Shown here: positions 1-64,000 of the stretch, one piece after another | How positions within the stretch are numbered: the stretch's first letter is position 1 | How the letters are laid out: each line of letters opens with the position of its first letter | Assembly (NCBI GenBank): GCA_003856375.1 | Contig: CP034120.1 | Coordinates: 3,281,501 to 3,345,500 of the forward strand | Length of the DNA: 64,000 nucleotides | Direction of reading: 5' to 3' | DNA from: Glaciecola amylolytica | GTDB taxonomy: Bacteria > Bacteroidota > Bacteroidia > Flavobacteriales_D > Crocinitomicaceae | The notes under the pieces: model-generated | Seen by the model: only the letters and a program-made list of their open reading frames with translations | Database searches by the model: none | What the model was told of the DNA's origin: nothing | Position numbers and translations under genes: made by a program

Positions 1-762
1 AAATTTCTCTTCCATTCCGGTAATCGTTTTTCCTCCTGTCGGAGAAGTTTCCTCCTTATAAACAACCGGAGCGATTCCTAAAATACGCACATCCAATACA
101 GATCTTTCTTTGTCGAAGAACCAGTCTTCTTTCAAACGATACTGTACGATTTGTTCTGAATCAATCCACATAGTATCCGCTGGCGGGTACTTAAATGTAA
201 TTGTTCCATCAGGAAGTGTAATTTCAATCGGATCACCGTACTCGTTTGTCAACGGAACGTCACTTTGTGGACCAAGTTTGCCTAAATAATAGAATACTTT
301 GTCACGGAATAAAGAATCTGTATAATAATTCTTACCCGCTTCCGGTACAACAGGATACTTGAACTGGTCACCATCTAACATATCATACTGATATGGGTTG
401 TATGGCGAGAACACTTTCAAATCTCCATTAACGACATGGTGACGTAAGATTGTCCATAGAGACCAACGGCTTGTATTTCTTACATACTGTCCGGATGGCG
501 TGTGGTAATCAAACGGTAAATAAATCGGATGATTCATTTTCTCACGCATGTCAATCATTCGCCAAACACGATGACTCCAGACTACATCAGCTTCACGAAC
601 AAACTCATACGGAATCATTCGTTTTGTAGGAATGTGCTCTGTGATATACACCCCGTCAACGACATCCGCCTGAGGGACATTCACTGGCCCACCATTGATT
701 TCCTGTGCATTCGTTAAAAACGAACCAGCAAACAAGGTACTTAATAGAACTAAACGTTTCAT
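1..762 (-). CDS. gldN: GldN/PorN, T9SS/gliding motor ring protein (3' end outside window)
   Basis: GldN (PorN) is a periplasmic protein that binds the lipoprotein GldK to form the ring of the type IX secretion and gliding motor beneath the outer membrane. The frame opens with a signal peptide (MKRLVLLSTLFAGSF...NAQ) and continues for 254 codons with no stop before the window edge, so the C-terminus is missing. Visible features fit the family: 'VVWSHRVWRMIDMREKMNHP' near residues 60-80 and an Asp/Tyr-rich central part. It lies 27 nt downstream of gldM in the order K-L-M-N, which is the main support for the name. The ATG at 762 was chosen because the signal peptide starts there. Confidence 0.93.
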   Translation of the reverse strand, partial: MKRLVLLSTLFAGSFLTNAQEINGGPVNVPQADVVDGVYITEHIPTKRMIPYEFVREADVVWSHRVWRMIDMREKMNHPIYLPFDYHTPSGQYVRNTSRWSLWTILRHHVVNGDLKVFSPYNPYQYDMLDGDQFKYPVVPEAGKNYYTDSLFRDKVFYYLGKLGPQSDVPLTNEYGDPIEITLPDGTITFKYPPADTMWIDSEQIVQYRLKEDWFFDKERSVLDVRILGIAPVVYKEETSPTGGKTITGMEEKF

Positions 763-789
763 GATTGACACTCTATTACTTATTATTCA

Positions 790-2526
790 TTAAATGGTGA
801 ATACACCACTTTTCTTACGTAGGATTCCATCCGGCCCTTTAACTTGCGTCATAAAGCTGATTGTAGATCCTGGTTTTGATTGTTTCAGCAAGCTGATTCC
901 ATCCGCATTCAAGGTATTACCAGATCCTTTAGCAGGACGAGGTGCACCAGCAACATTCAATTCCCAGGTTTGAACTGAGAATTCAGCTTTAAGCGGGCTA
1001 TCAGAGTAACGTGCGAACAAACGAGTTTCTGCTTTAGAAGCTTTACCACCATCTTCAGTAGCTCCGAAGAACAATGATGGAGGAGGAAGGTTCATTACTC
1101 GGAAAGTAAATGTTCCTAAAGAAACTGTTTTGTTTGTTACAGAGTTTTTACCAGAGATTGAAATCGTAGCTGTTCTTCCGGCACCGCTTACACGACCGAT
1201 ATAACCATTACCAGATTTCGTTAAAGATACTCCGTTACCGTTAAGGATTGTCTGATCGTAACCAGAAGCAACACCTTCTACGATATTGTTATATCCTTTG
1301 TAAAGTACATTCAATTCAGGAAGAGAAACTGTTCCTTGTGGCTTCATAATTTTGATTGTATGAGTCCAGTTTTCAGTTTTCTTAACTCCGGATTTGTTTT
1401 TGATCGATACAGTACCGTTCAATACCATTTCCGCTCCACCTGAAACTTTCGCTTTCAACGTTCCCTGACCACCTTCAACAGTAATTGCTCCAGGACCAGT
1501 TACTTCTGGTTGATTGTCAGAGTCAAATGCAGCCATCATCACTTTCAACTCAACTTCATCACCTGTGTTAGCAATGGATGGACCATAAGCTAAACCAACG
1601 ATTTTGTTGAATGAGTATTCTCCTGTTGAAACTTTAGACTTCAAGTGAGCCAAAGCCAATGCTCTTGCAGACAAGATGTCTTGTTGCATGGATGACAAAG
1701 ATGCCAACGCTGCTACCAACGGAGAGTGATCAAATGTAGCACCTATCCAGTGTACTCCGTCCACATCGTGAACTTTCATACGCTCTGGTTTTGTCAGGTT
1801 TACATAGATATCTTGCAATACCTGATCATCATCACGGTGATTCACATTGCTTTTTTGGATCATCTGTTGAACAGCTTTTACCAAATCAGCATTTGTTTTA
1901 AACGTATTAACAGCTGTTGGGTTAATTACGAAGTTCTTTCCTCCGTCATTGTAAGTACCAACTGTTTTTACAAGGTCAGCACGGTATTGGTTGAAATCTG
2001 CCCACAGTTTCTTTCCGGAACCTGTTGGTGTTTTGATGTCTTCACCGATAATTTCGTGCATTGGGATATCGTATTGATCTTTTGCCTGAACAGCAGCTAA
2101 GTGCATACGAATCGGTTTACAAAAACCTTCTTTTTCCCATAGGATGTGCTCTTCGCTGTCTTTCTTGTAATCTTTGATCTCCTCACCGGATTTCTCCAAG
2201 ATATCCAACTTGATTTTGTCGATACTCTTCAAGATAACATCAGATAACTTGTTCACATCATCCATTTGCTTCAGGATCTTTTGAAGCTTATCGCGCTTCG
2301 CCTGATTTTCAGCATTCTTTGGTGTAGTGCTTAATTCTTCGTCTACTGCAGACTTGAATCCGTCACCACGTTCCATTTGGGCAACATTTGCCTTTTGTAT
2401 ATTTTCTTCAATTGCGACAAAAGCGTCAAGAATTTGTGTTGATACGTTCAACGCCAGTAGCGCCGTCAATACCAAGTACATCATCCCGATCATTTTCTGT
2501 CTTGGGGTTTCTTTTCCACCTGCCAT
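790..2526 (-). CDS. gldM: GldM/PorM, T9SS motor shaft protein
   Basis: GldM is the inner-membrane-anchored periplasmic shaft of the T9SS/gliding motor; with GldL it turns proton-motive force into rotation that reaches the GldK/GldN ring. The 578-residue product begins MAGGKETPRQKMIGMMYLVL, an invariant-looking GldM N-terminus, followed by one transmembrane helix (about residues 13-35). It then has a helical domain rich in Lys/Glu (40-220) and Ig-like beta domains to the C-terminus. Length is slightly above the usual 510-530. The gene sits 66 nt downstream of gldL and 27 nt upstream of gldN. No separate promoter is evident, so it is probably co-transcribed from the porP/gldK side. Confidence 0.96.
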   Translation of the reverse strand: MAGGKETPRQKMIGMMYLVLTALLALNVSTQILDAFVAIEENIQKANVAQMERGDGFKSAVDEELSTTPKNAENQAKRDKLQKILKQMDDVNKLSDVILKSIDKIKLDILEKSGEEIKDYKKDSEEHILWEKEGFCKPIRMHLAAVQAKDQYDIPMHEIIGEDIKTPTGSGKKLWADFNQYRADLVKTVGTYNDGGKNFVINPTAVNTFKTNADLVKAVQQMIQKSNVNHRDDDQVLQDIYVNLTKPERMKVHDVDGVHWIGATFDHSPLVAALASLSSMQQDILSARALALAHLKSKVSTGEYSFNKIVGLAYGPSIANTGDEVELKVMMAAFDSDNQPEVTGPGAITVEGGQGTLKAKVSGGAEMVLNGTVSIKNKSGVKKTENWTHTIKIMKPQGTVSLPELNVLYKGYNNIVEGVASGYDQTILNGNGVSLTKSGNGYIGRVSGAGRTATISISGKNSVTNKTVSLGTFTFRVMNLPPPSLFFGATEDGGKASKAETRLFARYSDSPLKAEFSVQTWELNVAGAPRPAKGSGNTLNADGISLLKQSKPGSTISFMTQVKGPDGILRKKSGVFTI

Positions 2527-2592
2527 GACTTCTTAATTTTATTGGTTTACTTGTTAGTAATATTCAATCTTAAATAAAGTTTCTATCGATTA

Positions 2593-3417
2593 TTAATCTC
2601 TAGAAATTGTCATAGCTTTCAGCATGTTACCGTAAACTGCATTCAAATCAGTTAAGTTCTTAGACAACATTGCCATATTCTCTTTGTAACGTCTTGTATC
2701 TTCAGCTGAATCAGATAAGTTCTTCATCATTTCAGTTACCTGACCCTGGAATTTCTCAGTTGCTTCCAAGTGTGCAGAAGAACCTTTCAATTGTAATTCG
2801 TATACGTTATTCAAAGCAGCCAGGTTTTTAGACACTTTTTGCATTTGCTCACCGAATGATTCACCTTCCTGAGTATTCGAAGTCATTCCTGAAATAGATA
2901 CAGATGCTCTTTCATATGCTTCAGACAAAGAAGAAACTTTATCAGATGCTGCTTGTAATGAAGAAACATAAGAGTCAGTTGCCGCTGCTGCAGATGTTAC
3001 TCCTTTCAATTGAGCTGCATTTTCACCCAACTGACGCATCCCGTCTCCTAAACGCTCCAATAATTGTCCGTCAATTTTAGCTTCTTCCAACATTTTGTCC
3101 AAGTGCTCAGTAATTCCGGATCCACCAGAATTTCTTCCTCCTCTTCCTCCTGCTGCTGGTAAAGCATCATGATCTAAATCATCACTGTGCGCAAAAGCTA
3201 ACTCCGGGTAAACAAGTTCCCAGTTTGGATCTTCATGAATCGGTTCAAATGCCGAGAAAATGAAGATGATAGCCTCCGTTCCAAGTCCAACGATCAACAT
3301 CGGTCCTGAAAATGGCCAGTGCATAATTTTAAATAAGGCTCCAACGATTACGACTGCCGCACCGAAACCGTATAATTTCGCCATAAACTTTTTCCATCCT
3401 TTACTTCCTGGTTTCAT
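2593..3417 (-). CDS. gldL: GldL/PorL, T9SS motor inner-membrane protein
   Basis: GldL forms the pentameric cytoplasmic-membrane stator of the T9SS/gliding motor around the GldM helix. The 274-residue protein starts MKPGSKGWKKFMAKLYGFGA. It has two transmembrane segments (about 14-32 and 40-57, 'KIMHWPFSGPMLIVGLGTEA'); the glutamate in the second helix is where the family's proton-path glutamate lies. A long Ala/Ser/Glu helical cytoplasmic tail follows, likely coiled coil, with repeated patterns such as 'KVSKNLAALNNVYELQLKG' and 'MLSKNLTDLNAVYGNMLKA'. It sits between gldK and gldM with gaps of 61 and 66 nt. Confidence 0.96.
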   Translation of the reverse strand: MKPGSKGWKKFMAKLYGFGAAVVIVGALFKIMHWPFSGPMLIVGLGTEAIIFIFSAFEPIHEDPNWELVYPELAFAHSDDLDHDALPAAGGRGGRNSGGSGITEHLDKMLEEAKIDGQLLERLGDGMRQLGENAAQLKGVTSAAAATDSYVSSLQAASDKVSSLSEAYERASVSISGMTSNTQEGESFGEQMQKVSKNLAALNNVYELQLKGSSAHLEATEKFQGQVTEMMKNLSDSAEDTRRYKENMAMLSKNLTDLNAVYGNMLKAMTISRD

Positions 3418-3478
3418 AGTTTTCTTTGTTTTTTAGGTTTAACCAAATTTATTGTTTTGTAAATTGTTTGTTGTATTC

Positions 3479-5023
3479 TTAGCGAAGTTGGATATCGCTT
3501 CGAATTTCTTCGCCACCTTCTTTTGAGAAGTCTCGTCCACCACGTCCTAAGTGTGTTGCCACATTTCGGAATCCGACGTACGATTTAGCCGTATCTTGAT
3601 ACTCGTAAGTACGAGTTGAAGTTTGCAAATAGTAACCTACATCTTTCCAGGAACCTCCGCGGATAACTTTACGTTTCATTGCCGGCGGATCCCAGTCCAT
3701 TGCATCATATCTGTATTCAGTGTTCAAATCATGAGAGAACTCATACATTGCTTCATCGTAAGCTGTTTCACACCATTCTGAAACATTTCCTGCCATACAG
3801 TAAAGACCCCAACCATTCGGGTTGTAAGAATATGCTTTTACCGTGTGGAAACCACCGTCTTCGAAGTAACGACCTCTCATTGGCTTAAAGTTTCCAAGGA
3901 AACATCCGCTTTGATTACGAATGTAAGGACCTCCCCATGGATAAGGTGAGTTGTTCAAATCACCACGAGCAGCTCTTTCCCATTCAGCTTCAGTTGGCAA
4001 ACGGAAATCATTTACAAATAAATCTCCCATTGCAACCAACCAGTTGTTCAATAATTGAGTTCTCCAAACAGAGAAAGCTTTTGCCTGAACCCATGTAATA
4101 CCGATAACAGGATAGTTATCGTAAGCAGGATGCCAGAAATACATGTTAGTCATCGGATCATGGAAAGCATACGTAAAGTCACGTACCCATACCAATGTAT
4201 CCGGATAAACGTTGATTTCTTCATCGATGATGAAACGCTGACGGTTTTCATGTCCACGAATGGCGTTGTTCTGTCCTTTTTTGTTGAAGTATCCTAAATC
4301 TTTATCCAAACCTTGAGGCTCTTCAGTAAAAGGATGTGGAGGTGTATTCAAGTCACGGTGTTCCGGACTGATTTCATTTCCTTCTTTATCCACACCGTTG
4401 TTTACGATGTCAATACGTCCTCTTCTTGCTGCTTCTCTTAAATCGATCCAGTAATACTTGTAATTCAACTTACGAGTATCAAATTCACGACGTCTGTAAA
4501 AACGCTCAGGCTGCGGATAGTACATATCTGCAAGCAAAGGCATCAATTCAGGATCATTATAATCAAAACGGCGATCCCAGTTCAATGAAAACTGCGCACG
4601 ATTGACATCGCGATCTGATGGTTCAAATTCAACCATTTCCAAAGCACCTTCATCGAAGTACATATCTGAATAGTTGATGTAACGGGACGCATCCTCGTCA
4701 TCTTCCAATCCTGAATAAATTCTTTCACGAGCCATTGAGTCACGAACCCAATCCACGAACTGGCGGTACTCATTATTCGTAATTTCAGTTTGGTCTATGT
4801 AAAACGCCTGAACGGAAACCGTTTTTGCACGTGTTTGGTGCAAGAAAGGAACATCCTGGTCGTTTTCTCCCATGATGTAAGATCCTGATGGAACATAAAC
4901 CATCCCGAGAGGAATCTCGGGTTGATACACTCTACGACCTAATGAACCCGTCAAGTGGCCACTACGTGAGCTACAAGAGGCAATAAAGGCCCCAATTAAA
5001 CCGATAAACAACAGTTTTTTCAT
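3479..5023 (-). CDS. gldK: GldK/PorK, gliding/T9SS ring lipoprotein
   Basis: GldK is an outer-membrane lipoprotein that forms, with GldN, the large periplasmic ring of the T9SS. The 514-residue product has a lipoprotein signal (MKKLLFIGLIGAFIASC, predicted lipidated Cys17). It then carries a formylglycine-generating-enzyme/sulfatase-modifying fold: 'MVYVPSGSYIMG' near 41, 'FRLPTEAEWERAARG' near 340, 'WGLYCMAGNVSEWC' near 405 and 'VIRGGSWKD' near 460. In GldK the fold is structural and not catalytic. The gene is first of the K-L-M-N set, 115 nt below the PorP/SprF gene. Confidence 0.95.
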   Translation of the reverse strand: MKKLLFIGLIGAFIASCSSRSGHLTGSLGRRVYQPEIPLGMVYVPSGSYIMGENDQDVPFLHQTRAKTVSVQAFYIDQTEITNNEYRQFVDWVRDSMARERIYSGLEDDEDASRYINYSDMYFDEGALEMVEFEPSDRDVNRAQFSLNWDRRFDYNDPELMPLLADMYYPQPERFYRRREFDTRKLNYKYYWIDLREAARRGRIDIVNNGVDKEGNEISPEHRDLNTPPHPFTEEPQGLDKDLGYFNKKGQNNAIRGHENRQRFIIDEEINVYPDTLVWVRDFTYAFHDPMTNMYFWHPAYDNYPVIGITWVQAKAFSVWRTQLLNNWLVAMGDLFVNDFRLPTEAEWERAARGDLNNSPYPWGGPYIRNQSGCFLGNFKPMRGRYFEDGGFHTVKAYSYNPNGWGLYCMAGNVSEWCETAYDEAMYEFSHDLNTEYRYDAMDWDPPAMKRKVIRGGSWKDVGYYLQTSTRTYEYQDTAKSYVGFRNVATHLGRGGRDFSKEGGEEIRSDIQLR

Positions 5024-5138
5024 TCTAGTTCAATTTTACAGTTCCGGATTTTATCGTTAACATTCTACAGGATCAATTTTGCGATATAACGGAATCGAAT
5101 AAAAAATGGTTACAAAGATTCTTAATTTTTTTTTGATT

Positions 5139-6110
5139 TTACAACCATCTTGGATTTTTTGCTTTCGTTATTGGTATAATTGGAATATAACAAAACTTAA
5201 GCGCAATCTCGTGAGTACCATTCGAAATCTTTGATAATCTTCCGATTGTGATGTCATATGAGTAACCAACCCACATAAACATACGTGATTTTTGATTTTT
5301 AATATCAAACGGTCTGAACCCTAATAAAACGGAAACCGCATCACTATTTCTGAAAGCCAGACCTCCATAAAGGAATCCTTTGAAAATATATCGTGCGTTG
5401 ATGTTTGCTGAATACTTCTTCAAGTCAGTTTCCATCATTGCCTGAACGTCAATATTTCCCGGTCCGATATTTTCAAATGTGTAACCACCCATCACGTAGT
5501 AATGTCTCGCTAAATCGTAAGGAACAGTACCCGTACCTGAAGTATTCACAACTGAACTCGTTAAATTCAATGTAGATGCCTGCAAATGCGTGGATGACAA
5601 TCCTGCGTACCAATTCTGAGCACGGTAATAAATACCAAAGTTCACATCAAACGTAATTGCGCTACTCGCACCAGGGAAAGTAGGGTCAATTTGAGTTTGA
5701 GGACCAACCCATGTTGGATTCATACCAAAGTTTACCATTCCGACACCCAAACCAAGTCCCAATCTTCCGTTTCCTAACTGAAGGTGGTGGGAATAGTTCA
5801 ACATTACGTTGTTTTGTCTGTTAAACCCGATTGCATCGTGTGTAAAGTTCAATCCAAAACCACCGGTCCACTTTCCAAAGCTTTCCATGTTTGCCTCGGC
5901 ATTGAATACCACAGAATTCGGTGCTCCATTTACTTTATCCCACTGGTTGCGGTAAATTAAATTACCACACAATCCTTCCTCGATACCAGTAGCGCCCGGG
6001 TTAATGGCGAACTTATTGTAAATAAAATGTGTTAATGCGATATCTTGTTGAGCAGCAGCTCCAAAAGAACATAACACAAACGCTGATAAAATTCGTAACG
6101 TTTTATTCAT
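5139..6110 (-). CDS. PorP/SprF family type IX secretion outer-membrane barrel
   Basis: PorP/SprF proteins are outer-membrane beta-barrels that link the T9SS ring or surface adhesins to the envelope. The 323-residue product has a signal peptide (to AAAQQ near 21) and the family opening 'QQDIALTHFIYNKFAINPGATGI'. Amphipathic strands follow ('GRLGLGLGVGMVNFGMNPTW', 'GGYTFENIGPG'), with a late 'RMFMWVGYSYDITIGRLS'. Position immediately upstream of gldK matches the porP-porK-porL-porM-porN order of Porphyromonas gingivalis (from memory). The 189 nt upstream region is AT-rich and probably carries the operon promoter, but I found no exact TAnnTTTG there. Confidence 0.88.
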   Translation of the reverse strand: MNKTLRILSAFVLCSFGAAAQQDIALTHFIYNKFAINPGATGIEEGLCGNLIYRNQWDKVNGAPNSVVFNAEANMESFGKWTGGFGLNFTHDAIGFNRQNNVMLNYSHHLQLGNGRLGLGLGVGMVNFGMNPTWVGPQTQIDPTFPGASSAITFDVNFGIYYRAQNWYAGLSSTHLQASTLNLTSSVVNTSGTGTVPYDLARHYYVMGGYTFENIGPGNIDVQAMMETDLKKYSANINARYIFKGFLYGGLAFRNSDAVSVLLGFRPFDIKNQKSRMFMWVGYSYDITIGRLSKISNGTHEIALKFCYIPIIPITKAKNPRWL

Positions 6111-6299
6111 ATTTATGGGTCCTATTATGGTTTTAACGTGCTTGACTATTTAACAAATTTTAGCCAATTGGCGACTAAAATAAGTATTTTTTAGAACAAA
6201 CAAAATTTTTTAGTGCAATCAATTCATCTTTTCCACAATGAAATGTTGAAGAGATAAATATTTAACATAACTTCTTAATACGCAACAAGGAATAAAAGG

Positions 6300-7460
6300 T
6301 TACCCTAACTTCTGATAAGTTTTCCACCAAAGGTTCGGAATATCACCGTTCAAAGCATTGCTATACTGGATTTTATCGCATGGAACCATGTGGTGTCTTT
6401 CGTACTTAACTCCTTCTTTAGGAGGGTATGGAACCTCCATCCACCAACGTTCGGAACGGTTGCTTCGATAAAAAACAAGGTCGTGATTTATTTCATCCAA
6501 AAAGACGGTAAACTTGGTATAATCCTTTTTCGTTCCGATTGGAAAGTCTCCTACACGTTGAGAATATCCGTCCATAAAATACCAAATGATCTGACCGATT
6601 TCGGCATGAGCGCTTTCGGCAATATCTCCCGGAAGTAAATTAAACAAGCCTACAGAAGTCAATTTATCGGAGATTCCGGCATATTTAGCAATCTGACAAA
6701 CATCCTGATTGTCGAACCCGTTTGGTTGAGAGAAGTATTTTCCTTTAAAATCTGACGCTTTGATCGATTGCAGGTCAATACTCAACAAATCGGTGTTTCG
6801 CAGCAAGGGTTCCGCTATTCTGAAATCCCCTTTAAACTCTCCCAGACGGACAGCATCAAAAAACAACTTCTCAAACAAATCGATTTCCGAAGATTTGACC
6901 AAAGGTGTTTGATATCCGATTACCGAAAGATTGAATAAATAACAAGGTCTGTGCATTAAAAGCTTGCTCACATAGGCATCTTTTCCTATCGGAAGCTCCG
7001 GATCTCCCAGATCCAGTTTTGCATCAATATTCAGAACATTGATCAGCTGCTCCAACTCCTCATAGCCCTGATACATGGCGTAAGTCAAATCCTGCGTACC
7101 GCCCAAAACAACCGGAACAACCGATTTTTTGACCAATTCCGCAACAACTTGCCTCAAAGCAAAATAAGTATCTTCCACCCTTTCGCCGGGCATCAGATTT
7201 CCGAAATCATAGATTTTAAAGTTCCAGTTGCTTCCCGGAAAACAGGCATTCAGATAAGACCGGAAACGGTCGTCTGTTTCGCCATGAAGGCTTGATTCTC
7301 CATTTCTGAACTCAGGAACATATATCAACGCAATTCCCGGACGATCAATCTCCGGAAATCCCGACGAATCATCATTCCGCACAATAAATTCTCCCAACGA
7401 TTCTGAAACCGGGCTTTCTAGTGTACTGATTGGACTGAAATAAATAGAGATATCCTTCAT
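6300..7460 (-). CDS. arginase/formimidoylglutamase-fold protein with missing metal ligands
   Basis: The 386-residue product has the ureohydrolase (arginase/agmatinase/HutG) fold, but the signature metal motifs are altered. GGDHS is read as GGTQD in 'VVLGGTQDLTYA', DAHxD is DAKLD in 'LNIDAKLDLGD', and SxDxD is SIDLQ in 'DLLSIDLQSIK'. Three of six canonical Mn ligands (two His, one Asp) are therefore replaced, so hydrolysis of arginine or formimidoylglutamate is unlikely. A non-catalytic or changed role is inferred. The ATG at 7460 is preferred over an upstream TTG (7481) because a TATTTTTG -7 box overlaps that TTG. The gene lies between the T9SS operon and topA on the same strand. Confidence 0.75.
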   Translation of the reverse strand: MKDISIYFSPISTLESPVSESLGEFIVRNDDSSGFPEIDRPGIALIYVPEFRNGESSLHGETDDRFRSYLNACFPGSNWNFKIYDFGNLMPGERVEDTYFALRQVVAELVKKSVVPVVLGGTQDLTYAMYQGYEELEQLINVLNIDAKLDLGDPELPIGKDAYVSKLLMHRPCYLFNLSVIGYQTPLVKSSEIDLFEKLFFDAVRLGEFKGDFRIAEPLLRNTDLLSIDLQSIKASDFKGKYFSQPNGFDNQDVCQIAKYAGISDKLTSVGLFNLLPGDIAESAHAEIGQIIWYFMDGYSQRVGDFPIGTKKDYTKFTVFLDEINHDLVFYRSNRSERWWMEVPYPPKEGVKYERHHMVPCDKIQYSNALNGDIPNLWWKTYQKLG

Positions 7461-7478
7461 TCTGGCATGACTTTCCGA

Positions 7479-7486
7479 CAAAAATA
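7479..7486 (-). promoter_or_regulatory. -7 box for the arginase-like gene
   Basis: TATTTTTG on the minus strand, matching the Bacteroidota TAnnTTTG -7 element, 18 nt before the chosen ATG. No clear TTG -33 partner was found. The box decides the start by lying over the upstream TTG alternative. Confidence 0.45.
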
Positions 7487-7555
7487 CATGATTGAAGGAT
7501 GCTTATCCGGAAATTCGCAACGAAGAATAAAGACTCGAAAGTTAATAACTTAGAG

Positions 7556-7623
7556 AAAGTGAAAAGTGAGAAGGTAAAAGTAAAAAATGGTTCTCGCTTT
7601 TTTCACTTCTCACTTTTCATTTT
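7556..7623 (-). terminator. long inverted repeat closing topA
   Basis: Arms 7556-7573 and 7606-7623 form an 18-bp stem with one mismatch around a 32-nt loop. The right arm covers the topA stop codon. The arms are built of the GAAAAGTGAGAAG-type sequence found at several other gene ends in this window. It is a likely terminator for topA and also a member of the dispersed repeat family described in the findings. Confidence 0.5.
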
Positions 7624-10003
7624 ATTTCTTCTTCGCAGTTGTCTTTTTCGCAGGGGCTTTCTTTGCCGGAGCTTTTTTCGCTGCTGCTCCTCTGCCTCCC
7701 GGTTTTTTCTTAGGTGCATTCGCAGGATCGTTTGCAATTGCCAGACACTCTTCCAATGTCAGCGTTGCTGCTTCTGTTCCTTTCGGCAGTTTGAAATTGT
7801 CTTTTCCGATTTTCAGGTATGCTCCGTAACGCCCGTTCAACAACTGAACATCTTCACGTCCCGGAAAATCTTTGATCAATCTGTTAGCTTCCACTTCGCG
7901 TTTTTCCTGAATCAATTCAATCGCACGTTCCAGTGTTACAGTCATCGGATCGTCTTCTTTCTTCAGAGAAACAAATAGTTTTCCTAACTGAACATACGGT
8001 CCGAAACGACCAACATTCGCTTTCACATCCTGACCTTCAAATTCTCCGACTGAGCGTGGCAATTTGAACAATTCAAGCGCTTCCTCCAGCGTAATGGTAT
8101 GAATCGATTGATTTCCAAGAAGGGATGCAAAACGCGGTTTGTCTCCATCTTCTTTTTCATCTCCGATTTGGATCATTGGCCCAAAACGACCGATTCGTGC
8201 AATGACTTTTTTATTGGAAACCGGATCAATTCCCAACTCACGCTCACCTGTAGCGCGATCGGAATGTTCCAAAGTATCTTCTACATTGTGGTGGAACGGC
8301 TTGTAAAATGAACTCAACATTTCTGTCCACTCCATTTTTCCGCGTGCAATTTCATCGAATTGTTCTTCCACTTCTGCCGTGAAATGATAATCCATGATTC
8401 CACCGAAATGATCCACCAGGAAATCCGTTACAACCATTCCGATATCTGTCGGGAACAACTTGTTTTTTTCTTTTCCGGTAATTTCCTTTTTGATCTGCTT
8501 ATCGATTGCAGAACCTTTCAATTCCAACACCTGATAAGCTCTTTCTTCCCCTTCGCGTTCTTGTTTCTCAACATAACCACGCTTTTGGATCGTTGAAATC
8601 GTTGGTGCATACGTTGAAGGTCTTCCGATTCCCAGTTCTTCCAGTTTCTTCACCAAAGATGCTTCTACGTATCGTGCTGCCGGTCTGGTGAATCGCTCTG
8701 TTGCACGAATAAAATCGCGGTTCAATGATTCTCCGACCTGAACTGCAGGCAACAATCCTTCCGCTTCGCTGTCTTCTTCTTCATCCAGGTTTGTTTCCAG
8801 ATAAACTTTCAGGAATCCGTCAAATTTGATCACCTCTCCTTTTGCCTGGAACACTTCCGCCAATTTGGAATCTCCGATCGAGATCGTAGTTCTTTCCAAT
8901 TCAGCATGGCTCATCTGAGAAGCAATTGAACGTTTCCAGATCAAATCATACAAACGCACTTCATCACGTTCTCCGCTTGACAAAGCATGCATTGCAAAAT
9001 TTGTCGGGCGGATCGCTTCGTGAGCTTCCTGTGCATTCGAACTTTTGTTGGTATATTTTGCCGGATGCGAGTATTCTTTTCCGTAAGCTGAAAAGATCTC
9101 ATTTTTCGCTCCTTCCATAGCCGTTTCCGATAAATTCACGGAATCGGTACGCATATAGGTGATATGTCCTGCTTCGTATAATTTTTGGGCAACCTGCATG
9201 GTTCTTGAAACCGAAAAACCAAGTTTCAAAGATGCTTCCTGCTGGAGGGTTGATGTGGTAAACGGAGAAGCCGGGGTTTTCTTTGCCGGTTTCTGCTGAA
9301 CGTCCAACACTTTGAAATCAACATTCGAACAGTTTTCCAAAAACGAATTGACTTCGGTATCCGTTCCGAAATGTTTTGAAACTTCTGCCTTGATGCGTTC
9401 TTTTCCTTTCAAAAACTCTCCTGTAACGCGGAAATAGCTTTCGGCCTGAAATTGCTGAATCTCTTTTTCACGCTCTACAATCAAACGCACAGCAACCGAT
9501 TGCACACGTCCTGCAGACAAACTTGGTCTTACTTTTTTCCATAAAACCGGAGAAAGTTCGAAACCAACCAGACGATCCAAAACACGTCTTGCCTGCTGTG
9601 CATCAACCAATGGTTTGTTAATCTGACGCGGATTTTCAATCGCTTTTAAAATCGCTCCTTTGGTGATTTCGTTGAAAGTGATTCGTTTCGTGTCTTTTTT
9701 GGCCAAGCCTAAAGTCTCGTACAAGTGCCACGAAATTGCTTCTCCCTCCCGGTCCTCATCGGTAGCGAGCCAAACCACTTCTGATTCCTTTGCCAATTTC
9801 TTCAATTCCGCAACCAGTGCTTTCTTGTCCGAGCTGACCTCGTATTCCGGGGCGAAATTGTTTTCGATGTCTATGGCCAATCCTTTCGACGCCAAATCGC
9901 GCACATGTCCAAAACTTGATTTTACAGTAAAGTCTTTTCCTAAATATCCTTCAATGGTTTTTGCCTTTGCAGGTGACTCAACTATTACTAAATTCTTGCT
10001 CAT
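7622..10003 (-). CDS. topA: DNA topoisomerase I (type IA)
   Basis: TopA relaxes negative supercoils by cutting one strand through an active-site tyrosine. The 793-residue product begins MSKNLVIVESPAKAKTIEGY (Toprim domain, with 'WLATDEDREGEAISWH' near 83-98). It has the active-site region 'ITYMRTDSVNLSE' near 282-294 and 'GIGRPSTYAPTISTIQKRGY' near 465. The C-terminal part has several 'GRFGPYVQLG / GRYGAYLKIG' topoisomerase C-terminal repeats. The last 30 residues are a Lys/Ala/Pro tail of the kind that binds DNA non-specifically. The ATG at 10003 is chosen over an in-frame start at 10075 because a good promoter lies at 10044-10076 and the family N-terminus starts here. Confidence 0.97.
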   Translation of the reverse strand: MSKNLVIVESPAKAKTIEGYLGKDFTVKSSFGHVRDLASKGLAIDIENNFAPEYEVSSDKKALVAELKKLAKESEVVWLATDEDREGEAISWHLYETLGLAKKDTKRITFNEITKGAILKAIENPRQINKPLVDAQQARRVLDRLVGFELSPVLWKKVRPSLSAGRVQSVAVRLIVEREKEIQQFQAESYFRVTGEFLKGKERIKAEVSKHFGTDTEVNSFLENCSNVDFKVLDVQQKPAKKTPASPFTTSTLQQEASLKLGFSVSRTMQVAQKLYEAGHITYMRTDSVNLSETAMEGAKNEIFSAYGKEYSHPAKYTNKSSNAQEAHEAIRPTNFAMHALSSGERDEVRLYDLIWKRSIASQMSHAELERTTISIGDSKLAEVFQAKGEVIKFDGFLKVYLETNLDEEEDSEAEGLLPAVQVGESLNRDFIRATERFTRPAARYVEASLVKKLEELGIGRPSTYAPTISTIQKRGYVEKQEREGEERAYQVLELKGSAIDKQIKKEITGKEKNKLFPTDIGMVVTDFLVDHFGGIMDYHFTAEVEEQFDEIARGKMEWTEMLSSFYKPFHHNVEDTLEHSDRATGERELGIDPVSNKKVIARIGRFGPMIQIGDEKEDGDKPRFASLLGNQSIHTITLEEALELFKLPRSVGEFEGQDVKANVGRFGPYVQLGKLFVSLKKEDDPMTVTLERAIELIQEKREVEANRLIKDFPGREDVQLLNGRYGAYLKIGKDNFKLPKGTEAATLTLEECLAIANDPANAPKKKPGGRGAAAKKAPAKKAPAKKTTAKKK

Positions 10004-10043
10004 GCTAACTAATTTTTGCGGATCGAAACGATTCGAATCGGTG

Positions 10044-10076
10044 CAAATATAAATGGATTTAAAAACAAAAAACAAA
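10044..10076 (-). promoter_or_regulatory. promoter of topA
   Basis: Minus strand: -7 box TATATTTG (10044-10051) and -33 TTTG (10073-10076) separated by 21 nt, giving a leader of roughly 35 nt. It fits the Bacteroidota promoter form. Confidence 0.6.
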
Positions 10077-10202
10077 CGATTCAGAATTGAAAAGAATTGA
10101 ATTCCCTATTTAAACTATAGTTTAGATTTTTTTTAGATCCAATATTTCATTCAAAAAAACAGCTTTCTTTCTAAAAAATTAACAAGGATAAGGCCATGAC
10201 AT

Positions 10203-10233
10203 TTTGACATGTCTGTCATAAAAACTATTTTTG
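10203..10233 (+). promoter_or_regulatory. promoter of the miaB operon with operator-like dyad
   Basis: -33 TTTG (10203-10206), 19-nt spacer, -7 TATTTTTG (10226-10233), then ATG at 10252. This is one of the cleanest promoters in the window. A dyad overlaps the -33 box: ATGACA at 10196-10201 pairs with TGTCAT at 10214-10219, and GACATGTC at 10206-10213 is itself palindromic. That looks like a repressor or activator site. Confidence 0.65.
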
Positions 10234-10251
10234 CACTCTTAAAATTCAAGC

Positions 10252-11691
10252 ATGCTAGAGAATCACGGTTTAAATAAAGTAATAGACGAGAGCAGACAGG
10301 GAGAAGCTATCATTTTAGAAGGTGGAACCGGCTCCAAAAAACTTTACGTGGAAAGTTACGGTTGTCAAATGAATTTCAGTGATAGTGAAGTCGTCGCGTC
10401 CATTATGACGAAAGAAGGCTATACAACCACTCGAAACATCGACGAAGCAGATGTTGTTCTGATCAATACCTGTTCCATCCGGGAGAATGCTGAAACACGC
10501 GTTCGCAATCGTTTGACGGAATTCAAAAAGCGCAAAGCGGATCAGCCCAACTTAGTGGTTGGAATTTTAGGCTGTATGGCTGAACGTTTGAAACAAGCCT
10601 TGCTGGAAGAAGAACAATTGGTTGATTTAGTAGCCGGACCGGATGCTTACCGAGATCTTCCAAACTTAATAGACGAAGTCGGAACAGGTCAGCGTGCGGT
10701 AAACGTATTGCTTTCCCGTGAAGAAACATATGCAGATATTTCCCCTGTGAGAATGGATCAGGGCGGAGTAAGTGCTTTTGTAACCATTACCCGCGGCTGC
10801 GACAACATGTGTTCGTTCTGTGTGGTTCCGTTTACAAGAGGACGTGAGCGTTCCAGAGATCCGAGAACCATCGTTCAGGAATGTAAAGATTTGTTCGCAA
10901 ACGGATACCGTGAAGTCACTTTATTGGGACAAAACGTAGATAGTTACCGCTGGAACATGAGCAGCAAAGGAGTGATTAAAGATGAATCCATTCCGACAAC
11001 AAACTTTGCGCAATTGATGGAGATGGTCGCTTTGATCAATCCGGATTTACGCATTCGTTTCTCTACTTCCCATCCGAAAGACATGACGGATGACGTATTG
11101 GAAGTGATGGCGAAATATGAAAACATTTGTCCGTACATCCACTTACCGGTTCAATCCGGGAATTCAAATGTATTGGAGCGCATGAACAGAGGCTATTCCC
11201 GCGAATGGTATCTGGATCGTATTGCAGCAATCAAACGCATTATTCCTGATTGTGCTATTTCAACAGATATTATTACCGGTTTTTGCGGTGAAACAGACGA
11301 AGAACACAATGAAACTGTTTCCCTGATGAAAGACGTTGCTTATGATTTCGCTTACATGTTCAAGTATTCGGAAAGACCAAAAACATTGGCAGAGCGTAAA
11401 TTTACAGACGATATTCCGGAAGATGTAAAAGGCCGTCGATTAGAGGAAATCATCGCCTTGCAATTGGAAAATTCTGCTGCTTCTCACAAAAGACAAGTCG
11501 GAAAGATTGCCAAAGTATTGGTTGAAGGGCCTTCAAAACGTTCACAGGAACATTTCTGCGGAAGAGACGGAAGAAACTCGATGGTGGTTTTCCCGAAAGG
11601 AAATGCAAAGAAAGGTGATTATGTGATGGTAAAAATCACGGATTGCACTTCTGCGACTTTGATCGGTGAATTGGTTACTCACGCAAATTAA
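10252..11691 (+). CDS. miaB: tRNA-2-methylthio-N6-dimethylallyladenosine synthase
   Basis: MiaB adds the 2-methylthio group to i6A37 of tRNAs reading UNN codons, using two [4Fe-4S] clusters and SAM. The 479-residue protein shows the UPF0004 cysteines (C38 in 'ESYGCQMN', C74 in 'NTCSIREN', C108 in 'GILGCMAE') and the radical-SAM triplet C183-x3-C187-x2-C190 ('[10 protein letters not shown]'). A TRAM domain is at the end ('[20 protein letters not shown]'). About 28 residues precede the usual N-terminus. It is the first gene of a run with the sigma54-type regulator 9 nt behind it. Confidence 0.96.
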
Positions 11692-11700
11692 TCCGGTTTT

Positions 11701-12951
11701 ATGAGCACTATGTCACTTCAACAAATCAAACAGCGATTCGGGATTATCGGAAATGCTCCACAACTCAATCGTGCGTTGGAAGTTGCTATGCAAGTGGCAC
11801 CAACAGATATTTCCGTTTTGGTAACGGGAGAAAGCGGAACGGGGAAAGAAATTATTCCTCAGGTGATTCACCAGTTAAGCACCCGCAAACACAACGAATA
11901 CATTGCTGTAAACTGTGGAGCGATTCCGGAAGGAACAATTGATTCCGAATTATTCGGTCACGAAAAAGGTTCCTTTACCGGAGCAACCGGAAGCAGACAA
12001 GGATATTTTGAAGTTGCAGACGGCGGAACGATTTTTCTGGATGAAGTAGCCGAATTGCCGATGCAGACACAGGTTCGCTTGCTGCGCGTATTGGAAACCG
12101 GCGAATTTATCCGTGTAGGTTCTTCGAAAGTAATTAAGACCAACGTTCGCGTGGTTGCTGCAACCAATGAAAACATGCACCGGGCGATTCAATCCGGGAA
12201 ATTCCGCGAGGATTTGTTGTACAGATTGAGTACCGTTCCTATTCCATTACCTCCGTTACGTCAGCGACAAGAAGATATTTATTTGCTGTTCCGTAAATTC
12301 GCGAGTGATTTTGCGGAGAAATACCGTATGCCGGCAGTAAAACTAACTCCGGATGCCGTTGAATTGCTGAATGCCTATCATTGGCCGGGAAATATCCGCC
12401 AACTGAAAAACCTGGTGGAACAAATTTCGGTTATTGAACAGGAACGCGATATTGACGGGCCACGTCTTCAATCTTATTTACCGCAGGCTGAAGAGTTTTT
12501 CCCTGCTGTTGTAGGAGTTCAGGAAACAAAAATCGACGAACGCGAATTGATGTACAAGTTTCTCTTCGACATGAAGAACGACTTGAATGAATTGAAAAAA
12601 CTGGTTGTTGAATTGTTGAATCATCAGGGAGATTTCAATCTTTCCAATGATCAGGCTGCAGTTGTCAACCGGTTGTATCACGATATTAACCCGGGAGAAC
12701 AACGCATCCTTCCTCCTACTCCGATCAAAACGGAAACGGTGAAACCAGCTATTTACGAGGAACCGGATACGGAAGATTATGAACTTCACGAAGAGGTTCA
12801 GGAATCCTTGTCATTGGAAGACCGTGAAAGAGAGTTGATTCAAAAAGCCCTGGACAAACATCGCGGAAGAAGAAAGTACGCTGCGGAAGAATTGGGAATT
12901 TCGGAACGAACTTTGTATCGCAAGATCAAAGAATACGATATTCAGGGATGA
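11701..12951 (+). CDS. sigma54-interacting AAA+ transcriptional activator (no receiver domain)
   Basis: An enhancer-binding protein that remodels sigma54 polymerase through ATP hydrolysis. The 416 residues start directly with the AAA+ domain: Walker A 'GESGTGKE' (43-50), the sigma54-contact loop as GSFTGA (90-95, Ser for the usual Ala), Walker B '[13 protein letters not shown]' and 'PLRQRQEDI'. A poorly conserved linker follows, then a Fis-type helix-turn-helix in the last 35 residues ('[20 protein letters not shown]'). There is no N-terminal sensor domain, so control must come through expression or partner proteins. It lies between miaB and an LptE-like gene and overlaps the latter by 4 nt. 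Confidence 0.88.
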
Positions 12952-13463
12952 AAAAACACATAGCATTTATATTTCTCATCGCATTTGGTCTTTGCAGCTG
13001 CTGGCCGAAAGCATTTTTAAATCCGATAGACAATTCCATGCCGGAAGAATGGAAACGGTTCTACATTACTCCTTTGGAATTAACGGCAGCAACCGCTCCG
13101 TCTAATTATCCGGCAAACTTATCTGAAGCCATGCGCAGCGGAATTCAAAACAATACCCGTTTGAAACTTGCGTCAACACTGGACGAAGCACAGATAAAAA
13201 TCAGCGGAATCATTTCCGGATACAACACCTCTCCTATTGCCATTCAGCAAGGAGATTTAGCGGCGAAGAACCGTTTAACAGTTTCAGTTAATTTCACTAT
13301 CATTACACCAACCAAAGGTTTGGAGAAAATGGAATTTACCAGTTCACGCTTTGCCGATTATGAATCCAATGAGCAATTGGTAGACGTTGAAACGCGTCTT
13401 TTGGAAGCCATTAACCAACAAGTAGTGCAGGATGTTGTCAACAAACTCTTATCCAACTGGTAA
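12948..13463 (+). CDS. LptE-like LPS-assembly lipoprotein
   Basis: LptE plugs the LptD barrel that inserts lipopolysaccharide in the outer membrane. The 171-residue product has a short lipoprotein signal ([18 protein letters not shown], Cys18) and an alpha/beta body. It includes '[20 protein letters not shown]', '[16 protein letters not shown]' and a C-terminal helix '[21 protein letters not shown]', as in the LptE fold. The start overlaps the regulator stop as ATGA, so it is translationally coupled; its own stop overlaps the next start as TAATG. Sequence similarity in this family is weak, so the name rests on fold-like features and context. Confidence 0.65.
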
Positions 13464-14626
13464 TGCTGAATGCGGAACAAATAGCTGAATTTATTACCCG
13501 CCCGGAGCTCATACGTTCCGAGGATGTGGAAATTCTTCGCGAATTGTCGGAGAAACACCCCTATTCTTCCGTTTATGCTTTGCTGTATTTACAAGGAGTT
13601 TCCCGATTTCAATCCATTCAGTTAGATGAAGTGCTTCCAAAGCAAGCTTATAAATTATCCGACAGAACGCGTTTGTTCCATCTATTGCACAGCGCATTTG
13701 AAGGAGAAGCGTTGATCGAAGTTCCGGCAATTACCGTTCCTGAAACAGAGGAAGAGGAAGCATCGCTTCCGAAGACTGAGGTTTCATCTGACAAAGATGA
13801 ACAACCGAAGGAAGAAGCATCGCTTCCGAAGACTGAGGTTTCATCTGACAAAGACGAACAACAGAAGGAGGAAGTATCAATTCAGGAACCAATCGAAGCA
13901 AGTTCAACGACCGAACCTGAAACCCTTTCGGTAATTTCAGAAGAGGATGTGGTTTTGAAAGCAGAAACTGATCCGGTGCCTGTAGAAAAAATTGTTTCTC
14001 AGGAAGAAAGTCCATCAGTGGATGAATTGAAGACCGAAAGTTCATCTGACAATGATGAAACAGCGAAGGAGGAAAAAGACATTTTCGATTTTGAGATCGT
14101 CGCTCAGACACTTTCACAGGATTACCTGACAACCGCCAATCAGCAAGAAGAGGAAGAAGAGCCATACATTGAACCTCATTCTCATGAGGAAGAGGAACAA
14201 CTGAAAGCAGAGCCGAAAATAGAGGAGGAAAAAGAAGATCTTCAAACAGAATCTTCGAATAACCCGGCACAAAAACGTTCTTTCACCGGCTGGTTAAAAT
14301 CCGGTCAGCACGAACCTGCCACTGAACGCGTTGAAGTAAAAACAGAATCTAAAATAAACTCGAAAGAGATTATCGATAAATTCATCGAAACCAGTCCCAG
14401 CATGCCAAAACCGAAGGCCGAATTCTATTCTCCGTCGAAGAAAGCAAAAGAAAGTCTGGACGATGAGCGAATTCCGGTTTCGGAAACTTTAGCAAAAATT
14501 TATGCAGCTCAGGGAAATTTTCCAAAAGCAATTCATGTTTATCATCAATTAAGTTTGGCGTTTCCAGAAAAAAAGAGTTTATTTGCACTCCAAATTGAAG
14601 AATTAAAGAAAAAAATTACCTCATAA
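13463..14626 (+). CDS. Glu/Ser-rich hypothetical protein with 19-residue tandem repeat
   Basis: A 387-residue protein I cannot name. Residues 1-85 form a small helical domain ('[34 protein letters not shown]'). Residues 90-270 are a low-complexity Glu/Ser/Thr/Pro linker, and the last 50 residues ('[26 protein letters not shown]') look like a single TPR-type hairpin. Two copies of a 57-bp unit (13757-13813 and 13814-13870, 55 of 57 bases identical) encode '[18 protein letters not shown]', a sign of recent slippage. It has no signal peptide and is probably cytoplasmic. It is sandwiched between lptE-like and secG. Confidence 0.75.
13757..13870 (+). repeat. two-unit 57-bp tandem repeat inside the Glu-rich gene
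   Basis: Unit 1 at 13757-13813 and unit 2 at 13814-13870 differ at only two positions (gat/gac and ccg/cag codons). The unit length is a multiple of three, so the frame is kept and copy number could vary. Confidence 0.9.
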
Positions 14627-14627
14627 A

Positions 14628-14957
14628 ATGATAGCATTAATTTCAATTTTACTAGTATTAGCAAGCATTTTACTAATCGTTGTTGTATTCGTTCAGAACC
14701 CTAAAGGAGGAGGTTTGTCTTCTGATTTCGGTGCTGCACAACAACTTGGTGGTGTACAACGTACAAATGATTTTATCGAAAAAGCAACCTGGGTTTTAGC
14801 AGGATTTATTTTGGTAGGAAGTATTTTGATGACAAGTATTATGAAACCTGAGAAGCCAAAAGTTCAACAAGGTAAAGAACAACCGGGTGGACAACAAGGT
14901 GCAGGCGGACCTCAGGGAGGAACTGCTCCGGGACAACAAGGTGGTACACCTCAATAA
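14628..14957 (+). CDS. secG: preprotein translocase subunit SecG
   Basis: SecG is the small accessory subunit of the SecYEG channel. The 109-residue product has two membrane helices (about 2-22 and 54-72). Between them is the family motif '[23 protein letters not shown]', given here in part, followed by '[12 protein letters not shown]'. The C-terminal 30 residues are a Gly/Gln/Pro-rich tail, common in this phylum. It ends the run that starts at miaB and is followed by a strong hairpin terminator. Confidence 0.93.
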
Positions 14958-14979
14958 GCATCCAGAAAATCATTATAGA

Positions 14980-15012
14980 ATGTCAGTATGTCACAACATA
15001 CTGACATTTTTT
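14980..15012 (+). terminator. rho-independent terminator after secG
   Basis: ATGTCAGTATG (14980-14990) pairs perfectly with CATACTGACAT (14997-15007) around a 6-nt loop, followed by a T run to 15012. It separates the miaB-secG unit from groES. Confidence 0.85.
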
Positions 15013-15040
15013 GTTTCTATCACTTCACAAAAACGCAAAA

Positions 15041-15087
15041 TTGACACAATCCGTACATTGGCACAATCTTGGTCTGTTTGCACTGTC
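15041..15087 (+). promoter_or_regulatory. direct repeats upstream of groES
   Basis: TTGACACAATC (15041-15051) and TTGGCACAATC (15058-15068) are repeated at 17-bp spacing. A weaker third element, TTTGCACTGTC, is at 15077-15087. No exact TAnnTTTG box is present; TCTGTTTG at 15073-15080 is the nearest. The site could be a regulator-binding array for the chaperonin operon; neither factor nor start site is identified. Confidence 0.35.
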
Positions 15088-15114
15088 GAATTTTATCTAA
15101 AATAGAATAACAAT

Positions 15115-15393
15115 ATGTCAACAACATTTAAACCTTTAGCAGATCGAGTGCTTATTGAAGCAGCACCTGCAGAGCAAGTAACAGCAAGTGGAATTATCAT
15201 TCCTGATACAGCGAAGGAAAAACCGTTAAAAGGAACAGTTATCGCAGTTGGACCTGGAAAAAAAGACGAACCAATGCAAGTAAAAGTAAACGACACTGTT
15301 ATTTACGGTCAATATTCCGGTACCGAAATCAAAATTGACGGGAAAGATTACCTGATCATGAAAGAAGGTGACATTTACGGAATTATCGGATAA
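15115..15393 (+). CDS. groES: co-chaperonin GroES
   Basis: GroES is the heptameric lid of the GroEL folding chamber. The 92-residue product shows '[20 protein letters not shown]', a mobile loop with '[20 protein letters not shown]', and the ending '[17 protein letters not shown]'. These are all in place and the length is typical. It precedes groEL with an unusually long 122-nt gap that contains repeats. Confidence 0.97.
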
Positions 15394-15456
15394 GAGAAAG
15401 TGAAAATTTCGAAGTTCAAAGGTTGAAAAATTTCAATTTGAACATTTGAACAAAAA

Positions 15457-15479
15457 CATCCTGAGCTTGTCGAAGGATG
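15457..15479 (+). repeat. CCTGAGCTTGTCGAAGG palindromic repeat in the groES-groEL gap
   Basis: CATCCT at 15457-15462 pairs with AGGATG at 15474-15479 around GAGCTTGTCGA. From memory, this sequence is a dispersed intergenic hairpin in many unrelated bacterial genomes. It is preceded at 15394-15450 by AT-rich tracts of the GAAAGTGAAAA and TTTGAAC types seen elsewhere in the window. Confidence 0.6.
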
Positions 15480-15512
15480 AACATTCAAAGAATTTAAATC
15501 ATTAAGAAATAA

Positions 15513-17150
<1,638 letters not shown>

Positions 17151-17163
17151 TATTCTAAATACT

Positions 17164-17205
17164 AAACAAAGTCGGGGCGAAAAATTTTTCGCCCCGACTT
17201 TGTTT
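17164..17205 (+). terminator. 21-bp perfect palindrome after groEL (copy 1)
   Basis: Arms 17164-17184 and 17185-17205 are perfectly complementary, with a GTCGGGGCGAAAAA core and a T-rich 3' side. This is a strong terminator for groESL. It is almost identical to the palindrome at 17839-17880, and both continue with the same ATCCAA. Confidence 0.85.
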
Positions 17206-17228
17206 TATCCAAGCAGCCCTTATTTTCT

Positions 17229-17236
17229 TACTTTTG
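17229..17236 (+). promoter_or_regulatory. -7 box for the 17253 gene
   Basis: TACTTTTG, an exact TAnnTTTG match, lies 16 nt before the ATG. The expected -33 region falls in the 3' arm of the upstream palindrome and has no clean TTG. Confidence 0.45.
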
Positions 17237-17252
17237 CCAAAAATCATTAACT

Positions 17253-17825
17253 ATGACACTTAAATATTTTTTATTAGTTCTTTTAACCTCTTTCGGAATC
17301 TCTAACTTGTTTTCCCAGGAAACAGAATCAACACCAGAAGAAAGAGGCTTTCGATTCTATAATTCAATAGAAGATTACCTAGATGGTAAATATATTGATG
17401 GATACCTGATTATTGGAAGTCCTTTAGGTGGATCTTCTTCACTTAAATTAAAATATCTGGATCAGTCCGGTAGCGAAGTTGAAAAAAAAGTAGCGGATTT
17501 ACCCGGAAAAATTTTCACATTCGGAGGAGCTCTATATAGAATCGTTGGTAAAACAGTTTATATCGTTTTGTCCCAAGGCAAATTAAACTATTATGCAGAT
17601 TACTTATATAATAATATTCAATATTATTCTGAAGGCTGGGATGGAGAGATGAAGAAATTCAGCAATGGTTGGTTTGAAAAAACGTTGTCAGAACATAGCT
17701 TATTGGAATCCTACAAAGCCGACAAGCCTAAAATGGAAAGAGGAATACAACCTAACGAGCGTTTTAATGATCTAGTATCGTGGAATGTAAAGTATTTTAA
17801 TTTACTGAACGAAAAATTGAAATAA
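17253..17825 (+). CDS. secreted hypothetical protein
   Basis: A 190-residue protein I do not recognise. It has a clear signal peptide (MTLKYFLLVLLTSFGISNLFSQ) followed by a mixed alpha/beta body rich in Tyr, Lys and Glu, without a motif I can assign. 'GGALYRIVGKTVYIVLSQGKL' suggests a beta hairpin, and a C-terminal 'FNDLVSWNVKYFNLLNEKL' helix ends it. It is a single-gene unit with its own -7 box, enclosed by two almost identical 42-bp palindromes. Confidence 0.7.
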   Translation: MTLKYFLLVLLTSFGISNLFSQETESTPEERGFRFYNSIEDYLDGKYIDGYLIIGSPLGGSSSLKLKYLDQSGSEVEKKVADLPGKIFTFGGALYRIVGKTVYIVLSQGKLNYYADYLYNNIQYYSEGWDGEMKKFSNGWFEKTLSEHSLLESYKADKPKMERGIQPNERFNDLVSWNVKYFNLLNEKLK

Positions 17826-17838
17826 ATCGTCTGATATA

Positions 17839-17880
17839 AAAACAAGTCGGGGTGAAAAATTTTTCACCCCGACTTGTTTT
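17839..17880 (+). terminator. 21-bp perfect palindrome (copy 2)
   Basis: Arms 17839-17859 and 17860-17880 are perfectly complementary (AAGTCGGGGTGAAAAA core), with a T-rich end. It differs from copy 1 by a C-to-T change compensated by G-to-A on the other arm, and by one fewer base in the AAAG stretch. Confidence 0.85.
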
Positions 17881-17998
17881 ATCCAAATGCATTAAATTTG
17901 TATCAATTACAGTTTCCCTGACCATTGCGTCAGCGGAAGCTTTCCGATCCTCCTTCCCCCTGCGTAAAGTCGGGGATAGACAGGAACGACAATATATA

Positions 17999-18032
17999 GA
18001 AGAGCAGTCATCCACAAGATGTACTGCTCTTC
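17999..18032 (-). terminator. hairpin after the 18035-19480 gene
   Basis: GAAGAGCAGT (17999-18008) pairs with ACTGCTCTTC (18023-18032) around a 14-nt loop, starting 2 nt past the stop codon of the minus-strand gene. The following sequence is AT-rich (TATATATTG on the minus strand) with no strict T run. Confidence 0.55.
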
Positions 18033-18034
18033 AC

Positions 18035-19480
18035 TTATAAGGAAATGCTTCCCGTTTTCAAAAACAGTTCTTTGATCTTTTCGACATGTCCCGTTTCAAC
18101 GATCTGATTCAAGGTTTCCAGATGTACATAAAAAACGGCATTCCCCACTTTCCGGAAACGGATCACTCTGGTGTGCGGCGACTTCGGATCGATCGCTCCG
18201 GGCAAATCTGACAAATCTTTGATTTCCATCTCCGACAATTGCTTCATACAAGGCAGACACATCATTTCGGAATCACTCATCACATAATGCTTGAGCAAAT
18301 CCCACTTCAGTTCCGTGTTGGCAACGATTTCCAGTTCCGATCGCTCATTCAGTACAAAAATAGCCGGGTTTCCGGGCACGGACGTACAGTATTGCTTCTC
18401 CCCTTTCTGGTTTTTGTAAATCCGTAGATTGGGAGTTTGAGGTTTCGCCAATTTTAAATCCTGAACAGGAAAATTCAGAACGGTTTCTTTGATATCGTAG
18501 TCCGAATCCAGTTCAAAAACGCGTGCATTGAAGGCATAGGTATTACTTCCGGTTAATTTCGTCCAGGTCAGCATCCAGCCATCATTTACCATGCTGAAAC
18601 TAACCGAACTCGCCGCCGGATTTGATTCAACAACAGTAGTATAAACTTTCTTTTGGGAGAAATCCTTCAGGTTCACCGACCAAACATCCAGATTTGATTT
18701 GCAATAATCTACGCTTTTGTAGTCACTCAGCGTCAAGGGTGGAGCATTCCGGTCTTTGAAGGATGTTTTGCTCAAACAAAATAAAAGCTCTTGTTTCTTA
18801 TTGATCCCGATACATTTAAAATCATACAAATCCAGAACTTCTTTTTTCTTCCCGTAAGAAGCGTCAAAAACATCGATCAGTAAGTATTCATAGGAAACGG
18901 AATAATTCGTCAAATCCAGAATACTCAATCTCAGATACGTGTTGATTCCTTTCGGTTTGTATTGATTCGGATGCGTATTGGCAGAAATGGCATAATACGT
19001 CTGATAAATAATGACCTTATTCTTGATTTCGGTGATAATTCCCGCATCTACGTGATTCGCATTATTGGAATACTGATCCCAGACACTTTTAACCACCCGT
19101 GCCTGTTTTTCCAGCTGAATGGCTTTGTATTCGTTTTTCCGATCCGGAAAATACTTCTCGATATGAAGGTAGTCGTCCGCAAAAGTATACCGCGTATTCG
19201 TTTGCATATCAAATGTCGTGAAGCTGCTCGTTTTCTGCTCCGGATCAGCTTTTTCCTCAATCACTTCCTGAGTAAGATCGCGGTTCAGAATTCCTTTCGA
19301 ATCAAACTTAAAGCGGTAATTCCCCTCCGACAATTGAAAAGAACCGTCTTCAAAAAGATATGTACCAATCTGGTGAGGCAACTTGTTTTTGAAGTATTCG
19401 GAGTTCTGAACCCAGGAATTCGATTGTCCGAACAAAAAACAGGAAAAAAGCAGAAAAACAAGTGAACTTAGAAGGCGCAT
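18035..19480 (-). CDS. secreted hypothetical protein, possible beta-propeller
   Basis: A 481-residue exported protein (signal MRLLSSLVFLLFSCFLFGQ) of unknown function. The body has many short beta segments and aromatic residues ('NSWVQNSEYFKNKLPHQIG', 'YLRLSILDLTNYSVSYEYLL', 'KQYCTSVPGNPAIFVLNERS'), compatible with a propeller-like periplasmic or surface protein, but I see no diagnostic motif. It has no T9SS C-terminal sorting signal that I can recognise. It is transcribed divergently from the ferredoxin gene. Confidence 0.7.
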   Translation of the reverse strand: MRLLSSLVFLLFSCFLFGQSNSWVQNSEYFKNKLPHQIGTYLFEDGSFQLSEGNYRFKFDSKGILNRDLTQEVIEEKADPEQKTSSFTTFDMQTNTRYTFADDYLHIEKYFPDRKNEYKAIQLEKQARVVKSVWDQYSNNANHVDAGIITEIKNKVIIYQTYYAISANTHPNQYKPKGINTYLRLSILDLTNYSVSYEYLLIDVFDASYGKKKEVLDLYDFKCIGINKKQELLFCLSKTSFKDRNAPPLTLSDYKSVDYCKSNLDVWSVNLKDFSQKKVYTTVVESNPAASSVSFSMVNDGWMLTWTKLTGSNTYAFNARVFELDSDYDIKETVLNFPVQDLKLAKPQTPNLRIYKNQKGEKQYCTSVPGNPAIFVLNERSELEIVANTELKWDLLKHYVMSDSEMMCLPCMKQLSEMEIKDLSDLPGAIDPKSPHTRVIRFRKVGNAVFYVHLETLNQIVETGHVEKIKELFLKTGSISL

Positions 19481-19505
19481 TAATAGAATTTATGTGTCGT
19501 TTAAT

Positions 19506-19513
19506 CAAATATA
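19506..19513 (-). promoter_or_regulatory. -7 box for the 18035-19480 gene
   Basis: TATATTTG on the minus strand, 25 nt before the ATG, back to back with the ferredoxin box at 19547. Confidence 0.45.
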
Positions 19514-19546
19514 ACATTTCTCTGAATCACCGCAGGGAATAGTTAG

Positions 19547-19554
19547 TACCTTTG
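19547..19554 (+). promoter_or_regulatory. -7 box for the ferredoxin gene
   Basis: TACCTTTG, an exact TAnnTTTG match, 13 nt before the ATG at 19568. No convincing -33 element is visible. Confidence 0.45.
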
Positions 19555-19567
19555 CAAAAATTTTGCC

Positions 19568-19891
19568 ATGGCAGACATTACAGTAACAATCATTGACAGA
19601 GAGGGAGTAACTCACGAATTATCAGCGCCTACAGACATGAATATGAACATCATGGAACTTTGCAGGGCGTATGAACTTCCGGTAAAAGGTGAATGCGGCG
19701 GGATGGCAATGTGCGCAACGTGTCAGTGCTACCTGGAATCCGATACTCCTCTGGAGGAACAAAGCGATGCAGAACTGGATATGCTGGATCAGGCATTTTA
19801 CGTGAAATCAAACAGCCGTTTGGGATGTCAGATTCCTATTTCGGAAGAAATTGACGGAATTGTCTTAAGATTGGCGCCGGAGGCAGAGTAA
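19568..19891 (+). CDS. adrenodoxin-type [2Fe-2S] ferredoxin
   Basis: A 107-residue electron carrier with one plant/vertebrate-type [2Fe-2S] cluster. Ligands are visible as C43-x5-C49-x2-C52-x34-C87 ('GECGGMAMCATC' and 'LGCQIP'), the spacing of adrenodoxin/ISC-type ferredoxins and not of photosynthetic ones. The acidic segment 'PLEEQSDAELDMLD' is the usual partner-binding helix. It is monocistronic; no ISC genes are near, so the redox partner is unknown. Confidence 0.9.
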   Translation: MADITVTIIDREGVTHELSAPTDMNMNIMELCRAYELPVKGECGGMAMCATCQCYLESDTPLEEQSDAELDMLDQAFYVKSNSRLGCQIPISEEIDGIVLRLAPEAE

Positions 19892-19996
19892 TTCCTTCCA
19901 CGCGTTAAGTAATTGGACTGATCCTCCTCCCAAGGGGAAATTCGAAATATGTACCCTTTTGAGAAGATAAAAGTTCAGGAGAAAACCAATTCGTAA

Positions 19997-20818
19997 TTAC
20001 AACGTAAAAGTCAATCCTGTTCCGAAGCTGAAAACCCCCAATTGTCTTCGCAGATTTACCTTGGACCAAACTTCTCTTCCTGAGAACCAGTATTCAGATT
20101 CATCCATTCGTCTGAATTTCTTCTTTCCGAATTGAAATGCGTATTGGTATCTGAAACCTACATGAAACAAAACTCTTTTGGTGATCGGGTAATTCATACG
20201 GAATCCAAACATAAATACCATTCCTCTGAATTCTTCGGCACGTGAGTCCAATAGGCGTTCTTTCACCGATGAAACCAATACACTTTCGTCCGGATTGGCA
20301 AGCTCTATTGCCAGATCCCTGTTCGGAAGCTGAATCAGGGAATAACCGATTCCGATTTCACTCGCAAATCCACAGGGAATGTTACTGTTGTTCAAAGCAA
20401 CCGTTGCTCTCGGCATAAAAACAGTTTCACGGATCGGAAGATAGGCTACTTTCCCATCCAGATACTCTGCAATCATTGTTCCACCGGTGTCTTTGTAATT
20501 TCGTGTCAATTCATCAACTGATTGCAGATTCACCCGGTAAAAACGCTGCGAAAACTCCAAGCCGAAACCGACTGATTCCGTTACGGCAACATTCAAGCTG
20601 GCTCTGTAGGCCACATCCAGTAAATTATATGAACTGTGCAGAGCTCCTTTCCTTGACACATATCCTTTGCGCTCTCCGAAGATGTTTTGCAGCAAAGGAA
20701 TCTGTCCCTGTCCGTCAATTTCCAGAAAAACCCGCTTGCCGTAATAACCGACTTCCTGAGCCTGTGAAAACAAAGCAGCAAACAAACAGCAAAAAACAAG
20801 GGCTTTTCTAATAGTCAT
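19997..20818 (-). CDS. outer-membrane beta-barrel-like hypothetical protein
   Basis: A 273-residue exported protein (signal MTIRKALVFCCLFAALFSQAQ). Alternating amphipathic strands ('SLNVAVTESVGFGLEFSQRF', 'LFHVGFRYQYAFQFGKKKF') and a terminal 'LGVFSFGTGLTFTL' are typical of an outer-membrane barrel end. Function is unknown. Its start overlaps the 3' end of the M48 peptidase gene by 11 nt, so the two are probably one transcription unit. Confidence 0.7.
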   Translation of the reverse strand: MTIRKALVFCCLFAALFSQAQEVGYYGKRVFLEIDGQGQIPLLQNIFGERKGYVSRKGALHSSYNLLDVAYRASLNVAVTESVGFGLEFSQRFYRVNLQSVDELTRNYKDTGGTMIAEYLDGKVAYLPIRETVFMPRATVALNNSNIPCGFASEIGIGYSLIQLPNRDLAIELANPDESVLVSSVKERLLDSRAEEFRGMVFMFGFRMNYPITKRVLFHVGFRYQYAFQFGKKKFRRMDESEYWFSGREVWSKVNLRRQLGVFSFGTGLTFTL

Positions 20819-23060
20819 TTTTCGCTTGTTTTAACTGGTGAAACATTCCGTACAATCTGGAACCGATAAAATGCTTTGTAGAAGGCTCATTGGCATAATA
20901 TGACCGGTTGAGAACAAGTTCTCCGGTTTTCAGATCCAATACGTAAAACTGCCAATCGGAATAATGTCCGGAAAGAATTTCTATTGGAAAATAAACCAAA
21001 CCAACCGGAAGTAAAACAGTGAAAAGCAACACGTTTCCGAAATACAAATCCGGAGCATAAGCATGTTGATATTCCAAAAACACGAGTTTGTCTGCACCGT
21101 ACAGTTTTTGAATCCGGTTCAAATCCGGCAGATCCAGAACAAAATAATCGCTTTCATGATCTTTGATTGCCCGGGTTAAGCTTCGCTGCAGGAATGCATA
21201 ATTATTCCAGTCTTCCGCATTCAGCGTATCCAGTCTTTGCAAACTCAAGGTTTCCACATGAATATTCAGATCTGAAGCATTGTCCCTTACTTCCTTCATC
21301 ATCAAATCCCGCGTTTTAAATGTTTTGTAAACATTTATCTCGGAAGATCGGGTAGTTTCGAAAATAGCAGGTTGAAACAACAGCATGGAATCCATTGTGA
21401 GATGCATTTCGTCATCGTACTTCAAATATTCCAGATCCAGCTGTTCGCTGTCGGTCATCAGATTAAACTCATCATTTCTTTTTTCGAGCAGTGTACTCTT
21501 CTTCGCATATTGCTTGAATTTCATCAGGAAATTAGTGTCCCGGATAATATCCGCAATTCCGTACATATAGAATTTGGTCGAATCAATTTCAAACCCATCC
21601 GTCATTCCTTTGGATTGATTCTCAATCACAGCATACTTGTCCAATTCATCAGTCGGAAGTTTTTCTCCTGAATTCGCAGCCTTCTTTTTTTCATTCAGGT
21701 AAACGAGCGTTTCAGCATAGTTTCTGTTTGAAAATTTATCCAGATCAAAATCTTCGCTCTTAACCAGCAGCTGAATCGCTGTTTCAAGGCTCTTCCGTGC
21801 AATTAAGTTCGTGGTGTCTTTTTGGTAAGCATCGTAAATCACCCGTAATCCTACAGCAAGTTTTCCATTCTTCGGAAGCACATTGACAAACTGGTTCAGA
21901 ATCGATATCTGCCCTTCGTAATAGCGTACTTTCTTTCTGGGAAGACTTCCATAATAACTTGGTTTTCTTTTCTGAGCAACCGATTTCATCACGTCCAGCC
22001 ACGCCTGTGATTTGCAATTTGCCAAAAACGCCGAGCCGGGATATCTTTTTTCTAAAATGTAGATCGCGTACAAAGCTTCTACCGGTTCTTCATCGTATAC
22101 TTTATTCAGAACATATTCAAAGCGGGCAACATCTCTGATGTAGAAAAAACAAGAACTGTCTTCATACAGCATATTCTTGTCCCAATCCTTGAATTTGGAA
22201 ACCTGCTCCGTTACCTGCTCTTTTCTTTTAGCCAGATTCGGGTGCGACATCAGGTAGTCATTGTACTTAAACTTTGCTGAAATCTCGGTTCTTTTGAAGT
22301 CAAAGTACATTTCAGGAATGTACATTTCTGTGGTATTGAAATACGTTTTATCGAATTTCATTTCTTCAAAAGGAAGATAGGAATAAAGCAGTACATCAAA
22401 TGTTTTATTGATTTCCGCAGGTTTGTATCCTGCATCATGAACCATCTTGACAGCCAATCGGTCTGCTTCCAGTTCATTTTCCCGTGAATAATTGCTTAAA
22501 AAACGGGCTCTTTCATTGTATGAATAAAATTTCTCCTTGGTAGCGTATTCATAAAGCTCCAATACGTGATGTTCCTCAAAATGGATGATTTCATGAGAAA
22601 GAACAAAAGCCAATTGTGCTTCGGTCGTCAGCTGGGCAATTAATCCGGTTGTGACGAAAACGATTCCCTGTCTGGTTGAAAAAGCATTTGCATCGGTGGA
22701 ATTGTAGACATAAAACCGCAATTTTCCTTCCAGATCTTCATTTCCGGCAATGAGTTTATCACCCAGTTTCTGTAAATACCGGCTAATGGTATCGCCGAAA
22801 GTCACATTTCCGGAATACAGAATTTCATCAATGGAATAATTGATCTGTTCTACAAAAAATTGTTTTTTCCTCGGAGTCAGCGATTTCAGATCTGTTCGGT
22901 GATCCTCTTTAATCTTGTTCAGAGTGGAATTTGAAAAGTCCTTTGGAACCGGACCTTTATTGCATAAGGGTTGGTAGTGATTAAAATCTTCCTGCGCCAT
23001 CAGATTGGAAAAAGCACCAATCAATGAGCACACAAAAGCTATTAAACATTTCCCTACCAT
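20808..23060 (-). CDS. M48-family zinc metallopeptidase with long C-terminal extension
   Basis: A membrane or periplasmic peptidase of 750 residues. After an N-terminal signal (to about residue 22) comes the M48 catalytic domain: 'GIVFVTTGLI' near 132, zinc motif HEIIH (156-160) and the third-ligand helix 'ENELEADRLAVKMV' near 194-207. Residues 320-750 are an extra region of helices and sheets with no motif I know, plus a hydrophobic stretch near 680-700 ('NVLLFTVLLPVGLVYFPIEI'). The M48 domain alone is usually 200-270 residues, so the extension is distinctive. The start is 6 nt within the nadE 3' end. Confidence 0.85.
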   Translation of the reverse strand: MVGKCLIAFVCSLIGAFSNLMAQEDFNHYQPLCNKGPVPKDFSNSTLNKIKEDHRTDLKSLTPRKKQFFVEQINYSIDEILYSGNVTFGDTISRYLQKLGDKLIAGNEDLEGKLRFYVYNSTDANAFSTRQGIVFVTTGLIAQLTTEAQLAFVLSHEIIHFEEHHVLELYEYATKEKFYSYNERARFLSNYSRENELEADRLAVKMVHDAGYKPAEINKTFDVLLYSYLPFEEMKFDKTYFNTTEMYIPEMYFDFKRTEISAKFKYNDYLMSHPNLAKRKEQVTEQVSKFKDWDKNMLYEDSSCFFYIRDVARFEYVLNKVYDEEPVEALYAIYILEKRYPGSAFLANCKSQAWLDVMKSVAQKRKPSYYGSLPRKKVRYYEGQISILNQFVNVLPKNGKLAVGLRVIYDAYQKDTTNLIARKSLETAIQLLVKSEDFDLDKFSNRNYAETLVYLNEKKKAANSGEKLPTDELDKYAVIENQSKGMTDGFEIDSTKFYMYGIADIIRDTNFLMKFKQYAKKSTLLEKRNDEFNLMTDSEQLDLEYLKYDDEMHLTMDSMLLFQPAIFETTRSSEINVYKTFKTRDLMMKEVRDNASDLNIHVETLSLQRLDTLNAEDWNNYAFLQRSLTRAIKDHESDYFVLDLPDLNRIQKLYGADKLVFLEYQHAYAPDLYFGNVLLFTVLLPVGLVYFPIEILSGHYSDWQFYVLDLKTGELVLNRSYYANEPSTKHFIGSRLYGMFHQLKQAKNDY

Positions 23061-23833
23061 TTAATATTTTCAGGGAGTAAGCAAACCGGAATCGGTTCCA
23101 TTTTGTGTTTATTCGCACGATTCAATTTGCGGTAGATTGTCAGCACTTCTTTTTGTCTTTCGTTTAACGTTTCTTCGTTTCCGTTGAATCCCATCGCCCA
23201 TTCCAGCTCCGGATAGGTTGCGCCCATCTGATCTTCATCCGAACGGCCGTCTTCCCACAAACCATCTGTTGGTTTTGCTACCAAAATGGATTCCACGATA
23301 TTCAGAGAACCTGCCAATTCAAACACTTCTGTTTTCGTCAGGTCTGCAATCGGACTTAAATCCACTCCGCCATCACCGTATTTTGTAAAGAATCCCACTC
23401 CGAAATCTTCAATTTTGTTTCCTGTTCCGGCTACCAGCAAGCTGTGCGTTTGTCCGAGAGCATATAAGGTTGTCATTCTCAATCTGGCTCTTGAATTTGC
23501 CATTGCCAAATGATTTTCTACCGTACTTGCAGGAAAAGTTCTCTCCAATTGCTGAAACGCATCTGTTAAGTCAATGGTTTGTGCCTCGACATTGGAAAAA
23601 TTCGTTTGTAACCACTCAATATGCTCGGTAGCTCTTGTAAATTCTGCTTTCGTTTGACGAATCGGCATATTGAGCACCAATACTTTCATTCCTGTTTTTG
23701 CACACAACGTAGATGTCACAGCACTGTCCACTCCACCGGAGATTCCGACAATAAACCCGTTTACACCCGCATTCAATGCATATTGTTTCAACCAATTTGA
23801 GATATAGTCGATTACTTGTAATTCCTTTTCCAT
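23054..23833 (-). CDS. nadE: NH3-dependent NAD+ synthetase
   Basis: NadE makes NAD+ from deamido-NAD+, ATP and ammonia. The 259-residue product has the pyrophosphatase loop 'GISGGVDSAVTS' (30-41) and 'VAGTGNKIEDFGVGFFTKYG', with 'GDGGVDLSPIADLTKTEVFEL' for the NaAD site. It lacks a glutaminase domain. The ATG at 23833 fits the family N-terminus; an earlier in-frame start adds eight unconserved residues. It is near gldB-gldC, and I recall nadE beside gldBC in other gliding Bacteroidota. Confidence 0.95.
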   Translation of the reverse strand: MEKELQVIDYISNWLKQYALNAGVNGFIVGISGGVDSAVTSTLCAKTGMKVLVLNMPIRQTKAEFTRATEHIEWLQTNFSNVEAQTIDLTDAFQQLERTFPASTVENHLAMANSRARLRMTTLYALGQTHSLLVAGTGNKIEDFGVGFFTKYGDGGVDLSPIADLTKTEVFELAGSLNIVESILVAKPTDGLWEDGRSDEDQMGATYPELEWAMGFNGNEETLNERQKEVLTIYRKLNRANKHKMEPIPVCLLPENIKW

Positions 23834-23855
23834 AAATCTTGTTAGTAAAAATAAC

Positions 23856-23891
23856 AAAAAATCCCGTCTTGACTAAGCCAGGACGGGATTT
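23856..23891 (-). terminator. terminator between the PorT-like gene and nadE
   Basis: AAATCCCGTC (23859-23868) pairs with GACGGGATTT (23882-23891), a 10-bp stem with 13-nt loop. On the minus strand it is followed by TTTTTGTTATTTTT. It ends the 23916-24764 gene and so separates it from nadE. Confidence 0.75.
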
Positions 23892-23915
23892 CTAATGAAG
23901 TATAAATCTGTTCTC

Positions 23916-24764
23916 TTAGAATAGAATCCCTATTTTCAAAGTGAATTGAGTTTGTGTTGTTTTCAAACCGAAATAATCGTTACCTCCTCCTGATCTGTTG
24001 AAAAGCGTTTTGTTCTTTCCGCTTCCTTCAATATTGATCGGAGTCAAACCGTAGTAGAATCCAAGTTCAGCGAACAACAACGTGTTTCCTGTGAAGTTCC
24101 ATTGAGCTCCACCAGCCAAACCTAAAGATGCACGGATAAAACTCACATCATTTCCATAAGCTGTTTTCATTCCGGTCATTTCCGTTGCTGTTGAAGGGAA
24201 TAATCCAGCTTCAATTGCATCAATACTTGTTCCGTTTGCTCCGTTTCCGAAGATCATTCCCTGATCATCTTTTGAAGATTTGATCAAGAAACTTGTACGT
24301 GCTCCAAACTTTCCGTAGTAACGGAAATCACCGATTGCGTTTGTTCTGAAGATCAACATCGTTGGCAAAGTAGCGTAGATGCTTTTGTATTTTCTTCCTG
24401 TCAAACGGAAAACCTGATCTGTATTCGGATCTTTTACATCTTCTTCCTGAATGATATTGTTATCGTTATAGTAGTAATAAGAATTACCGTTTATTGCTGT
24501 CATTGCAATTTTGTACGACTCGAAGTCGAACTCTAACCCGGTCATAAACCCGATGTTCTCACTGAAGTTGAAATTGATATTCAAACCAAAAGAGTTTTGA
24601 ACTCCAGCTCCATCTTTTTCGATCCGTTTTGTTCCGGGTTTTGTGAAATTCAATCCTAGTTGGTAGGCAATTCCCATGTTTACTTTTTTATCAGATCCTT
24701 CTGATTGTCCAAAAACGGCTGCAGAAAAAGTTACTGCCAAACATGTTACTATTAATCTTTTCAT
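23916..24764 (-). CDS. PorT-like outer-membrane beta-barrel protein
   Basis: A 282-residue exported barrel (signal MKRLIVTCLAVTFSAAVFGQ). The pattern 'VNMGIAYQLGLNFTKPGTKR', 'NIGFMTGLEFDFESYKI', 'YYGKFGARTSFLIKS' and the final 'TQFTLKIGILF' fit the PorT/OMP_b-brl_2 group common in Bacteroidota. Whether it works in T9SS as PorT does is unproven. It is divergent from gldB across 68 nt, so regulation may be shared. Confidence 0.7.
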   Translation of the reverse strand: MKRLIVTCLAVTFSAAVFGQSEGSDKKVNMGIAYQLGLNFTKPGTKRIEKDGAGVQNSFGLNINFNFSENIGFMTGLEFDFESYKIAMTAINGNSYYYYNDNNIIQEEDVKDPNTDQVFRLTGRKYKSIYATLPTMLIFRTNAIGDFRYYGKFGARTSFLIKSSKDDQGMIFGNGANGTSIDAIEAGLFPSTATEMTGMKTAYGNDVSFIRASLGLAGGAQWNFTGNTLLFAELGFYYGLTPINIEGSGKNKTLFNRSGGGNDYFGLKTTQTQFTLKIGILF

Positions 24765-24818
24765 AAGTTATCTTAAAAGTGAATCAAATATAGTTTCTTT
24801 CAATGAGACTAGAATGAT

Positions 24819-24826
24819 TATTTTTG
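24819..24826 (+). promoter_or_regulatory. -7 box for gldB
   Basis: TATTTTTG ends 6 nt before the ATG at 24833. It shows that the longer frame, starting at a TTG inside the box, is not the real start. Confidence 0.45.
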
Positions 24827-24832
24827 ACCAAT

Positions 24833-25864
24833 ATGAAATTTACGCAAAAAATTAGTTCGTTTACACGTTTCATGTGTGTTTTAATTCTGTTATCGGTGGT
24901 TTCCTGCTCAAACCCACTGGATGTGGACATTTCTTCAAGCAATTACCAGTTATCCGGCGTTCAATTAGACAGTATTCTGAAAAATACTCCGAAGCAGCAG
25001 TTGAATTCTGAGATTGAAAAACTGGCACAACAATTCCCGGAAATTATCGACTATCAGTTTTACTATTGTTTCAAAACGGGGCTTCCAAAAGACAGTACTT
25101 TTGCCATGAATTGGGCAGAATTTACACAAAACAGTTATTACAAAAGATTGTCGAAACGCATCGATGAAAAGTTCGCGGCAAAACTCCCGGAGTCGAGACG
25201 GATTATCGAAGACGGATTTAAGCGGCTTCAGGTGCATTTACCGAAGAGCAAACTTCCGAAATCCATCCTTTTCATGAACTCTTATTTTGCTTCGAGCATG
25301 TATTGCACGGAAAATGAGATCGGAGTTGGTTTGGAACGCTATTTAGGAGCAAAAACAGATGTCATCAAGGAATTGCCGGGCGATGTTTTCTACGAATGGA
25401 TCAAAGAAGCCATGGAACCCGAATACCTGGAACGCGATGCTGTTTGCGCGTGGATTCTGACGCACATTTGTGAGCCCGGAAAAGATTTCAATAACATTCA
25501 GGCAATGGTTCAGTGGGGAAAAATCCTCTATCTGACCAAAGCGGCTCTACCTGAACAGGAAGAACACATTCTGCTGCGCTACAATGCCAGGGATTACGAA
25601 TGGGCACTGAGAAATGAACGCGATTTCTGGGAATATCTCGTAAAACAGAACATGTTATTTATGAAAAGCGAAACCGATCAGGCGGCATTTCTACAGGAAG
25701 CTCCTTTCACTGCCGGGCTGCCTCAAAAAGGGCCGGATCGCCTGGGTCAATTTTTAGGTTACCGTATTGTTTGTAGCTTCATGGAACAATATGATGTAAC
25801 TTTGCAGGAACTAATAAACAAACCGTACAACGAAATTTTAACAGAATACCAAATTAACGATTGA
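24833..25864 (+). CDS. gldB: gliding motility lipoprotein GldB
   Basis: GldB is a lipoprotein needed for gliding, first described in Flavobacterium johnsoniae; its molecular role is unclear. The 343-residue product has a lipoprotein signal ending LLSVVSC. It then has an alpha-helical domain of DUF2268-like type ('GDVFYEWIKEAMEPEYLERD', 'GPDRLGQFLGYRIVCSFMEQ'). In the peptidase relatives a zinc site sits in this fold; I see no HExxH here. It is followed after 4 nt by gldC, the standard gldB-gldC pair. Confidence 0.85.
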   Translation: MKFTQKISSFTRFMCVLILLSVVSCSNPLDVDISSSNYQLSGVQLDSILKNTPKQQLNSEIEKLAQQFPEIIDYQFYYCFKTGLPKDSTFAMNWAEFTQNSYYKRLSKRIDEKFAAKLPESRRIIEDGFKRLQVHLPKSKLPKSILFMNSYFASSMYCTENEIGVGLERYLGAKTDVIKELPGDVFYEWIKEAMEPEYLERDAVCAWILTHICEPGKDFNNIQAMVQWGKILYLTKAALPEQEEHILLRYNARDYEWALRNERDFWEYLVKQNMLFMKSETDQAAFLQEAPFTAGLPQKGPDRLGQFLGYRIVCSFMEQYDVTLQELINKPYNEILTEYQIND

Positions 25865-25868
25865 GAAA

Positions 25869-26219
25869 ATGGAAGAAGAAGTAGTAACAAAACGATCAGC
25901 AATTTCAGTAAAAATAGGCCTTAATGCAAATAATCTTCCACTTGAAATGCATTGGAGCGCTGAAGACGGCGGAATCGAAAACGCTCCTGCCAAAGCACTG
26001 ATGATGTCGCTTTGGAACCCGGATGACAAAAACACCATGAAGATTGATTTGTGGACGAAAGATATGTCGGTAGAAGAAATGAAACAGTTTTTTCATCAAA
26101 CACTCCTGACAATGGCTGATACTTTTGAGAAGGCAACAGGAGAAAACCTGATTGCGGAAGATTTAAGGGATTATTGCTACCACTTTGCAGAAAAGATGGA
26201 GATTATGCCTGAGAAATAA
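25869..26219 (+). CDS. gldC: gliding motility protein GldC
   Basis: GldC is a small soluble protein that improves gliding in Flavobacterium and is coded next to gldB. The 116-residue product carries the family line 'MHWSAEDGGIENAPAKALMM' near 26-45 and 'SLWNPDDKNTMKIDLWTKDM' next to it. A helical C-terminal half follows. It has no signal peptide. The unit ends at the bidirectional terminator at 26275-26311. Confidence 0.9.
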   Translation: MEEEVVTKRSAISVKIGLNANNLPLEMHWSAEDGGIENAPAKALMMSLWNPDDKNTMKIDLWTKDMSVEEMKQFFHQTLLTMADTFEKATGENLIAEDLRDYCYHFAEKMEIMPEK

Positions 26220-26220
26220 T

Positions 26221-26362
26221 TTTAGATTTTAAGACTTCAGGACATTAAGCCTTTAGGACTTTACATTCTTAAACAAAAAAAAGACTTTGGAATCTCCAAA
26301 GTCTTTTTTTTGACTCATATTTCAAGTCCTGACATCTTAATATCTTAAAATCCTAAAGTCCT
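26221..26362. repeat. AGGACTTTAAGA-type intergenic repeat around a terminator
   Basis: Both flanks of the hairpin at 26275-26311 carry tracts such as AAGACTTCAGGACATTAAG and, in inverse orientation, GACTTTAGGATTTTAAGAT. They are inverted with respect to each other, so the whole 140-nt gap is one large imperfect dyad between convergent genes. Similar tracts are at 48131-48237, 52566-52604 and 53863-53929. Confidence 0.6.
26275..26311. terminator. bidirectional terminator between gldC and the S46 peptidase
   Basis: A 16-bp stem (26275-26290 with 26296-26311): eight A, GACTTTGG, a 5-nt loop, CCAAAGTC, eight T. It serves both convergent genes. Confidence 0.9.
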
Positions 26363-28482
26363 TATTTAACCAAAGTCATCTCATCCACCAGGTGCTTCGC
26401 GCCGCAGTAAACGTCCATCACCCACATCACGTAGCGGATATCAACCACAATGTTTCTGCAGCGGTTCGGATCGAAATAGAAGTCACTCATCGTACTTTCC
26501 CAGCTTCTGTCGAAGTTCAATCCCATCAAATTTCCGTTCGCATCCAAAACCGGTGAACCTGAGTTTCCTCCGGTCGTGTGATTTGATCCTGTGAAACACA
26601 CCCACAATTCTCCGTTCTGAGAGTAAGGTCCGTAGTTTTTCGATTTATACAAATCAATCATTTTCGGGTCCAGATCAAAGTCCGGATTTCCGGTGTTGTA
26701 TTTATCGACCATTCCTTTCAACGTGGTATGCTCTGTGTAAGCCATTCCGTCTACCGGAGCTGATCCTTCCAGCAAACCGTATGTTACACGCAAAGTTGAA
26801 TTTGCATCAGGCCAATGTTTTGCATCCGGGAACATTTTCAATTTTCCTTCTACATAATCTTTCAGCAAGGCATCCATTTCAATATTGTAATCGTTTGCAC
26901 CGGAAGCAACCTCATCACGCATCAATGTGAAACATTCAGCAAAAAGCTTATATCCCGGATCTTTCTTCAAGGTAGAAAGCGATTTCTCACTGAATTTATT
27001 CAGGAATGCCAGATATTTCTCCTTGTTCACGAAAATGGATTTGGAATAAATGTCGGAAGCCAGTTTCTGGTTGCTCAACGAACCGATCACAAAACGCTTG
27101 TCAAGATAAGTTCTGAATGCCGGAGTCAAGGCCTCGAAAATTCCTTTGTCTACATTCACATCGTAGTTCTTGAAGAATCCGTCCGCGCCTTTAATGATTG
27201 TCTGGATTTTTGCATCCAACTCGTTACTTGCTTTGTATTTCGCGTAATTTCTTTCCAGGTCTTCCATTGTGCGTGCCAATCGGAAAAATTCCGGTCCGAC
27301 AAACAAGTATTCCACCATCAAGGTGTAAGTAAACTCGTAGTGTCCCTTTTGTTCCACCAACTGATTCATCCGGTCAACCAAAGGACCATAATGATTCCAG
27401 CCATCCTGTGATTTTGCTCTTTCAACGTATTCATCTTCAAATTTCTTTTTCAATGAAACGGCATCCAATTGCTTCAATCCGTCAATCTGACCGATGTATT
27501 TTTTCCATGCATTTGCGATACGTGCCTGTTTCGCCATGTATTGGATCCGCGTTAAATCCGATTTGGTCATTGCTTCATTGATCACAGCCAAACTTTTCGT
27601 ACGCATATCGATTTCCATCGGTCGTTGTTTCTCGATGTAATATTTCAAATTTCCGGATGTTAAATGCTGCTCTGTTTGACCCGGAAAACCGTAAACCATC
27701 GTGAAATCTCCTACTTTACGGTCGTTGAAAGCAATTTTCAAATGCTGAATCGGTGAATACGGAACATTTTCCTCGTTGTAAGCTGCCGGCTTGTTGTCTT
27801 TTCCTGCGTAAACACGAAACACGGAAAAATCTCCGGTATGTCTCGGCCAAACCCAGTTATCCGTGTCGCCACCAAACTTTCCGATCGAACTTGGAGGAGC
27901 TCCAACCAAACGCACATCCGTAAACACTTCTTTTACCATCAGGTAAAAACTGTTCCCATAGTCAAAAGCCTGAACATCTGCCTGGAAATGTGTATTTCTG
28001 GTCGCATCTTCGATCAGTTTTTTCATATTTCGTTTCAAAATCTCACCGATTTTATTTCCGTCTTCCACTCCCTGGATTCCGAACATCATTGCTTCGGTTA
28101 CATCTTCAATGCGGACGATTCTGGTAGCCGTCAAACCTGCATTTGCAAGTTCATCCTTGAAACTTTTTGCCCAAAAACCGTTTTTCAGGTAATCGTGTTC
28201 GGTAGATGAATGTCTCTGAACAGCATCCAATCCACAGTGGTGATTCGTTAACAGCAATCCTTTATCGGAAACCAATTCTGCAGTACAACCTCCTCCGAAA
28301 TGCATAATTGCATCTTTTAACGAAGATTTATTTACCGAATAGATATCCGCTGCACTTAGTTTCATTCCCTTAGCTTTCATATCCGACTCAAAAGCCTGAA
28401 GCAAAGATGGAATAAGCATCCCTTCTTCTGCGCGAAGAAAGAATCCCACAAACACCATAAAACCTAGCAAACAATTTTTCAT
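26362..28482 (-). CDS. S46 family dipeptidyl-peptidase, DPP11-like
   Basis: S46 peptidases (DPP7/DPP11) are periplasmic serine enzymes releasing N-terminal dipeptides for amino-acid-feeding bacteria. The 706-residue product has a signal peptide, 'GLLLTNHHCGLDAVQRHS' (catalytic His near 82), 'GKFGGDTDNWVWPRHTGDF' and the serine motif 'TTGGNSGSPVLDANGNLMG' near 640. The specificity residue, Arg in 'GLNFDRSWESTMSD', matches DPP11, which prefers Asp/Glu at P1; DPP7 has Gly there (from memory). The ATG at 28482 fits the signal peptide better than the longer frame. Confidence 0.92.
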   Translation of the reverse strand: MKNCLLGFMVFVGFFLRAEEGMLIPSLLQAFESDMKAKGMKLSAADIYSVNKSSLKDAIMHFGGGCTAELVSDKGLLLTNHHCGLDAVQRHSSTEHDYLKNGFWAKSFKDELANAGLTATRIVRIEDVTEAMMFGIQGVEDGNKIGEILKRNMKKLIEDATRNTHFQADVQAFDYGNSFYLMVKEVFTDVRLVGAPPSSIGKFGGDTDNWVWPRHTGDFSVFRVYAGKDNKPAAYNEENVPYSPIQHLKIAFNDRKVGDFTMVYGFPGQTEQHLTSGNLKYYIEKQRPMEIDMRTKSLAVINEAMTKSDLTRIQYMAKQARIANAWKKYIGQIDGLKQLDAVSLKKKFEDEYVERAKSQDGWNHYGPLVDRMNQLVEQKGHYEFTYTLMVEYLFVGPEFFRLARTMEDLERNYAKYKASNELDAKIQTIIKGADGFFKNYDVNVDKGIFEALTPAFRTYLDKRFVIGSLSNQKLASDIYSKSIFVNKEKYLAFLNKFSEKSLSTLKKDPGYKLFAECFTLMRDEVASGANDYNIEMDALLKDYVEGKLKMFPDAKHWPDANSTLRVTYGLLEGSAPVDGMAYTEHTTLKGMVDKYNTGNPDFDLDPKMIDLYKSKNYGPYSQNGELWVCFTGSNHTTGGNSGSPVLDANGNLMGLNFDRSWESTMSDFYFDPNRCRNIVVDIRYVMWVMDVYCGAKHLVDEMTLVK

Positions 28483-28497
28483 AGTTACAATTTTGCC

Positions 28498-28525
28498 CAA
28501 ATATACCAATACCCTGCCAAAACAA
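28498..28525 (-). promoter_or_regulatory. promoter of the S46 peptidase gene
   Basis: -7 TATATTTG (28498-28505) with a TTG at 28523-28525 after a 17-nt spacer, ending 15 nt before the ATG. Confidence 0.5.
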
Positions 28526-28831
28526 GTTGGAAACCTGAGTTTGATTGTAAATTCGGCTTCAGAACGCTGATAAATGGCGTTATTCGACTGATCATCCTGA
28601 AAAAATAGCGGGTTATTTTAAAGGATTATCAGGAAGAAGAGCACTGTTTATCAGTGAAAATCGTAAATTGCTTTACATCAAAAAGTATATATCCATCGTT
28701 GGTTTTATTCGTGTTAGTGGACTAACACTTACAAAACCGCCTCGTCTATATCACTTTTTAATGCAATCTGAATGCCCAATTTAAATTAAACTCAGGTTGT
28801 AAGATTCAACCCTTTTTCGCATTTTTGCTTT
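28526..28831. other. non-coding region with two inverted repeats
   Basis: No gene is visible. One dyad pairs 28588-28598 (CTGATCATCCT) with 28622-28632 (AGGATTATCAG), 10 of 11 bases. A second, tighter one is GTGTTAGT-GG-ACTAACAC at 28711-28728, extended by GGTTTT (28701-28706) and AAAACC (28733-28738). Neither is followed by a T run, so they look more like operators or RNA structure than terminators. Confidence 0.5.
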
Positions 28832-29494
28832 GTGGAATTTATCAGTTTAATCTTTCGACTGGGAGTCATTTTGGCAATCTTCAGTTTTATTTGGGGAATT
28901 TTAAAATTCGGCTTTGTCTTACTTCGCGGAGGAGTGCCCCTTTCTTACCCTTTGGGACTTGCGCTCAAAACGATCCAGTATTTGCTGATTGCAGATGTTG
29001 CAATCCTTTTTTGCACGAATAATCCGGATGGAAATCTTTCTACTGCAATTACCACCGGACTAATCCTCTTCATGTATTTTATCGGGAAAGTTCAGAATAT
29101 GCAGTTGAAAAATGTCATGATGATTCAAATTCAGGGAAGAACACTTTCTGAAACTCAGAAACCCAAAATGAGCCTTGAATTCGGAATTGTAGCATTGGCG
29201 ATGGCAGTATTCGGTTTTTTACTTTGGAAGCCTGAATTTGCCGAAAACAATATTTCCAGCTGGTTCTATTCAAACATCATCGATATTGAGGACACTCCGA
29301 TCTTCGGGTTCATTTTCAAAATCGTCGGATTCTTTTTCACCATCACAATGCTGATGCGCATGATTAACGCCCTGAGCATGATTTTCTCCGGAAAAGCTTT
29401 CGGGAAGGGTTCCGACAATGATAATCGCCCGGAAAACAGAAGAAACGATCAGAATCAATCGAATCGTTTTGATGATTACGAAGAAGTTGATTAG
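28832..29494 (+). CDS. membrane protein of unknown function
   Basis: A 220-residue protein with about five transmembrane helices (2-30, 48-62, 70-86, 118-135 and 157-180) and a polar Asn/Arg/Asp tail. The start codon is GTG (28832); I see no ATG that would keep the first helix. I cannot assign a family. Its stop overlaps the convergent coaE stop by 4 nt, so no terminator can lie between them. Confidence 0.7.
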   Translation: MEFISLIFRLGVILAIFSFIWGILKFGFVLLRGGVPLSYPLGLALKTIQYLLIADVAILFCTNNPDGNLSTAITTGLILFMYFIGKVQNMQLKNVMMIQIQGRTLSETQKPKMSLEFGIVALAMAVFGFLLWKPEFAENNISSWFYSNIIDIEDTPIFGFIFKIVGFFFTITMLMRMINALSMIFSGKAFGKGSDNDNRPENRRNDQNQSNRFDDYEEVD

Positions 29495-30072
29495 GAGATC
29501 TCTCTGATTAATTTCAGAATCTGTGGAATCAAAAATTCATTTCCGCTGTTGTCCACAACATAGTTGGTTAATTTTCTTTTTTCTTCCTCAGACATTTGCG
29601 CTTTGAATCGGGAAAGCACTTGTTCGTCACTTAAGTGATCACGCTCTTTTACGCGTTTCATCCGGACATCCTCTGGCGCACTCACCAAAAACACAGCATC
29701 AAAAGAACGGTAATTTCCTGTTTCAAACAACAGAGCTGATTCCTGGAAAACAAGCGGAGAATTTTGTCTTTCGACCCACTCTTTAAAATCTTTTCTGACT
29801 GCAGGATGCACCAGATTGTTCATTGCAGTTCTTTTGGATTCATCTTTGAAAATCTGCGTGGCGATATACGCTCTGTTCAGTTGCTGATTGACATATGCCT
29901 CTTCTCCGAACATCGTTTTCAATCCTTTCACAATAGAAGCATCTTCATGCATAAGTTCCTTTGCACGCTGATCCGATGAATAAACCGGATAGCCCATCTC
30001 GTGTAAGATTTTTGCTACAACCGATTTCCCGGATCCAATTCCTCCCGTAATTCCTACCGTTTTCTTTTGCAT
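29491..30072 (-). CDS. coaE: dephospho-CoA kinase
   Basis: CoaE phosphorylates the ribose 3'-OH of dephospho-CoA, the last step of CoA synthesis. The 193-residue product has the P-loop 'GITGGIGSGKSVVAKIL' (8-24), the substrate motif 'YSSDQRAKELMHED' and the lid region 'MKRVKERDHLSDEQVLSRF'. Length is normal. Its tail overlaps the convergent membrane-protein gene by 4 nt, and it starts right after the siaBC terminator. Confidence 0.95.
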   Translation of the reverse strand: MQKKTVGITGGIGSGKSVVAKILHEMGYPVYSSDQRAKELMHEDASIVKGLKTMFGEEAYVNQQLNRAYIATQIFKDESKRTAMNNLVHPAVRKDFKEWVERQNSPLVFQESALLFETGNYRSFDAVFLVSAPEDVRMKRVKERDHLSDEQVLSRFKAQMSEEEKRKLTNYVVDNSGNEFLIPQILKLIREIS

Positions 30073-30102
30073 AAAAAAATCCCCCGTCAGTTGGACGAGG
30101 GA
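30073..30102 (-). terminator. terminator of siaB-siaC
   Basis: TCCCCCGTC (30080-30088) pairs with GACGAGGGA (30094-30102) with one C-A mismatch and a 5-nt loop. On the minus strand it is followed by seven T (30079-30073). It lies 7 nt below the SiaC-like stop codon. Confidence 0.7.
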
Positions 30103-30108
30103 GCACTT

Positions 30109-30492
30109 TTAAATTTCTTCTACTTCAATAATATTGAAAGGCAGCCCGATGATTGCCTGGTAATCCTGACCGGCTTCTTCCATATCTTCATCGTCCTCTT
30201 CAAAAAACCAGTTCACGGTTACATTTGTTTTAGAACCGGAAATAGCTTCCAGTTTCTTAAACAAGTCCAGAATACACTTGGAAGAAGAGGTATTAAAATA
30301 TTCCAATTTCACATCAACAGATGTTTCGGCAATCGGATTTTTTCCGTAAGAATCAATCCAATCATTCAATGGTTTGTAAAATTCCACTGAGTTTTCAGGA
30401 ATAGAACGGCCTTTCAACTCAAGTTTTCCGGTAGCGGCATCAAAATGGATCGAAGGTGTTTTCGCTGATCCTTCTAGGTGTAAATTTTCCAT
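30109..30492 (-). CDS. SiaC-like regulatory phosphoprotein (DUF1987)
   Basis: SiaC proteins are STAS-like switch proteins phosphorylated by SiaB; in Pseudomonas aeruginosa unphosphorylated SiaC activates the diguanylate cyclase SiaD (from memory). The 127-residue product shows 'TPSIHFDAATGKLELKGRSI', 'PENSVEFYKPLNDWI' and 'LEYFNTSSSKCILDLF'. The Thr in NTSS is residue 68 here, the position I recall for the phosphosite. It is 8 nt downstream of the SiaB-like kinase gene. Confidence 0.85.
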   Translation of the reverse strand: MENLHLEGSAKTPSIHFDAATGKLELKGRSIPENSVEFYKPLNDWIDSYGKNPIAETSVDVKLEYFNTSSSKCILDLFKKLEAISGSKTNVTVNWFFEEDDEDMEEAGQDYQAIIGLPFNIIEVEEI

Positions 30493-30500
30493 ATTCTTAC

Positions 30501-31058
30501 TTAATCAATTTTTATATTCAAACAGAAAAAACTATTCACATCATTAATAGGTAAAATCTGATACTCCAGTTTATTTCCTGATTTTCTTGCAATATCAATC
30601 ATTCCAAGACCTGCTGTTCCCTTATCAGATAAGGTTCCGTTACTCAGCACATCCTGATAATACTTTTTCAACTCGTCTTTATCCATTCCATTGATCTTTT
30701 CCAGACGCGCTTCCAAATCCAGTGCGCTTTCGTTATCAATGTAATTTCCTGTTCGAATAACGAAATGATCGTCCTTCTTTGCGATCATGAACAAAGCTGA
30801 TTTCGCCTCAATCCGTGTCATGTTTCTGTCATTGTCGTCACTTGAATCTATGTGATGATACAAATTTTGCAAACATTCTACAAGTACATTGAAAACCTTT
30901 TTTTTCAGCTTTGGAGATTCATCCATGTAATCCATTTTAGATTCCATGATTGAAAGAACGGAAGACAACAGGTCTGACGTAACCACCCCCTTAAATGACA
31001 ACAAGATATTCTCTCGCTCCATTGTTTGGTATAGTTCGTAGATGTCGTTCTTTATCAT
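30501..31058 (-). CDS. SiaB-like protein kinase
   Basis: A 185-residue kinase of the GHKL/HPK-like group that phosphorylates SiaC. Visible features: helix-rich N-terminus with 'ENILLSFKGVVTSDLLSSVL', 'NVLVECLQNLYHHID' (N-box-like Glu/Asn), and the glycine loop 'GTLSDKGTAGLGMIDIARKS'. The pair resembles the anti-sigma-factor kinase/antagonist partner switch. No SiaA-type PP2C phosphatase or GGDEF protein is in the window. Confidence 0.82.
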   Translation of the reverse strand: MIKNDIYELYQTMERENILLSFKGVVTSDLLSSVLSIMESKMDYMDESPKLKKKVFNVLVECLQNLYHHIDSSDDNDRNMTRIEAKSALFMIAKKDDHFVIRTGNYIDNESALDLEARLEKINGMDKDELKKYYQDVLSNGTLSDKGTAGLGMIDIARKSGNKLEYQILPINDVNSFFCLNIKID

Positions 31059-31078
31059 TCTTAGTTTTCGAAGTGGAA

Positions 31079-31086
31079 CAAATATA
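31079..31086 (-). promoter_or_regulatory. -7 box for siaB-siaC
   Basis: TATATTTG on the minus strand, 20 nt before the ATG at 31058. A TTG at 31102-31104 gives a 15-nt spacer, shorter than usual. Confidence 0.45.
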
Positions 31087-31220
31087 ATAATCCTATCGAA
31101 CCAATTCCGCTATTCGCCGAAAAAAATGAGCAAATGGTAGGTTTTTTTATGAGATTTCATCAACTGAGTACTTCGACAACTTTGGGCTTTAAAATCCTCA
31201 TTGTTCTTCCGGGTTTTGTT

Positions 31221-31243
31221 CTTTTGCAACAATGATGCATTTA
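31221..31243 (+). repeat. direct repeat, left copy (identical to 36159-36181)
   Basis: All 23 bases are identical to 36159-36181, which spans the end of the -7 box and first codons of the methyltransferase gene. The two copies are in the same orientation, 4938 bp apart, and flank the four-gene operon. Confidence 0.85.
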
Positions 31244-31297
31244 CAAGAATGTAAAGAAGGAATTCTCGATCTGATTTGTTTCTGTAAGTACTCATGA
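31232..31297 (+). pseudogene. truncated 5' copy of the 36170 methyltransferase gene
   Basis: From ATG ATG at 31232 the frame reads MMHLQECKEGILDLICF and meets TGA at 31295. The intact methyltransferase begins MMHLEEQKEWFSTWFNS. After the 23 identical bases, similarity continues for about 40 nt at a lower level (TCGA.CTG.TTT..TTC shared) with one apparent 1-nt indel. This is best read as a remnant of a duplicated gene; that reading is inference from about 65 bases. Confidence 0.65.
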
Positions 31298-31345
31298 AAG
31301 GGTAATTTCCCATGTATGGCACATTTCGCCCTATTGGTTGTTTAT

Positions 31346-31395
31346 CTTACTTTTTTCATTGCCAAAAAAGTAAGCAAAAAGGCCAGGCCTGTACT
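31346..31395. repeat. CTTACTTTTTT inverted repeat element
   Basis: CTTACTTTTTT (31346-31356) and AAAAAAGTAAG (31364-31374) form an 11-bp perfect stem with a 7-nt loop, followed by CAAAAAGGCCAGGCCTG. I recall similar intergenic sequence in other Bacteroidota, where it creates spurious frames reading KKVSKKA. Dispersal is not shown in this window. Confidence 0.35.
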
Positions 31396-31705
31396 CGAAA
31401 GCTTGAAAAGCTACGCTTCATTTCGCTATTTCACCCCAACTCGTATACGTTGTTACCGAATTTTGTCTTACAAAATCCGACAACTGAACTCAAACAGGGG
31501 TTCAATCACGCTACTTTCAGCTTGTTTTCTGCACTTTCAGCATAATGGCCATTTTAGAACTACTTTCTTAAAGATCATTCTTCTTTCAAACCAGAAAAAC
31601 AACAGGTTATATTGTTTAACAGGAAATCTCCCTTGAAAGATTCGATCAGAAGATGGATTCTTTTTGTAAGAATCTTGATTTCAGTACTTTTAAATGACTC
31701 TAGAA

Positions 31706-32881
31706 TTAATTCCTGAAATCAATAATCGGCGGCGTTTTGGAAGTTGTCGGGTTGATATACAAAGCTTCTTCGCTTACCATTTCCACTTCAATGGCTGCAA
31801 ACTTCGGATCCGATTCAATGATGTGTTTGATTCCTTGTTCAATACGCTGAATCATTTTTTCTTTCTCTGGCAGCGATCCCTGTGATTTCACCAGCAAAAA
31901 ACGCAATTCGGTGAGTAAATCTGTTTTGAGGGATAATTGGATCTGGAAACAATCGACATCCTGTAATAAGGATTCGAAATCGTGCAAAAAATAAGCGCTT
32001 TCATGAAGAGAGAAAGACTTTTGCTCGCGTTCTTTCAGCAGCAAGACCATTCTTCCGTTTTCCTCAACCAACTTACCCACATCTCCCATGCGATAGCGAA
32101 ACAAAGGAAAACGTTTTCGGATCAGGTTAGTCACCACCATTTCGCCATATCCTTCCGAATCGGGATTGAAAATTTCGATTACCACTTCTTTCAGAAAATG
32201 AAACGCTCTCGGGTTTTGAGAATAATGCGCCCAGCCCCAGATTCCCGTTTCGGTTGAACCATACATGGAATAAATAGCTTTGGGTTGAAATACCTGCAAA
32301 AGAATTTCCCGTTGCGACGGAAGCAAAAATTCTCCTCCAAACAAAATAGTATCAAAAACACAGGTTATTCCCTCTTTTTGGAGGAACTTGGCAAACAAAA
32401 CCAATTTGGAAGGTGTTCCCATGAGCATATTCGCCTGAAATTCGATACTCGTTGCAGCCATGGTTTCATAAGTAGCATTTGCACTCAAAGCCAAGGTCGT
32501 TGCTGAACATCTGTCCAGAATATCATCCAAAATGGAAGCCGTACGATACATTTCGCCGTAGCTGAAGATATTCAACGCAATCGTGCGTGAAGAAATGATT
32601 CCGCTTGCAACCAGTTCGTTTGCCAATAATTGACGTTGCGCCAGATTTTCCTGAATATCTACCGGAAATACCAAAGGCTTTTGTGTCGACCCACCTGAAC
32701 GCACGAGGTAAACTCCTTTTTCTTCGTCCTGTAATTTGAATCTGGCGGCCAATGTTTCTCGCAGCACCTGCTTGTCCATTACCGGCGCCGATGAAAAATC
32801 GTCTATATCATCGTAATAACCATTCCACAAAACGGATGCTTTGACGTGTTGAAAATGTTCTTTTAAACCTGTTACACTCAT
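31706..32881 (-). CDS. PaaK/CapK-like adenylate-forming enzyme
   Basis: A 391-residue member of the ANL superfamily near phenylacetate-CoA ligase/CapK. ANL enzymes activate carboxylic acids as acyl-AMP. Visible motifs: phosphate loop 'RSGGSTQKPLVF' (61-72), 'LFGGEFLLPSQRE' near 180, adenine motif 'YGSTETG' (207-213), and 'RYRMGDVGKL' (262-271) with the ribose-binding Asp. The C-terminal domain is short, as in PaaK. The substrate is unknown. It is the last gene of the tight minus-strand operon, 2 nt behind the glycosyltransferase. Confidence 0.8.
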   Translation of the reverse strand: MSVTGLKEHFQHVKASVLWNGYYDDIDDFSSAPVMDKQVLRETLAARFKLQDEEKGVYLVRSGGSTQKPLVFPVDIQENLAQRQLLANELVASGIISSRTIALNIFSYGEMYRTASILDDILDRCSATTLALSANATYETMAATSIEFQANMLMGTPSKLVLFAKFLQKEGITCVFDTILFGGEFLLPSQREILLQVFQPKAIYSMYGSTETGIWGWAHYSQNPRAFHFLKEVVIEIFNPDSEGYGEMVVTNLIRKRFPLFRYRMGDVGKLVEENGRMVLLLKEREQKSFSLHESAYFLHDFESLLQDVDCFQIQLSLKTDLLTELRFLLVKSQGSLPEKEKMIQRIEQGIKHIIESDPKFAAIEVEMVSEEALYINPTTSKTPPIIDFRN

Positions 32882-32883
32882 CT

Positions 32884-33819
32884 TTATACTGTTTTAACGC
32901 GGGTTTTGCTCAAAAAGAAGTAATACAACTGACGCGGAAACAATCCGGCGTAACTGACAATGAAGCGGATTTTCTGCTTCCGGGAACTCAAATTTCCGAA
33001 CGAATGCGCAATCCAACGTGCCCCCACTACTCCCATGAGTAATTTATCATAGTGGTCCGTGCTGTTTTTGTAGCGAACCAAAACCGGAGGAAGCGTTAAC
33101 TCTTTGCAGCTATGGTATTTTTTCCGGGATAAGCTTCCGTCCACTTCCCGCACATGCAAGTGATTTCCCATCAGCATCCCGACTTTTGAATCCGGATTAC
33201 TCAACACAACTTTCAATACTCTGTACCAAAAATCAATTCCTTCATAAAAACGCGCCTTTTCATCAAACTGAATGCTTTCCATCCACTTTCGTTTGGCAAT
33301 AACATTGCTTCCCACTCCCATCACAAAATGACGTGAAGTAACGGTTCTCAGCGGATGTTTCATGAGGTAAGCATCTGTTCCCACTTCCTGCAAATCGGGA
33401 ACTATTCTCCTGAAATCCGGATAACGAATGCCGCTTGGAAACAATTGAATTCCGAGTACCACGAAATCCATTTCCTGAACTTCCATCAATTGCGCAGCTC
33501 TTTGAATGAGTTCCGGAGCATACACATCATCGGCATCAATAAAGCTGATGATGTCTCCACTTGTTTTGGAAAAACCCAAATTGCGGGCATAACTCACACC
33601 GCGGTTTTCTTCCGATGCCACTATTTCGACACGTACATTCTTGAAACGCTCAGGAACTTCCTGCAAAAAACGGGTTGCCAGTTCCAAACTTCCGTCCGTA
33701 CTTTTATCATCTACAAGGATGAGTTCATATGGCAATACCGTTTGATCAACAATTGATTGCAATGTTTCACAAACATAAGGCGCTTTGTTGTGCAAGGGAA
33801 TGACAATGGAAAATTTCAT
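32884..33819 (-). CDS. family 2 glycosyltransferase
   Basis: A GT-A-fold transferase of 311 residues using a nucleotide sugar. 'MKFSIVIPLHNKAPYVCETL' opens the fold, followed by 'LVDDKSTDGS' (35-44), 'ENRGVSYARNLGFSKTSGD' and the metal motif 'FIDADD' (93-98). No membrane helix is evident. The ATG at 33819 fits the fold; a longer frame would run into the upstream gene. It is 1 nt downstream of the ATP-grasp-like gene stop. Acceptor unknown; within this operon it may glycosylate the product made by its neighbours. Confidence 0.9.
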   Translation of the reverse strand: MKFSIVIPLHNKAPYVCETLQSIVDQTVLPYELILVDDKSTDGSLELATRFLQEVPERFKNVRVEIVASEENRGVSYARNLGFSKTSGDIISFIDADDVYAPELIQRAAQLMEVQEMDFVVLGIQLFPSGIRYPDFRRIVPDLQEVGTDAYLMKHPLRTVTSRHFVMGVGSNVIAKRKWMESIQFDEKARFYEGIDFWYRVLKVVLSNPDSKVGMLMGNHLHVREVDGSLSRKKYHSCKELTLPPVLVRYKNSTDHYDKLLMGVVGARWIAHSFGNLSSRKQKIRFIVSYAGLFPRQLYYFFLSKTRVKTV

Positions 33820-33820
33820 C

Positions 33821-35086
33821 TTATCCGTTTTTTTCAACTGCACAGGGCAAAAACACTCCGCGTCCCTCATACATATTGATTACTTTTTCGGTCGATCCGC
33901 GAAAGATTCCGGGGCCATAACACTGTGCGTCTTTGCACAAAAGCAATCCTACGACGTTGATTTGTTGTTTTTTGTGTTCGTAGAAAAAATCAAAAAACTC
34001 CTGGTCAATATATTCCTGTACCATGTAATGTTGCCATTCTTCAGTAACGACACGGTTCCACTCTTCCGACGTGCAGTCATTTTTGACATACATCCCGATT
34101 CCTCTTCCTCCGCTGTTGTTTTTCAAGACCCAGTTTTCTGTCGAATCGATAATTTCTGCCCGTTTCTCTTCGGTGTCTACAATGAAAGACGAAATCAGAA
34201 AGGGCTTTAGAAAATCATAATCTGCCTCAGAAAGGTAATCGCGCATGATTTCCTCGTTGCACAATACCGCCAAAACGCGCTTGTCGTGAATCAAAATCAA
34301 GGAACGCACATCATTGATACATCTTTCCGATGCAATCAGACCTTTCAGCACAGAAGCATCAATCCGTTTCAATTCTTCGCGATCCATTTCGAGAATAAAC
34401 TGTTGCGCCAGTCGTTCTCCAACAAACAAGAAACCCGCTTCCGTATGTAAATCAGCAGAGGTAATGGATTCGGCCAAAATATTGCGATTTTTCAATTCGT
34501 GAAACAGGTAATTGACTTCAGTTCCCTTTTCCAGATCATGAATCCAAAACAACGGTTCTGCCGGATCAAGAGTTTGCACGTAATCATCCAGAAAACCGTT
34601 CAAACCCGCAACCGGAGACCAATTGTCGTGAACTGCCGGAATCAGTTTTGTCACAATCTCATTGGCATAATAACTGAACATCCAGCCATTGAACGGGTAA
34701 CGGCAGCCGATTTCACAGATTTTCTTTTGTCCTGTGGCATCAATGACAAAATCGGGACGATACATCCCGACTTTGTACGGATAGTCATGTGCCTGTTCTA
34801 AAATCGCTTCCAGTCCGGAATCCAATTGATAAATGTCGCGAATGCGCTGATCTGAAAAATAATGCTGAACGATCTGAATGAATGCCCGATTCAGAATTTC
34901 AGTCAAGTGCTGAGATTCCTGTAAATCGCTTTCCTTTACCAAAACCGGTAAATTGGAAATGCTGTAGGGCAATTCTCCCAAAAATTGCTGCAGCTGAAAA
35001 TTTATCTGAGCCTGGTCCATTCCTTTCGTGGAAAGCCCGATTCCCCGCTGCTGCAATTCGGTTTGTTCCGCTTCGTTCATCCTCAT
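33821..35086 (-). CDS. ATP-grasp-like ligase (possibly circularly permuted type)
   Basis: A 421-residue protein. 'PDFVIDATGQKKICEIGCR' (111-129) places acidic metal-type residues in the middle, and 'WVLKNNSGGRGIGMYV' (319-334) looks like the ATP-grasp glycine loop with its lysine. 'YMVQEYIDQEFF' (354-365) looks like the hinge. The order and spacing resemble circularly permuted ATP-grasp enzymes such as glutathionylspermidine-synthetase-like ligases, which join a carboxylate to an amine. Assignment is by motif only. Its start overlaps the upstream gene as ATGA, so translation is coupled. Confidence 0.6.
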   Translation of the reverse strand: MRMNEAEQTELQQRGIGLSTKGMDQAQINFQLQQFLGELPYSISNLPVLVKESDLQESQHLTEILNRAFIQIVQHYFSDQRIRDIYQLDSGLEAILEQAHDYPYKVGMYRPDFVIDATGQKKICEIGCRYPFNGWMFSYYANEIVTKLIPAVHDNWSPVAGLNGFLDDYVQTLDPAEPLFWIHDLEKGTEVNYLFHELKNRNILAESITSADLHTEAGFLFVGERLAQQFILEMDREELKRIDASVLKGLIASERCINDVRSLILIHDKRVLAVLCNEEIMRDYLSEADYDFLKPFLISSFIVDTEEKRAEIIDSTENWVLKNNSGGRGIGMYVKNDCTSEEWNRVVTEEWQHYMVQEYIDQEFFDFFYEHKKQQINVVGLLLCKDAQCYGPGIFRGSTEKVINMYEGRGVFLPCAVEKNG

Positions 35087-35907
35087 TGCAACATTGCTCC
35101 TGACTGTACCAATTGATGATTCAGCGTACTCATCACTTCTGCTTTCAAAGTCAGGTATATCGTGATGATTTCCTGCAAATCGTAATCTTCAATAGACAAA
35201 CCGGTTGCTTTCGCAAAAGAATGAACCGCATCTACCGCATGGAAGAAGTGATTCTTTTCAGTTGGTCCGCAATGCACGGCAATCCACGCCAAAGAAAGAT
35301 TGATATCCTGCTCCGACAAATCGCTGTTTGCTTTCAACCAGTTTTCAAAGAGCGGCAAAATAAATTCCACTTCTCCGTGTGTATAAATTTCGTGCACCAA
35401 AGTGGTCAATAAACCAATCATAATGTCCTTATTGCGCAAGGAGTTTTTGTCTTTCCACGCTTTGAATTCTTTGGCTTCCACGCACAAATAACGATGCGAC
35501 AACCAACTGTCATCTCCGCTGATATTTGTCGCCATGCGGTAAAACAAAACGGAATGCAAAATCTGACCAACTACCGCCAAATCTTCGTCCACAATGCGAT
35601 TCAAGCTGGCAACCGCTTTGAATAAATCGTGCTCGCTCTGCACCGGCTGATTTTCGTGTACCAACATCGTCATGCGGTTGCTCAGTCCCGCAACGGTTAC
35701 TGCACTGTTGTTCGTTTGACTCCAACTGTGAAAAAATGATCTCAGGGTTTCCGGATCTTGTTTGGCAGCAGTTAAGGCACGAAACGTGTCTTCAATGATT
35801 GAAAATTTTTCTTCCTGTAATGGGAAGTACGCTAAGAGTTGTTGTTTAATGTGTGACTCATTCATGTCTGAGATCACCGGCATTACAATTGAACTTAATT
35901 TGTTCAT
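35083..35907 (-). CDS. haem-oxygenase-like diiron oxidase/TenA-like candidate
   Basis: A 274-residue all-helical protein, first gene of the operon. 'VHEIYTHGEVEFILPLFENW' (171-190) resembles the ExxxxG...LF helix of HDO enzymes (UndA, CADD-like), and 'VHCGPTEKNHFFHAVDAV' (211-228) resembles the HxxxE/DxxH metal helix. Not all expected ligands are clear, so it could be a non-metal TenA-like relative. The ATG at 35907 was chosen; internal ATGs at 35883 and 35865 are possible. The longer frame to 36129 passes through the promoter and has no protein-like sequence. Confidence 0.5.
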   Translation of the reverse strand: MNKLSSIVMPVISDMNESHIKQQLLAYFPLQEEKFSIIEDTFRALTAAKQDPETLRSFFHSWSQTNNSAVTVAGLSNRMTMLVHENQPVQSEHDLFKAVASLNRIVDEDLAVVGQILHSVLFYRMATNISGDDSWLSHRYLCVEAKEFKAWKDKNSLRNKDIMIGLLTTLVHEIYTHGEVEFILPLFENWLKANSDLSEQDINLSLAWIAVHCGPTEKNHFFHAVDAVHSFAKATGLSIEDYDLQEIITIYLTLKAEVMSTLNHQLVQSGAMLQ

Positions 35908-36040
35908 ACTAGAGGTTTTAGTGAATAGTAAAATATCTGAGCCTTGGTCCACAACACCAGAAAAATAAATAACCATTGGAACAATCCGAACGAAGCAACT
36001 TATTAAGCAAGCGGTGGTTATACGACAAGAACTCGTGAAA

Positions 36041-36070
36041 CAAAAATAGACTAATTCTGATACCATGCAA
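36041..36070 (-). promoter_or_regulatory. promoter of the four-gene operon
   Basis: Minus strand: TTG (36068-36070), 19-nt spacer, TATTTTTG (36041-36048). It leaves a leader of about 125 nt before the ATG at 35907, long for this window. ATAACC and GGTTAT segments in the leader can pair, so leader control is conceivable. Confidence 0.6.
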
Positions 36071-36156
36071 TACCGCGAAATAAAACTTCGCCCAGTAATA
36101 ACGGGCTTTTCCGAAGGAATTTGAAACAATCTTCAACCTGTTTGACAAAAAAGAGT

Positions 36157-36164
36157 TACTTTTG
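36157..36164 (+). promoter_or_regulatory. -7 box for the methyltransferase gene
   Basis: TACTTTTG ends only 5 nt before the ATG at 36170, so the message would be nearly leaderless. A TTTG at 36141-36144 is too close (12 nt) to be a normal -33 element. Confidence 0.45.
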
Positions 36165-36181
36165 CAACAATGATGCATTTA
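36159..36181 (+). repeat. direct repeat, right copy
   Basis: Identical over 23 bases to 31221-31243. It includes the end of the -7 box and the first four codons of the methyltransferase. Confidence 0.85.
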
Positions 36182-36913
36182 GAAGAGCAAAAGGAGTGGT
36201 TTTCGACCTGGTTTAATTCACCTTACTACCATCTATTGTATGATGAAAGAGACGATCAGGAAGCAAATGAATTTCTGAATAACCTGGTTTCAGCATTGAA
36301 GCCTGAGCAGGGATCCAGTGTTCTGGATCTGGCTTGTGGAGCCGGAAGACATTCCAGAGCTTTGGCGGCTCACGGTTTGAAGGTTTCGGGCTGTGATCTT
36401 TCGCCCAACAGCATTGAAGAAGCTAAAAGAAATTCGGATTCCGACTTGACTTTTTTCGTACACGACATGCGCGAACCTCTTCAGGAGCAATATCAATACG
36501 TTTTCAATTTGTTTACCAGTTTCGGATATTTCGACGACACGCGTCAAAATGCTCTGGTATTGAAAAGTGTTCACGATGCGTTGACCGATCCGGCAATGCT
36601 GGTGATCGATTTCATGAATACGCACAAGGTTATTCGTGACTTACGCTTCCGGCAAGAGATCAAAAAACACGGAATCCTGTTTCACATCAAAAAAGAAGTG
36701 AGCAACGGACGAATTGTGAAAACAATTGCATTTGAAGATCAGGGAACTTCCTATTTCTTTCAGGAAAAAGTACAGGCACTTTACCTCTCTGATTTCGAAG
36801 AATTACTGACCGAAGCAAATTTCGACATTGTGCGCTTTGCCGGAAACTATCAATTGGACGCTTTCGACAGTGAAACATCTGATCGTCTGATCCTAATTTG
36901 TAAAAAGAAATGA
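36170..36913 (+). CDS. class I SAM-dependent methyltransferase
   Basis: A 247-residue Rossmann-fold methyltransferase. Motif I 'SSVLDLACGAGRHSRALAAH' (44-63), 'VSGCDLSPNSIEEAKRN' (motif II), then 'FNLFTSFGYFDDTRQN' and a beta-rich C-terminal part ('FQEKVQALYLSDFEELL'). The arrangement resembles the small-molecule/UbiE-like type; substrate unknown. It overlaps the ZIP transporter start by 4 nt. Its 5' end exists a second time at 31221-31297. Confidence 0.88.
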   Translation: MMHLEEQKEWFSTWFNSPYYHLLYDERDDQEANEFLNNLVSALKPEQGSSVLDLACGAGRHSRALAAHGLKVSGCDLSPNSIEEAKRNSDSDLTFFVHDMREPLQEQYQYVFNLFTSFGYFDDTRQNALVLKSVHDALTDPAMLVIDFMNTHKVIRDLRFRQEIKKHGILFHIKKEVSNGRIVKTIAFEDQGTSYFFQEKVQALYLSDFEELLTEANFDIVRFAGNYQLDAFDSETSDRLILICKKK

Positions 36914-37647
36914 GTGAATTAATCGTAACTATCTTCTTTCTATTGTTATCCGTGGTTTTGGGCGGTGTACTGGTAGTTTTCCTCGAAAAGAAGAATCAAG
37001 CAGCTTTTATTAAATTATCTCTTGCTTTCAGCGGAGGATTCCTGCTTGCAATCGCATTTATTCATTTCCTGCCGGAATTATATGCAGATCAGCACACTTC
37101 CATTGGTGTTTGGGTATTGGTCGGTTTTCTGGTTCAACTTTTCCTGGAGTATTTTTCGGGCGGAATCGAGCACGGGCACATTCATGCACATGCAAACAAA
37201 AAGATTCCTTACGGTTTATTGATTTCCTTAAGCATTCATTCTTTTATTGAGGGAATTCCTTTGGCAAATCACCAGATAGACGTTCACAATCACGAACACC
37301 TGATTGGTCACCACCACAACTCTTTGCTGCTTGGAATTATCTTGCACCAATTACCGGTTGCCATTGCTTTGATGACGCTTTTGAGACAATCTCTGATCAA
37401 ATCATCAACTTCCTGGATTCTCCTGATCGTTTTCGGAATGATGACCCCTTTGGGGTTGATCTTCGGGTCTGTGATTCCGATGGATTCAGCTATTCCGTTC
37501 ATGGATATTTTACTGGCAATTGTTGTGGGGATGTTTCTGCATATTTCGACGACCATTATTTTTGAAACGAACGAAAATCACCGCTTCAACCTGGCAAAAT
37601 TGACAGCCATTCTATTGGGAGTTGGTTTAAGTGTCAGTTTGATCTAG
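36910..37647 (+). CDS. ZIP family metal transporter
   Basis: ZIP proteins move zinc, iron or manganese into the cytoplasm. The 245-residue protein has about eight membrane helices, a His-rich loop 'GHIHAHANKKIP' (93-104), metal-site helices 'LSIHSFIEGIPLANH' near 112-126 and 'GIILHQLPVAIALMTLL' near 142-158. A second His cluster 'HNHEHLIGHHHN' lies between them. It is translationally coupled (ATGA) to the methyltransferase, an unexpected pairing. Confidence 0.9.
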   Translation: MSELIVTIFFLLLSVVLGGVLVVFLEKKNQAAFIKLSLAFSGGFLLAIAFIHFLPELYADQHTSIGVWVLVGFLVQLFLEYFSGGIEHGHIHAHANKKIPYGLLISLSIHSFIEGIPLANHQIDVHNHEHLIGHHHNSLLLGIILHQLPVAIALMTLLRQSLIKSSTSWILLIVFGMMTPLGLIFGSVIPMDSAIPFMDILLAIVVGMFLHISTTIIFETNENHRFNLAKLTAILLGVGLSVSLI

Positions 37648-37721
37648 TTCAAAAAAGGTTTAAAGAGTTTAAAGGATTCAATTTGAACATATAATTCTTA
37701 ATTTTACTCAAAAATCAACTC

Positions 37722-38384
37722 ATGAAGATAATCTTTTCCATTTTACTGATTGTTTGCGCAGCTACGCTTTTTACGTTCAACTCTTTAGAATCAACACTTT
37801 TAGAAAGCGGTTTTTCGTGGACGATGTCGAAAATGATTCCTTACCTGATTCTTGGTTTCGGAGGAGTTCTTCTGGCTTACTCCTTCGCGAAAGGATTTAA
37901 GTTGAAACCAAAAGTGGCGAAGATTATTATTGTGGTGTTCCTGTTGGCTTTTCCGTTTGTGATTGGTTTTGTACTTCATCCGATCTATCAGGGAGATTTC
38001 AGTTCTGAGGGAACGGAACTTGCTAAAGACAAAATAACAGTAACAATTGATCCGAAATACGACTTATTGGTGATCACGATTCCGGGATGTCCATTTTGTT
38101 TGGAATCCATTGCTCATTTGAAATTGATCAAGAAACACAACCCGGATTTGAACATCCTTTTTTCTGTGTGTTCTCCGAATAAGAGCGATCTGGATTTATA
38201 CAAAGGATTAATTGCCGGTGATTTTGACATTGCTTTGGCTAAAAATGTAGACGATTATGTTGCATTGGCAGAAGGACATTTCCCGACTTTCGTTCAATTC
38301 AAAAAAGGCACTCCAAGTTACAAATGGTCGAATGATCAGTTTGGTGTAGGAGCAATCGATAAGCTGCTTGGAGAATTGAAATAA
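37722..38384 (+). CDS. membrane-anchored thioredoxin-like protein
   Basis: A 220-residue protein with three N-terminal helices (2-20, 38-55, 67-85) followed by a soluble thioredoxin-like domain. That domain has a CPFC motif (123-126, 'ITIPGCPFCLESIAHL') and a cis-Pro-like 'GHFPTFVQF'. The topology would put the domain in the periplasm. Likely a thiol oxidoreductase, partner unknown. It is 10 nt ahead of the next gene. Confidence 0.75.
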   Translation: MKIIFSILLIVCAATLFTFNSLESTLLESGFSWTMSKMIPYLILGFGGVLLAYSFAKGFKLKPKVAKIIIVVFLLAFPFVIGFVLHPIYQGDFSSEGTELAKDKITVTIDPKYDLLVITIPGCPFCLESIAHLKLIKKHNPDLNILFSVCSPNKSDLDLYKGLIAGDFDIALAKNVDDYVALAEGHFPTFVQFKKGTPSYKWSNDQFGVGAIDKLLGELK

Positions 38385-38394
38385 TCTCTCTGAG

Positions 38395-39099
38395 ATGAAA
38401 GCACTACTCACATTCACTTTTCTGTTTTTTATTCTGTCTTTAGGATATGCACAAACCTGTAAGGTAAAAACCGGAAATTCTGATTTTCTGAAACAGAATT
38501 TTGAGGACGAAATAAATACTTTTTTGTCTCTGGAATTTTCCATTAACGGAGTTCATCTTAAAACGACTGACAGCACCCAAAAGGTTATCCCATTGAATCT
38601 GAATGGATTTGACACGCTCAGGTATTCATTCATATGGAATAATCAGAGGATTGAAGAAATCAGTCTTTGCAAATTCAAACCGAATGAAACCTATACCATT
38701 TCGCCGTGTACGTGCTGTGGAATTTTTCTAATGACCCCGAAAAGTCGTGCGGAAAGAGGGTTTGTGAAGTTTGTCAACCGTTCAAAACAGCTGTATCTGG
38801 GAAGTGCTTCGGAATTAGATTTCGATTCAATTCCTCCAAAATCAAGTACCGATTTTCTCTTTTCAGCCATTTCGATGAATTGCGGATTCAGACCTTCCCA
38901 AATTACGGTTGTTGATCCGGAATACCTCAATTACCAATTGGAGGATGAAAATCGTTCCAAATTATTAGACGCAAAAGAACTGAAAGCAAAACGAATGGAA
39001 CTGGTCCGCTGCGACATTTCATTTTTGTTCCTGCACGGTGAAAAACTGCTTGTTACGATCGGAAGAAATGCTTATCAAGTCAAATTGGAGCTTGAGTAA
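38395..39099 (+). CDS. exported hypothetical protein
   Basis: A 234-residue protein with signal peptide (MKALLTFTFLFFILSLGYAQ). It contains a Cys-rich patch 'ISPCTCCGIFLM' near 101-112 that could bind metal or form a disulfide; with the thioredoxin-like gene just upstream, a redox link is possible but unproven. I do not recognise the family. Confidence 0.65.
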   Translation: MKALLTFTFLFFILSLGYAQTCKVKTGNSDFLKQNFEDEINTFLSLEFSINGVHLKTTDSTQKVIPLNLNGFDTLRYSFIWNNQRIEEISLCKFKPNETYTISPCTCCGIFLMTPKSRAERGFVKFVNRSKQLYLGSASELDFDSIPPKSSTDFLFSAISMNCGFRPSQITVVDPEYLNYQLEDENRSKLLDAKELKAKRMELVRCDISFLFLHGEKLLVTIGRNAYQVKLELE

Positions 39100-39192
39100 G
39101 ATTTATTTTAACAACAGATCTTTCCTGATAAAACGCGTCAAGTAGCATATTAAATCCTAATTTCATCTAACTATTGAGTTGAGTTTTCCAGT

Positions 39193-40278
39193 ATGTTTTT
39201 TATCGTCGGCTTCAGCATTGCATGTTTTCTCTTACTTCTTTTCGTTCTCAAAAAAGGAAAAGAACTTCATGATTACCTGCTTGCCTCCTGGCTGGCATTG
39301 ATCGCGTTGCATTTATTTCTGCATTATTTTCATTACCGCGGAATGGATCTGGAATATCCGTCATTGCTCGGTATCATTCTTCCTTTACCGATATTGCATG
39401 GCGTCTTTCTCTACTTTTACACCCTTGCACTGACTGAAAACCGGATTCCACGCTTCCCTGTAATTCTGCTGCACCTCATCCCGTTTTTTATGTTGGTTGC
39501 ATTAGCCATTCCCTTTTATCAATTATCAGGTGCAGAAAAGATAGCGGTCTTCAAAAACGAAGGAAAAGGATTCGAATGGTATGCTGTTGTGCAATTATCC
39601 TTTATTCTTCTGACGGGAATTTTCTACTCAGCAGCAACCCTTTTGAAGATTCACAGACATCGGAAATCGATTCAGGATTATTTGTCGAATACCGATAAAC
39701 GCATGCTTCGATGGCTGGAATATTTAACAATCGGATTGGGCGTTATCTGGCTGCTTGCTTTGTTTTTCGACGACAATATTATTTTCGGAGGAGTCACCGT
39801 ATTCGTTTTATTCATTGGTTTCTTCGGAATCAATCAGATTTCTATTTTCCTCCCGGCTGCCAACAGGAATCAATCGGAATCGGTTTCTACCCCGGAAGAG
39901 AAGAAGGAAAAGTACGCCAAATCAGGGCTCGACCAGATTCAGGTTTCAATCATTATGAAGCAGCTGGAATCCTTCATGACCGATGAAAAACCTTTCAAGG
40001 ATAGTGAATTGACACTGAACGAGCTGGCAAAAAGAATGAATCTGAACCCGAATCAGCTTTCTCAGGTCATCAACTCCGAAACCGGAAAAACATTCTACCA
40101 CTACATCAATACTTACCGGATCAATGAATTTCTGCATTTGTTAGCTCTCCCTGAAAACAAGAAATTCACTTTTCTGGCTCTCGCCTATGATTGCGGATTC
40201 AATTCCAAAACAACTTTCAACAAGTATTTTAAACTGCATACGGGCAAAACTCCATCCGAATATTTGTCTCCTGTTTAG
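39193..40278 (+). CDS. AraC-family regulator with seven-helix membrane domain
   Basis: A 361-residue protein. Residues 1-220 form about seven transmembrane helices, and residues 255-361 an AraC-type double helix-turn-helix ('LTLNELAKRMNLNPNQLSQV' and 'FLALAYDCGFNSKTTFNKYF', ending 'HTGKTPSEYLS'). This sensor-fused, membrane-bound architecture is frequent in Flavobacteriia. Targets are unknown; the hydrolase-barrel pair downstream is the nearest candidate. Confidence 0.88.
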   Translation: MFFIVGFSIACFLLLLFVLKKGKELHDYLLASWLALIALHLFLHYFHYRGMDLEYPSLLGIILPLPILHGVFLYFYTLALTENRIPRFPVILLHLIPFFMLVALAIPFYQLSGAEKIAVFKNEGKGFEWYAVVQLSFILLTGIFYSAATLLKIHRHRKSIQDYLSNTDKRMLRWLEYLTIGLGVIWLLALFFDDNIIFGGVTVFVLFIGFFGINQISIFLPAANRNQSESVSTPEEKKEKYAKSGLDQIQVSIIMKQLESFMTDEKPFKDSELTLNELAKRMNLNPNQLSQVINSETGKTFYHYINTYRINEFLHLLALPENKKFTFLALAYDCGFNSKTTFNKYFKLHTGKTPSEYLSPV

Positions 40279-40416
40279 TTTGACACTTTAAATCCAACAG
40301 CACACAGAAAGCTGTTTCACAAGGGTTTAATCGTTCGCGCACTCCTTTTTCTTGCACTTCCCTATAAGGGCGAACGCCCGTTTCGGGTTCATGCGCTTGT
40401 TTTGCCTCAAAAAAAC

Positions 40417-41409
40417 ATGAACAGATTTATTCTCATTGTCACTCTCTTCAACTTGTTTTGGGTTTCTTCCTGCAAAAAAGTTGACATGTCGAAGCCGGGA
40501 GCTTTGGTACCACTAACCGTTGATCAGGACGCTTCACTCCCTTCTCTTTCCGTTAACGGAACGCTGCTCCATGTAGAAACACATGGAAATCCCTCAGATC
40601 CATTATTGATTCTGATACACGGCGGGCCGGGCGGAGATTACCGTTCCTTACTGAATGCAAAAGATTTGGTTCACGATGGTTTTTATGTCATTTTTTACGA
40701 TCAGCGCGGAACCGGACTTTCCAAACGGGAAGATAAAAGTCAATACGAAAACAAAGATGCCGTGCAGCTTTATATTGACGATCTGAATGCATTGATCGAT
40801 CATTTTCAGCAAACACCTTCACAGAAAGTATTTTTGATGGGGCATTCCTGGGGAGCAATGCTGGCAACGGCTTATGTGAATCAGCACCCGGAAAGAATCA
40901 GCGGAGTTGTGCTCGCTGAACCGGGAGGTTTTACCTGGACACAAACCAACGATTACCTGAGTCGCTCCAATAAAATAAAGTTCTTTTCAGAAGCATTGAA
41001 TGATGCCGTTTTTCCGGAACAAGTGATTGCAGGACGAAGCGAGCAGGAAATTCTGGATTACAAAGCCAGCTTTTTTACCACCTTCGAAAATGCACCGGGA
41101 AACACGATCGGAAATCCGGGATCTTATCCTTTTTGGCGAAACGGAGCAGTTGTTTTTGAAAAGCTGATCGAGAATGCAGAGAAATACGATTTCAATTTCA
41201 CAGCTAATCTCCATTCATTTTCTACAAAAGTGCTTTTTCTCTACAGCGAACGAAACAAGGCTTACGGCGCAGAATGGGCTGCTGCGGTTTCTTCGCCTTA
41301 TCCGAATGTTCAACTAGAAATGGTTAAAGACTGCGGACATGAAATGCTCTATTTCGGCTGGGCCGATCTTTATCCAAAAGCAGCTACTTACTTAAATGCA
41401 TTAAAATGA
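40417..41409 (+). CDS. alpha/beta-hydrolase lipoprotein, prolyl-aminopeptidase-like
   Basis: A 330-residue lipoprotein (signal ending FWVSSC, Cys19) with an alpha/beta-hydrolase fold. 'LILIHGGPGGDYR' (oxyanion HGGPG), 'YDQRGTGLSKRED', nucleophile elbow 'GHSWGAM' and a final His in 'KDCGHEMLY'. The HGGPG and DQRGTG pair is typical of the S33 proline iminopeptidase group. The ATG at 40417 is chosen for the lipoprotein signal; the frame extends to a TTG at 40402. It overlaps the next gene by 4 nt. Confidence 0.85.
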   Translation: MNRFILIVTLFNLFWVSSCKKVDMSKPGALVPLTVDQDASLPSLSVNGTLLHVETHGNPSDPLLILIHGGPGGDYRSLLNAKDLVHDGFYVIFYDQRGTGLSKREDKSQYENKDAVQLYIDDLNALIDHFQQTPSQKVFLMGHSWGAMLATAYVNQHPERISGVVLAEPGGFTWTQTNDYLSRSNKIKFFSEALNDAVFPEQVIAGRSEQEILDYKASFFTTFENAPGNTIGNPGSYPFWRNGAVVFEKLIENAEKYDFNFTANLHSFSTKVLFLYSERNKAYGAEWAAAVSSPYPNVQLEMVKDCGHEMLYFGWADLYPKAATYLNALK

Positions 41410-42071
41410 AAACAAGCATCTTTTTTCTTTTTTCGCTTTGTATCATTGCGAAAATAACTGCTCAGGAAGTCAATTGGCGCTCTCTGAACGAACAATCCAA
41501 CCATTTAGTTTCAGCTCATTTTGGTGCCGATTTCAGCTCTTATTATGGCATTTCTTACGGATACTCCATCAAAAACAAGTACAAACCCGTTTTTATCGGC
41601 ACGGAATTCACAGCTCCTTTTGGGAAAATCATTCTGGACGACTGGCGATGGAACTTAAATCTTCAAACGGAACTTTGGCATAACGACCATTTTTCCCTTG
41701 GAACCAAACTTTCATTTATTACACGCCGATACGCTTCTCCGATGGCGACTTTCTACAATACAGCATCAGCACTGTCGGTTCATTTCGGTTATGTGAAACC
41801 CAAAGTCGGCGTGGTGCTTTTGGCAGCTTACGACAAAACATTTGCGACGCATATCCAACATCGATTAATGAAGGAATATTATCCTCAAATCCGTGACGGT
41901 TGGTACGGAGCTTCCGGAGGAACTTTCAAATTCGGAGTTCGCGGGCATTGGACCTATAAATCGTGGAGTACTTTCCTGACTGTCGGAAAAGCTTATGCGC
42001 AAAATTTCAAGGACAATCCGACCTTTCCATTTTTCGCGGAATTATCGGTTCAAAAACGATTTGGGAAATAA
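41406..42071 (+). CDS. exported beta-barrel-like hypothetical protein
   Basis: A 221-residue protein with signal peptide (to ITAQE) and beta-rich pattern ('NHLVSAHFGADFSSYYGISY', 'LSLGTKLSF'-type strands, terminal 'FFAELSVQKRFGK'). Probably a small outer-membrane barrel. It is translationally coupled to the lipoprotein hydrolase. Confidence 0.65.
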   Translation: MKTSIFFLFSLCIIAKITAQEVNWRSLNEQSNHLVSAHFGADFSSYYGISYGYSIKNKYKPVFIGTEFTAPFGKIILDDWRWNLNLQTELWHNDHFSLGTKLSFITRRYASPMATFYNTASALSVHFGYVKPKVGVVLLAAYDKTFATHIQHRLMKEYYPQIRDGWYGASGGTFKFGVRGHWTYKSWSTFLTVGKAYAQNFKDNPTFPFFAELSVQKRFGK

Positions 42072-42088
42072 CATTTAGAGGGAAAGTG

Positions 42089-42149
42089 AGAAGTTAAAAG
42101 TTCAACGAATTACTTTATCGAAATTTTTGACTTTTCACTTTTTACTTCT
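42089..42149. terminator. inverted AGAAGTTAAAAGT arms between convergent genes
   Basis: AGAAGTTAAAAGT (42089-42101) pairs with ACTTTTTACTTCT (42137-42149), 12 of 13 bases, loop 35 nt. It covers the hemH stop codon and follows the 42071 stop. It belongs to the GAAAAGTGAAAAG repeat family. Confidence 0.45.
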
Positions 42150-43157
42150 AATAAGATCTTCCAAACAATCTATAAAGCGCGGATGATCATTGGAACTCGG
42201 AACCAATTGCACTTTTTCACCACCGTGTTCTTCGAAGATTTCCTGATACTCTCCACCAATCTCAATCAGGGTTTCCAAACAATCCGCTACAAAAGCCGGA
42301 CTAAATGCCAGAACGCGTTTTTTGCCTTCTTCCCCCCATTGCTCAATCACTTTATCGGAAAAAGGTTGAATCCACTTTTCATCCAAACGCGATTGGAAAC
42401 TCACTGTGTACTGATCTTCCGTCAAGCCCAATTTAGCAGCGATCAAACGAGTGGTTTCGTAACTGGTAGCTTTGTAACAGAACTTGTTTTCATCCGTCAT
42501 TCCTTTTTCGCAATCATGGTCAGAACACAATCCATTTTCGTATACCTTATCGACTTGTCTTTCCGGTAAACCGTGATACGAGAACATGATCTTATCGTAG
42601 GAAGCAATATCAAATTCCTTTGCTCTTTCCACAATGGAATCAATATAACCTTCGTGATTATAGAATTGTGAAACGATCTTGATTTCCGGAATCACCCACC
42701 ATTTTTGGATGATTTCCATCGCTTTGTCAACTGCCGATCCCGTTGAAGCACTTGCATATTGCGGGAACAATGGTAAAATGATGATCTGGTCGTAGTTTGC
42801 TTTACGCATGCGTTCCAAAACAGAATCCATAGAAGGATTTTGATAGCGCATCGCCATTTCAATCGTGATATCTTCTGTTTCAAATCTGCTTTGAAGTAAA
42901 CTCTTCACAGATTCTGTGTAGGTCAAAAGCGGTGATTTACCTTTTCCAAGCTCCCAAAGTTCTTTGTAAATCTTAGCTGATTTCGGGGTTCTGAAGGGAA
43001 CAATAATTCCACGAACCAGGAGCAAACGGGAAAAGAAAGGAATGTCGATTACTCGCGGGTCCATCAGAAATTCTTTCAAATAACGTCGAACATCGCTGTT
43101 TTTAGGACTATCAGGAGTTCCCAACTGAATCAATAACACACCTGTTTTCTTACTCAT
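42135..43157 (-). CDS. hemH: ferrochelatase
   Basis: HemH inserts Fe2+ into protoporphyrin IX. The 340-residue product begins 'KKTGVLLIQLGTPDSPKNSD' and has 'LPLFPQYASASTGSA' and 'KIMFSYHGLPERQV' with the metal-site His. A later 'SFQSRLDEKWIQPF', 'VLAFSPAFVADCLETL' with the catalytic Glu, and a total length are as expected. There are Cys residues at 'NGLCSDHDC' where some ferrochelatases carry a [2Fe-2S] or disulfide. A -7 box TACTTTTG is at 43179-43186. Confidence 0.95.
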   Translation of the reverse strand: MSKKTGVLLIQLGTPDSPKNSDVRRYLKEFLMDPRVIDIPFFSRLLLVRGIIVPFRTPKSAKIYKELWELGKGKSPLLTYTESVKSLLQSRFETEDITIEMAMRYQNPSMDSVLERMRKANYDQIIILPLFPQYASASTGSAVDKAMEIIQKWWVIPEIKIVSQFYNHEGYIDSIVERAKEFDIASYDKIMFSYHGLPERQVDKVYENGLCSDHDCEKGMTDENKFCYKATSYETTRLIAAKLGLTEDQYTVSFQSRLDEKWIQPFSDKVIEQWGEEGKKRVLAFSPAFVADCLETLIEIGGEYQEIFEEHGGEKVQLVPSSNDHPRFIDCLEDLIRSKK

Positions 43158-43178
43158 CTCTCTCGTTTAAAGGCACTG

Positions 43179-43186
43179 CAAAAGTA
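43179..43186 (-). promoter_or_regulatory. -7 box for hemH
   Basis: TACTTTTG on the minus strand, 21 nt before the ATG at 43157. No clear -33 partner. Confidence 0.4.
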
Positions 43187-43261
43187 CGCAAAAGAGCGAA
43201 AAGAAAACTGATGTAGGTCATACTTTGCAAAGACAATTTGCGTTCAGAAGGTGAATTCTGG

Positions 43262-43293
43262 TCTCCCCTTTTGGAGGGGGATTAAGGGGGAGG
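43262..43293. repeat. CTCCCC...GGGGGAGG intergenic repeat
   Basis: TCTCCCCTTTTGGAGGGGG followed by ATTAAGGGGGAGG. The CTCC/GGAG and CCCC/GGGG segments can form alternative hairpins. From memory such G-run/C-run motifs recur between genes in many Bacteroidota. A fainter relative is CCTCCTCCCAAGGGG near 19924. Confidence 0.4.
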
Positions 43294-43306
43294 AAAGTTT
43301 CTTCAA

Positions 43307-43332
43307 TAAAAAAGGGCAAGTTTCCTTGCCCT
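43307..43332 (-). terminator. terminator of lpdA
   Basis: AGGGCAAG (43313-43320) and CTTGCCCT (43325-43332) with a 4-nt loop. On the minus strand it is followed by a T run (A run 43307-43312). It lies 22 nt below the lpdA stop. Confidence 0.85.
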
Positions 43333-43354
43333 CTTCTCCATTAATCGGATTATA

Positions 43355-44758
43355 TTAAATATGTAATGCTCTGTTATCCGTTGCAGCCAATGCCGCTTCT
43401 TTGATTGCTTCAGAGAATGTCGGGTGAGCATGGCAAACGCGTGAAATATCTTCAGCAGATGCACGGAATTCCATTGCAGTAACTGCTTCCATGATCATAT
43501 CCGCAGCACGTGCAGCAATCATGTGAACTCCCAATACTTCATCCGTTTTTGCATCAGCCAATACTTTTACAAATCCGGCAACATCCATCGAAGCTCTTGC
43601 TCTTCCCAAAGCTTTCATCGGGAAAGAACCTGCTTTGTATTCAACTCCTGCAGCTTTCAATTCTTCTTCTGTTTTTCCAACGGAAGCAATTTCAGGCCAG
43701 GTATAAACAACTCCCGGAATCAGGTTGTAATTGATATGCGGTTTTTGTCCTGCCAATTGCTCAGCAACAACCACTCCTTCTTCCTCTGCTTTGTGTGCCA
43801 ACATTGCTCCGCGAATCACATCTCCGATTGCGTAAATGTTCTGAACAGCTGTTTGCAAATGATCATTCACATCGATCTGACCGCGGTTGTTAACTGCAAG
43901 TCCTGCATTTTCCAAGCCCAATCCATCGGTGTATGGTTTACGACCAACAGCAACAAGGCAGTAGTCAGCTTCCAAGGTAACTTCTTCATTCTTTTTGTTC
44001 AAAGCAGTCAATTTCACACCTTTTCCGGTGTTTTCAACTTTCTGAACTTTATGCTCCAAATGGAATTTGAATCCTTCTTTTTTCAGGATTTTAGTCAACT
44101 CTTTTCCTAGAGAAAGATCCATTGTAGGAAGGATATTCGGCGCGAATTCAACTACTTCAACTTCCGAACCCAAACGTGCATAAACGGAACCTAATTCCAA
44201 TCCGATTACACCACCCCCGATAACGATCATTCTTTTCGGAATTTCCGTCATTTTCAAAGCTTCTGTTGAAGTAATGATGCGTTTTTTATCCGGTTCCATT
44301 CCCGGGAAGAAGTTCGGTTTTGAACCTGTAGCGATAATGGTATTCTTAGCCGTAATCGTTGTTTTATTTCCTTCCGTATCGGTAATTGCAATGGTCGTTT
44401 TGTCAACAAATGACCCCACTCCCTGATAAACAGTCACCTTGTTTTTATCCATCAGGAATTTAACACCGTTGCATGTCTGAGTAACTACATCATCCTTACG
44501 GGCAATCATTTGCGTGATATCTGCCTCTACGTTTTCTACTTTAATTCCGTGAGTTGCGAAATTGTGTTTTGCATTGAAAAAGTGTTCCGACGAATCCAAC
44601 AACGCTTTTGAAGGGATACATCCCACGTTCAAACATGTTCCTCCAAGTGTCGGGTATTTTTCGATCAAAGCAGTATTCAATCCTAATTGTGCACAGCGAA
44701 GAGCGGCCACATATCCACCTGGACCAGAACCGATTATCGCAACATCAAACGTACTCAT
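43355..44758 (-). CDS. lpdA: dihydrolipoyl dehydrogenase
   Basis: The E3 flavoprotein of 2-oxoacid dehydrogenase complexes, reoxidising dihydrolipoamide with NAD+. The 467-residue product shows the FAD loop 'IIGSGPGGYVAAL' (8-20), redox disulfide 'GGTCLNVGCIPSK' (38-50), NAD loop 'VIGGGVIGLELGS' near 179 and the ending 'HAHPTFSEAIKEAAL' with the catalytic His-Glu pair. It is a stand-alone gene; the lipoyl synthase gene is 1 kb away on the same strand. A near-match -7 (TACCTTTA) is about 30 nt upstream of the ATG. Confidence 0.96.
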   Translation of the reverse strand: MSTFDVAIIGSGPGGYVAALRCAQLGLNTALIEKYPTLGGTCLNVGCIPSKALLDSSEHFFNAKHNFATHGIKVENVEADITQMIARKDDVVTQTCNGVKFLMDKNKVTVYQGVGSFVDKTTIAITDTEGNKTTITAKNTIIATGSKPNFFPGMEPDKKRIITSTEALKMTEIPKRMIVIGGGVIGLELGSVYARLGSEVEVVEFAPNILPTMDLSLGKELTKILKKEGFKFHLEHKVQKVENTGKGVKLTALNKKNEEVTLEADYCLVAVGRKPYTDGLGLENAGLAVNNRGQIDVNDHLQTAVQNIYAIGDVIRGAMLAHKAEEEGVVVAEQLAGQKPHINYNLIPGVVYTWPEIASVGKTEEELKAAGVEYKAGSFPMKALGRARASMDVAGFVKVLADAKTDEVLGVHMIAARAADMIMEAVTAMEFRASAEDISRVCHAHPTFSEAIKEAALAATDNRALHI

Positions 44759-44885
44759 AGTTTCAATTTCTAAAATGTGCGTTAAAGGTACGTATTAATT
44801 GAAAATGGAGAATTGAAAAGTGAAAAGAATGTACTAAAAAGAAATTCGTATAAGAATGTGAGAATGGTGCTTTTTTGTTCCGAAA

Positions 44886-45512
44886 TTAAAAGATGTAAGC
44901 TACACCAGTGGTGACGTTTCCACCCGAAAAAATATCCCCGCCAAAGAATTCGAACTCAAATCCGGTGAAGGCATTCAGCCCGAGATTCAACGCCCAGTGT
45001 TCGGCAAATTTATAATCTATGGACAACGAAATGTGCGCGCCAAAATAACTCAGTTCCCTATAACTTCTATTTTCCCAGCCCTGCACCGTAGTTACTCCAT
45101 TTTCAGTAACCGTTGACTTTTCCCGGAAAGAATAAAAATGGGAAAATCGGGGTCCCACACCAATGTACATCGATATGCGTTCCTTATTTAAAATCCGGAA
45201 TTCAGGTCTGAAAAGAATACTTACTCCGTTTACTTTACTTTCACTGATACTGTATCTATCTTCTGAAGTATATTCCCGTTGATAGTAGTCGTAAATGAAT
45301 CCGCCCCCATAAACCATTCGTAAAACTCCGTTTCGGGTAGAGTGTTTTACATTTAATCCTATATCCAGACCATACCTGGATTTTACTTTTCCCGTACCGG
45401 ATGTATAATCTCTTAAACCTGCATTTGCAAAAGCTCCGAATTGAGGACTTCTTCCATATTGAGCAAAACCCATAAAAGGAATAAATAGTACGGTTGCAAT
45501 AAGTGTTTTCAT
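44886..45512 (-). CDS. outer-membrane beta-barrel hypothetical protein
   Basis: A 208-residue exported protein (signal to GFAQY) with barrel-like strands ('YGLDIGLNVKHSTRNGVL', 'ISMYIGVGPRFSHFYSF', 'HISLSIDYKFAEHWALNLG', terminal 'NVTTGVAYIF'). It resembles the outer_membrane_beta-barrel group common in this phylum. Function unknown. Confidence 0.7.
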   Translation of the reverse strand: MKTLIATVLFIPFMGFAQYGRSPQFGAFANAGLRDYTSGTGKVKSRYGLDIGLNVKHSTRNGVLRMVYGGGFIYDYYQREYTSEDRYSISESKVNGVSILFRPEFRILNKERISMYIGVGPRFSHFYSFREKSTVTENGVTTVQGWENRSYRELSYFGAHISLSIDYKFAEHWALNLGLNAFTGFEFEFFGGDIFSGGNVTTGVAYIF

Positions 45513-45531
45513 AATTTCAATTTTCCAATGC

Positions 45532-45539
45532 CAAAACTA
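45532..45539 (-). promoter_or_regulatory. -7 box for the 44886-45512 gene
   Basis: TAGTTTTG on the minus strand, 19 nt before the ATG. No clear -33. Confidence 0.35.
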
Positions 45540-45610
45540 CCTGACAGGAAGAAGTTCGGAAAACGGAAAAATGCGTTTGTAAAAACCGTGTTGCGAAAAG
45601 TCGTACAATA

Positions 45611-45792
45611 CAGAATGAGAGGGAAAATGAGAATGAGAGGAAACATTGCTCCTTTAATGATAAAAACAGGATAATTGAACCCCAAAGAATTTAAGAATAC
45701 AAAGTAGGTTACAATGAAATGAATTTTATAAACCCAATAGCTGAGAAAAAGAGAGATTTAATTCCTCATTCTCCTCTCTCATTCTCATTCTG
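45611..45792. repeat. inverted GAGAATGAGAGG arms below lipA
   Basis: Left arm 45611-45640 (CAGAATGAGAGGG, AAAATGAGAATGAGAGG) and right arm 45765-45792 (CTCATTCTCCTC, TCTCATTCTCATTCTG) are inverted copies of each other, about 125 nt apart. The right arm sits 5 nt below the lipA stop. Confidence 0.65.
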
Positions 45793-45797
45793 ATTTT

Positions 45798-46679
45798 TTA
45801 TAAGTCGAAAATATGCTTTTCAGCATGGTAGGAAGAACGCACCAAAGGACCGCTTTCAACGAAGCGGAAGCCCATTTCCAATCCTAGTTTTTCGTATTTC
45901 TGGAAACGCTCCGGTTCTACGAATTCCACAATCGGAAGGTGTTTTGGAGTTGGTTGCAGGTATTGTCCCAAAGTCAGGATGTCTACTCCTACAGCTCTCA
46001 AATCTTCCATGGTTTCGATTACTTCCTCATCCGTTTCACCCAAACCAAGCATTACTCCGGATTTGGTTCTCATTCCTCCTTTTTTCAAGCGGAACAATAC
46101 TTCGAGACTTCTGTCGTATTTTGCCTGAATGCGCACTTGTTTGGTCAAGCGGCGAACTGTTTCCAGGTTATGCGAAACGATTTCAGGAGCTACATCAATA
46201 ATCTGTTGCAGATTTTCCCATTTTCCTGCGAAATCGGGAATTAAGGTTTCCATGGTTGTTCCCGGACTTTGATGACGCACGGCACGCACGGTCTGAACCC
46301 AGATTCCTGCTCCGCCATCTTTCAGATCATCGCGATCCACGGAAGTAATTACGGCATGTTTGATTCCCATCGTTTTGATGGAATGAGCCACTTTACCCGG
46401 TTCAAATTCATCGATTGCTTCCGGTTTTCCGGTTTGAACAGCACAGAAACCACATGAACGCGTACAAATATTTCCAAGGATCATGAATGTTGCAGTTCCT
46501 TCCCCCCAACATTCTCCCATATTCGGACAACTTCCGCTTTCACAAATTGTGTGAAGCTTATGTTCGTCAACCAAAGCGCGTACCTTTTTGTAATTTTCCC
46601 CGATCGGCAGCTTTACGCGCAACCAATTGGGTTTTTTAATACGAACTTTGTTTTCTGCTGTTGTTATTTCTTCTGACAT
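45798..46679 (-). CDS. lipA: lipoyl synthase
   Basis: LipA inserts two sulfurs into protein-bound octanoate, making lipoate for enzymes such as pyruvate dehydrogenase. The 293-residue product has the auxiliary-cluster cysteines '[16 protein letters not shown]', the radical-SAM triplet '[10 protein letters not shown]' and the terminal '[15 protein letters not shown]' serine motif. The ATG at 46679 is used; a longer frame crosses a -7 box at 46700-46707. Confidence 0.96.
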
Positions 46680-46699
46680 AGTCGTGCCTTTCCGCTTTT

Positions 46700-46707
46700 C
46701 AAAAATA
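46700..46707 (-). promoter_or_regulatory. -7 box for lipA
   Basis: TATTTTTG on the minus strand, 20 nt before the ATG. It rules out the in-frame start at 46739. Confidence 0.45.
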
Positions 46708-46798
46708 GATTCTCCATCCCGATAACTAACAGGCCGCAAAATTCCGTACCTTTAGCCTCGCTAATTTTGATTTTACAAAAGTACGAAGAAGCATTCAC

Positions 46799-46862
46799 AA
46801 TTAAGAAGTGAAAATTGAAAAGTTAAAAGTCTTTTAAGGAATATTTTGAACTTTTCAAACGG
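46799..46862. repeat. GTGAAAATTGAAAAG-type arms upstream of osmC
   Basis: AAGTGAAAATTGAAAAGTTAAAAGT at about 46804-46830, written here in parts, faces GAACTTTTCAAAC near 46849-46861. This is another member of the GAAAAGTGAAAAG family. Confidence 0.45.
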
Positions 46863-46908
46863 CTCTGAGTAAGTCTTAATAAAATCATTTTTCAAAAACA
46901 GAAAAGAC

Positions 46909-47313
46909 ATGGCAACATCAACAGTAAAATACTTGGGAGATCTGAGAACAGAATGCACTCATCTTCAATCAGGAACGGTTATTTATACGGACGCTCCGAC
47001 AGACAATCACGGGAAAGGCGAAAAATTCTCTCCTACGGATTTGGTTGCAACGGCTTACGCTTCCTGTATGATCAGTCTGATCGGAATTTACTGTAACGAA
47101 CACGGCCACCGTTATGAAAATGGTTCGGCTACCGTAACCAAAATCATGGCTGCAAGCCCACGAAGAATCGGGAAATTGGTCATTGATATTGACATCAGCA
47201 ACAATGGCTGGGACGAACAAACGATTGAAAAAGTGAAGCGTGTTGCTTTGACTTGTCCGGTTGCAAAATCAGTTAGCGAAGATATCGAACTTGAAATCAC
47301 ATTCAATGTATAA
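46909..47313 (+). CDS. OsmC/Ohr-family protein
   Basis: A 134-residue OsmC-fold protein; relatives reduce organic hydroperoxides with two conserved cysteines. Both are visible: 'AYASCMISLIG' (Cys about 49) and 'LTCPVAKSV' (Cys about 118). The 'KGEKFSPTDLVATAYASC' helix is typical. Its last codons overlap the start of rlmB by 8 nt, so the two are co-translated. Confidence 0.88.
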   Translation: MATSTVKYLGDLRTECTHLQSGTVIYTDAPTDNHGKGEKFSPTDLVATAYASCMISLIGIYCNEHGHRYENGSATVTKIMAASPRRIGKLVIDIDISNNGWDEQTIEKVKRVALTCPVAKSVSEDIELEITFNV

Positions 47314-48130
47314 TAAGAGAAACGACCGCGACGACAAAGGCGGATTCAACAAAGAGAACCGTGGTTTTGACCGCAAACCGAAAGAAGATCCTTCCGACAT
47401 TATTTACGGAATCCGGGTAGTGATCGAAGCGATCAAAAACGAGGTGGAAATCAATAAAATCCTCATTCAAAAAGGAATCGACAAGGATTTATTTGAAGAA
47501 CTGAGAACCGTTTTAACCGGAAAAGACTACCAATTGCAGTTCGTTCCGATTGAAAAACTGAATAAACTGACCGCAAATAATCATCAGGGAGTCATCGCAT
47601 TTACTTCTCCTGTTGAATACAAAAACATCGAAGAATTGTGCGACCAATGGCTTTCCGAAGGGAAAGAACCATGTATTCTGGTATTGGATCGGATTACAGA
47701 CGTTCGAAATTTCGGTGGAATTGCACGTACAGCAGCTTGTATGGGTGTTGATGCGATTTTGGTTCCATCCAAAGGAAGTGCCTTGGTTTCTGCCGATGCA
47801 ATCAAGACTTCAGCCGGAGCACTGCACAGCATTCCTGTTTGTAAAACAGATTTGCTTAAAAACAGTTTGTTCTATTTGCAGCAAAGCGGATTTCAAATTG
47901 TTTCGTGTACGGAAAAGTCGAAAATTACAGCAGAAAACTATTCATTTTTCGGGCCAACAGCCATTATTTTGGGATCTGAAGAAGACGGAATTTCGCACGA
48001 TTTATTGAAAATGTCGGATGCACGTTTGAGCATTCCGATGGCGGGAGATATTTCTTCTCTAAACGTTGGAGTTGCAACCGGAATGATCCTGTACGAACGC
48101 TTGAGACAAGTGAAAGCTGCTGCTAAATAG
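47306..48130 (+). CDS. rlmB: 23S rRNA (guanosine-2'-O)-methyltransferase, RlmB/TrmH type
   Basis: A SPOUT methyltransferase; RlmB methylates G2251 in the ribosomal P loop. The 274-residue product has a basic N-terminal stretch, the substrate-binding domain with 'IIYGIRVVIEAIKNEVEINK', 'LVLDRITDVRNFGGIARTAA' and the knot motifs 'ILGSEEDGISHDLL' and 'IPMAGDISSLNVGVATG'. The start at 47306 is internal to the osmC 3' end; a longer frame (from 47261) has no family-like sequence. Confidence 0.88.
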   Translation: MYNKRNDRDDKGGFNKENRGFDRKPKEDPSDIIYGIRVVIEAIKNEVEINKILIQKGIDKDLFEELRTVLTGKDYQLQFVPIEKLNKLTANNHQGVIAFTSPVEYKNIEELCDQWLSEGKEPCILVLDRITDVRNFGGIARTAACMGVDAILVPSKGSALVSADAIKTSAGALHSIPVCKTDLLKNSLFYLQQSGFQIVSCTEKSKITAENYSFFGPTAIILGSEEDGISHDLLKMSDARLSIPMAGDISSLNVGVATGMILYERLRQVKAAAK

Positions 48131-48237
48131 ACTTTTAGGACTAAAAGACTTTAGAACACATAAAAAAAGCCTTCTGAATTTCAGAAGGCTTTTTATTTTT
48201 AAGATGTCAGGACATCTTAATATCCTAAAATCCGGTT
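48131..48237. repeat. AGGACTTT-type repeats around a terminator
   Basis: CTTTTAG-GA-CTAAAAG (48132-48147) is on the left of the hairpin and AAGATGTC-AG-GACATCTT (48201-48218) on the right. Same family and same arrangement as at 26221-26362: repeat, bidirectional terminator, inverse repeat, between convergent genes. Confidence 0.6.
48164..48194. terminator. bidirectional terminator between rlmB and the SDR gene
   Basis: GCCTTCTGAA (48169-48178) pairs with TTCAGAAGGC (48180-48189), extended by A5 and T5. It serves both convergent genes. Confidence 0.85.
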
Positions 48238-48999
48238 TTACAAATTCGCTCCTCCGGAAACTTCAATGCGCTGACCATTGATCCAACGGGATTCATCCGT
48301 ACAAAGGAACGCAACCACATCTCCGATATCATCCGGTAAACCTGCTCTTCCTAAAGCAGTCGTATTGGCAACCATTTGATTGTACTGCTCATTATCCCGA
48401 ACTGCTCCTCCTCCAAAATCTGTTTCAATCGCTCCCGGAGCAACACAATTCACACGGATTTGACGCGATCCAAGTTCTTTTGCAAGGTATCTGGACAATT
48501 GTTCTACGGCTGCTTTCAAAGATCCGTAAACAGAATATCCGGGTGCCGTGAAGCGCGCCAATCCACTTGAGATATTCACGATTCCTCCGCCATCATTGAG
48601 ATTTGGCAAAAGCAATTGAGTCAGGAAATACGGTGCTTTTAAATGAATATCCGTCAAGGTGTCAAAAACCGACATTTCGGTTGCTCCAAGCGGAGTGTGT
48701 AAACCGATTCCAGCATTGTTGATCAGGAAATCAATTTTTTCGGTGTTGAATTTGGTTTTGATCGCGCTTTTCAATTCACCGACGAATACTTCAAACGTAT
48801 CTGCTTTGGTCACATCCAATTGAAGCGCCAATGCTTCTACTCCTTTCGATTCAACTTCCGCGACCACTTTATCTGCTTCCGTTTTGTTTGTGTGATAGGT
48901 AATCACAACATGGATTCCTTTGTCTGCTAATTTGTTTGCCATGCTTCTTCCCAAACCACGGCTTCCTCCTGTAATAAGTGCTAATTTGCTTGTTTTCAT
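48238..48999 (-). CDS. short-chain dehydrogenase/reductase
   Basis: A 253-residue NAD(P)H-dependent oxidoreductase with 'ALITGGSRGLGRSMA' (cofactor loop), 'LINNAGIGLHTPL', catalytic 'YSVYGSLKAAVEQLSRY' (Tyr-x3-Lys) and 'RVNCVAPGAIETDF'. Substrate unknown. It follows an AraC-family regulator on the same strand, with its own -7 box; regulation by that neighbour is likely but inferred. Confidence 0.92.
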   Translation of the reverse strand: MKTSKLALITGGSRGLGRSMANKLADKGIHVVITYHTNKTEADKVVAEVESKGVEALALQLDVTKADTFEVFVGELKSAIKTKFNTEKIDFLINNAGIGLHTPLGATEMSVFDTLTDIHLKAPYFLTQLLLPNLNDGGGIVNISSGLARFTAPGYSVYGSLKAAVEQLSRYLAKELGSRQIRVNCVAPGAIETDFGGGAVRDNEQYNQMVANTTALGRAGLPDDIGDVVAFLCTDESRWINGQRIEVSGGANL

Positions 49000-49018
49000 G
49001 TGATTTAATTTGATGAAA

Positions 49019-49026
49019 CAAAGGTA
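49019..49026 (-). promoter_or_regulatory. -7 box for the SDR gene
   Basis: TACCTTTG on the minus strand, 19 nt before the ATG. No properly spaced TTG was found. Confidence 0.45.
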
Positions 49027-49107
49027 GCACGCAAATTCTCCGGATGTTTGCAAAGAGCAATCCAACAATTGCAAAATTCAAACATGACTTGTTGAATTGA
49101 AGATTAT

Positions 49108-50031
49108 CTAGGATCTGAATGAATTCGGAGTCAGGGAGGTTTGTTTTTTAAAGAAATTGGAAAAATGCGCCACTTCTTCGAAGCCCAGGCAATAGGCAAT
49201 TTCTGAAACCGTCCAGTTTGTTTGTTTCAATAAGATTTTCGCTTCCTGCGTGATCCGGTTTCCAATCACTTCGGTCGTTGTTCTGCCTGCATTCTCTTTC
49301 AGCACTTTATTCAAATGATTGACATGAACCGACAAGCGATCCGCGTAATCTTTTGCAGTTCTCAAACCAATTCTTTGCTGATTGGATTCTATCGGAAACT
49401 GGCGCTCCAGCAACTCTACAAATAAGGAACTCACTCTTTCGGAAGCAGAATGTTTCGGATACAAGACGGAAGCCGGTTGAAACTTTTGTCCTAAATGAAC
49501 GATCTCCATGATGTAATTGCGGATCAGGTCGTATTTAAATGCATAATCCGAAGCCAGTTCTTTTTTCATTTTTGAGAAAACCGTTCGGATATACTGAAAT
49601 TCATTCTCCGACAGTTCAAAAACAGGAACATTTCCCGGACTGAAAATCGGTAACTCATCCAAAATAAATCCGGTATTCGCTCTGGTAATGAAATCGGAAC
49701 TAAACACACAGAACACCGCGTTGTGATCCTCATCTTCAGAAGTGTAATTATAAGGAACTTTCGGCGTAGCGAAAAGCAACGCATATTTTTCAATGTCAAT
49801 CACTTTATCGGCATATTCAGCGGTGCTTCTTCCTTCTATCAAACTGATTTTGTAATACAACCGGCGGTTATAAGGCATTTTACCTTTTTTTCCATCGTTC
49901 TGTGCAAGCAGCTCTCTGGTGTCAAAGACATTGAATTGTCCCAACTCCTTACTGATTCCTTCCGGAACCAAGGATGAACCATTGATATTGCAGATGGATT
50001 GATAAAACTCTTCCAGACTGAGAAACTCCAT
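49108..50031 (-). CDS. AraC-family transcriptional regulator
   Basis: A 307-residue cytoplasmic regulator: a cupin-like sensor domain in the first 200 residues and a C-terminal double helix-turn-helix ('TAKDYADRLSVHVNHLNKVL' and 'WTVSEIAYCLGFEEVAHFSN', ending 'KKQTSLTPNSFR'). No membrane helix, unlike the 39193 regulator. Probably controls the SDR gene just downstream. Confidence 0.9.
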   Translation of the reverse strand: MEFLSLEEFYQSICNINGSSLVPEGISKELGQFNVFDTRELLAQNDGKKGKMPYNRRLYYKISLIEGRSTAEYADKVIDIEKYALLFATPKVPYNYTSEDEDHNAVFCVFSSDFITRANTGFILDELPIFSPGNVPVFELSENEFQYIRTVFSKMKKELASDYAFKYDLIRNYIMEIVHLGQKFQPASVLYPKHSASERVSSLFVELLERQFPIESNQQRIGLRTAKDYADRLSVHVNHLNKVLKENAGRTTTEVIGNRITQEAKILLKQTNWTVSEIAYCLGFEEVAHFSNFFKKQTSLTPNSFRS

Positions 50032-50051
50032 GACGACTGAATTGCAAAAAT

Positions 50052-50059
50052 CAAATATA
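50052..50059 (-). promoter_or_regulatory. -7 box for the araC-type gene
   Basis: TATATTTG on the minus strand, 20 nt before the ATG at 50031. Confidence 0.45.
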
Positions 50060-50062
50060 CGA

Positions 50063-50173
50063 CAATTGAAAATGTAAAATTAAGAATTGAAAAGAAGAGA
50101 TCTGTTAAGGCAGATTCATTTAATTAAGCATCCATACAAACCTTTTCAATTTTCACTTTCTCCATTTTCAATT
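50063..50173. repeat. inverted AATTGAAAATG arms between araC-type and DUF885 genes
   Basis: Left arm 50064-50094 (AATTGAAAATG...GAATTGAAAAG) and right arm 50141-50173 (CCTTTTCAATTTTCAC...CATTTTCAATT) are inverted copies. The right arm runs over the DUF885 stop codon. Confidence 0.6.
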
Positions 50174-51913
50174 ATTATGAATCATCAACTCACGAATATC
50201 TCTCACCGGAGCACTTCCGTAGCTCAGGAATTTTTCATGAAATGCTTTTAACCTGAATGCTTTTCCTTCCTTCTTCATCAGTTCTTCCCGCAAGCTGCAA
50301 ATTTCCGTGAAACCTGTAAAATAACTACACAGCTGAACCTGACTCAAAGTGGCTCTTTTCCATTTCCCTTCTGCCTCAGCATCTTGCTGATACGCTTCAT
50401 TCACCAATAAATTCAATGCTTGTTCTTTGCTGAAATTCAGGTTGTGAACCGAATAATCCAAAATGGTATTGCAGGTTGTTCTCAAGTTCCATTTGTAGTA
50501 CATCAACCACATTTCAGGACTGGAGATCTCTGAACCTGCCGGAGCGCCGTATCCGTTTTCCAGCATCATCAACTCAGTGTAAACCGCCCAACCTTCTATC
50601 ATGGCTCCGTTTCCAAAAATGGATTTAATGATACTGGGAGAATTATTGCTGTAAACCAATTGGGTGTAATGACCCGGAACTGCTTCGTGAATATTCAAGA
50701 TTTGCAAGACGTAATCATTATACTCCCGCAAGTAGCTTTCTGATTGTTCCGGCGGCCAACCGTTCATACTTCCCACATTGTAATAGGTATTTCCTCCTTT
50801 GTCGTAAGGTCCGGGAGCGGAAATAGAAGCGCCCGCAACTCCGGCCATGTAATCTGGTTCCCGGCGAACAACCAAAGGCTTTTTAGGATCTAAATAAATC
50901 AGGTTTTTAGTCTTTACGAATTCCTCCAATTCCGGAATTTGTTTTTCGATCTCTTTCTGGAAGTTTTCGGGTTGTGTATGCTGCAATGAAATCTGGTTAA
51001 TCAATTGTTTTACCAGTTCATATTCGTTACCCGGCATTGGTTTTTCCCCCATATGCTTATCCCAGATCTGCTTTGAAATCCGAACCATCTTCTGATGCAA
51101 CTCCTTTTTGTGAGCAAGCGCACTTTGATAAATTTCCTTCGCGGAATTATTTGACTGAATATCAAATTCAAATTTTTTGGCATACAATTCACTTCCCAAC
51201 CGGAAACTTCGCGGATGCGGATTTGGCATTTTTTCCAGCCAGGCCGCATATTCTTCAATGGCTTTTTGAGCAGCTTCACTTCTTTGAATCAATGCAGCTT
51301 TTTCCGCTTCACTCAATTTGCTTTTCTCCAGACTCGCAGGTAAATCGGAAGTAAACACAGACAATCCGCCTCTGTTTTGTTCAATCGCTAATTGCGTATG
51401 TTCTTTGGTCGGATTTTTAATATTTTCTCTTGCAGCTCTGTAGTAAGCCGGAACATTTTTCAGTCGGATGGAGAAATTTTTCAGACGTTCATCCAAAGGA
51501 GCGTAATCGTTTGCCAGCATTTCGGCAAAACTCCCGCAAACATTGTAAGAAGAAGGATTCCATTCCCGTGATTTCAACGAAGTTTGTTCCCATGCCGCAC
51601 CATCCAAATGGTTTTTAATCAACTTCCAGTCAATTTGATTGGATTCTGAAAGTTCTTCGGGTTTAAACTGATTGAGCTGATCCTGTTCTTTTTGAATAAA
51701 CTGAAGTTCTTTTTCCTGCCGTTCTTTATTTGGAACCACCAAAACAGAATCGTATTTGTGATACCCGATTCCACTGGCCCAGGACGGGTTCATTTCCCAC
51801 AAACGAAGTACGAAAGCTTCTTTGTATTTATCAAATTCCGCATCTGCATTGACGCTCTTTTCCTGACAAGCAGCCAGAAAAGCTAAAACTGTAAAGAAGA
51901 ACCACTTTTTCAT
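50168..51913 (-). CDS. DUF885 lipoprotein, metallopeptidase-like
   Basis: A 581-residue lipoprotein (MKKWFFFTVLAFLAAC, Cys16) of the DUF885 family, related to zinc carboxypeptidases. It has 'HEAVPGHYTQLVYSN' near 393 (HExxxxH-like metal motif) and 'MIEGWAVYTELMMLENGYG' near 420 with the third ligand. 'NEAYQQDAEAEGKWKRATLS' follows toward the end. Periplasmic or outer-membrane-bound. Probably a peptidase; substrate unknown. Confidence 0.85.
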   Translation of the reverse strand: MKKWFFFTVLAFLAACQEKSVNADAEFDKYKEAFVLRLWEMNPSWASGIGYHKYDSVLVVPNKERQEKELQFIQKEQDQLNQFKPEELSESNQIDWKLIKNHLDGAAWEQTSLKSREWNPSSYNVCGSFAEMLANDYAPLDERLKNFSIRLKNVPAYYRAARENIKNPTKEHTQLAIEQNRGGLSVFTSDLPASLEKSKLSEAEKAALIQRSEAAQKAIEEYAAWLEKMPNPHPRSFRLGSELYAKKFEFDIQSNNSAKEIYQSALAHKKELHQKMVRISKQIWDKHMGEKPMPGNEYELVKQLINQISLQHTQPENFQKEIEKQIPELEEFVKTKNLIYLDPKKPLVVRREPDYMAGVAGASISAPGPYDKGGNTYYNVGSMNGWPPEQSESYLREYNDYVLQILNIHEAVPGHYTQLVYSNNSPSIIKSIFGNGAMIEGWAVYTELMMLENGYGAPAGSEISSPEMWLMYYKWNLRTTCNTILDYSVHNLNFSKEQALNLLVNEAYQQDAEAEGKWKRATLSQVQLCSYFTGFTEICSLREELMKKEGKAFRLKAFHEKFLSYGSAPVRDIRELMIHNN

Positions 51914-52028
51914 CCTGATTTTTTGAGGACAAGGTAATGATTTTTAAATACCTCCCGTTTAGGAACGCAGATTTCACCCCCTTATGTTCTTTGGATACCC
52001 TATTTTGGCAAAGGATGAATAAAGGAAA

Positions 52029-52068
52029 ATTATCAAGGGAATTTCACTTGAAAATAGCCCTTGACAAT
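52029..52068 (-). terminator. hairpin below the J-domain gene
   Basis: ATTATCAAGGG (52029-52039) pairs with CCCTTGACAAT (52058-52068), 10 of 11, loop 18 nt, about 25 nt past the stop. It is followed on the minus strand by ATTTTCCTTT, a weak T tract. Confidence 0.45.
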
Positions 52069-52090
52069 TGATTATTCCTGATTCTATTTC

Positions 52091-52546
52091 TTATGCATTA
52101 GCTTCAACCGTTCCTTTGCTTGCCATGCGATAGGTATGAGACGAAAAGATGTGTCTGCGGGCAAAACGTTCGGGAGTGGCAGATTGAGTTAATTTCTTGT
52201 ATACGTTATTGGGAACACCAAAATATTCGAAGACTTGTCCGTTCAGGAAAGTGACTTTCAAAGTCAAACCTTTGTAATGAAAATCAGCAATCATGGATGT
52301 ATTGATCGTTTCCTGATATTCTTCCAGGTTTTGCTCTAAGGTTTCCGGTGCAATACTCACCAAAAAGTGATATGCATCAATAATCTCCAGACTTCGTTGT
52401 TCCGCTTCTGCTTTTAAGGGATTGTCTTCCTGAAATTTATCGGGATGCCATTCTTTTACCAGTTTGCGGTAAGTTGTTTTTAATTGAGTCAAGCTGATTT
52501 CCTCCTCCACCTGAAAGAGTTTTTTGTACGATGCAATGCGCTTCAT
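52091..52546 (-). CDS. J-domain protein with C-terminal KTSC domain
   Basis: A 151-residue fusion. Residues 1-65 are a J-domain ('MKRIASYKKLFQVEEEISLT', then 'RKLVKEWHPDKFQ' with the HPD motif that stimulates Hsp70). Residues 90-140 match a KTSC domain ('LTLKVTFLNGQVFEYFGVPN', 'FARRHIFSSHTYRM'). KTSC domains are small, of unknown role, and often found with RNA or nucleic-acid proteins. The ATG at 52546 is preferred to an upstream TTG. dnaK is not nearby. Confidence 0.85.
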   Translation of the reverse strand: MKRIASYKKLFQVEEEISLTQLKTTYRKLVKEWHPDKFQEDNPLKAEAEQRSLEIIDAYHFLVSIAPETLEQNLEEYQETINTSMIADFHYKGLTLKVTFLNGQVFEYFGVPNNVYKKLTQSATPERFARRHIFSSHTYRMASKGTVEANA

Positions 52547-52565
52547 GTGTCTTTTATTGATTTGC

Positions 52566-52604
52566 AAGACTATAGGACTTCAGGATTGTAGGACTGAAAT
52601 TCCC
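52566..52604. repeat. AGGACTTCAGGATTGTAGGACT repeat tract (single arm)
   Basis: A short tract of the AGGACTT family upstream of the J-domain gene, without a hairpin partner. Confidence 0.45.
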
Positions 52605-52685
52605 CGTCTACTTTTTTAAATTGTTTTCAAGATTCTTTTAGGTCAAACCCGAATTCCTTTGTCACACCTTCCTTTAGAAATGGAA

Positions 52686-53828
52686 TTAAAAACCGTTCAG
52701 ATCAAGCCCGTCTGTTTCTTCAAACGGAACCTGTTTTCCCATTTTCTTCTGGATAATTTTAAAATGATGTTCGTCTTCCGGAGTTACAAAAGTGAGTGCT
52801 TCACCGGTCGATTCCGCTCTTCCTGTTCTTCCGATACGATGAACATAATCTTTCGGTGAGCGCGGCAATTCGTAGTTGATTACAAAAGGCAGAAATTCGA
52901 TATCAATTCCGCGGGAAATCAAATCTGTGGCAACCAGAACCTTCAAATGTCCGGCCTTGAAATTTCGAAGCACTTTATTTCGCGCATCCTGACTTTTCTT
53001 GCTGTGAATGGCTTGTGCATCGATGTTGTTCTTGCGCAATTTTTCAACGACCTGATCCGCTTTAAATGTTGAACTTGTAAAAATCAACACTTGTTTCATT
53101 TTGCGGGAACGAATCAAATAACGCAGTAAAGGTCCTTTTCGGGCATCGGAAACCCGATATGCCGTTTGCTGAATCAACTCAACCGAATCTTCTTCCGTTT
53201 CAATCTTCAACACCAACGGATCGTGCAGTAGAATCTGCTTCACTTCCGAAACTTTGTCGTTCAGGGTTGCTGAAAACAGCAAATTCTGACGTTTCTTCGG
53301 CAACCAGCCAATGATTCGCTGCATTTCTTCCTGAAAACCTAAATTCAGCAATTTATCTGCTTCATCCAGAACAACTGATTGGACAGCACTCAAGTGAACC
53401 GCATTTGATTCTGCCAACTCAATCAAACGTCCCGGAGTTGCAATCAAAACAGAAACTCCCATCATTGCTTTCATTTGCGGATTGATGGAAACTCCTCCGT
53501 AAACGGCTTTTATTTTTAATGGATTCGGAAACGAACGTGCAAATACTTTGAATACTTCTTCTACCTGAATAGCTAATTCACGGGTCGGAACCAGGATCAG
53601 CGACTGAATATGTCTGTTCTTTGCTTCTTTCGCAGTTGAAAGCTGTGTCAGAATCGGCAAAACATAACTGGCTGTTTTTCCGGAACCGGTCGGAGCAATC
53701 CCCAGAACGTCTTTACCTGTCAGAATTGCCGGAACAGCCAAATCCTGAATGGGAGTCGGCTTCTCGTAGTTCATTTCGGTTAAAGCTTGAAGTAAAAAAG
53801 GCGATAAGCCGAAAGAAGAAAATGACAT
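52686..53828 (-). CDS. DEAD-box ATP-dependent RNA helicase
   Basis: A 380-residue RNA helicase, RhlE-like, with only a minimal tail. All motifs are visible: Q motif 'KPTPIQDLAVPAIL', I 'APTGSGKT', Ia 'PTRELAIQ', 'TPGRL', II 'DEAD' near 155, III 'SAT', and VI 'HRIGRTGR' near 340. It lacks the basic C-terminal extension common in RhlE/CsdA. It could act in rRNA processing or mRNA decay. Confidence 0.95.
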   Translation of the reverse strand: MSFSSFGLSPFLLQALTEMNYEKPTPIQDLAVPAILTGKDVLGIAPTGSGKTASYVLPILTQLSTAKEAKNRHIQSLILVPTRELAIQVEEVFKVFARSFPNPLKIKAVYGGVSINPQMKAMMGVSVLIATPGRLIELAESNAVHLSAVQSVVLDEADKLLNLGFQEEMQRIIGWLPKKRQNLLFSATLNDKVSEVKQILLHDPLVLKIETEEDSVELIQQTAYRVSDARKGPLLRYLIRSRKMKQVLIFTSSTFKADQVVEKLRKNNIDAQAIHSKKSQDARNKVLRNFKAGHLKVLVATDLISRGIDIEFLPFVINYELPRSPKDYVHRIGRTGRAESTGEALTFVTPEDEHHFKIIQKKMGKQVPFEETDGLDLNGF

Positions 53829-53847
53829 CCGATTTTATTTAAGGGTG

Positions 53848-53855
53848 CAAAGATA
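53848..53855 (-). promoter_or_regulatory. -7 box for the DEAD-box gene
   Basis: TATCTTTG on the minus strand, 19 nt before the ATG at 53828. Confidence 0.45.
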
Positions 53856-53862
53856 GGGAATT

Positions 53863-53929
53863 TAGATGTTAAGATTCTAAGACTTCAGGATTTTAGGACT
53901 TTAAGTCTTAGGTATTTTAAGATATTGGA
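53863..53929. repeat. AAGATTCTAAGACTTCAGG repeat tract
   Basis: A 65-nt tract of the AGGACTT family between divergent genes, including TTTAGGACTTTAAGTCTTAG. AAGACTT and AAGTCTT segments allow a local hairpin. Confidence 0.5.
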
Positions 53930-53938
53930 AGTGTAACC

Positions 53939-53972
53939 TTTTGGAGAAATCTTCATTTTGATAGTACTTTTG
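53939..53972 (+). promoter_or_regulatory. promoter of the 53979 gene
   Basis: TTTTG (53939-53943), 21-nt spacer, TACTTTTG (53965-53972), ATG 6 nt later at 53979. It lies inside the longer frame that begins with TTG at 53958, so the ATG is the start. Confidence 0.6.
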
Positions 53973-53978
53973 AAAACT

Positions 53979-54647
53979 ATGACTCTAAAACTGATCAATT
54001 CTTTTCTGTTTATTTTGTTTGTTCACACATCATTTGGACAGAATCCAAAAAGCAAAACGAGCATCGAACTTTCGATTCCGCACACCCGGGAGCTAGCTTT
54101 TATCAATCAATGTTCAGACAGAAACAAAGCTTATGTGATTATCCGTAATAATACGGACAGTATTCAATATTTTTACGAAAGCTGGAATTCGTATGGATAC
54201 TACAATATCAGTTTTGAAATCAGGTACAAAGATTCTATTTATCAGGTTGTTCGACCGACAAAACTCTGGTATAGAAATTTCCCTTCTTATCATACCGTTC
54301 AAGCTCATGAATCCTTAGTTTTCCCATTCCTGATCGTTGATACAGCTTGTACCAATATTTTACATCGTGATTTTGTTTTTGCAGATGGCTGGATTGGATT
54401 TCCTCAGATCTCAGACACGGTAGAAATCCGGGCTGTTTATCAATTGTGTGATCCGGGAGAAATTACTGTCGAAGAAACAATCAAACGATTGAACTACAAA
54501 AAGGATGATTACATTGACCACCTGGATGGAGACATCGAATCTACTCCTGTTTTTAAACTATCTGAGCATAAAACATTACCGGATCCGAATCCCATTATTA
54601 TCTTTCACGAGCCGCTGGTTTCGGAATGGCAGAAAGTTATTTTATAA
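53979..54647 (+). CDS. exported hypothetical protein
   Basis: A 222-residue protein with signal peptide (MTLKLINSFLFILFVHTSFGQ). The body is beta-rich with repeated Tyr/Trp ('IQYFYESWNSYGYYNISFEI', 'ESLVFPFLIVDTACTNIL'), similar to an immunoglobulin-like fold. I do not recognise the family. It is convergent with yjjG at 24 nt. Confidence 0.65.
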   Translation: MTLKLINSFLFILFVHTSFGQNPKSKTSIELSIPHTRELAFINQCSDRNKAYVIIRNNTDSIQYFYESWNSYGYYNISFEIRYKDSIYQVVRPTKLWYRNFPSYHTVQAHESLVFPFLIVDTACTNILHRDFVFADGWIGFPQISDTVEIRAVYQLCDPGEITVEETIKRLNYKKDDYIDHLDGDIESTPVFKLSEHKTLPDPNPIIIFHEPLVSEWQKVIL

Positions 54648-54670
54648 TAGACATAAAATGTCTTAACACC

Positions 54671-55387
54671 TCAATTCCCAACGATCGGTAACAAATTTAC
54701 AACCGAAGGAATTTCAGATAATTCGCGGATTCGCGGAACATTGCGTTCTTTCTTAAACTTCACTTCCGGGTCGAAATGAATCGCTGTCCATCCGGCATTC
54801 AAGGCACCAATAATATCCGCTTTGAAATCATCGCCGATCATAATGGCGTGTTCGGTGCTGCATTCCGTAATGCGCTGTGCTTCCCGGAAAATCTCACGAT
54901 GCGGCTTTGTTACGCCAATCTCTTCCGAACACAAAACCATGTCGAAATACTTGCTGATTCCACTTCTCGACAACTTAATATGCTGCACTTCCTTGAAACC
55001 GTTGGTGATGATATGCAAACGATAATCTTCCCCTTTCAATTCGTCCAGCATTTGAACCGCTCCCGGAAAAAGCGCTGTTTGCTGCGGAGAAAGTTCGATG
55101 TAACCGTCGCTCATTTTTTTCGCCAGATCATTGTCGTGAATTCCGTGATGCTCCAGAGCTTTTTTGAATCGGTTGTCACGCAATTCTTCTTTCGTGAGTT
55201 TTCCGTTTCCGTACTGGTTCCACAAATCGGCATTGATCCGGATATACGTGTGATGAAAATGCATGAAATGATCGATGGAATCTCCCAGTTTCAAATCATC
55301 ATACAAATACTGAAGGGCAAAACGCGAGTTGGTTTCAAAATCCCAAAGGGTTCTGTCCAAATCAAAAAATAACTGACGTACTTTCAT
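54671..55387 (-). CDS. yjjG: YjjG-family noncanonical pyrimidine nucleotidase
   Basis: A 238-residue HAD phosphatase that cleans up noncanonical pyrimidine nucleotides in relatives. Motif I 'FFDLDRTLWDFE' (8-19, DxDxT), motif II 'HIITNGFKE', and motif IV 'MIGDDFKADIIGALNAGW'. The cap domain and length fit YjjG. The upstream membrane-protein gene ends at the base just before this start region, so they are likely co-transcribed. Confidence 0.88.
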   Translation of the reverse strand: MKVRQLFFDLDRTLWDFETNSRFALQYLYDDLKLGDSIDHFMHFHHTYIRINADLWNQYGNGKLTKEELRDNRFKKALEHHGIHDNDLAKKMSDGYIELSPQQTALFPGAVQMLDELKGEDYRLHIITNGFKEVQHIKLSRSGISKYFDMVLCSEEIGVTKPHREIFREAQRITECSTEHAIMIGDDFKADIIGALNAGWTAIHFDPEVKFKKERNVPRIRELSEIPSVVNLLPIVGN

Positions 55388-55849
55388 TTAAAAAATAATG
55401 TATGCTATCCCGGTTGTAATAGCCCCGTTCATACAAATCCCGATCAAAATCAGCGGAAAAGTACGTTTGTCTTTCCCATAGAACTTCGCAGTAACGATTG
55501 ATCCGACAGGAACCGATAAAAACAAAGGAGCATAAAATGCAATTCCGTAAATTCCGAAACGGTGTTTCAGTTTCACAATCAACTTATTGAATCGGGTGAA
55601 TTTTCGTTTGATCTTCAGTTGCGTTCCATTTGTAATGGATTTATGCAATTCGGCCTGTCTTTTTTTGTGGGCACGAATCATGAAATACTCACTGGAGAAA
55701 TAAAAGATAAATGCGGCCAAAAATGCTCCGGCAACGCAAGAAAGATAGGTTTCAAAGTAATTCAATTTCATTGCAGGCCCGCCAAACGGAGCAAACATGA
55801 ATTTGATCATCGATAAACCAAAAAGTGTAAAATAGAAATGCCACTGCAT
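55388..55849 (-). CDS. small multi-pass membrane protein, function unknown
   Basis: A 153-residue protein with about four membrane helices (8-25, 35-57, 96-115 and 130-150) and a basic loop 'RAHKKRQAELHKSI / KIKRKFTRFNKLIVKLKHR'. 'GSIVTAKFYGKDKRTFPLIL' could place it with small multidrug-export-like proteins, but weakly. It lies between upp and yjjG with gaps of 12 and 0 nt, suggesting one pyrimidine-related unit. Confidence 0.65.
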   Translation of the reverse strand: MQWHFYFTLFGLSMIKFMFAPFGGPAMKLNYFETYLSCVAGAFLAAFIFYFSSEYFMIRAHKKRQAELHKSITNGTQLKIKRKFTRFNKLIVKLKHRFGIYGIAFYAPLFLSVPVGSIVTAKFYGKDKRTFPLILIGICMNGAITTGIAYIIF

Positions 55850-55861
55850 ATAATTATCTCC

Positions 55862-56509
55862 TTAACATTTTACTCCATAAGCCAAATCTCCTGCATCGCC
55901 CAATCCGGGAACAATGTAAGATTGAGCGGTTAACTCTTTATCAATTGCTCCAACCCAAATACTGATCGTATCGGGAAGGTGCTTTCTAACGAACTCAATA
56001 GCTTCGGGAGCAGCAATTGCAGCAACGATGTGTATTTTAGCCGGTTTCCCTTGTTTCAACAAGGCTTTGTACACCATGACCATCGAACTTCCGGTAGCAA
56101 GCATCGGATCTGAGATAATCAACGTTTTTCCGTCAATTGAAGGAGAAGCCAGGTATTCTACATGAATATCAAAATCTTCTGCCGTCGTATGCTTCCGGTA
56201 AGCTGAAACAAAAGCGCTTTCGGCACGATCGAAATAATTCAGTAAACCCTGATGCATCGGTAAACCAGCCCGCAAAATCGTTGCCAAAACCGGCTGCTGC
56301 TTCAAACGCGGAACTTCTGCTTCTCCCAAAGGAGTTGTCACCAAATCCATTTCATATTCCAAATGTTTGCTCACTTCATAAGCCAAAACCTCTGCAACAC
56401 GTTCCAAATTGCGTCTGAAACGCATGGGATCCGTTTGTATCGTACAATCTCTTAACTCACCCAAAAAGGTGTTAAAAATGGAGGTGGACTGACCTAAATT
56501 GTAAATCAT
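55862..56509 (-). CDS. upp: uracil phosphoribosyltransferase
   Basis: Upp salvages uracil with PRPP to give UMP. The 215-residue product has the PRPP loop 'ISDPMLATGSSMVMVYKALL' (131-150), 'VLATILRAGLPMHQGLL' and a terminal 'YIVPGLGDAGDLAYGV' uracil-binding stretch. It heads the upp-membrane protein-yjjG set. No exact -7 box found in the 166 nt upstream. Confidence 0.95.
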   Translation of the reverse strand: MIYNLGQSTSIFNTFLGELRDCTIQTDPMRFRRNLERVAEVLAYEVSKHLEYEMDLVTTPLGEAEVPRLKQQPVLATILRAGLPMHQGLLNYFDRAESAFVSAYRKHTTAEDFDIHVEYLASPSIDGKTLIISDPMLATGSSMVMVYKALLKQGKPAKIHIVAAIAAPEAIEFVRKHLPDTISIWVGAIDKELTAQSYIVPGLGDAGDLAYGVKC

Positions 56510-56663
56510 AGTCTTAGAATATTGGAGGTAACTTTCTTGCCTCTGTATAAAGGCTTTTGCTTATCTACAAAGAAAATGAATAAAAGCAAACAAAGGAAAT
56601 AAAAATGCGTTTTGTTAATGAATTTTAGCAGTTAAAAATAAGTCCTAAACCAATCCTTAGATG

Positions 56664-56671
56664 TAATTTTG
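56664..56671 (+). promoter_or_regulatory. -7 box for the ABC exporter gene
   Basis: TAATTTTG ends 4 nt before the ATG at 56676, so transcription would start at or inside the first codons, predicting a leaderless or nearly leaderless message. Confidence 0.4.
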
Positions 56672-56675
56672 CAAC

Positions 56676-58463
56676 ATGGCCAAACAAAGCAAAATTGATT
56701 TTAGAATTTTCAGACGCTTATTAAAGTTTGCAAAACCTTATTCAGGGCTTCTCATCTTGGCTTTTGTGTGCACCGTTTTACTTTCCGTAATCGGTCCTTT
56801 ACGCCCGATGATTATCGGAGATATGGTCCAAAAATATGTCGTTGACAAAGCAACCCGCGATCAGCAGTTATTTCTGAAATGGACACTTATCGTGGCCGGA
56901 ATTCTTCTTTTTGAAGCGCTTCTTCAGTTTTTGACCTCGTATTTCTCGAATTTGATGGCTCAATCAGTGATTCGCGATATCCGTGTGAAAGTGTTTAATC
57001 ATTTATCTACGTTCAGAATGAAGTTTTTCGACCGTTCGCCGGTTGGAGGCTTGGTAACTCGTGTGGTATCGGACATTGAAGCTATTTCGGAAGTTTTCTC
57101 TTCCGGATTGATTGATATTCTGGGAGATTTGTTGATGCTGGTCGTTGTTTTGATCCTGATGTTTACCAGCAACTGGGAACTCTCCTTGCTTGCATTGATT
57201 CCTATTCCGATCCTGATTTTTGCAACCCGTGTTTTTGCGAAAGCCATGCGAAGAAGTTTTCAGCAGGAAGGAACTGCGGTTCACCGTTTGAACTCTTTTG
57301 TACAGGAACGTCTTACCGGAATGAATATCGTTCAGATTTTCGGACGGGAGAAAATGGAATACGCCGCATTTCAGGAAGCGAATAAAACCCATCGTCAGGC
57401 ACACGTAAATGCTGTCTGGGCTTTCTCTATTTTCTTCCCGGTTGTCGAATTCCTGAGTTCCCTGTCGATGTCTTTGCTGATCGTTTGGGCCGCTTTTTCG
57501 CTCACAGGGCAAAGTGCTACGGACGTTAAACTCTTCGGAACGGTATTCAGTTTCACCCTTTGGATTCAAATGTTGTTCCGCCCGATCCGCATGCTGGCAG
57601 ATAAATTCAACATTCTTCAACGCGGGATCGTGCGTGCCGACAAGGTTTTTGAACTTCTGGATACGGACGAACACGTTCAGGAATCTGGAAATATCACTCA
57701 ATGTGATTTCGAACAGCCTCTGAAATTCGAACACGTATATTTTACTTACAAGGACGATCAACCGGATACGGAGGAAAAAGACTGGGTTCTGAAAGATATT
57801 AATCTGACCATTCAGCCTAAGGAAACAGTGGCATTTGTTGGTGCAACAGGAGCCGGGAAAACTTCCATTGTGAACTTATTGAGCCGTTTCTACGAATATC
57901 AGAAAGGAACGATTCACATCGGAGAGGTTGAACTGCGCGAAATTCACATGGATACGCTACGCAAAAATATTGCAATCGTACTTCAGGATGTTTTCCTGTT
58001 TTCTGACACGATTCACAACAACATTACGCTGGGGAATGAGGAAATTACCCGTGAAGAAGTCATTGCCGCTGCAAAAGCCGTAGGCGCAGACAGCTTTATC
58101 GAAAAACTGCCGAACGGATACGATTATCAGGTCGGAGAACGCGGAGGAGTGCTTTCTGTCGGACAACGACAATTACTCGCATTCATCCGTGCATATGTCT
58201 ACAATCCGCATATTCTGATTCTGGACGAAGCAACTTCCAGCGTCGACAATGAATCGGAAATCATGATTCAACGGGCAACTGAACAACTCACCAAAGGAAG
58301 AACTTCCATTGTTATCGCACACCGACTATCTACTATACAAGCAGCAAACAAAATCATTGTTTTAGACAAGGGTGAAATCCAGGAAATGGGTTCACACGAG
58401 GAATTATTACGCAAAGGTGGAATGTACAAAAAACTACATTCCATGCAATTTTCAAAGAAATGA
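56676..58463 (+). CDS. ABC exporter, fused membrane and ATPase domains
   Basis: A 595-residue half-transporter of MsbA/LmrA type, working as a dimer. Six helices (about 25-310), then the ATPase: Walker A 'GATGAGKTSIVNLL' near 390, Q-loop 'IVLQDVFLFSDTI', signature 'LSVGQRQLLAF', Walker B 'LILDEATSSVD', and H-loop 'IAHRLSTI'. The signature has V in place of the usual G in LSGGQ. Substrate unknown. It overlaps the following binding-protein gene by 4 nt. Confidence 0.93.
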   Translation: MAKQSKIDFRIFRRLLKFAKPYSGLLILAFVCTVLLSVIGPLRPMIIGDMVQKYVVDKATRDQQLFLKWTLIVAGILLFEALLQFLTSYFSNLMAQSVIRDIRVKVFNHLSTFRMKFFDRSPVGGLVTRVVSDIEAISEVFSSGLIDILGDLLMLVVVLILMFTSNWELSLLALIPIPILIFATRVFAKAMRRSFQQEGTAVHRLNSFVQERLTGMNIVQIFGREKMEYAAFQEANKTHRQAHVNAVWAFSIFFPVVEFLSSLSMSLLIVWAAFSLTGQSATDVKLFGTVFSFTLWIQMLFRPIRMLADKFNILQRGIVRADKVFELLDTDEHVQESGNITQCDFEQPLKFEHVYFTYKDDQPDTEEKDWVLKDINLTIQPKETVAFVGATGAGKTSIVNLLSRFYEYQKGTIHIGEVELREIHMDTLRKNIAIVLQDVFLFSDTIHNNITLGNEEITREEVIAAAKAVGADSFIEKLPNGYDYQVGERGGVLSVGQRQLLAFIRAYVYNPHILILDEATSSVDNESEIMIQRATEQLTKGRTSIVIAHRLSTIQAANKIIVLDKGEIQEMGSHEELLRKGGMYKKLHSMQFSKK

Positions 58464-59326
58464 CAAACGAATTAGGACTAAAAATAGGTGGTGTTCCGGA
58501 ACATTTTAATTTGCCATGGAGATTGGCAATTGAAGAGGGAAAATTTCAGGAAATCGGACTAAACCTTCATTGGTCGGACATGAGCGGTGGAACAGGACAA
58601 ATGATTCGCGGACTGGAAACAAGTTCTATTGATATCGCTGTTTTGCTTACAGAAGGAATTACCAAATCCATTCTTCAGGGATTGGATGCTAAGATATTGG
58701 AAGTATACGTTGTTTCTCCTTTAAGCTGGGGAATTCACGTACCAAATAAAGGAGAAATCAAAAAACCGGAAGACGTCGAGAATCAAACTTTCGCGATTTC
58801 GCGCTACGGATCGGGCTCTCATTTGATGGCTTACGTCATGGCTGATCAATACGACTGGAGTCTTGAAAATCTGAAATTCAATGTGATCGGAGACGTTTAC
58901 GGCGGATTGTGGGCTCTTGAGAACAATGAAGCGCAAGCATTTTTGTGGGAGAAATACACGACGTTTCCGTTCGTTGAACAAGGAAAATGTGATTATGTAG
59001 GCGATGTGGTAACACCATGGCCTTGTTTTGTAATTGCCGTGCGTTCTGAAATTGCTGAAAAGCATGGAGATTTACTGAAGAAAATGTGTGAGGTTGTCAA
59101 CCAAAAGGCATTGGAAGTCAAAAACAACCCGGATTCGGCAAAAATGATTTCCTGGCGCTACAATCTGCCTTTGGAGCAGGTAAAACTCTGGTTGTCCGAA
59201 ACGGATTGGAATTACAAAGGAACAGATTATCCGCTTGCCTTTGAAAAGACAACGCATTATTTGAAAAAACTGAATTTACTTTCGGAAGAAGAGGCTGAAG
59301 GCTGGAAAAGCAAGTTGTTTGTTTAA
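58460..59326 (+). CDS. NMT1/THI5-like substrate-binding protein without signal peptide
   Basis: A 288-residue protein of the SsuA/NMT1-type periplasmic-binding fold: 'LKIGGVPEHFNLPWRLAIEE' (5-24), 'SGGTGQMIRGLETSSIDIAV' (43-62) and 'AISRYGSGSHLMAYVMA'. Usually such proteins are exported and feed importers; here there is no signal peptide or lipobox, and the partner gene is an exporter-type ABC. Either it is cytoplasmic or it is an enzyme-like member (MqnA/THI5 are relatives). Confidence 0.8.
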   Translation: MTNELGLKIGGVPEHFNLPWRLAIEEGKFQEIGLNLHWSDMSGGTGQMIRGLETSSIDIAVLLTEGITKSILQGLDAKILEVYVVSPLSWGIHVPNKGEIKKPEDVENQTFAISRYGSGSHLMAYVMADQYDWSLENLKFNVIGDVYGGLWALENNEAQAFLWEKYTTFPFVEQGKCDYVGDVVTPWPCFVIAVRSEIAEKHGDLLKKMCEVVNQKALEVKNNPDSAKMISWRYNLPLEQVKLWLSETDWNYKGTDYPLAFEKTTHYLKKLNLLSEEEAEGWKSKLFV

Positions 59327-59762
59327 TCCTCTATCCTTATGATGTTGCCCCAAAAGGGGACAATACATTTTTCAATCAGATTTAACGATCTTCACATAAA
59401 CCTGACTTTCAGGGTGTAAAATTCTCCGGAGAGCCTATTCCCACTGAGTTAATAGTATATTTCTATTTGTCATTCAGAAGCCTGTTTTACTCTAAAACAT
59501 AAATTTCACCTGAAGTTTGCATGAATTGCTGATTCAATTCCGTATCCGGCTAAAAATTGTGTTTTATTCCATTTCACACTGAAAACTTTCCCCTCGAAAA
59601 AAGTTTAGAAGCCCCTCGTTTCAATCCGCATACCGATCCTACTCTACCACTCACCGATTTCATGTTTCCAGTCAGGAATTGTCAAACTAATTTTGGTTCG
59701 CAAACAATTGTTAAAAGATCGGGTTCTTTTGGTTCGGTATTTTCAGAACTAAAAAAACTAGT
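59327..59762. other. 440-nt region without a gene
   Basis: No protein-like frame. CCCC-AAAA-GGGG at 59348-59359 with flanking TTG/CAA forms a short hairpin followed by ATACATTTTTC; it may end the ABC/binding-protein unit. AACTA (59747-59751) and TAGTT (59759-59763) form a small dyad touching the GbsR -7 box and could be its own operator. Confidence 0.45.
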
Positions 59763-59770
59763 TACATTTG
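59763..59770 (+). promoter_or_regulatory. -7 box for the efflux operon
   Basis: TACATTTG, 19 nt before the ATG at 59790, with the AACTA/TAGTT dyad over its upstream edge. Fits autorepression of the GbsR-type regulator. Confidence 0.5.
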
Positions 59771-59789
59771 CAGACTAAAAATCCTGATA

Positions 59790-60308
59790 ATGAAACATCA
59801 GGACTTAAAGAAAAGAAACATGACAAACATTCAATTGACTCAGGAACAAAAAGAACTCATCGAAAGAATGGGTGTTTTCTATGAGCAACATGGAATTCCG
59901 CCAATGGAAGGTCGCATTATGTCTCTTCTCATAGTTTGCGATGAGCCGGAACTAACTTTCTACCAGATTCGCGAGCTGTTGGGAATTAGTAAAAGCACTA
60001 CCAGTTCTGCATTGAATACTCTTTTGCTTACGCAACGGGTGATTTACAGAACAAAACCGGGAGACAGAAAACGCTATTTCGCAAGTAACATTTTGCAATG
60101 GCAGGAAAGTTTCACGGATAATTTTCAGAAGTTTTTCGATGTCATCAAGATTATGAAGGAGGCTTTGAATCAACGCACGTCAAAAACACCCGAATTCAAC
60201 CAGAAAATGGCCGAATTCATTGAATTTACAGAATACCTGAGCATTGAGTTTCCACGACTTTATCTGGAATGGTGCAATCGGAATACACAAAACAACAAAA
60301 ACAACTAG
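59790..60308 (+). CDS. GbsR/MarR-family transcriptional regulator
   Basis: A 172-residue winged-helix protein. 'ERMGVFYEQHGIPPMEGRIM', then 'YQIRELLGISKSTTSSALNT' (recognition helix) and 'VIYRTKPGDRKRYFASN' (wing) are typical of GbsR/MarR-type regulators. A second possible ATG is at 59820. It is 1 nt upstream of the TolC-like gene and so is the expected local regulator of the pump. Confidence 0.85.
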   Translation: MKHQDLKKRNMTNIQLTQEQKELIERMGVFYEQHGIPPMEGRIMSLLIVCDEPELTFYQIRELLGISKSTTSSALNTLLLTQRVIYRTKPGDRKRYFASNILQWQESFTDNFQKFFDVIKIMKEALNQRTSKTPEFNQKMAEFIEFTEYLSIEFPRLYLEWCNRNTQNNKNN

Positions 60309-60309
60309 T

Positions 60310-61659
60310 ATGAAGGAAAGAACACAACATTTTCGTCTGCGCTTACTGATGCTGCTCGCCCTTTTGGCCGGAAGCATGAGCTTTGCCAGGGCGCAACAAA
60401 CTCCGATGACTTTGCAGCAATGTGTGCAGTATGGTCTGACTAAAAACTCGGGAGTTTTGAAATCAAAACTGGAGATCGATCGCACGAATGAGAAGCGAAA
60501 TGAGACCCGTGCAGATTATTTGCCTCAGGTAAACGGTTCTGTTCAGATCACGGACAATCTCAAACTGCAAACATCGATCCTTCCGGGAGAATTGATCGGG
60601 CAGCCGGGAACTCAGGTTCCTGTTCAATTCGGTACAAAATACAACACCAGTGCCGGAATTGATGCGAAGCAAGTGATCTACGACCAATCGTTGATTTACT
60701 CTATGAAACTGACGGCGCAAAGTTCGAAGGTTTCGGAAATCAACGCACGAAAAACAGAAGAGCAGCTGATCTATGATATTGCAAGTGCTTATTATGCAGC
60801 TCAGGTTTCCTTCACTCAAAAGGAATTGGTGGAATCAAACCTGTTACAAGTAGATTCATTGCTTAAGATTACTCAAATTCAATTTGATAATGATGCTGCA
60901 AAACAATTGGATCTGGACAAATTGACGGTGAACCAGACCAATCTTCAAACAGAATTGGCTACCAGCACTTCCAATTATGAAAAGCAATTGATGCTGTTGA
61001 AATATTATATGGGAATGCCGCTTGATGCTGCAATTGAAGTACCGACTATTGATATGAATCAACAATCGGCAACGATGATCAACACCGAAACATTGAACAA
61101 CACGGATCTGGAACTTGTTCAGGCGCAACGTGATATTTATTCAATGACTCTACAGCAAATCAGAGCGGGTTATATTCCTTCGCTTTCATTGAGCTTCCAC
61201 TCTTCGGTTCAAAATCAGCAGAATACCCTGCGCATGTTCGAAAAAGGTGCGAGATGGTTTCCGAACTCGTATGTAGGATTGAATTTGAACATTCCGATTT
61301 TCGACGGACTATCTAAAAATTCGAGAGTAAAGCAGACGAAGATTCAGATGGAACAATCTCTTCTGGAAGAGCAATACCTTGCTGAAAACCTGAAGATGCA
61401 GCGAACAAATGCAAACAACACTTTAAAAACAAATCAGGCGGCGTTGACAAGTCAGCAGCGCAACATTGAATTGGCACAAAAAGTATACACCATCACACAA
61501 GCGCAATTTGTGGGTGGAATCGCAACCATGACTGACATTGTCAATGCAGAAACCTCTTTAAGAGATGCGCAGACCAATTACCTGCGCGCATTGATTCAAG
61601 TAAAATTAGGTGAGCTTGATCTTATCAAAGCAACCGGAAATATTCGATCATTAAACTAA
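60310..61659 (+). CDS. TolC-family outer-membrane efflux channel
   Basis: A 449-residue OEP-type channel: signal peptide ending FARAQ, then long helices in two repeats ('LEIDRTNEKRNETRADYLPQ' and 'AEQLIYDIASAYYAAQ'-type in the first, 'IVNAETSLRDAQTNYLRALI' in the second). These bundle as a trimer through the periplasm. The ATG at 60310 is right behind the regulator stop. It ends 8 nt before the adaptor gene. Confidence 0.93.
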   Translation: MKERTQHFRLRLLMLLALLAGSMSFARAQQTPMTLQQCVQYGLTKNSGVLKSKLEIDRTNEKRNETRADYLPQVNGSVQITDNLKLQTSILPGELIGQPGTQVPVQFGTKYNTSAGIDAKQVIYDQSLIYSMKLTAQSSKVSEINARKTEEQLIYDIASAYYAAQVSFTQKELVESNLLQVDSLLKITQIQFDNDAAKQLDLDKLTVNQTNLQTELATSTSNYEKQLMLLKYYMGMPLDAAIEVPTIDMNQQSATMINTETLNNTDLELVQAQRDIYSMTLQQIRAGYIPSLSLSFHSSVQNQQNTLRMFEKGARWFPNSYVGLNLNIPIFDGLSKNSRVKQTKIQMEQSLLEEQYLAENLKMQRTNANNTLKTNQAALTSQQRNIELAQKVYTITQAQFVGGIATMTDIVNAETSLRDAQTNYLRALIQVKLGELDLIKATGNIRSLN

Positions 61660-61667
61660 AACAACAC

Positions 61668-62762
61668 ATGGAAAATCAAGAACAAAAGAAAAAGAAAGGC
61701 GCATTCAGACGAATCATTTTACCGATATTGATTGGAGTCGTTCTTCTCTTTGTTGTCATCAGCAAATTAGGCAGCAACAAAGAAAAAATGGACGCAAATG
61801 CATCCATTACAGATAAGAAAATGACCATTTTCCCTGTAACAATTGCACAACCAACCATGGAAACTGTTTCTCAAGACTTTGAATTGAACGGAAATTTCAT
61901 TCCGGATCATCAGTTGAGTTTTGTTTCTGAAGCTGCCGGCCGTGTGAGAACTTTAAGCATTGAAAACGGCGATTATGTGACGGAAGGAAAAGTAATTGCA
62001 ACATTGGATAATGATCAGATCCGCATTGATCTGGCATTGGCAAAAACAACCCTTGAAAAAGCAAAATCAGACCTTGAGAAATACGAACGCATGGTAACAA
62101 GCGGAGCTGTGAATAAGCAGCAAGTTGAAGAAATGCGCATGACCATGAATACTGCCGATGCAAAGGTGAAAACATTGCAGCACAGTTTGAAACTAACAAC
62201 AATTGTTTCTCCGATTTCAGGAGTAGTATCCAATGTTTCCATTGAAAAAGGAAGTTATTTATCACCCGGAACAGCTATTGCAGACATCGTTGACATCAAA
62301 TCATTGAAAATGAGCGTGAAATTGCTGGATGTACAGGTAGTTCGTGTAAAAACCGGCCAATCAGTGAATATCGTTCCGGATTTATACGCACATTCTACGA
62401 TTCCGGGAAAAGTTGTTTCAGTTGCTCCTCAAGCAGATGGGTCAAAGAAATTTGATACTGAAATCCGTTTTACAAACCCGGCGAAAACGCCGCTTAAATC
62501 CGGAATGACAGGAAAAGTGAAGTTTACATTCGGCGGAACCAAAGAAGCATTAACGATTCCGATCAAGTGTCTGGTTGGAAGTATCAAAGATCCGAAAGTA
62601 TTTGTAATCCGTGATGGAGAAGCGAAACTGACGAAAATTGAAATTGGTTCGGTGGACGATGATAAACTGGAAATCGTATCCGGTTTAACACAAGGAATGC
62701 AAGTGGTGAGAACAGGGCAGTTGAACATTGACAACGGCTCAAAAGTTAAGATCATCAAGTAA
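61668..62762 (+). CDS. RND efflux periplasmic adaptor (MFP/HlyD)
   Basis: A 364-residue adaptor that bridges the inner-membrane RND pump and the TolC channel. A single membrane anchor (about 12-29), lipoyl-like halves 'VSEAAGRVRTLSIENGDYVT' and 'IVSPISGVVSNVSIEKGSYL', and a coiled-coil hairpin between them ('IDLALAKTTLEKAKSDLEKY'). Beta-barrel and membrane-proximal domains follow. Confidence 0.94.
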   Translation: MENQEQKKKKGAFRRIILPILIGVVLLFVVISKLGSNKEKMDANASITDKKMTIFPVTIAQPTMETVSQDFELNGNFIPDHQLSFVSEAAGRVRTLSIENGDYVTEGKVIATLDNDQIRIDLALAKTTLEKAKSDLEKYERMVTSGAVNKQQVEEMRMTMNTADAKVKTLQHSLKLTTIVSPISGVVSNVSIEKGSYLSPGTAIADIVDIKSLKMSVKLLDVQVVRVKTGQSVNIVPDLYAHSTIPGKVVSVAPQADGSKKFDTEIRFTNPAKTPLKSGMTGKVKFTFGGTKEALTIPIKCLVGSIKDPKVFVIRDGEAKLTKIEIGSVDDDKLEIVSGLTQGMQVVRTGQLNIDNGSKVKIIK

Positions 62763-62796
62763 TCATTTCGCTGCGGCGAACAATAATCAGAACAAT

Positions 62797-64000
62797 ATGT
62801 CTATTACAGAATTAGCCATAAAAAGACCCTCGTTAATCGTGGTGATCTTTGCGGTCCTGGGCTTCCTCGGAATCCTCAGCTATTCCAAATTGAACTACGA
62901 ATTGATGCCGAAATTCTCCATTCCAGTGGTAACTGTTACAACAGCTTATCCCGGAGCTTCTCCTTCAGAAGTTGAGAATTCGGTAACAAAGAAAATAGAG
63001 GACGCCCTTTCAGGTGTGGAAAACCTGGACCAAATTCAATCAACATCTATGGAAGGAATTTCTTCCATTGTATTGATGTTGAAAAACGATGCTGATCCGG
63101 ATAAAGCACTTCAGGAAGCACAGCGAAAAATTAACGCCATGCTTTCCACTTTGCCCGAAGAGATTTTATCTCCTTCCTTAGGAAAATTCTCTTTCGATGA
63201 AGCTCCGATCATGAACGTTGGTGTAACCGCCAATATGCCTCCAACCGAGTTGTATTCATTGATCAAAGACGAGATTTCTCCGTCGCTTGCAAAAATGGAC
63301 GGAATGGCGCAAGTAACCATGGTTGGTGGTGAAGAGCGTGAAATTAAAGTTCAGGTAGACCGCGAAGCATGTGAAAACTATGGAATTTCGATTCTTCAGA
63401 TTACAAATGCCATTCGCAGTGCCAACCTGGAATTGCCTACCGGTAAAGTAAAAAGCGACGACAGTCAGGCGCTTGTTCGTTTGCGCGGAAAATACAAAGA
63501 CCTGACGGAACTGAATAATCTCGTGATTCTAAATGATCCCAAAACAGGTTCACCGGTAAGATTGAACGAAGTAGCAACTGTTACGGATGCTTCTAAGGAA
63601 ATCAAGACTTACAACCGAATCAACGGAACAAACTCTTTGGGTTTATTGATTCAGAAACAAACCGATGCGAACGCGGTTGAGTTAAGTAAAAAAGTGAAAG
63701 AAGAATTCAAAAACCTGGAGAAGCAATATACAAAACAGGGAATGAAATTCGAAATTGCTTCCGATTCATCCGACTTTACACTTGCGGCAGCTGATGCGGT
63801 TGTAACCGATCTTGGTTTGGCGATCTTCATCGTGGCTTTGGTCATGCTTTTATTCCTGCACAGCGTCCGGAATGCATTCATCATCATGATTTCGATTCCG
63901 GCCTCATTGATCTCTGTTTTCATTGCCATGTATTTACTCGGGTTTACGATGAACCTTATGACTTTGCTTGCAATCTCGCTCGTGGTCGGAATTTTGGTCG
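62797..64000 (+). CDS. RND-family efflux pump permease (5' part only)
   Basis: The inner-membrane proton antiporter of the tripartite pump, cut by the window edge after 401 codons. 'MSITELAIKRPSLIVVIFAV' gives helix 1, followed by porter-domain signatures ('VTTAYPGASPSEVENSVTKK', 'ISSIVLMLKNDADPDKALQE'). Helices 2-3 are at the end ('DLGLAIFIVALVMLLFLHSV' and 'MNLMTLLAISLVVGILV'), just before the expected charged helix 4. It lies 34 nt after the adaptor gene. Confidence 0.95.
   Translation, partial: MSITELAIKRPSLIVVIFAVLGFLGILSYSKLNYELMPKFSIPVVTVTTAYPGASPSEVENSVTKKIEDALSGVENLDQIQSTSMEGISSIVLMLKNDADPDKALQEAQRKINAMLSTLPEEILSPSLGKFSFDEAPIMNVGVTANMPPTELYSLIKDEISPSLAKMDGMAQVTMVGGEEREIKVQVDREACENYGISILQITNAIRSANLELPTGKVKSDDSQALVRLRGKYKDLTELNNLVILNDPKTGSPVRLNEVATVTDASKEIKTYNRINGTNSLGLLIQKQTDANAVELSKKVKEEFKNLEKQYTKQGMKFEIASDSSDFTLAAADAVVTDLGLAIFIVALVMLLFLHSVRNAFIIMISIPASLISVFIAMYLLGFTMNLMTLLAISLVVGILV

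What the first reader, a model, noticed from the sequence alone, without database searches (positions are those of the whole stretch)
31221..36181. Four-gene 'HDO-like + ATP-grasp-like + GT2 + PaaK-like' operon between direct repeats
Seen: four minus-strand genes with a 4-nt overlap, a 1-nt gap and a 2-nt gap (35907 to 31706), a good promoter (36041-36070) and a leader of about 125 nt. Known: ANL adenylating enzymes activate acids, ATP-grasp ligases form amide bonds, GT2 adds sugars, and HDO enzymes oxidise or cleave small acids and amines. Inference: together they could build a small glycosylated or amide metabolite, without NRPS or PKS genes. The combination is unfamiliar to me and is the best candidate here for an undescribed pathway.
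Basis: partly seen in the sequence, partly recalled or inferred. Interest (0 to 1): 0.78.

Follow-up and report, generated by a model that had tools for sequence, protein, structure and literature searches.

The report
Conserved four-gene natural-product cassette
Four neighbouring bacterial genes that are kept together across distant bacteria look like a compact, still unstudied pathway that oxidises a small building block, joins it into an amide and probably adds a sugar.

Summary
In detail: four tightly packed minus-strand genes (35907-31706) lie between a 28-bp direct repeat (27/28). A confident AlphaFold model of gene 1 matches HDO-fold proteins (UndA, BesC, PolF, CADD, HrmI), and its candidate metal ligands are invariant in 53 of 53 sequences. 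Gene 2 is an ATP-grasp ligase related to Cp1B, which makes the first amide bond of E-64. Of 50 loci found with close relatives of gene 1, 45 hold all four genes in one order and strand, in Bacteroidota, Alpha-, Beta- and Gammaproteobacteria and one Eremiobacterota MAG. The four genes' distances correlate at r 0.95-0.98. The cassette sits in a site that is empty in 9 of 13 genus relatives; the repeat is a duplicated 5' end of the neighbouring methyltransferase gene. Best reading: an NRPS-independent pathway for a glycosylated pseudopeptide, built on E-64/mangotoxin-like logic. The product is unknown. In 15 of the 50 loci (Flavobacterium) GDL/DUF1843 peptides, a radical SAM maturase and a methyltransferase lie upstream; this genome has neither peptide nor maturase. 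HDO plus ATP-grasp clusters are a known class (a 2026 survey counted at least 25), so this is a new variant of a known kind.

The parts
35083..35907 (-). Gene 1: HDO-fold protein (probable dimetal oxidase/oxygenase), 274 aa
   Evidence: AF2 pLDDT 92.2; Foldseek to TenA homologue 3oql, CADD-like 3b5o, BesC, UndA, PolF, HrmI at prob 1.00; E108, H118, E173, H177, H212, E217, H220 invariant in 53 of 53 sequences, the window's included; no Pfam family over its cut-off and no NCBIfam family
33821..35086 (-). Gene 2: Cp1B-like ATP-grasp ligase, 421 aa
   Evidence: phmmer to 9cjn Cp1B 9.7e-13; profile 2e-34 in two collinear stretches; AF2 pLDDT 91.6, Foldseek Cp1B E 6.4e-24, TMq 0.79
32884..33819 (-). 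Gene 3: family 2 glycosyltransferase, 311 aa, with DxD-type D95/D97/D98
   Evidence: PF00535 8.4e-33; D95, D97, D98 invariant in 20 of 20; PDB GT2 hits
31706..32881 (-). Gene 4: short PaaK-like adenylate-forming (ANL) ligase, 391 aa
   Evidence: NCBIfam DVU_1553/PaaK models matched below cut-off; profile to 9s3l 1.2e-18; G208, E211, Y263, G266, D267, R285, K382 invariant in 23 of 23
36041..36070 (-). promoter-like TTG-N19-TAnnTTTG, possible start of the operon
   Evidence: present, but 2 found and 1.34 expected in the window; the consensus is recalled
31221..31248 (+). left copy of the 28-bp direct repeat: decayed duplicate of the methyltransferase 5' end (similarity runs on past the repeat)
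36159..36186 (+). right copy of the repeat, at the start of the intact methyltransferase gene
36170..36913 (+). flanking class I methyltransferase, conserved chromosomal neighbour, not part of the cassette
   Evidence: Pfam methyltransferase domains; found in 14 of 14 genus genomes
30501..31058 (-). flanking DUF6272 gene, other side of the empty site, not part of the cassette
   Evidence: PF19788 147.1 bits; next to the methyltransferase in 9 of 13 relatives

Best explanation
A self-contained, dispersed four-gene biosynthetic cassette for a small glycosylated amide (pseudo-di- or tripeptide), made without NRPS or PKS. Proposed steps: (1) the HDO oxidises an amino acid or an amino-acid-derived acid or peptide at a dimetal site; (2) the Cp1B-like ATP-grasp enzyme phosphorylates a carboxylate and condenses it with an amino acid or amine; (3) the short PaaK-like ANL enzyme adenylates a second carboxylate, acting as amide synthetase or CoA ligase; (4) the GT2 adds a sugar and is the most separable step. 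Shown: the folds and families, conserved candidate catalytic residues, strict co-occurrence, agreeing gene histories, and insertion into a site that is empty in relatives. Inferred: substrates, order of steps, metal binding, product, role, and that the spread is horizontal.
For: 45 of 50 loci have all four genes, same order and strand; the other five are two contig ends (L023, L060), one lacking GT2 (L028) and two with the HDO alone within 8 kb (L067, L069). Pairwise distances of the four genes agree, r 0.952-0.980 over 43 taxa. Gene 2 is a sequence and fold relative of the E-64 amide ligase Cp1B. Aligned with Cp1B, its acid-site R139, D141 and E163 are kept (R110, D112, E125), while N165 is a glycine (with a chain-to-paper numbering offset of 15 that I inferred; residue roles from passages of PMC12568646). 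Other HDOs near ATP-grasp ligases modify amino acids or peptides (PMC13185094; section 0 part 1 of 6 and sections 10-11 read). In the genus, the only genomes with the P0003-type GT2 (3 of 14) are those with a P0001-family HDO. Lone GT2s look like remnants: G454 keeps the last 25 codons of the ATP-grasp gene (72% identical) just before its GT2. None of the four matches a known or candidate phage-defence protein.
Against: No substrate, product or activity is known. Foldseek to HDOs is moderate (best E 5.9e-4; TMq 0.54-0.68 in the first 24 rows), and no PDB sequence matched the HDO profile. No transporter, regulator or resistance gene lies in the cassette. Cp1B's N165 is not conserved, so the acid substrate probably differs. 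The 45 of 50 is conditional: the scan found only HDOs with two short motifs, at 51% identity or more. More distant HDO relatives stand in other settings (G009/G011 cluster; Azospirillum B510 plasmid), and a 28% gene 2 relative (G436) stands without gene 1. Agreeing distances would also follow from vertical descent. In Flavobacterium the cassette sits with a RiPP-like system, which could mean a peptide substrate.
Confidence: 0.6

Rival explanations
1. The cassette is a tailoring module for a ribosomal peptide: in Flavobacterium it follows two or three short GDL-motif (DUF1843) peptides, a TIGR03913-like radical SAM/SPASM maturase and a DOT1-like methyltransferase, so the product would be a modified peptide or a peptide-derived cofactor.
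For: Maturase and methyltransferase lie directly upstream in 15 of the 50 loci, all Flavobacterium, each with two or three DUF1843 peptides. In 199 Flavobacterium genomes the HDO is in 6 and a maturase at 89% or more in 6, both in 5 (1.4e-8 if genomes were independent, which they are not). Maturase matches of 500 bits or more are in 9 of 29 genomes checked, all nine among the 26 reached through cassette loci, against 2 of 395 in a Bacteroidota-wide sample, both of these carriers. G454 keeps peptides, maturase and GT2 after loss of the rest.
Against: This genome has no such maturase (best hit E 1.8e-7) and no DUF1843 peptide; 20 of 29 genomes lack the maturase; no such peptide lies near the cassette outside Flavobacterium (61 stretches searched); L022/L052 is a Flavobacterium with the four genes and no maturase. 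Six of the nine genomes with a maturase are Proteobacteria, for which no background rate was measured; of 15 Bacteroidota reached through loci only 3 have it, two of them chosen knowing that it was adjacent.
Confidence: 0.18
2. The four genes decorate a cell-surface glycan or lipid (GT2 plus amino-acid or acyl ligases) rather than make a diffusible metabolite.
For: GT2 is generic and its weak matches include exopolysaccharide and teichuronic-type enzymes.
Against: No flanking family is shared by more than 4 of the 27 loci compared, of 50, so no polysaccharide or export gene is a regular neighbour; HDO and Cp1B-like ligase fit soluble small-molecule chemistry.
Confidence: 0.1
3. Ordinary operon: four unrelated genes that happen to be co-transcribed in one strain.
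For: Gene 2 is absent from the other 58 relatives searched.
Against: 45 of 50 distant loci keep the set and the genes' histories agree.
Confidence: 0.02

Closest known systems
E-64 biosynthesis (cp1/cp2 clusters of Aspergillus; PMC12568646, passages seen)
   Same: Four-gene, NRPS-free logic: an oxygenase, a Cp1B-type ATP-grasp ligase and an ANL enzyme; gene 2 is a homologue of Cp1B.
   Different: Oxygenase is HDO-fold, not Fe/alpha-ketoglutarate; no PLP decarboxylase; a GT2 is added; the ANL is a short PaaK-like type; acid-site N165 is changed.
Mangotoxin cluster mboABCDEF (PMC13185094, sections seen)
   Same: HDO together with ATP-grasp ligases building a small peptide without NRPS.
   Different: Two ATP-grasp ligases, a redox partner and a deiminase there; no GT2 or ANL is described in what I read; MboA's ligand spacing (E86, H89, E143, H172, D176, H181) differs, by eye, from that proposed here.
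BesC/BesA pathway (propargylglycine; pathway recalled)
   Same: HDO plus ATP-grasp; BesC is among the fold matches.
   Different: Halogenase and PLP lyase there (recalled); ligase not shown to be related.
GDL-motif peptide / DUF1843 radical SAM system (TIGR03913)
   Same: Adjacent to the cassette in 15 of 50 loci, all Flavobacterium.
   Different: Not present in this genome and not found in 20 of 29 genomes checked.

Membership tests
HDO superfamily (gene 1) | heme-oxygenase-like helical bundle | tested here: met
   AF2 pLDDT 92.2; top Foldseek matches are TenA/CADD/BesC/UndA/PolF/HrmI structures at prob 1.00, only 2 with E <= 1e-3
HDO superfamily (gene 1) | 3-His/3-Glu-Asp metal ligands | tested here: inconclusive
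   E108, H118, E173, H212, E217, H220 invariant in 53 of 53; geometry not measurable, no coordinates
HDO superfamily (gene 1) | binds two metals and activates O2 | not testable with these tools
   needs purified protein
Cp1B-type ATP-grasp (gene 2) | sequence and fold relation to Cp1B | tested here: met
Cp1B-type ATP-grasp (gene 2) | acid-site residues R139, D141, E163, N165 | tested here: not met
   three of four kept; N165 is G127, invariant in 32 of 32. The claim is therefore 'Cp1B-like', not 'E-64 ligase'
ANL / PaaK-like (gene 4) | adenylation core motifs | tested here: met
   R61, S62, G64, S65, G208, E211, Y263, G266, D267, R285, K382 invariant in 23 of 23; PDB profile hits; motif meanings recalled; Pfam AMP-binding 20.1 bits is below its cut-off of 29.9
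PaaK phenylacetate-CoA ligase (gene 4) | score over the curated PaaK cut-off | tested here: not met
   43.5 bits against 646.3 for TIGR02155
GT2 (gene 3) | Pfam GT2 domain over cut-off with DxD | tested here: met
   114.1 bits against 23.3; D95, D97, D98 invariant in 20 of 20
HDO + ATP-grasp clusters surveyed in PMC13185094 | HDO within a cluster holding an ATP-grasp ligase | tested here: met
   whether it is one of their clusters: supplement not readable
E-64 type cluster | Fe/alpha-KG epoxysuccinate synthase and PLP decarboxylase | tested here: not met
   neither is among the four genes
DUF1843/TIGR03913 RiPP system | DUF1843 peptide and TIGR03913 maturase in the genome | tested here: not met
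   own genome:
integrative mobile element | integrase, transposase or relaxase in the inserted stretch | tested here: not met
   31249-36158 holds the four genes and, outside them, one 106-aa ORF (31316-31636) without a Pfam family; other ORFs listed there overlap the four genes and were not scanned

The most novel reading that the evidence does not exclude
An uncharacterised, widely dispersed natural-product family in which an HDO-fold oxygenase supplies an oxidised warhead to a Cp1B-like ATP-grasp ligase and a short PaaK-like synthetase, with sugar addition. In Flavobacterium and some others the same chemistry would be coupled to GDL (DUF1843) ribosomal peptides and a radical SAM maturase, giving a hybrid small-molecule/RiPP product, conceivably a glycosylated peptide-derived cofactor.
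Probability: 0.18. Interest if true: 0.82.

Novelty: new variant of a known kind. Interest (0 to 1): 0.62.

Why it matters
It gives a compact pathway, only four enzymes and about 4.2 kb, that can be reconstituted outright, with an HDO of a subfamily that has no Pfam or NCBIfam name and no solved relative detectable by sequence. It would extend Cp1B-type amide chemistry to a bacterial cassette found across several phyla, and the Flavobacterium arrangement offers a direct way to ask what the GDL/DUF1843 peptide system is for.

Tried and rejected

Led nowhere: the first genome-contig scan with gene 2 (none); PDB sequence searches with gene 1 (two chance-level hits) and its profile (none); a comparison of the third enzyme of the G009/G011 clusters with gene 2 (probability 3%, so a relation is not established); paper searches for the combination (none; only a passing GDL hit; only that same paper); PMC13232832 (passages), not relevant.

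Rows dropped or chosen: GT2 hits starting before position 8000 in loci over 16 kb were left out, so as not to count upstream GT2 copies. In one search, 27 of 50 loci were compared. In one search, eight of 50 loci were left out: L023 and L060 (cut), L028 (no GT2), L067 and L069 (HDO only), and L061-L063, where my script read past the natural end of the GT2 gene. One search took 26 of the 50 loci; of the 15 with an adjacent maturase only L030 and L034 were among them. One search took 19 of the 50 loci plus the own genome. Alignments A3-A6 hold 38 of 50, 31 of 48, 22 of 46 and 19 of 43 locus sequences listed, each plus the window's own.

Full report
The observation. Four minus-strand genes lie at 35907-31706 with the stated overlap and gaps. 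A 28-bp direct repeat (27 of 28) flanks them at 31221 and 36159. The promoter-like match is present but not beyond chance.

What the proteins are. Gene 1 reaches no Pfam cut-off and has no NCBIfam match, and no PDB sequence matches it meaningfully, even as a profile. Its AlphaFold model is confident (pLDDT 92.2), and the Foldseek matches are heme-oxygenase-like proteins: a TenA homologue, CADD-like proteins, BesC, UndA, PolF, HrmI. The first 24 rows are at probability 1.00 with TMq 0.54-0.68, though only two reach E 1e-3. E108, H118, E173, H177, H212, E217 and H220 are invariant in 53 of 53 sequences (the window's, 50 loci and two outliers 27-28% identical). That is the composition expected of the 3-His/3-acid HDO site described for MboA (PMC13185094, section 10). 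Their geometry could not be measured.

Gene 2 is an ATP-grasp ligase of the Cp1B type (phmmer 9.7e-13; profile 2e-34 in two collinear stretches; Foldseek E 6.4e-24, TMq 0.79, with glutathione synthetases next). Cp1B joins epoxysuccinate to an amino acid in E-64 biosynthesis (passages of PMC12568646). Of the four acid-site residues that paper mutated, three align with invariant residues here and the fourth, N165, is a glycine (the numbering offset of 15 is my inference). The chemistry is likely kept and the acid likely different.

Gene 3 is a GT2 glycosyltransferase (114.1 bits, cut-off 23.3). Gene 4 is a short PaaK-like ANL enzyme, far below the PaaK cut-off but with invariant adenylation-type residues and PaaK-type profile hits. 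None of the four matches a PADLOC defence family.

Co-occurrence. Gene 2 is absent from the other 58 of 59 relatives searched and found in 4 of 395 phylum genomes, the window's own included; one of these, G436, has a 28% relative without gene 1 in the fetched stretch. In the genus g47, which contig lengths shared show to be Flavobacterium, 6 of 199 genomes have gene 1, and all six have the four genes in order. A scan of genome contigs with an alignment of seven HDOs gave 50 loci: Flavobacterium, Pedobacter, Mucilaginibacter, Tenacibaculum and other Bacteroidota; Chromobacterium; Lysobacterales MAGs; Sphingomonas, Azospirillum and Nitrospirillum; an Eremiobacterota MAG; an unnamed bacterial MAG. 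The scan rests on two short motifs, so it reaches only HDOs at about 51% identity or more. Of the 50, 45 hold all four genes in one order and strand. Median gaps are 4, 0 and 4 nt. Over 43 taxa the pairwise distances of the four genes correlate at 0.952-0.980, which shows that they are kept together, by descent or transfer. Outside Flavobacterium no neighbour is widely shared: among 27 loci compared, no flanking family was in more than four.

The insertion. The methyltransferase gene at 36170 is present in all 14 genus genomes searched. In 9 of 13 relatives (G001-G004, G006-G008, G012, G013) it lies about 172-191 bp from the start of the DUF6272 gene that corresponds to 30501-31058; here the distance is 5111 bp. 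In G005 and G010 the DUF6272 gene is missing from the fetched stretch. Alignment of seven of the empty sites' sequences with both junctions shows that the left repeat is the old start of the methyltransferase gene, now decayed, and the right one the working start. The cassette therefore entered this site with a duplicated gene start; no integrase was seen in the insert.

Remnants. In G009 and G011 a single GT2 sits in the same site. It is 47-48% identical to gene 3 and nests in the cassette GT2 tree next to the window's copy (support 0.742; wider clade with L024 and L025 0.999). These two are also the only relatives, of the 58 searched, with a gene 1 relative (27-29%). That relative lies elsewhere, next to a two-domain ANL gene, an Asp/Glu racemase family gene and a Cys/Met PLP enzyme; a further protein there may be an ATP-grasp enzyme, but this is not established. 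The two genomes are close to each other, so the match with HDO presence is weak statistics. In the Flavobacterium G454, which lacks gene 1, a cassette-type GT2 (75% identical to that of L008) follows the last 25 codons of an ATP-grasp gene (72% identical), while no PaaK-like gene is in the 18-kb stretch. The cassette thus decays in places and the GT2 is what remains.

A link to ribosomal peptides. In 15 of the 50 loci, all Flavobacterium, the cassette follows two or three short peptides of the DUF1843 family (49.6 bits for one, cut-off 23.3), a TIGR03913-like 'GDL motif' radical SAM/SPASM maturase (533.7 bits for L008's, cut-off 591.75) and a DOT1-like methyltransferase. In 199 Flavobacterium genomes the HDO and a maturase of at least 89% identity are in six each and together in five; 97 of the 199 have some weaker radical SAM match. 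Maturase matches of 500 bits or more are in 9 of 29 genomes checked, against 2 of 395 in a Bacteroidota-wide sample, both carriers. Six of the nine are Proteobacteria, for which I have no background rate, so the association outside Flavobacterium is only suggestive. This genome has neither maturase nor peptide, and 20 of the 29 lack the maturase, so the link is optional. DUF1843 peptides were found in 4 of 20 genomes. A Chromobacterium paper reports DUF1842, DUF1843 and maturase genes as up-regulated with quorum sensing and functionally uncharacterised (passages of PMC12114271).

Most likely mechanism. By analogy with E-64 (oxygenase, ATP-grasp, ANL) and mangotoxin (HDO with ATP-grasp ligases), the HDO oxidises an amino-acid-like substrate, the ATP-grasp and ANL enzymes make amide or thioester bonds, and the GT2 adds sugar. 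The GT2 is lost in one locus (L028) and kept alone in others, so it is probably a late or separable step. None of this is shown biochemically.

Novelty. Combining an HDO with ATP-grasp ligases is a recognised cluster class: PMC13185094 counted 1447 HDOs near an ATP-grasp ligase and at least 25 unique clusters. I found no paper on this four-gene set in searches of the held library, which lacks most subscription papers, and the supplement of that paper could not be read. I therefore call it a new variant of a known kind.

Noticed in passing
L030 5283-5728 and other Flavobacterium loci: Two or three short DUF1843 'GDL' peptides sit directly upstream of a TIGR03913-like radical SAM maturase, next to the cassette.
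   Followed up: partly
L105 (G454) 7483-10550: A Flavobacterium locus with GDL peptides, maturase and a cassette-type GT2 preceded by a 25-codon remnant of the ATP-grasp gene; no HDO in the genome, no PaaK-like gene in the 18-kb stretch.
   Followed up: yes
L011 5691-11355 and L012: A different cluster in two relatives: Cys/Met PLP enzyme, Asp/Glu racemase family protein, a 28% HDO relative, a two-domain ANL enzyme and a possible ATP-grasp protein (the last on weak evidence).
   Followed up: partly
L010 2454-8927: A distant Cp1B-like ligase (27-28%) near a PhyH-type oxygenase, an aminotransferase, an SDR and a ketosynthase III-type gene in another Bacteroidota genome.
   Followed up: no
L130 5352-10064 (Azospirillum sp. 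B510 plasmid): A 30% HDO relative near two methyltransferases, a GntR regulator and an MFS transporter.
   Followed up: no
L041, L042, L048 about 6770-7740: A second GT2 gene lies between the methyltransferase and the HDO in three Flavobacterium loci.
   Followed up: no
L067 and L069 (Nitrospirillum): HDO relatives (about 52% to the window's) without the other three genes within 8 kb; the strain of L067 also carries a full cassette (L070).
   Followed up: partly
window 31249-31705: Low-G+C (35.9%) stretch of about 460 bp between the left repeat and the PaaK-like gene, with one 106-aa ORF (31316-31636, + strand) without a Pfam family; origin unexplained.
   Followed up: partly
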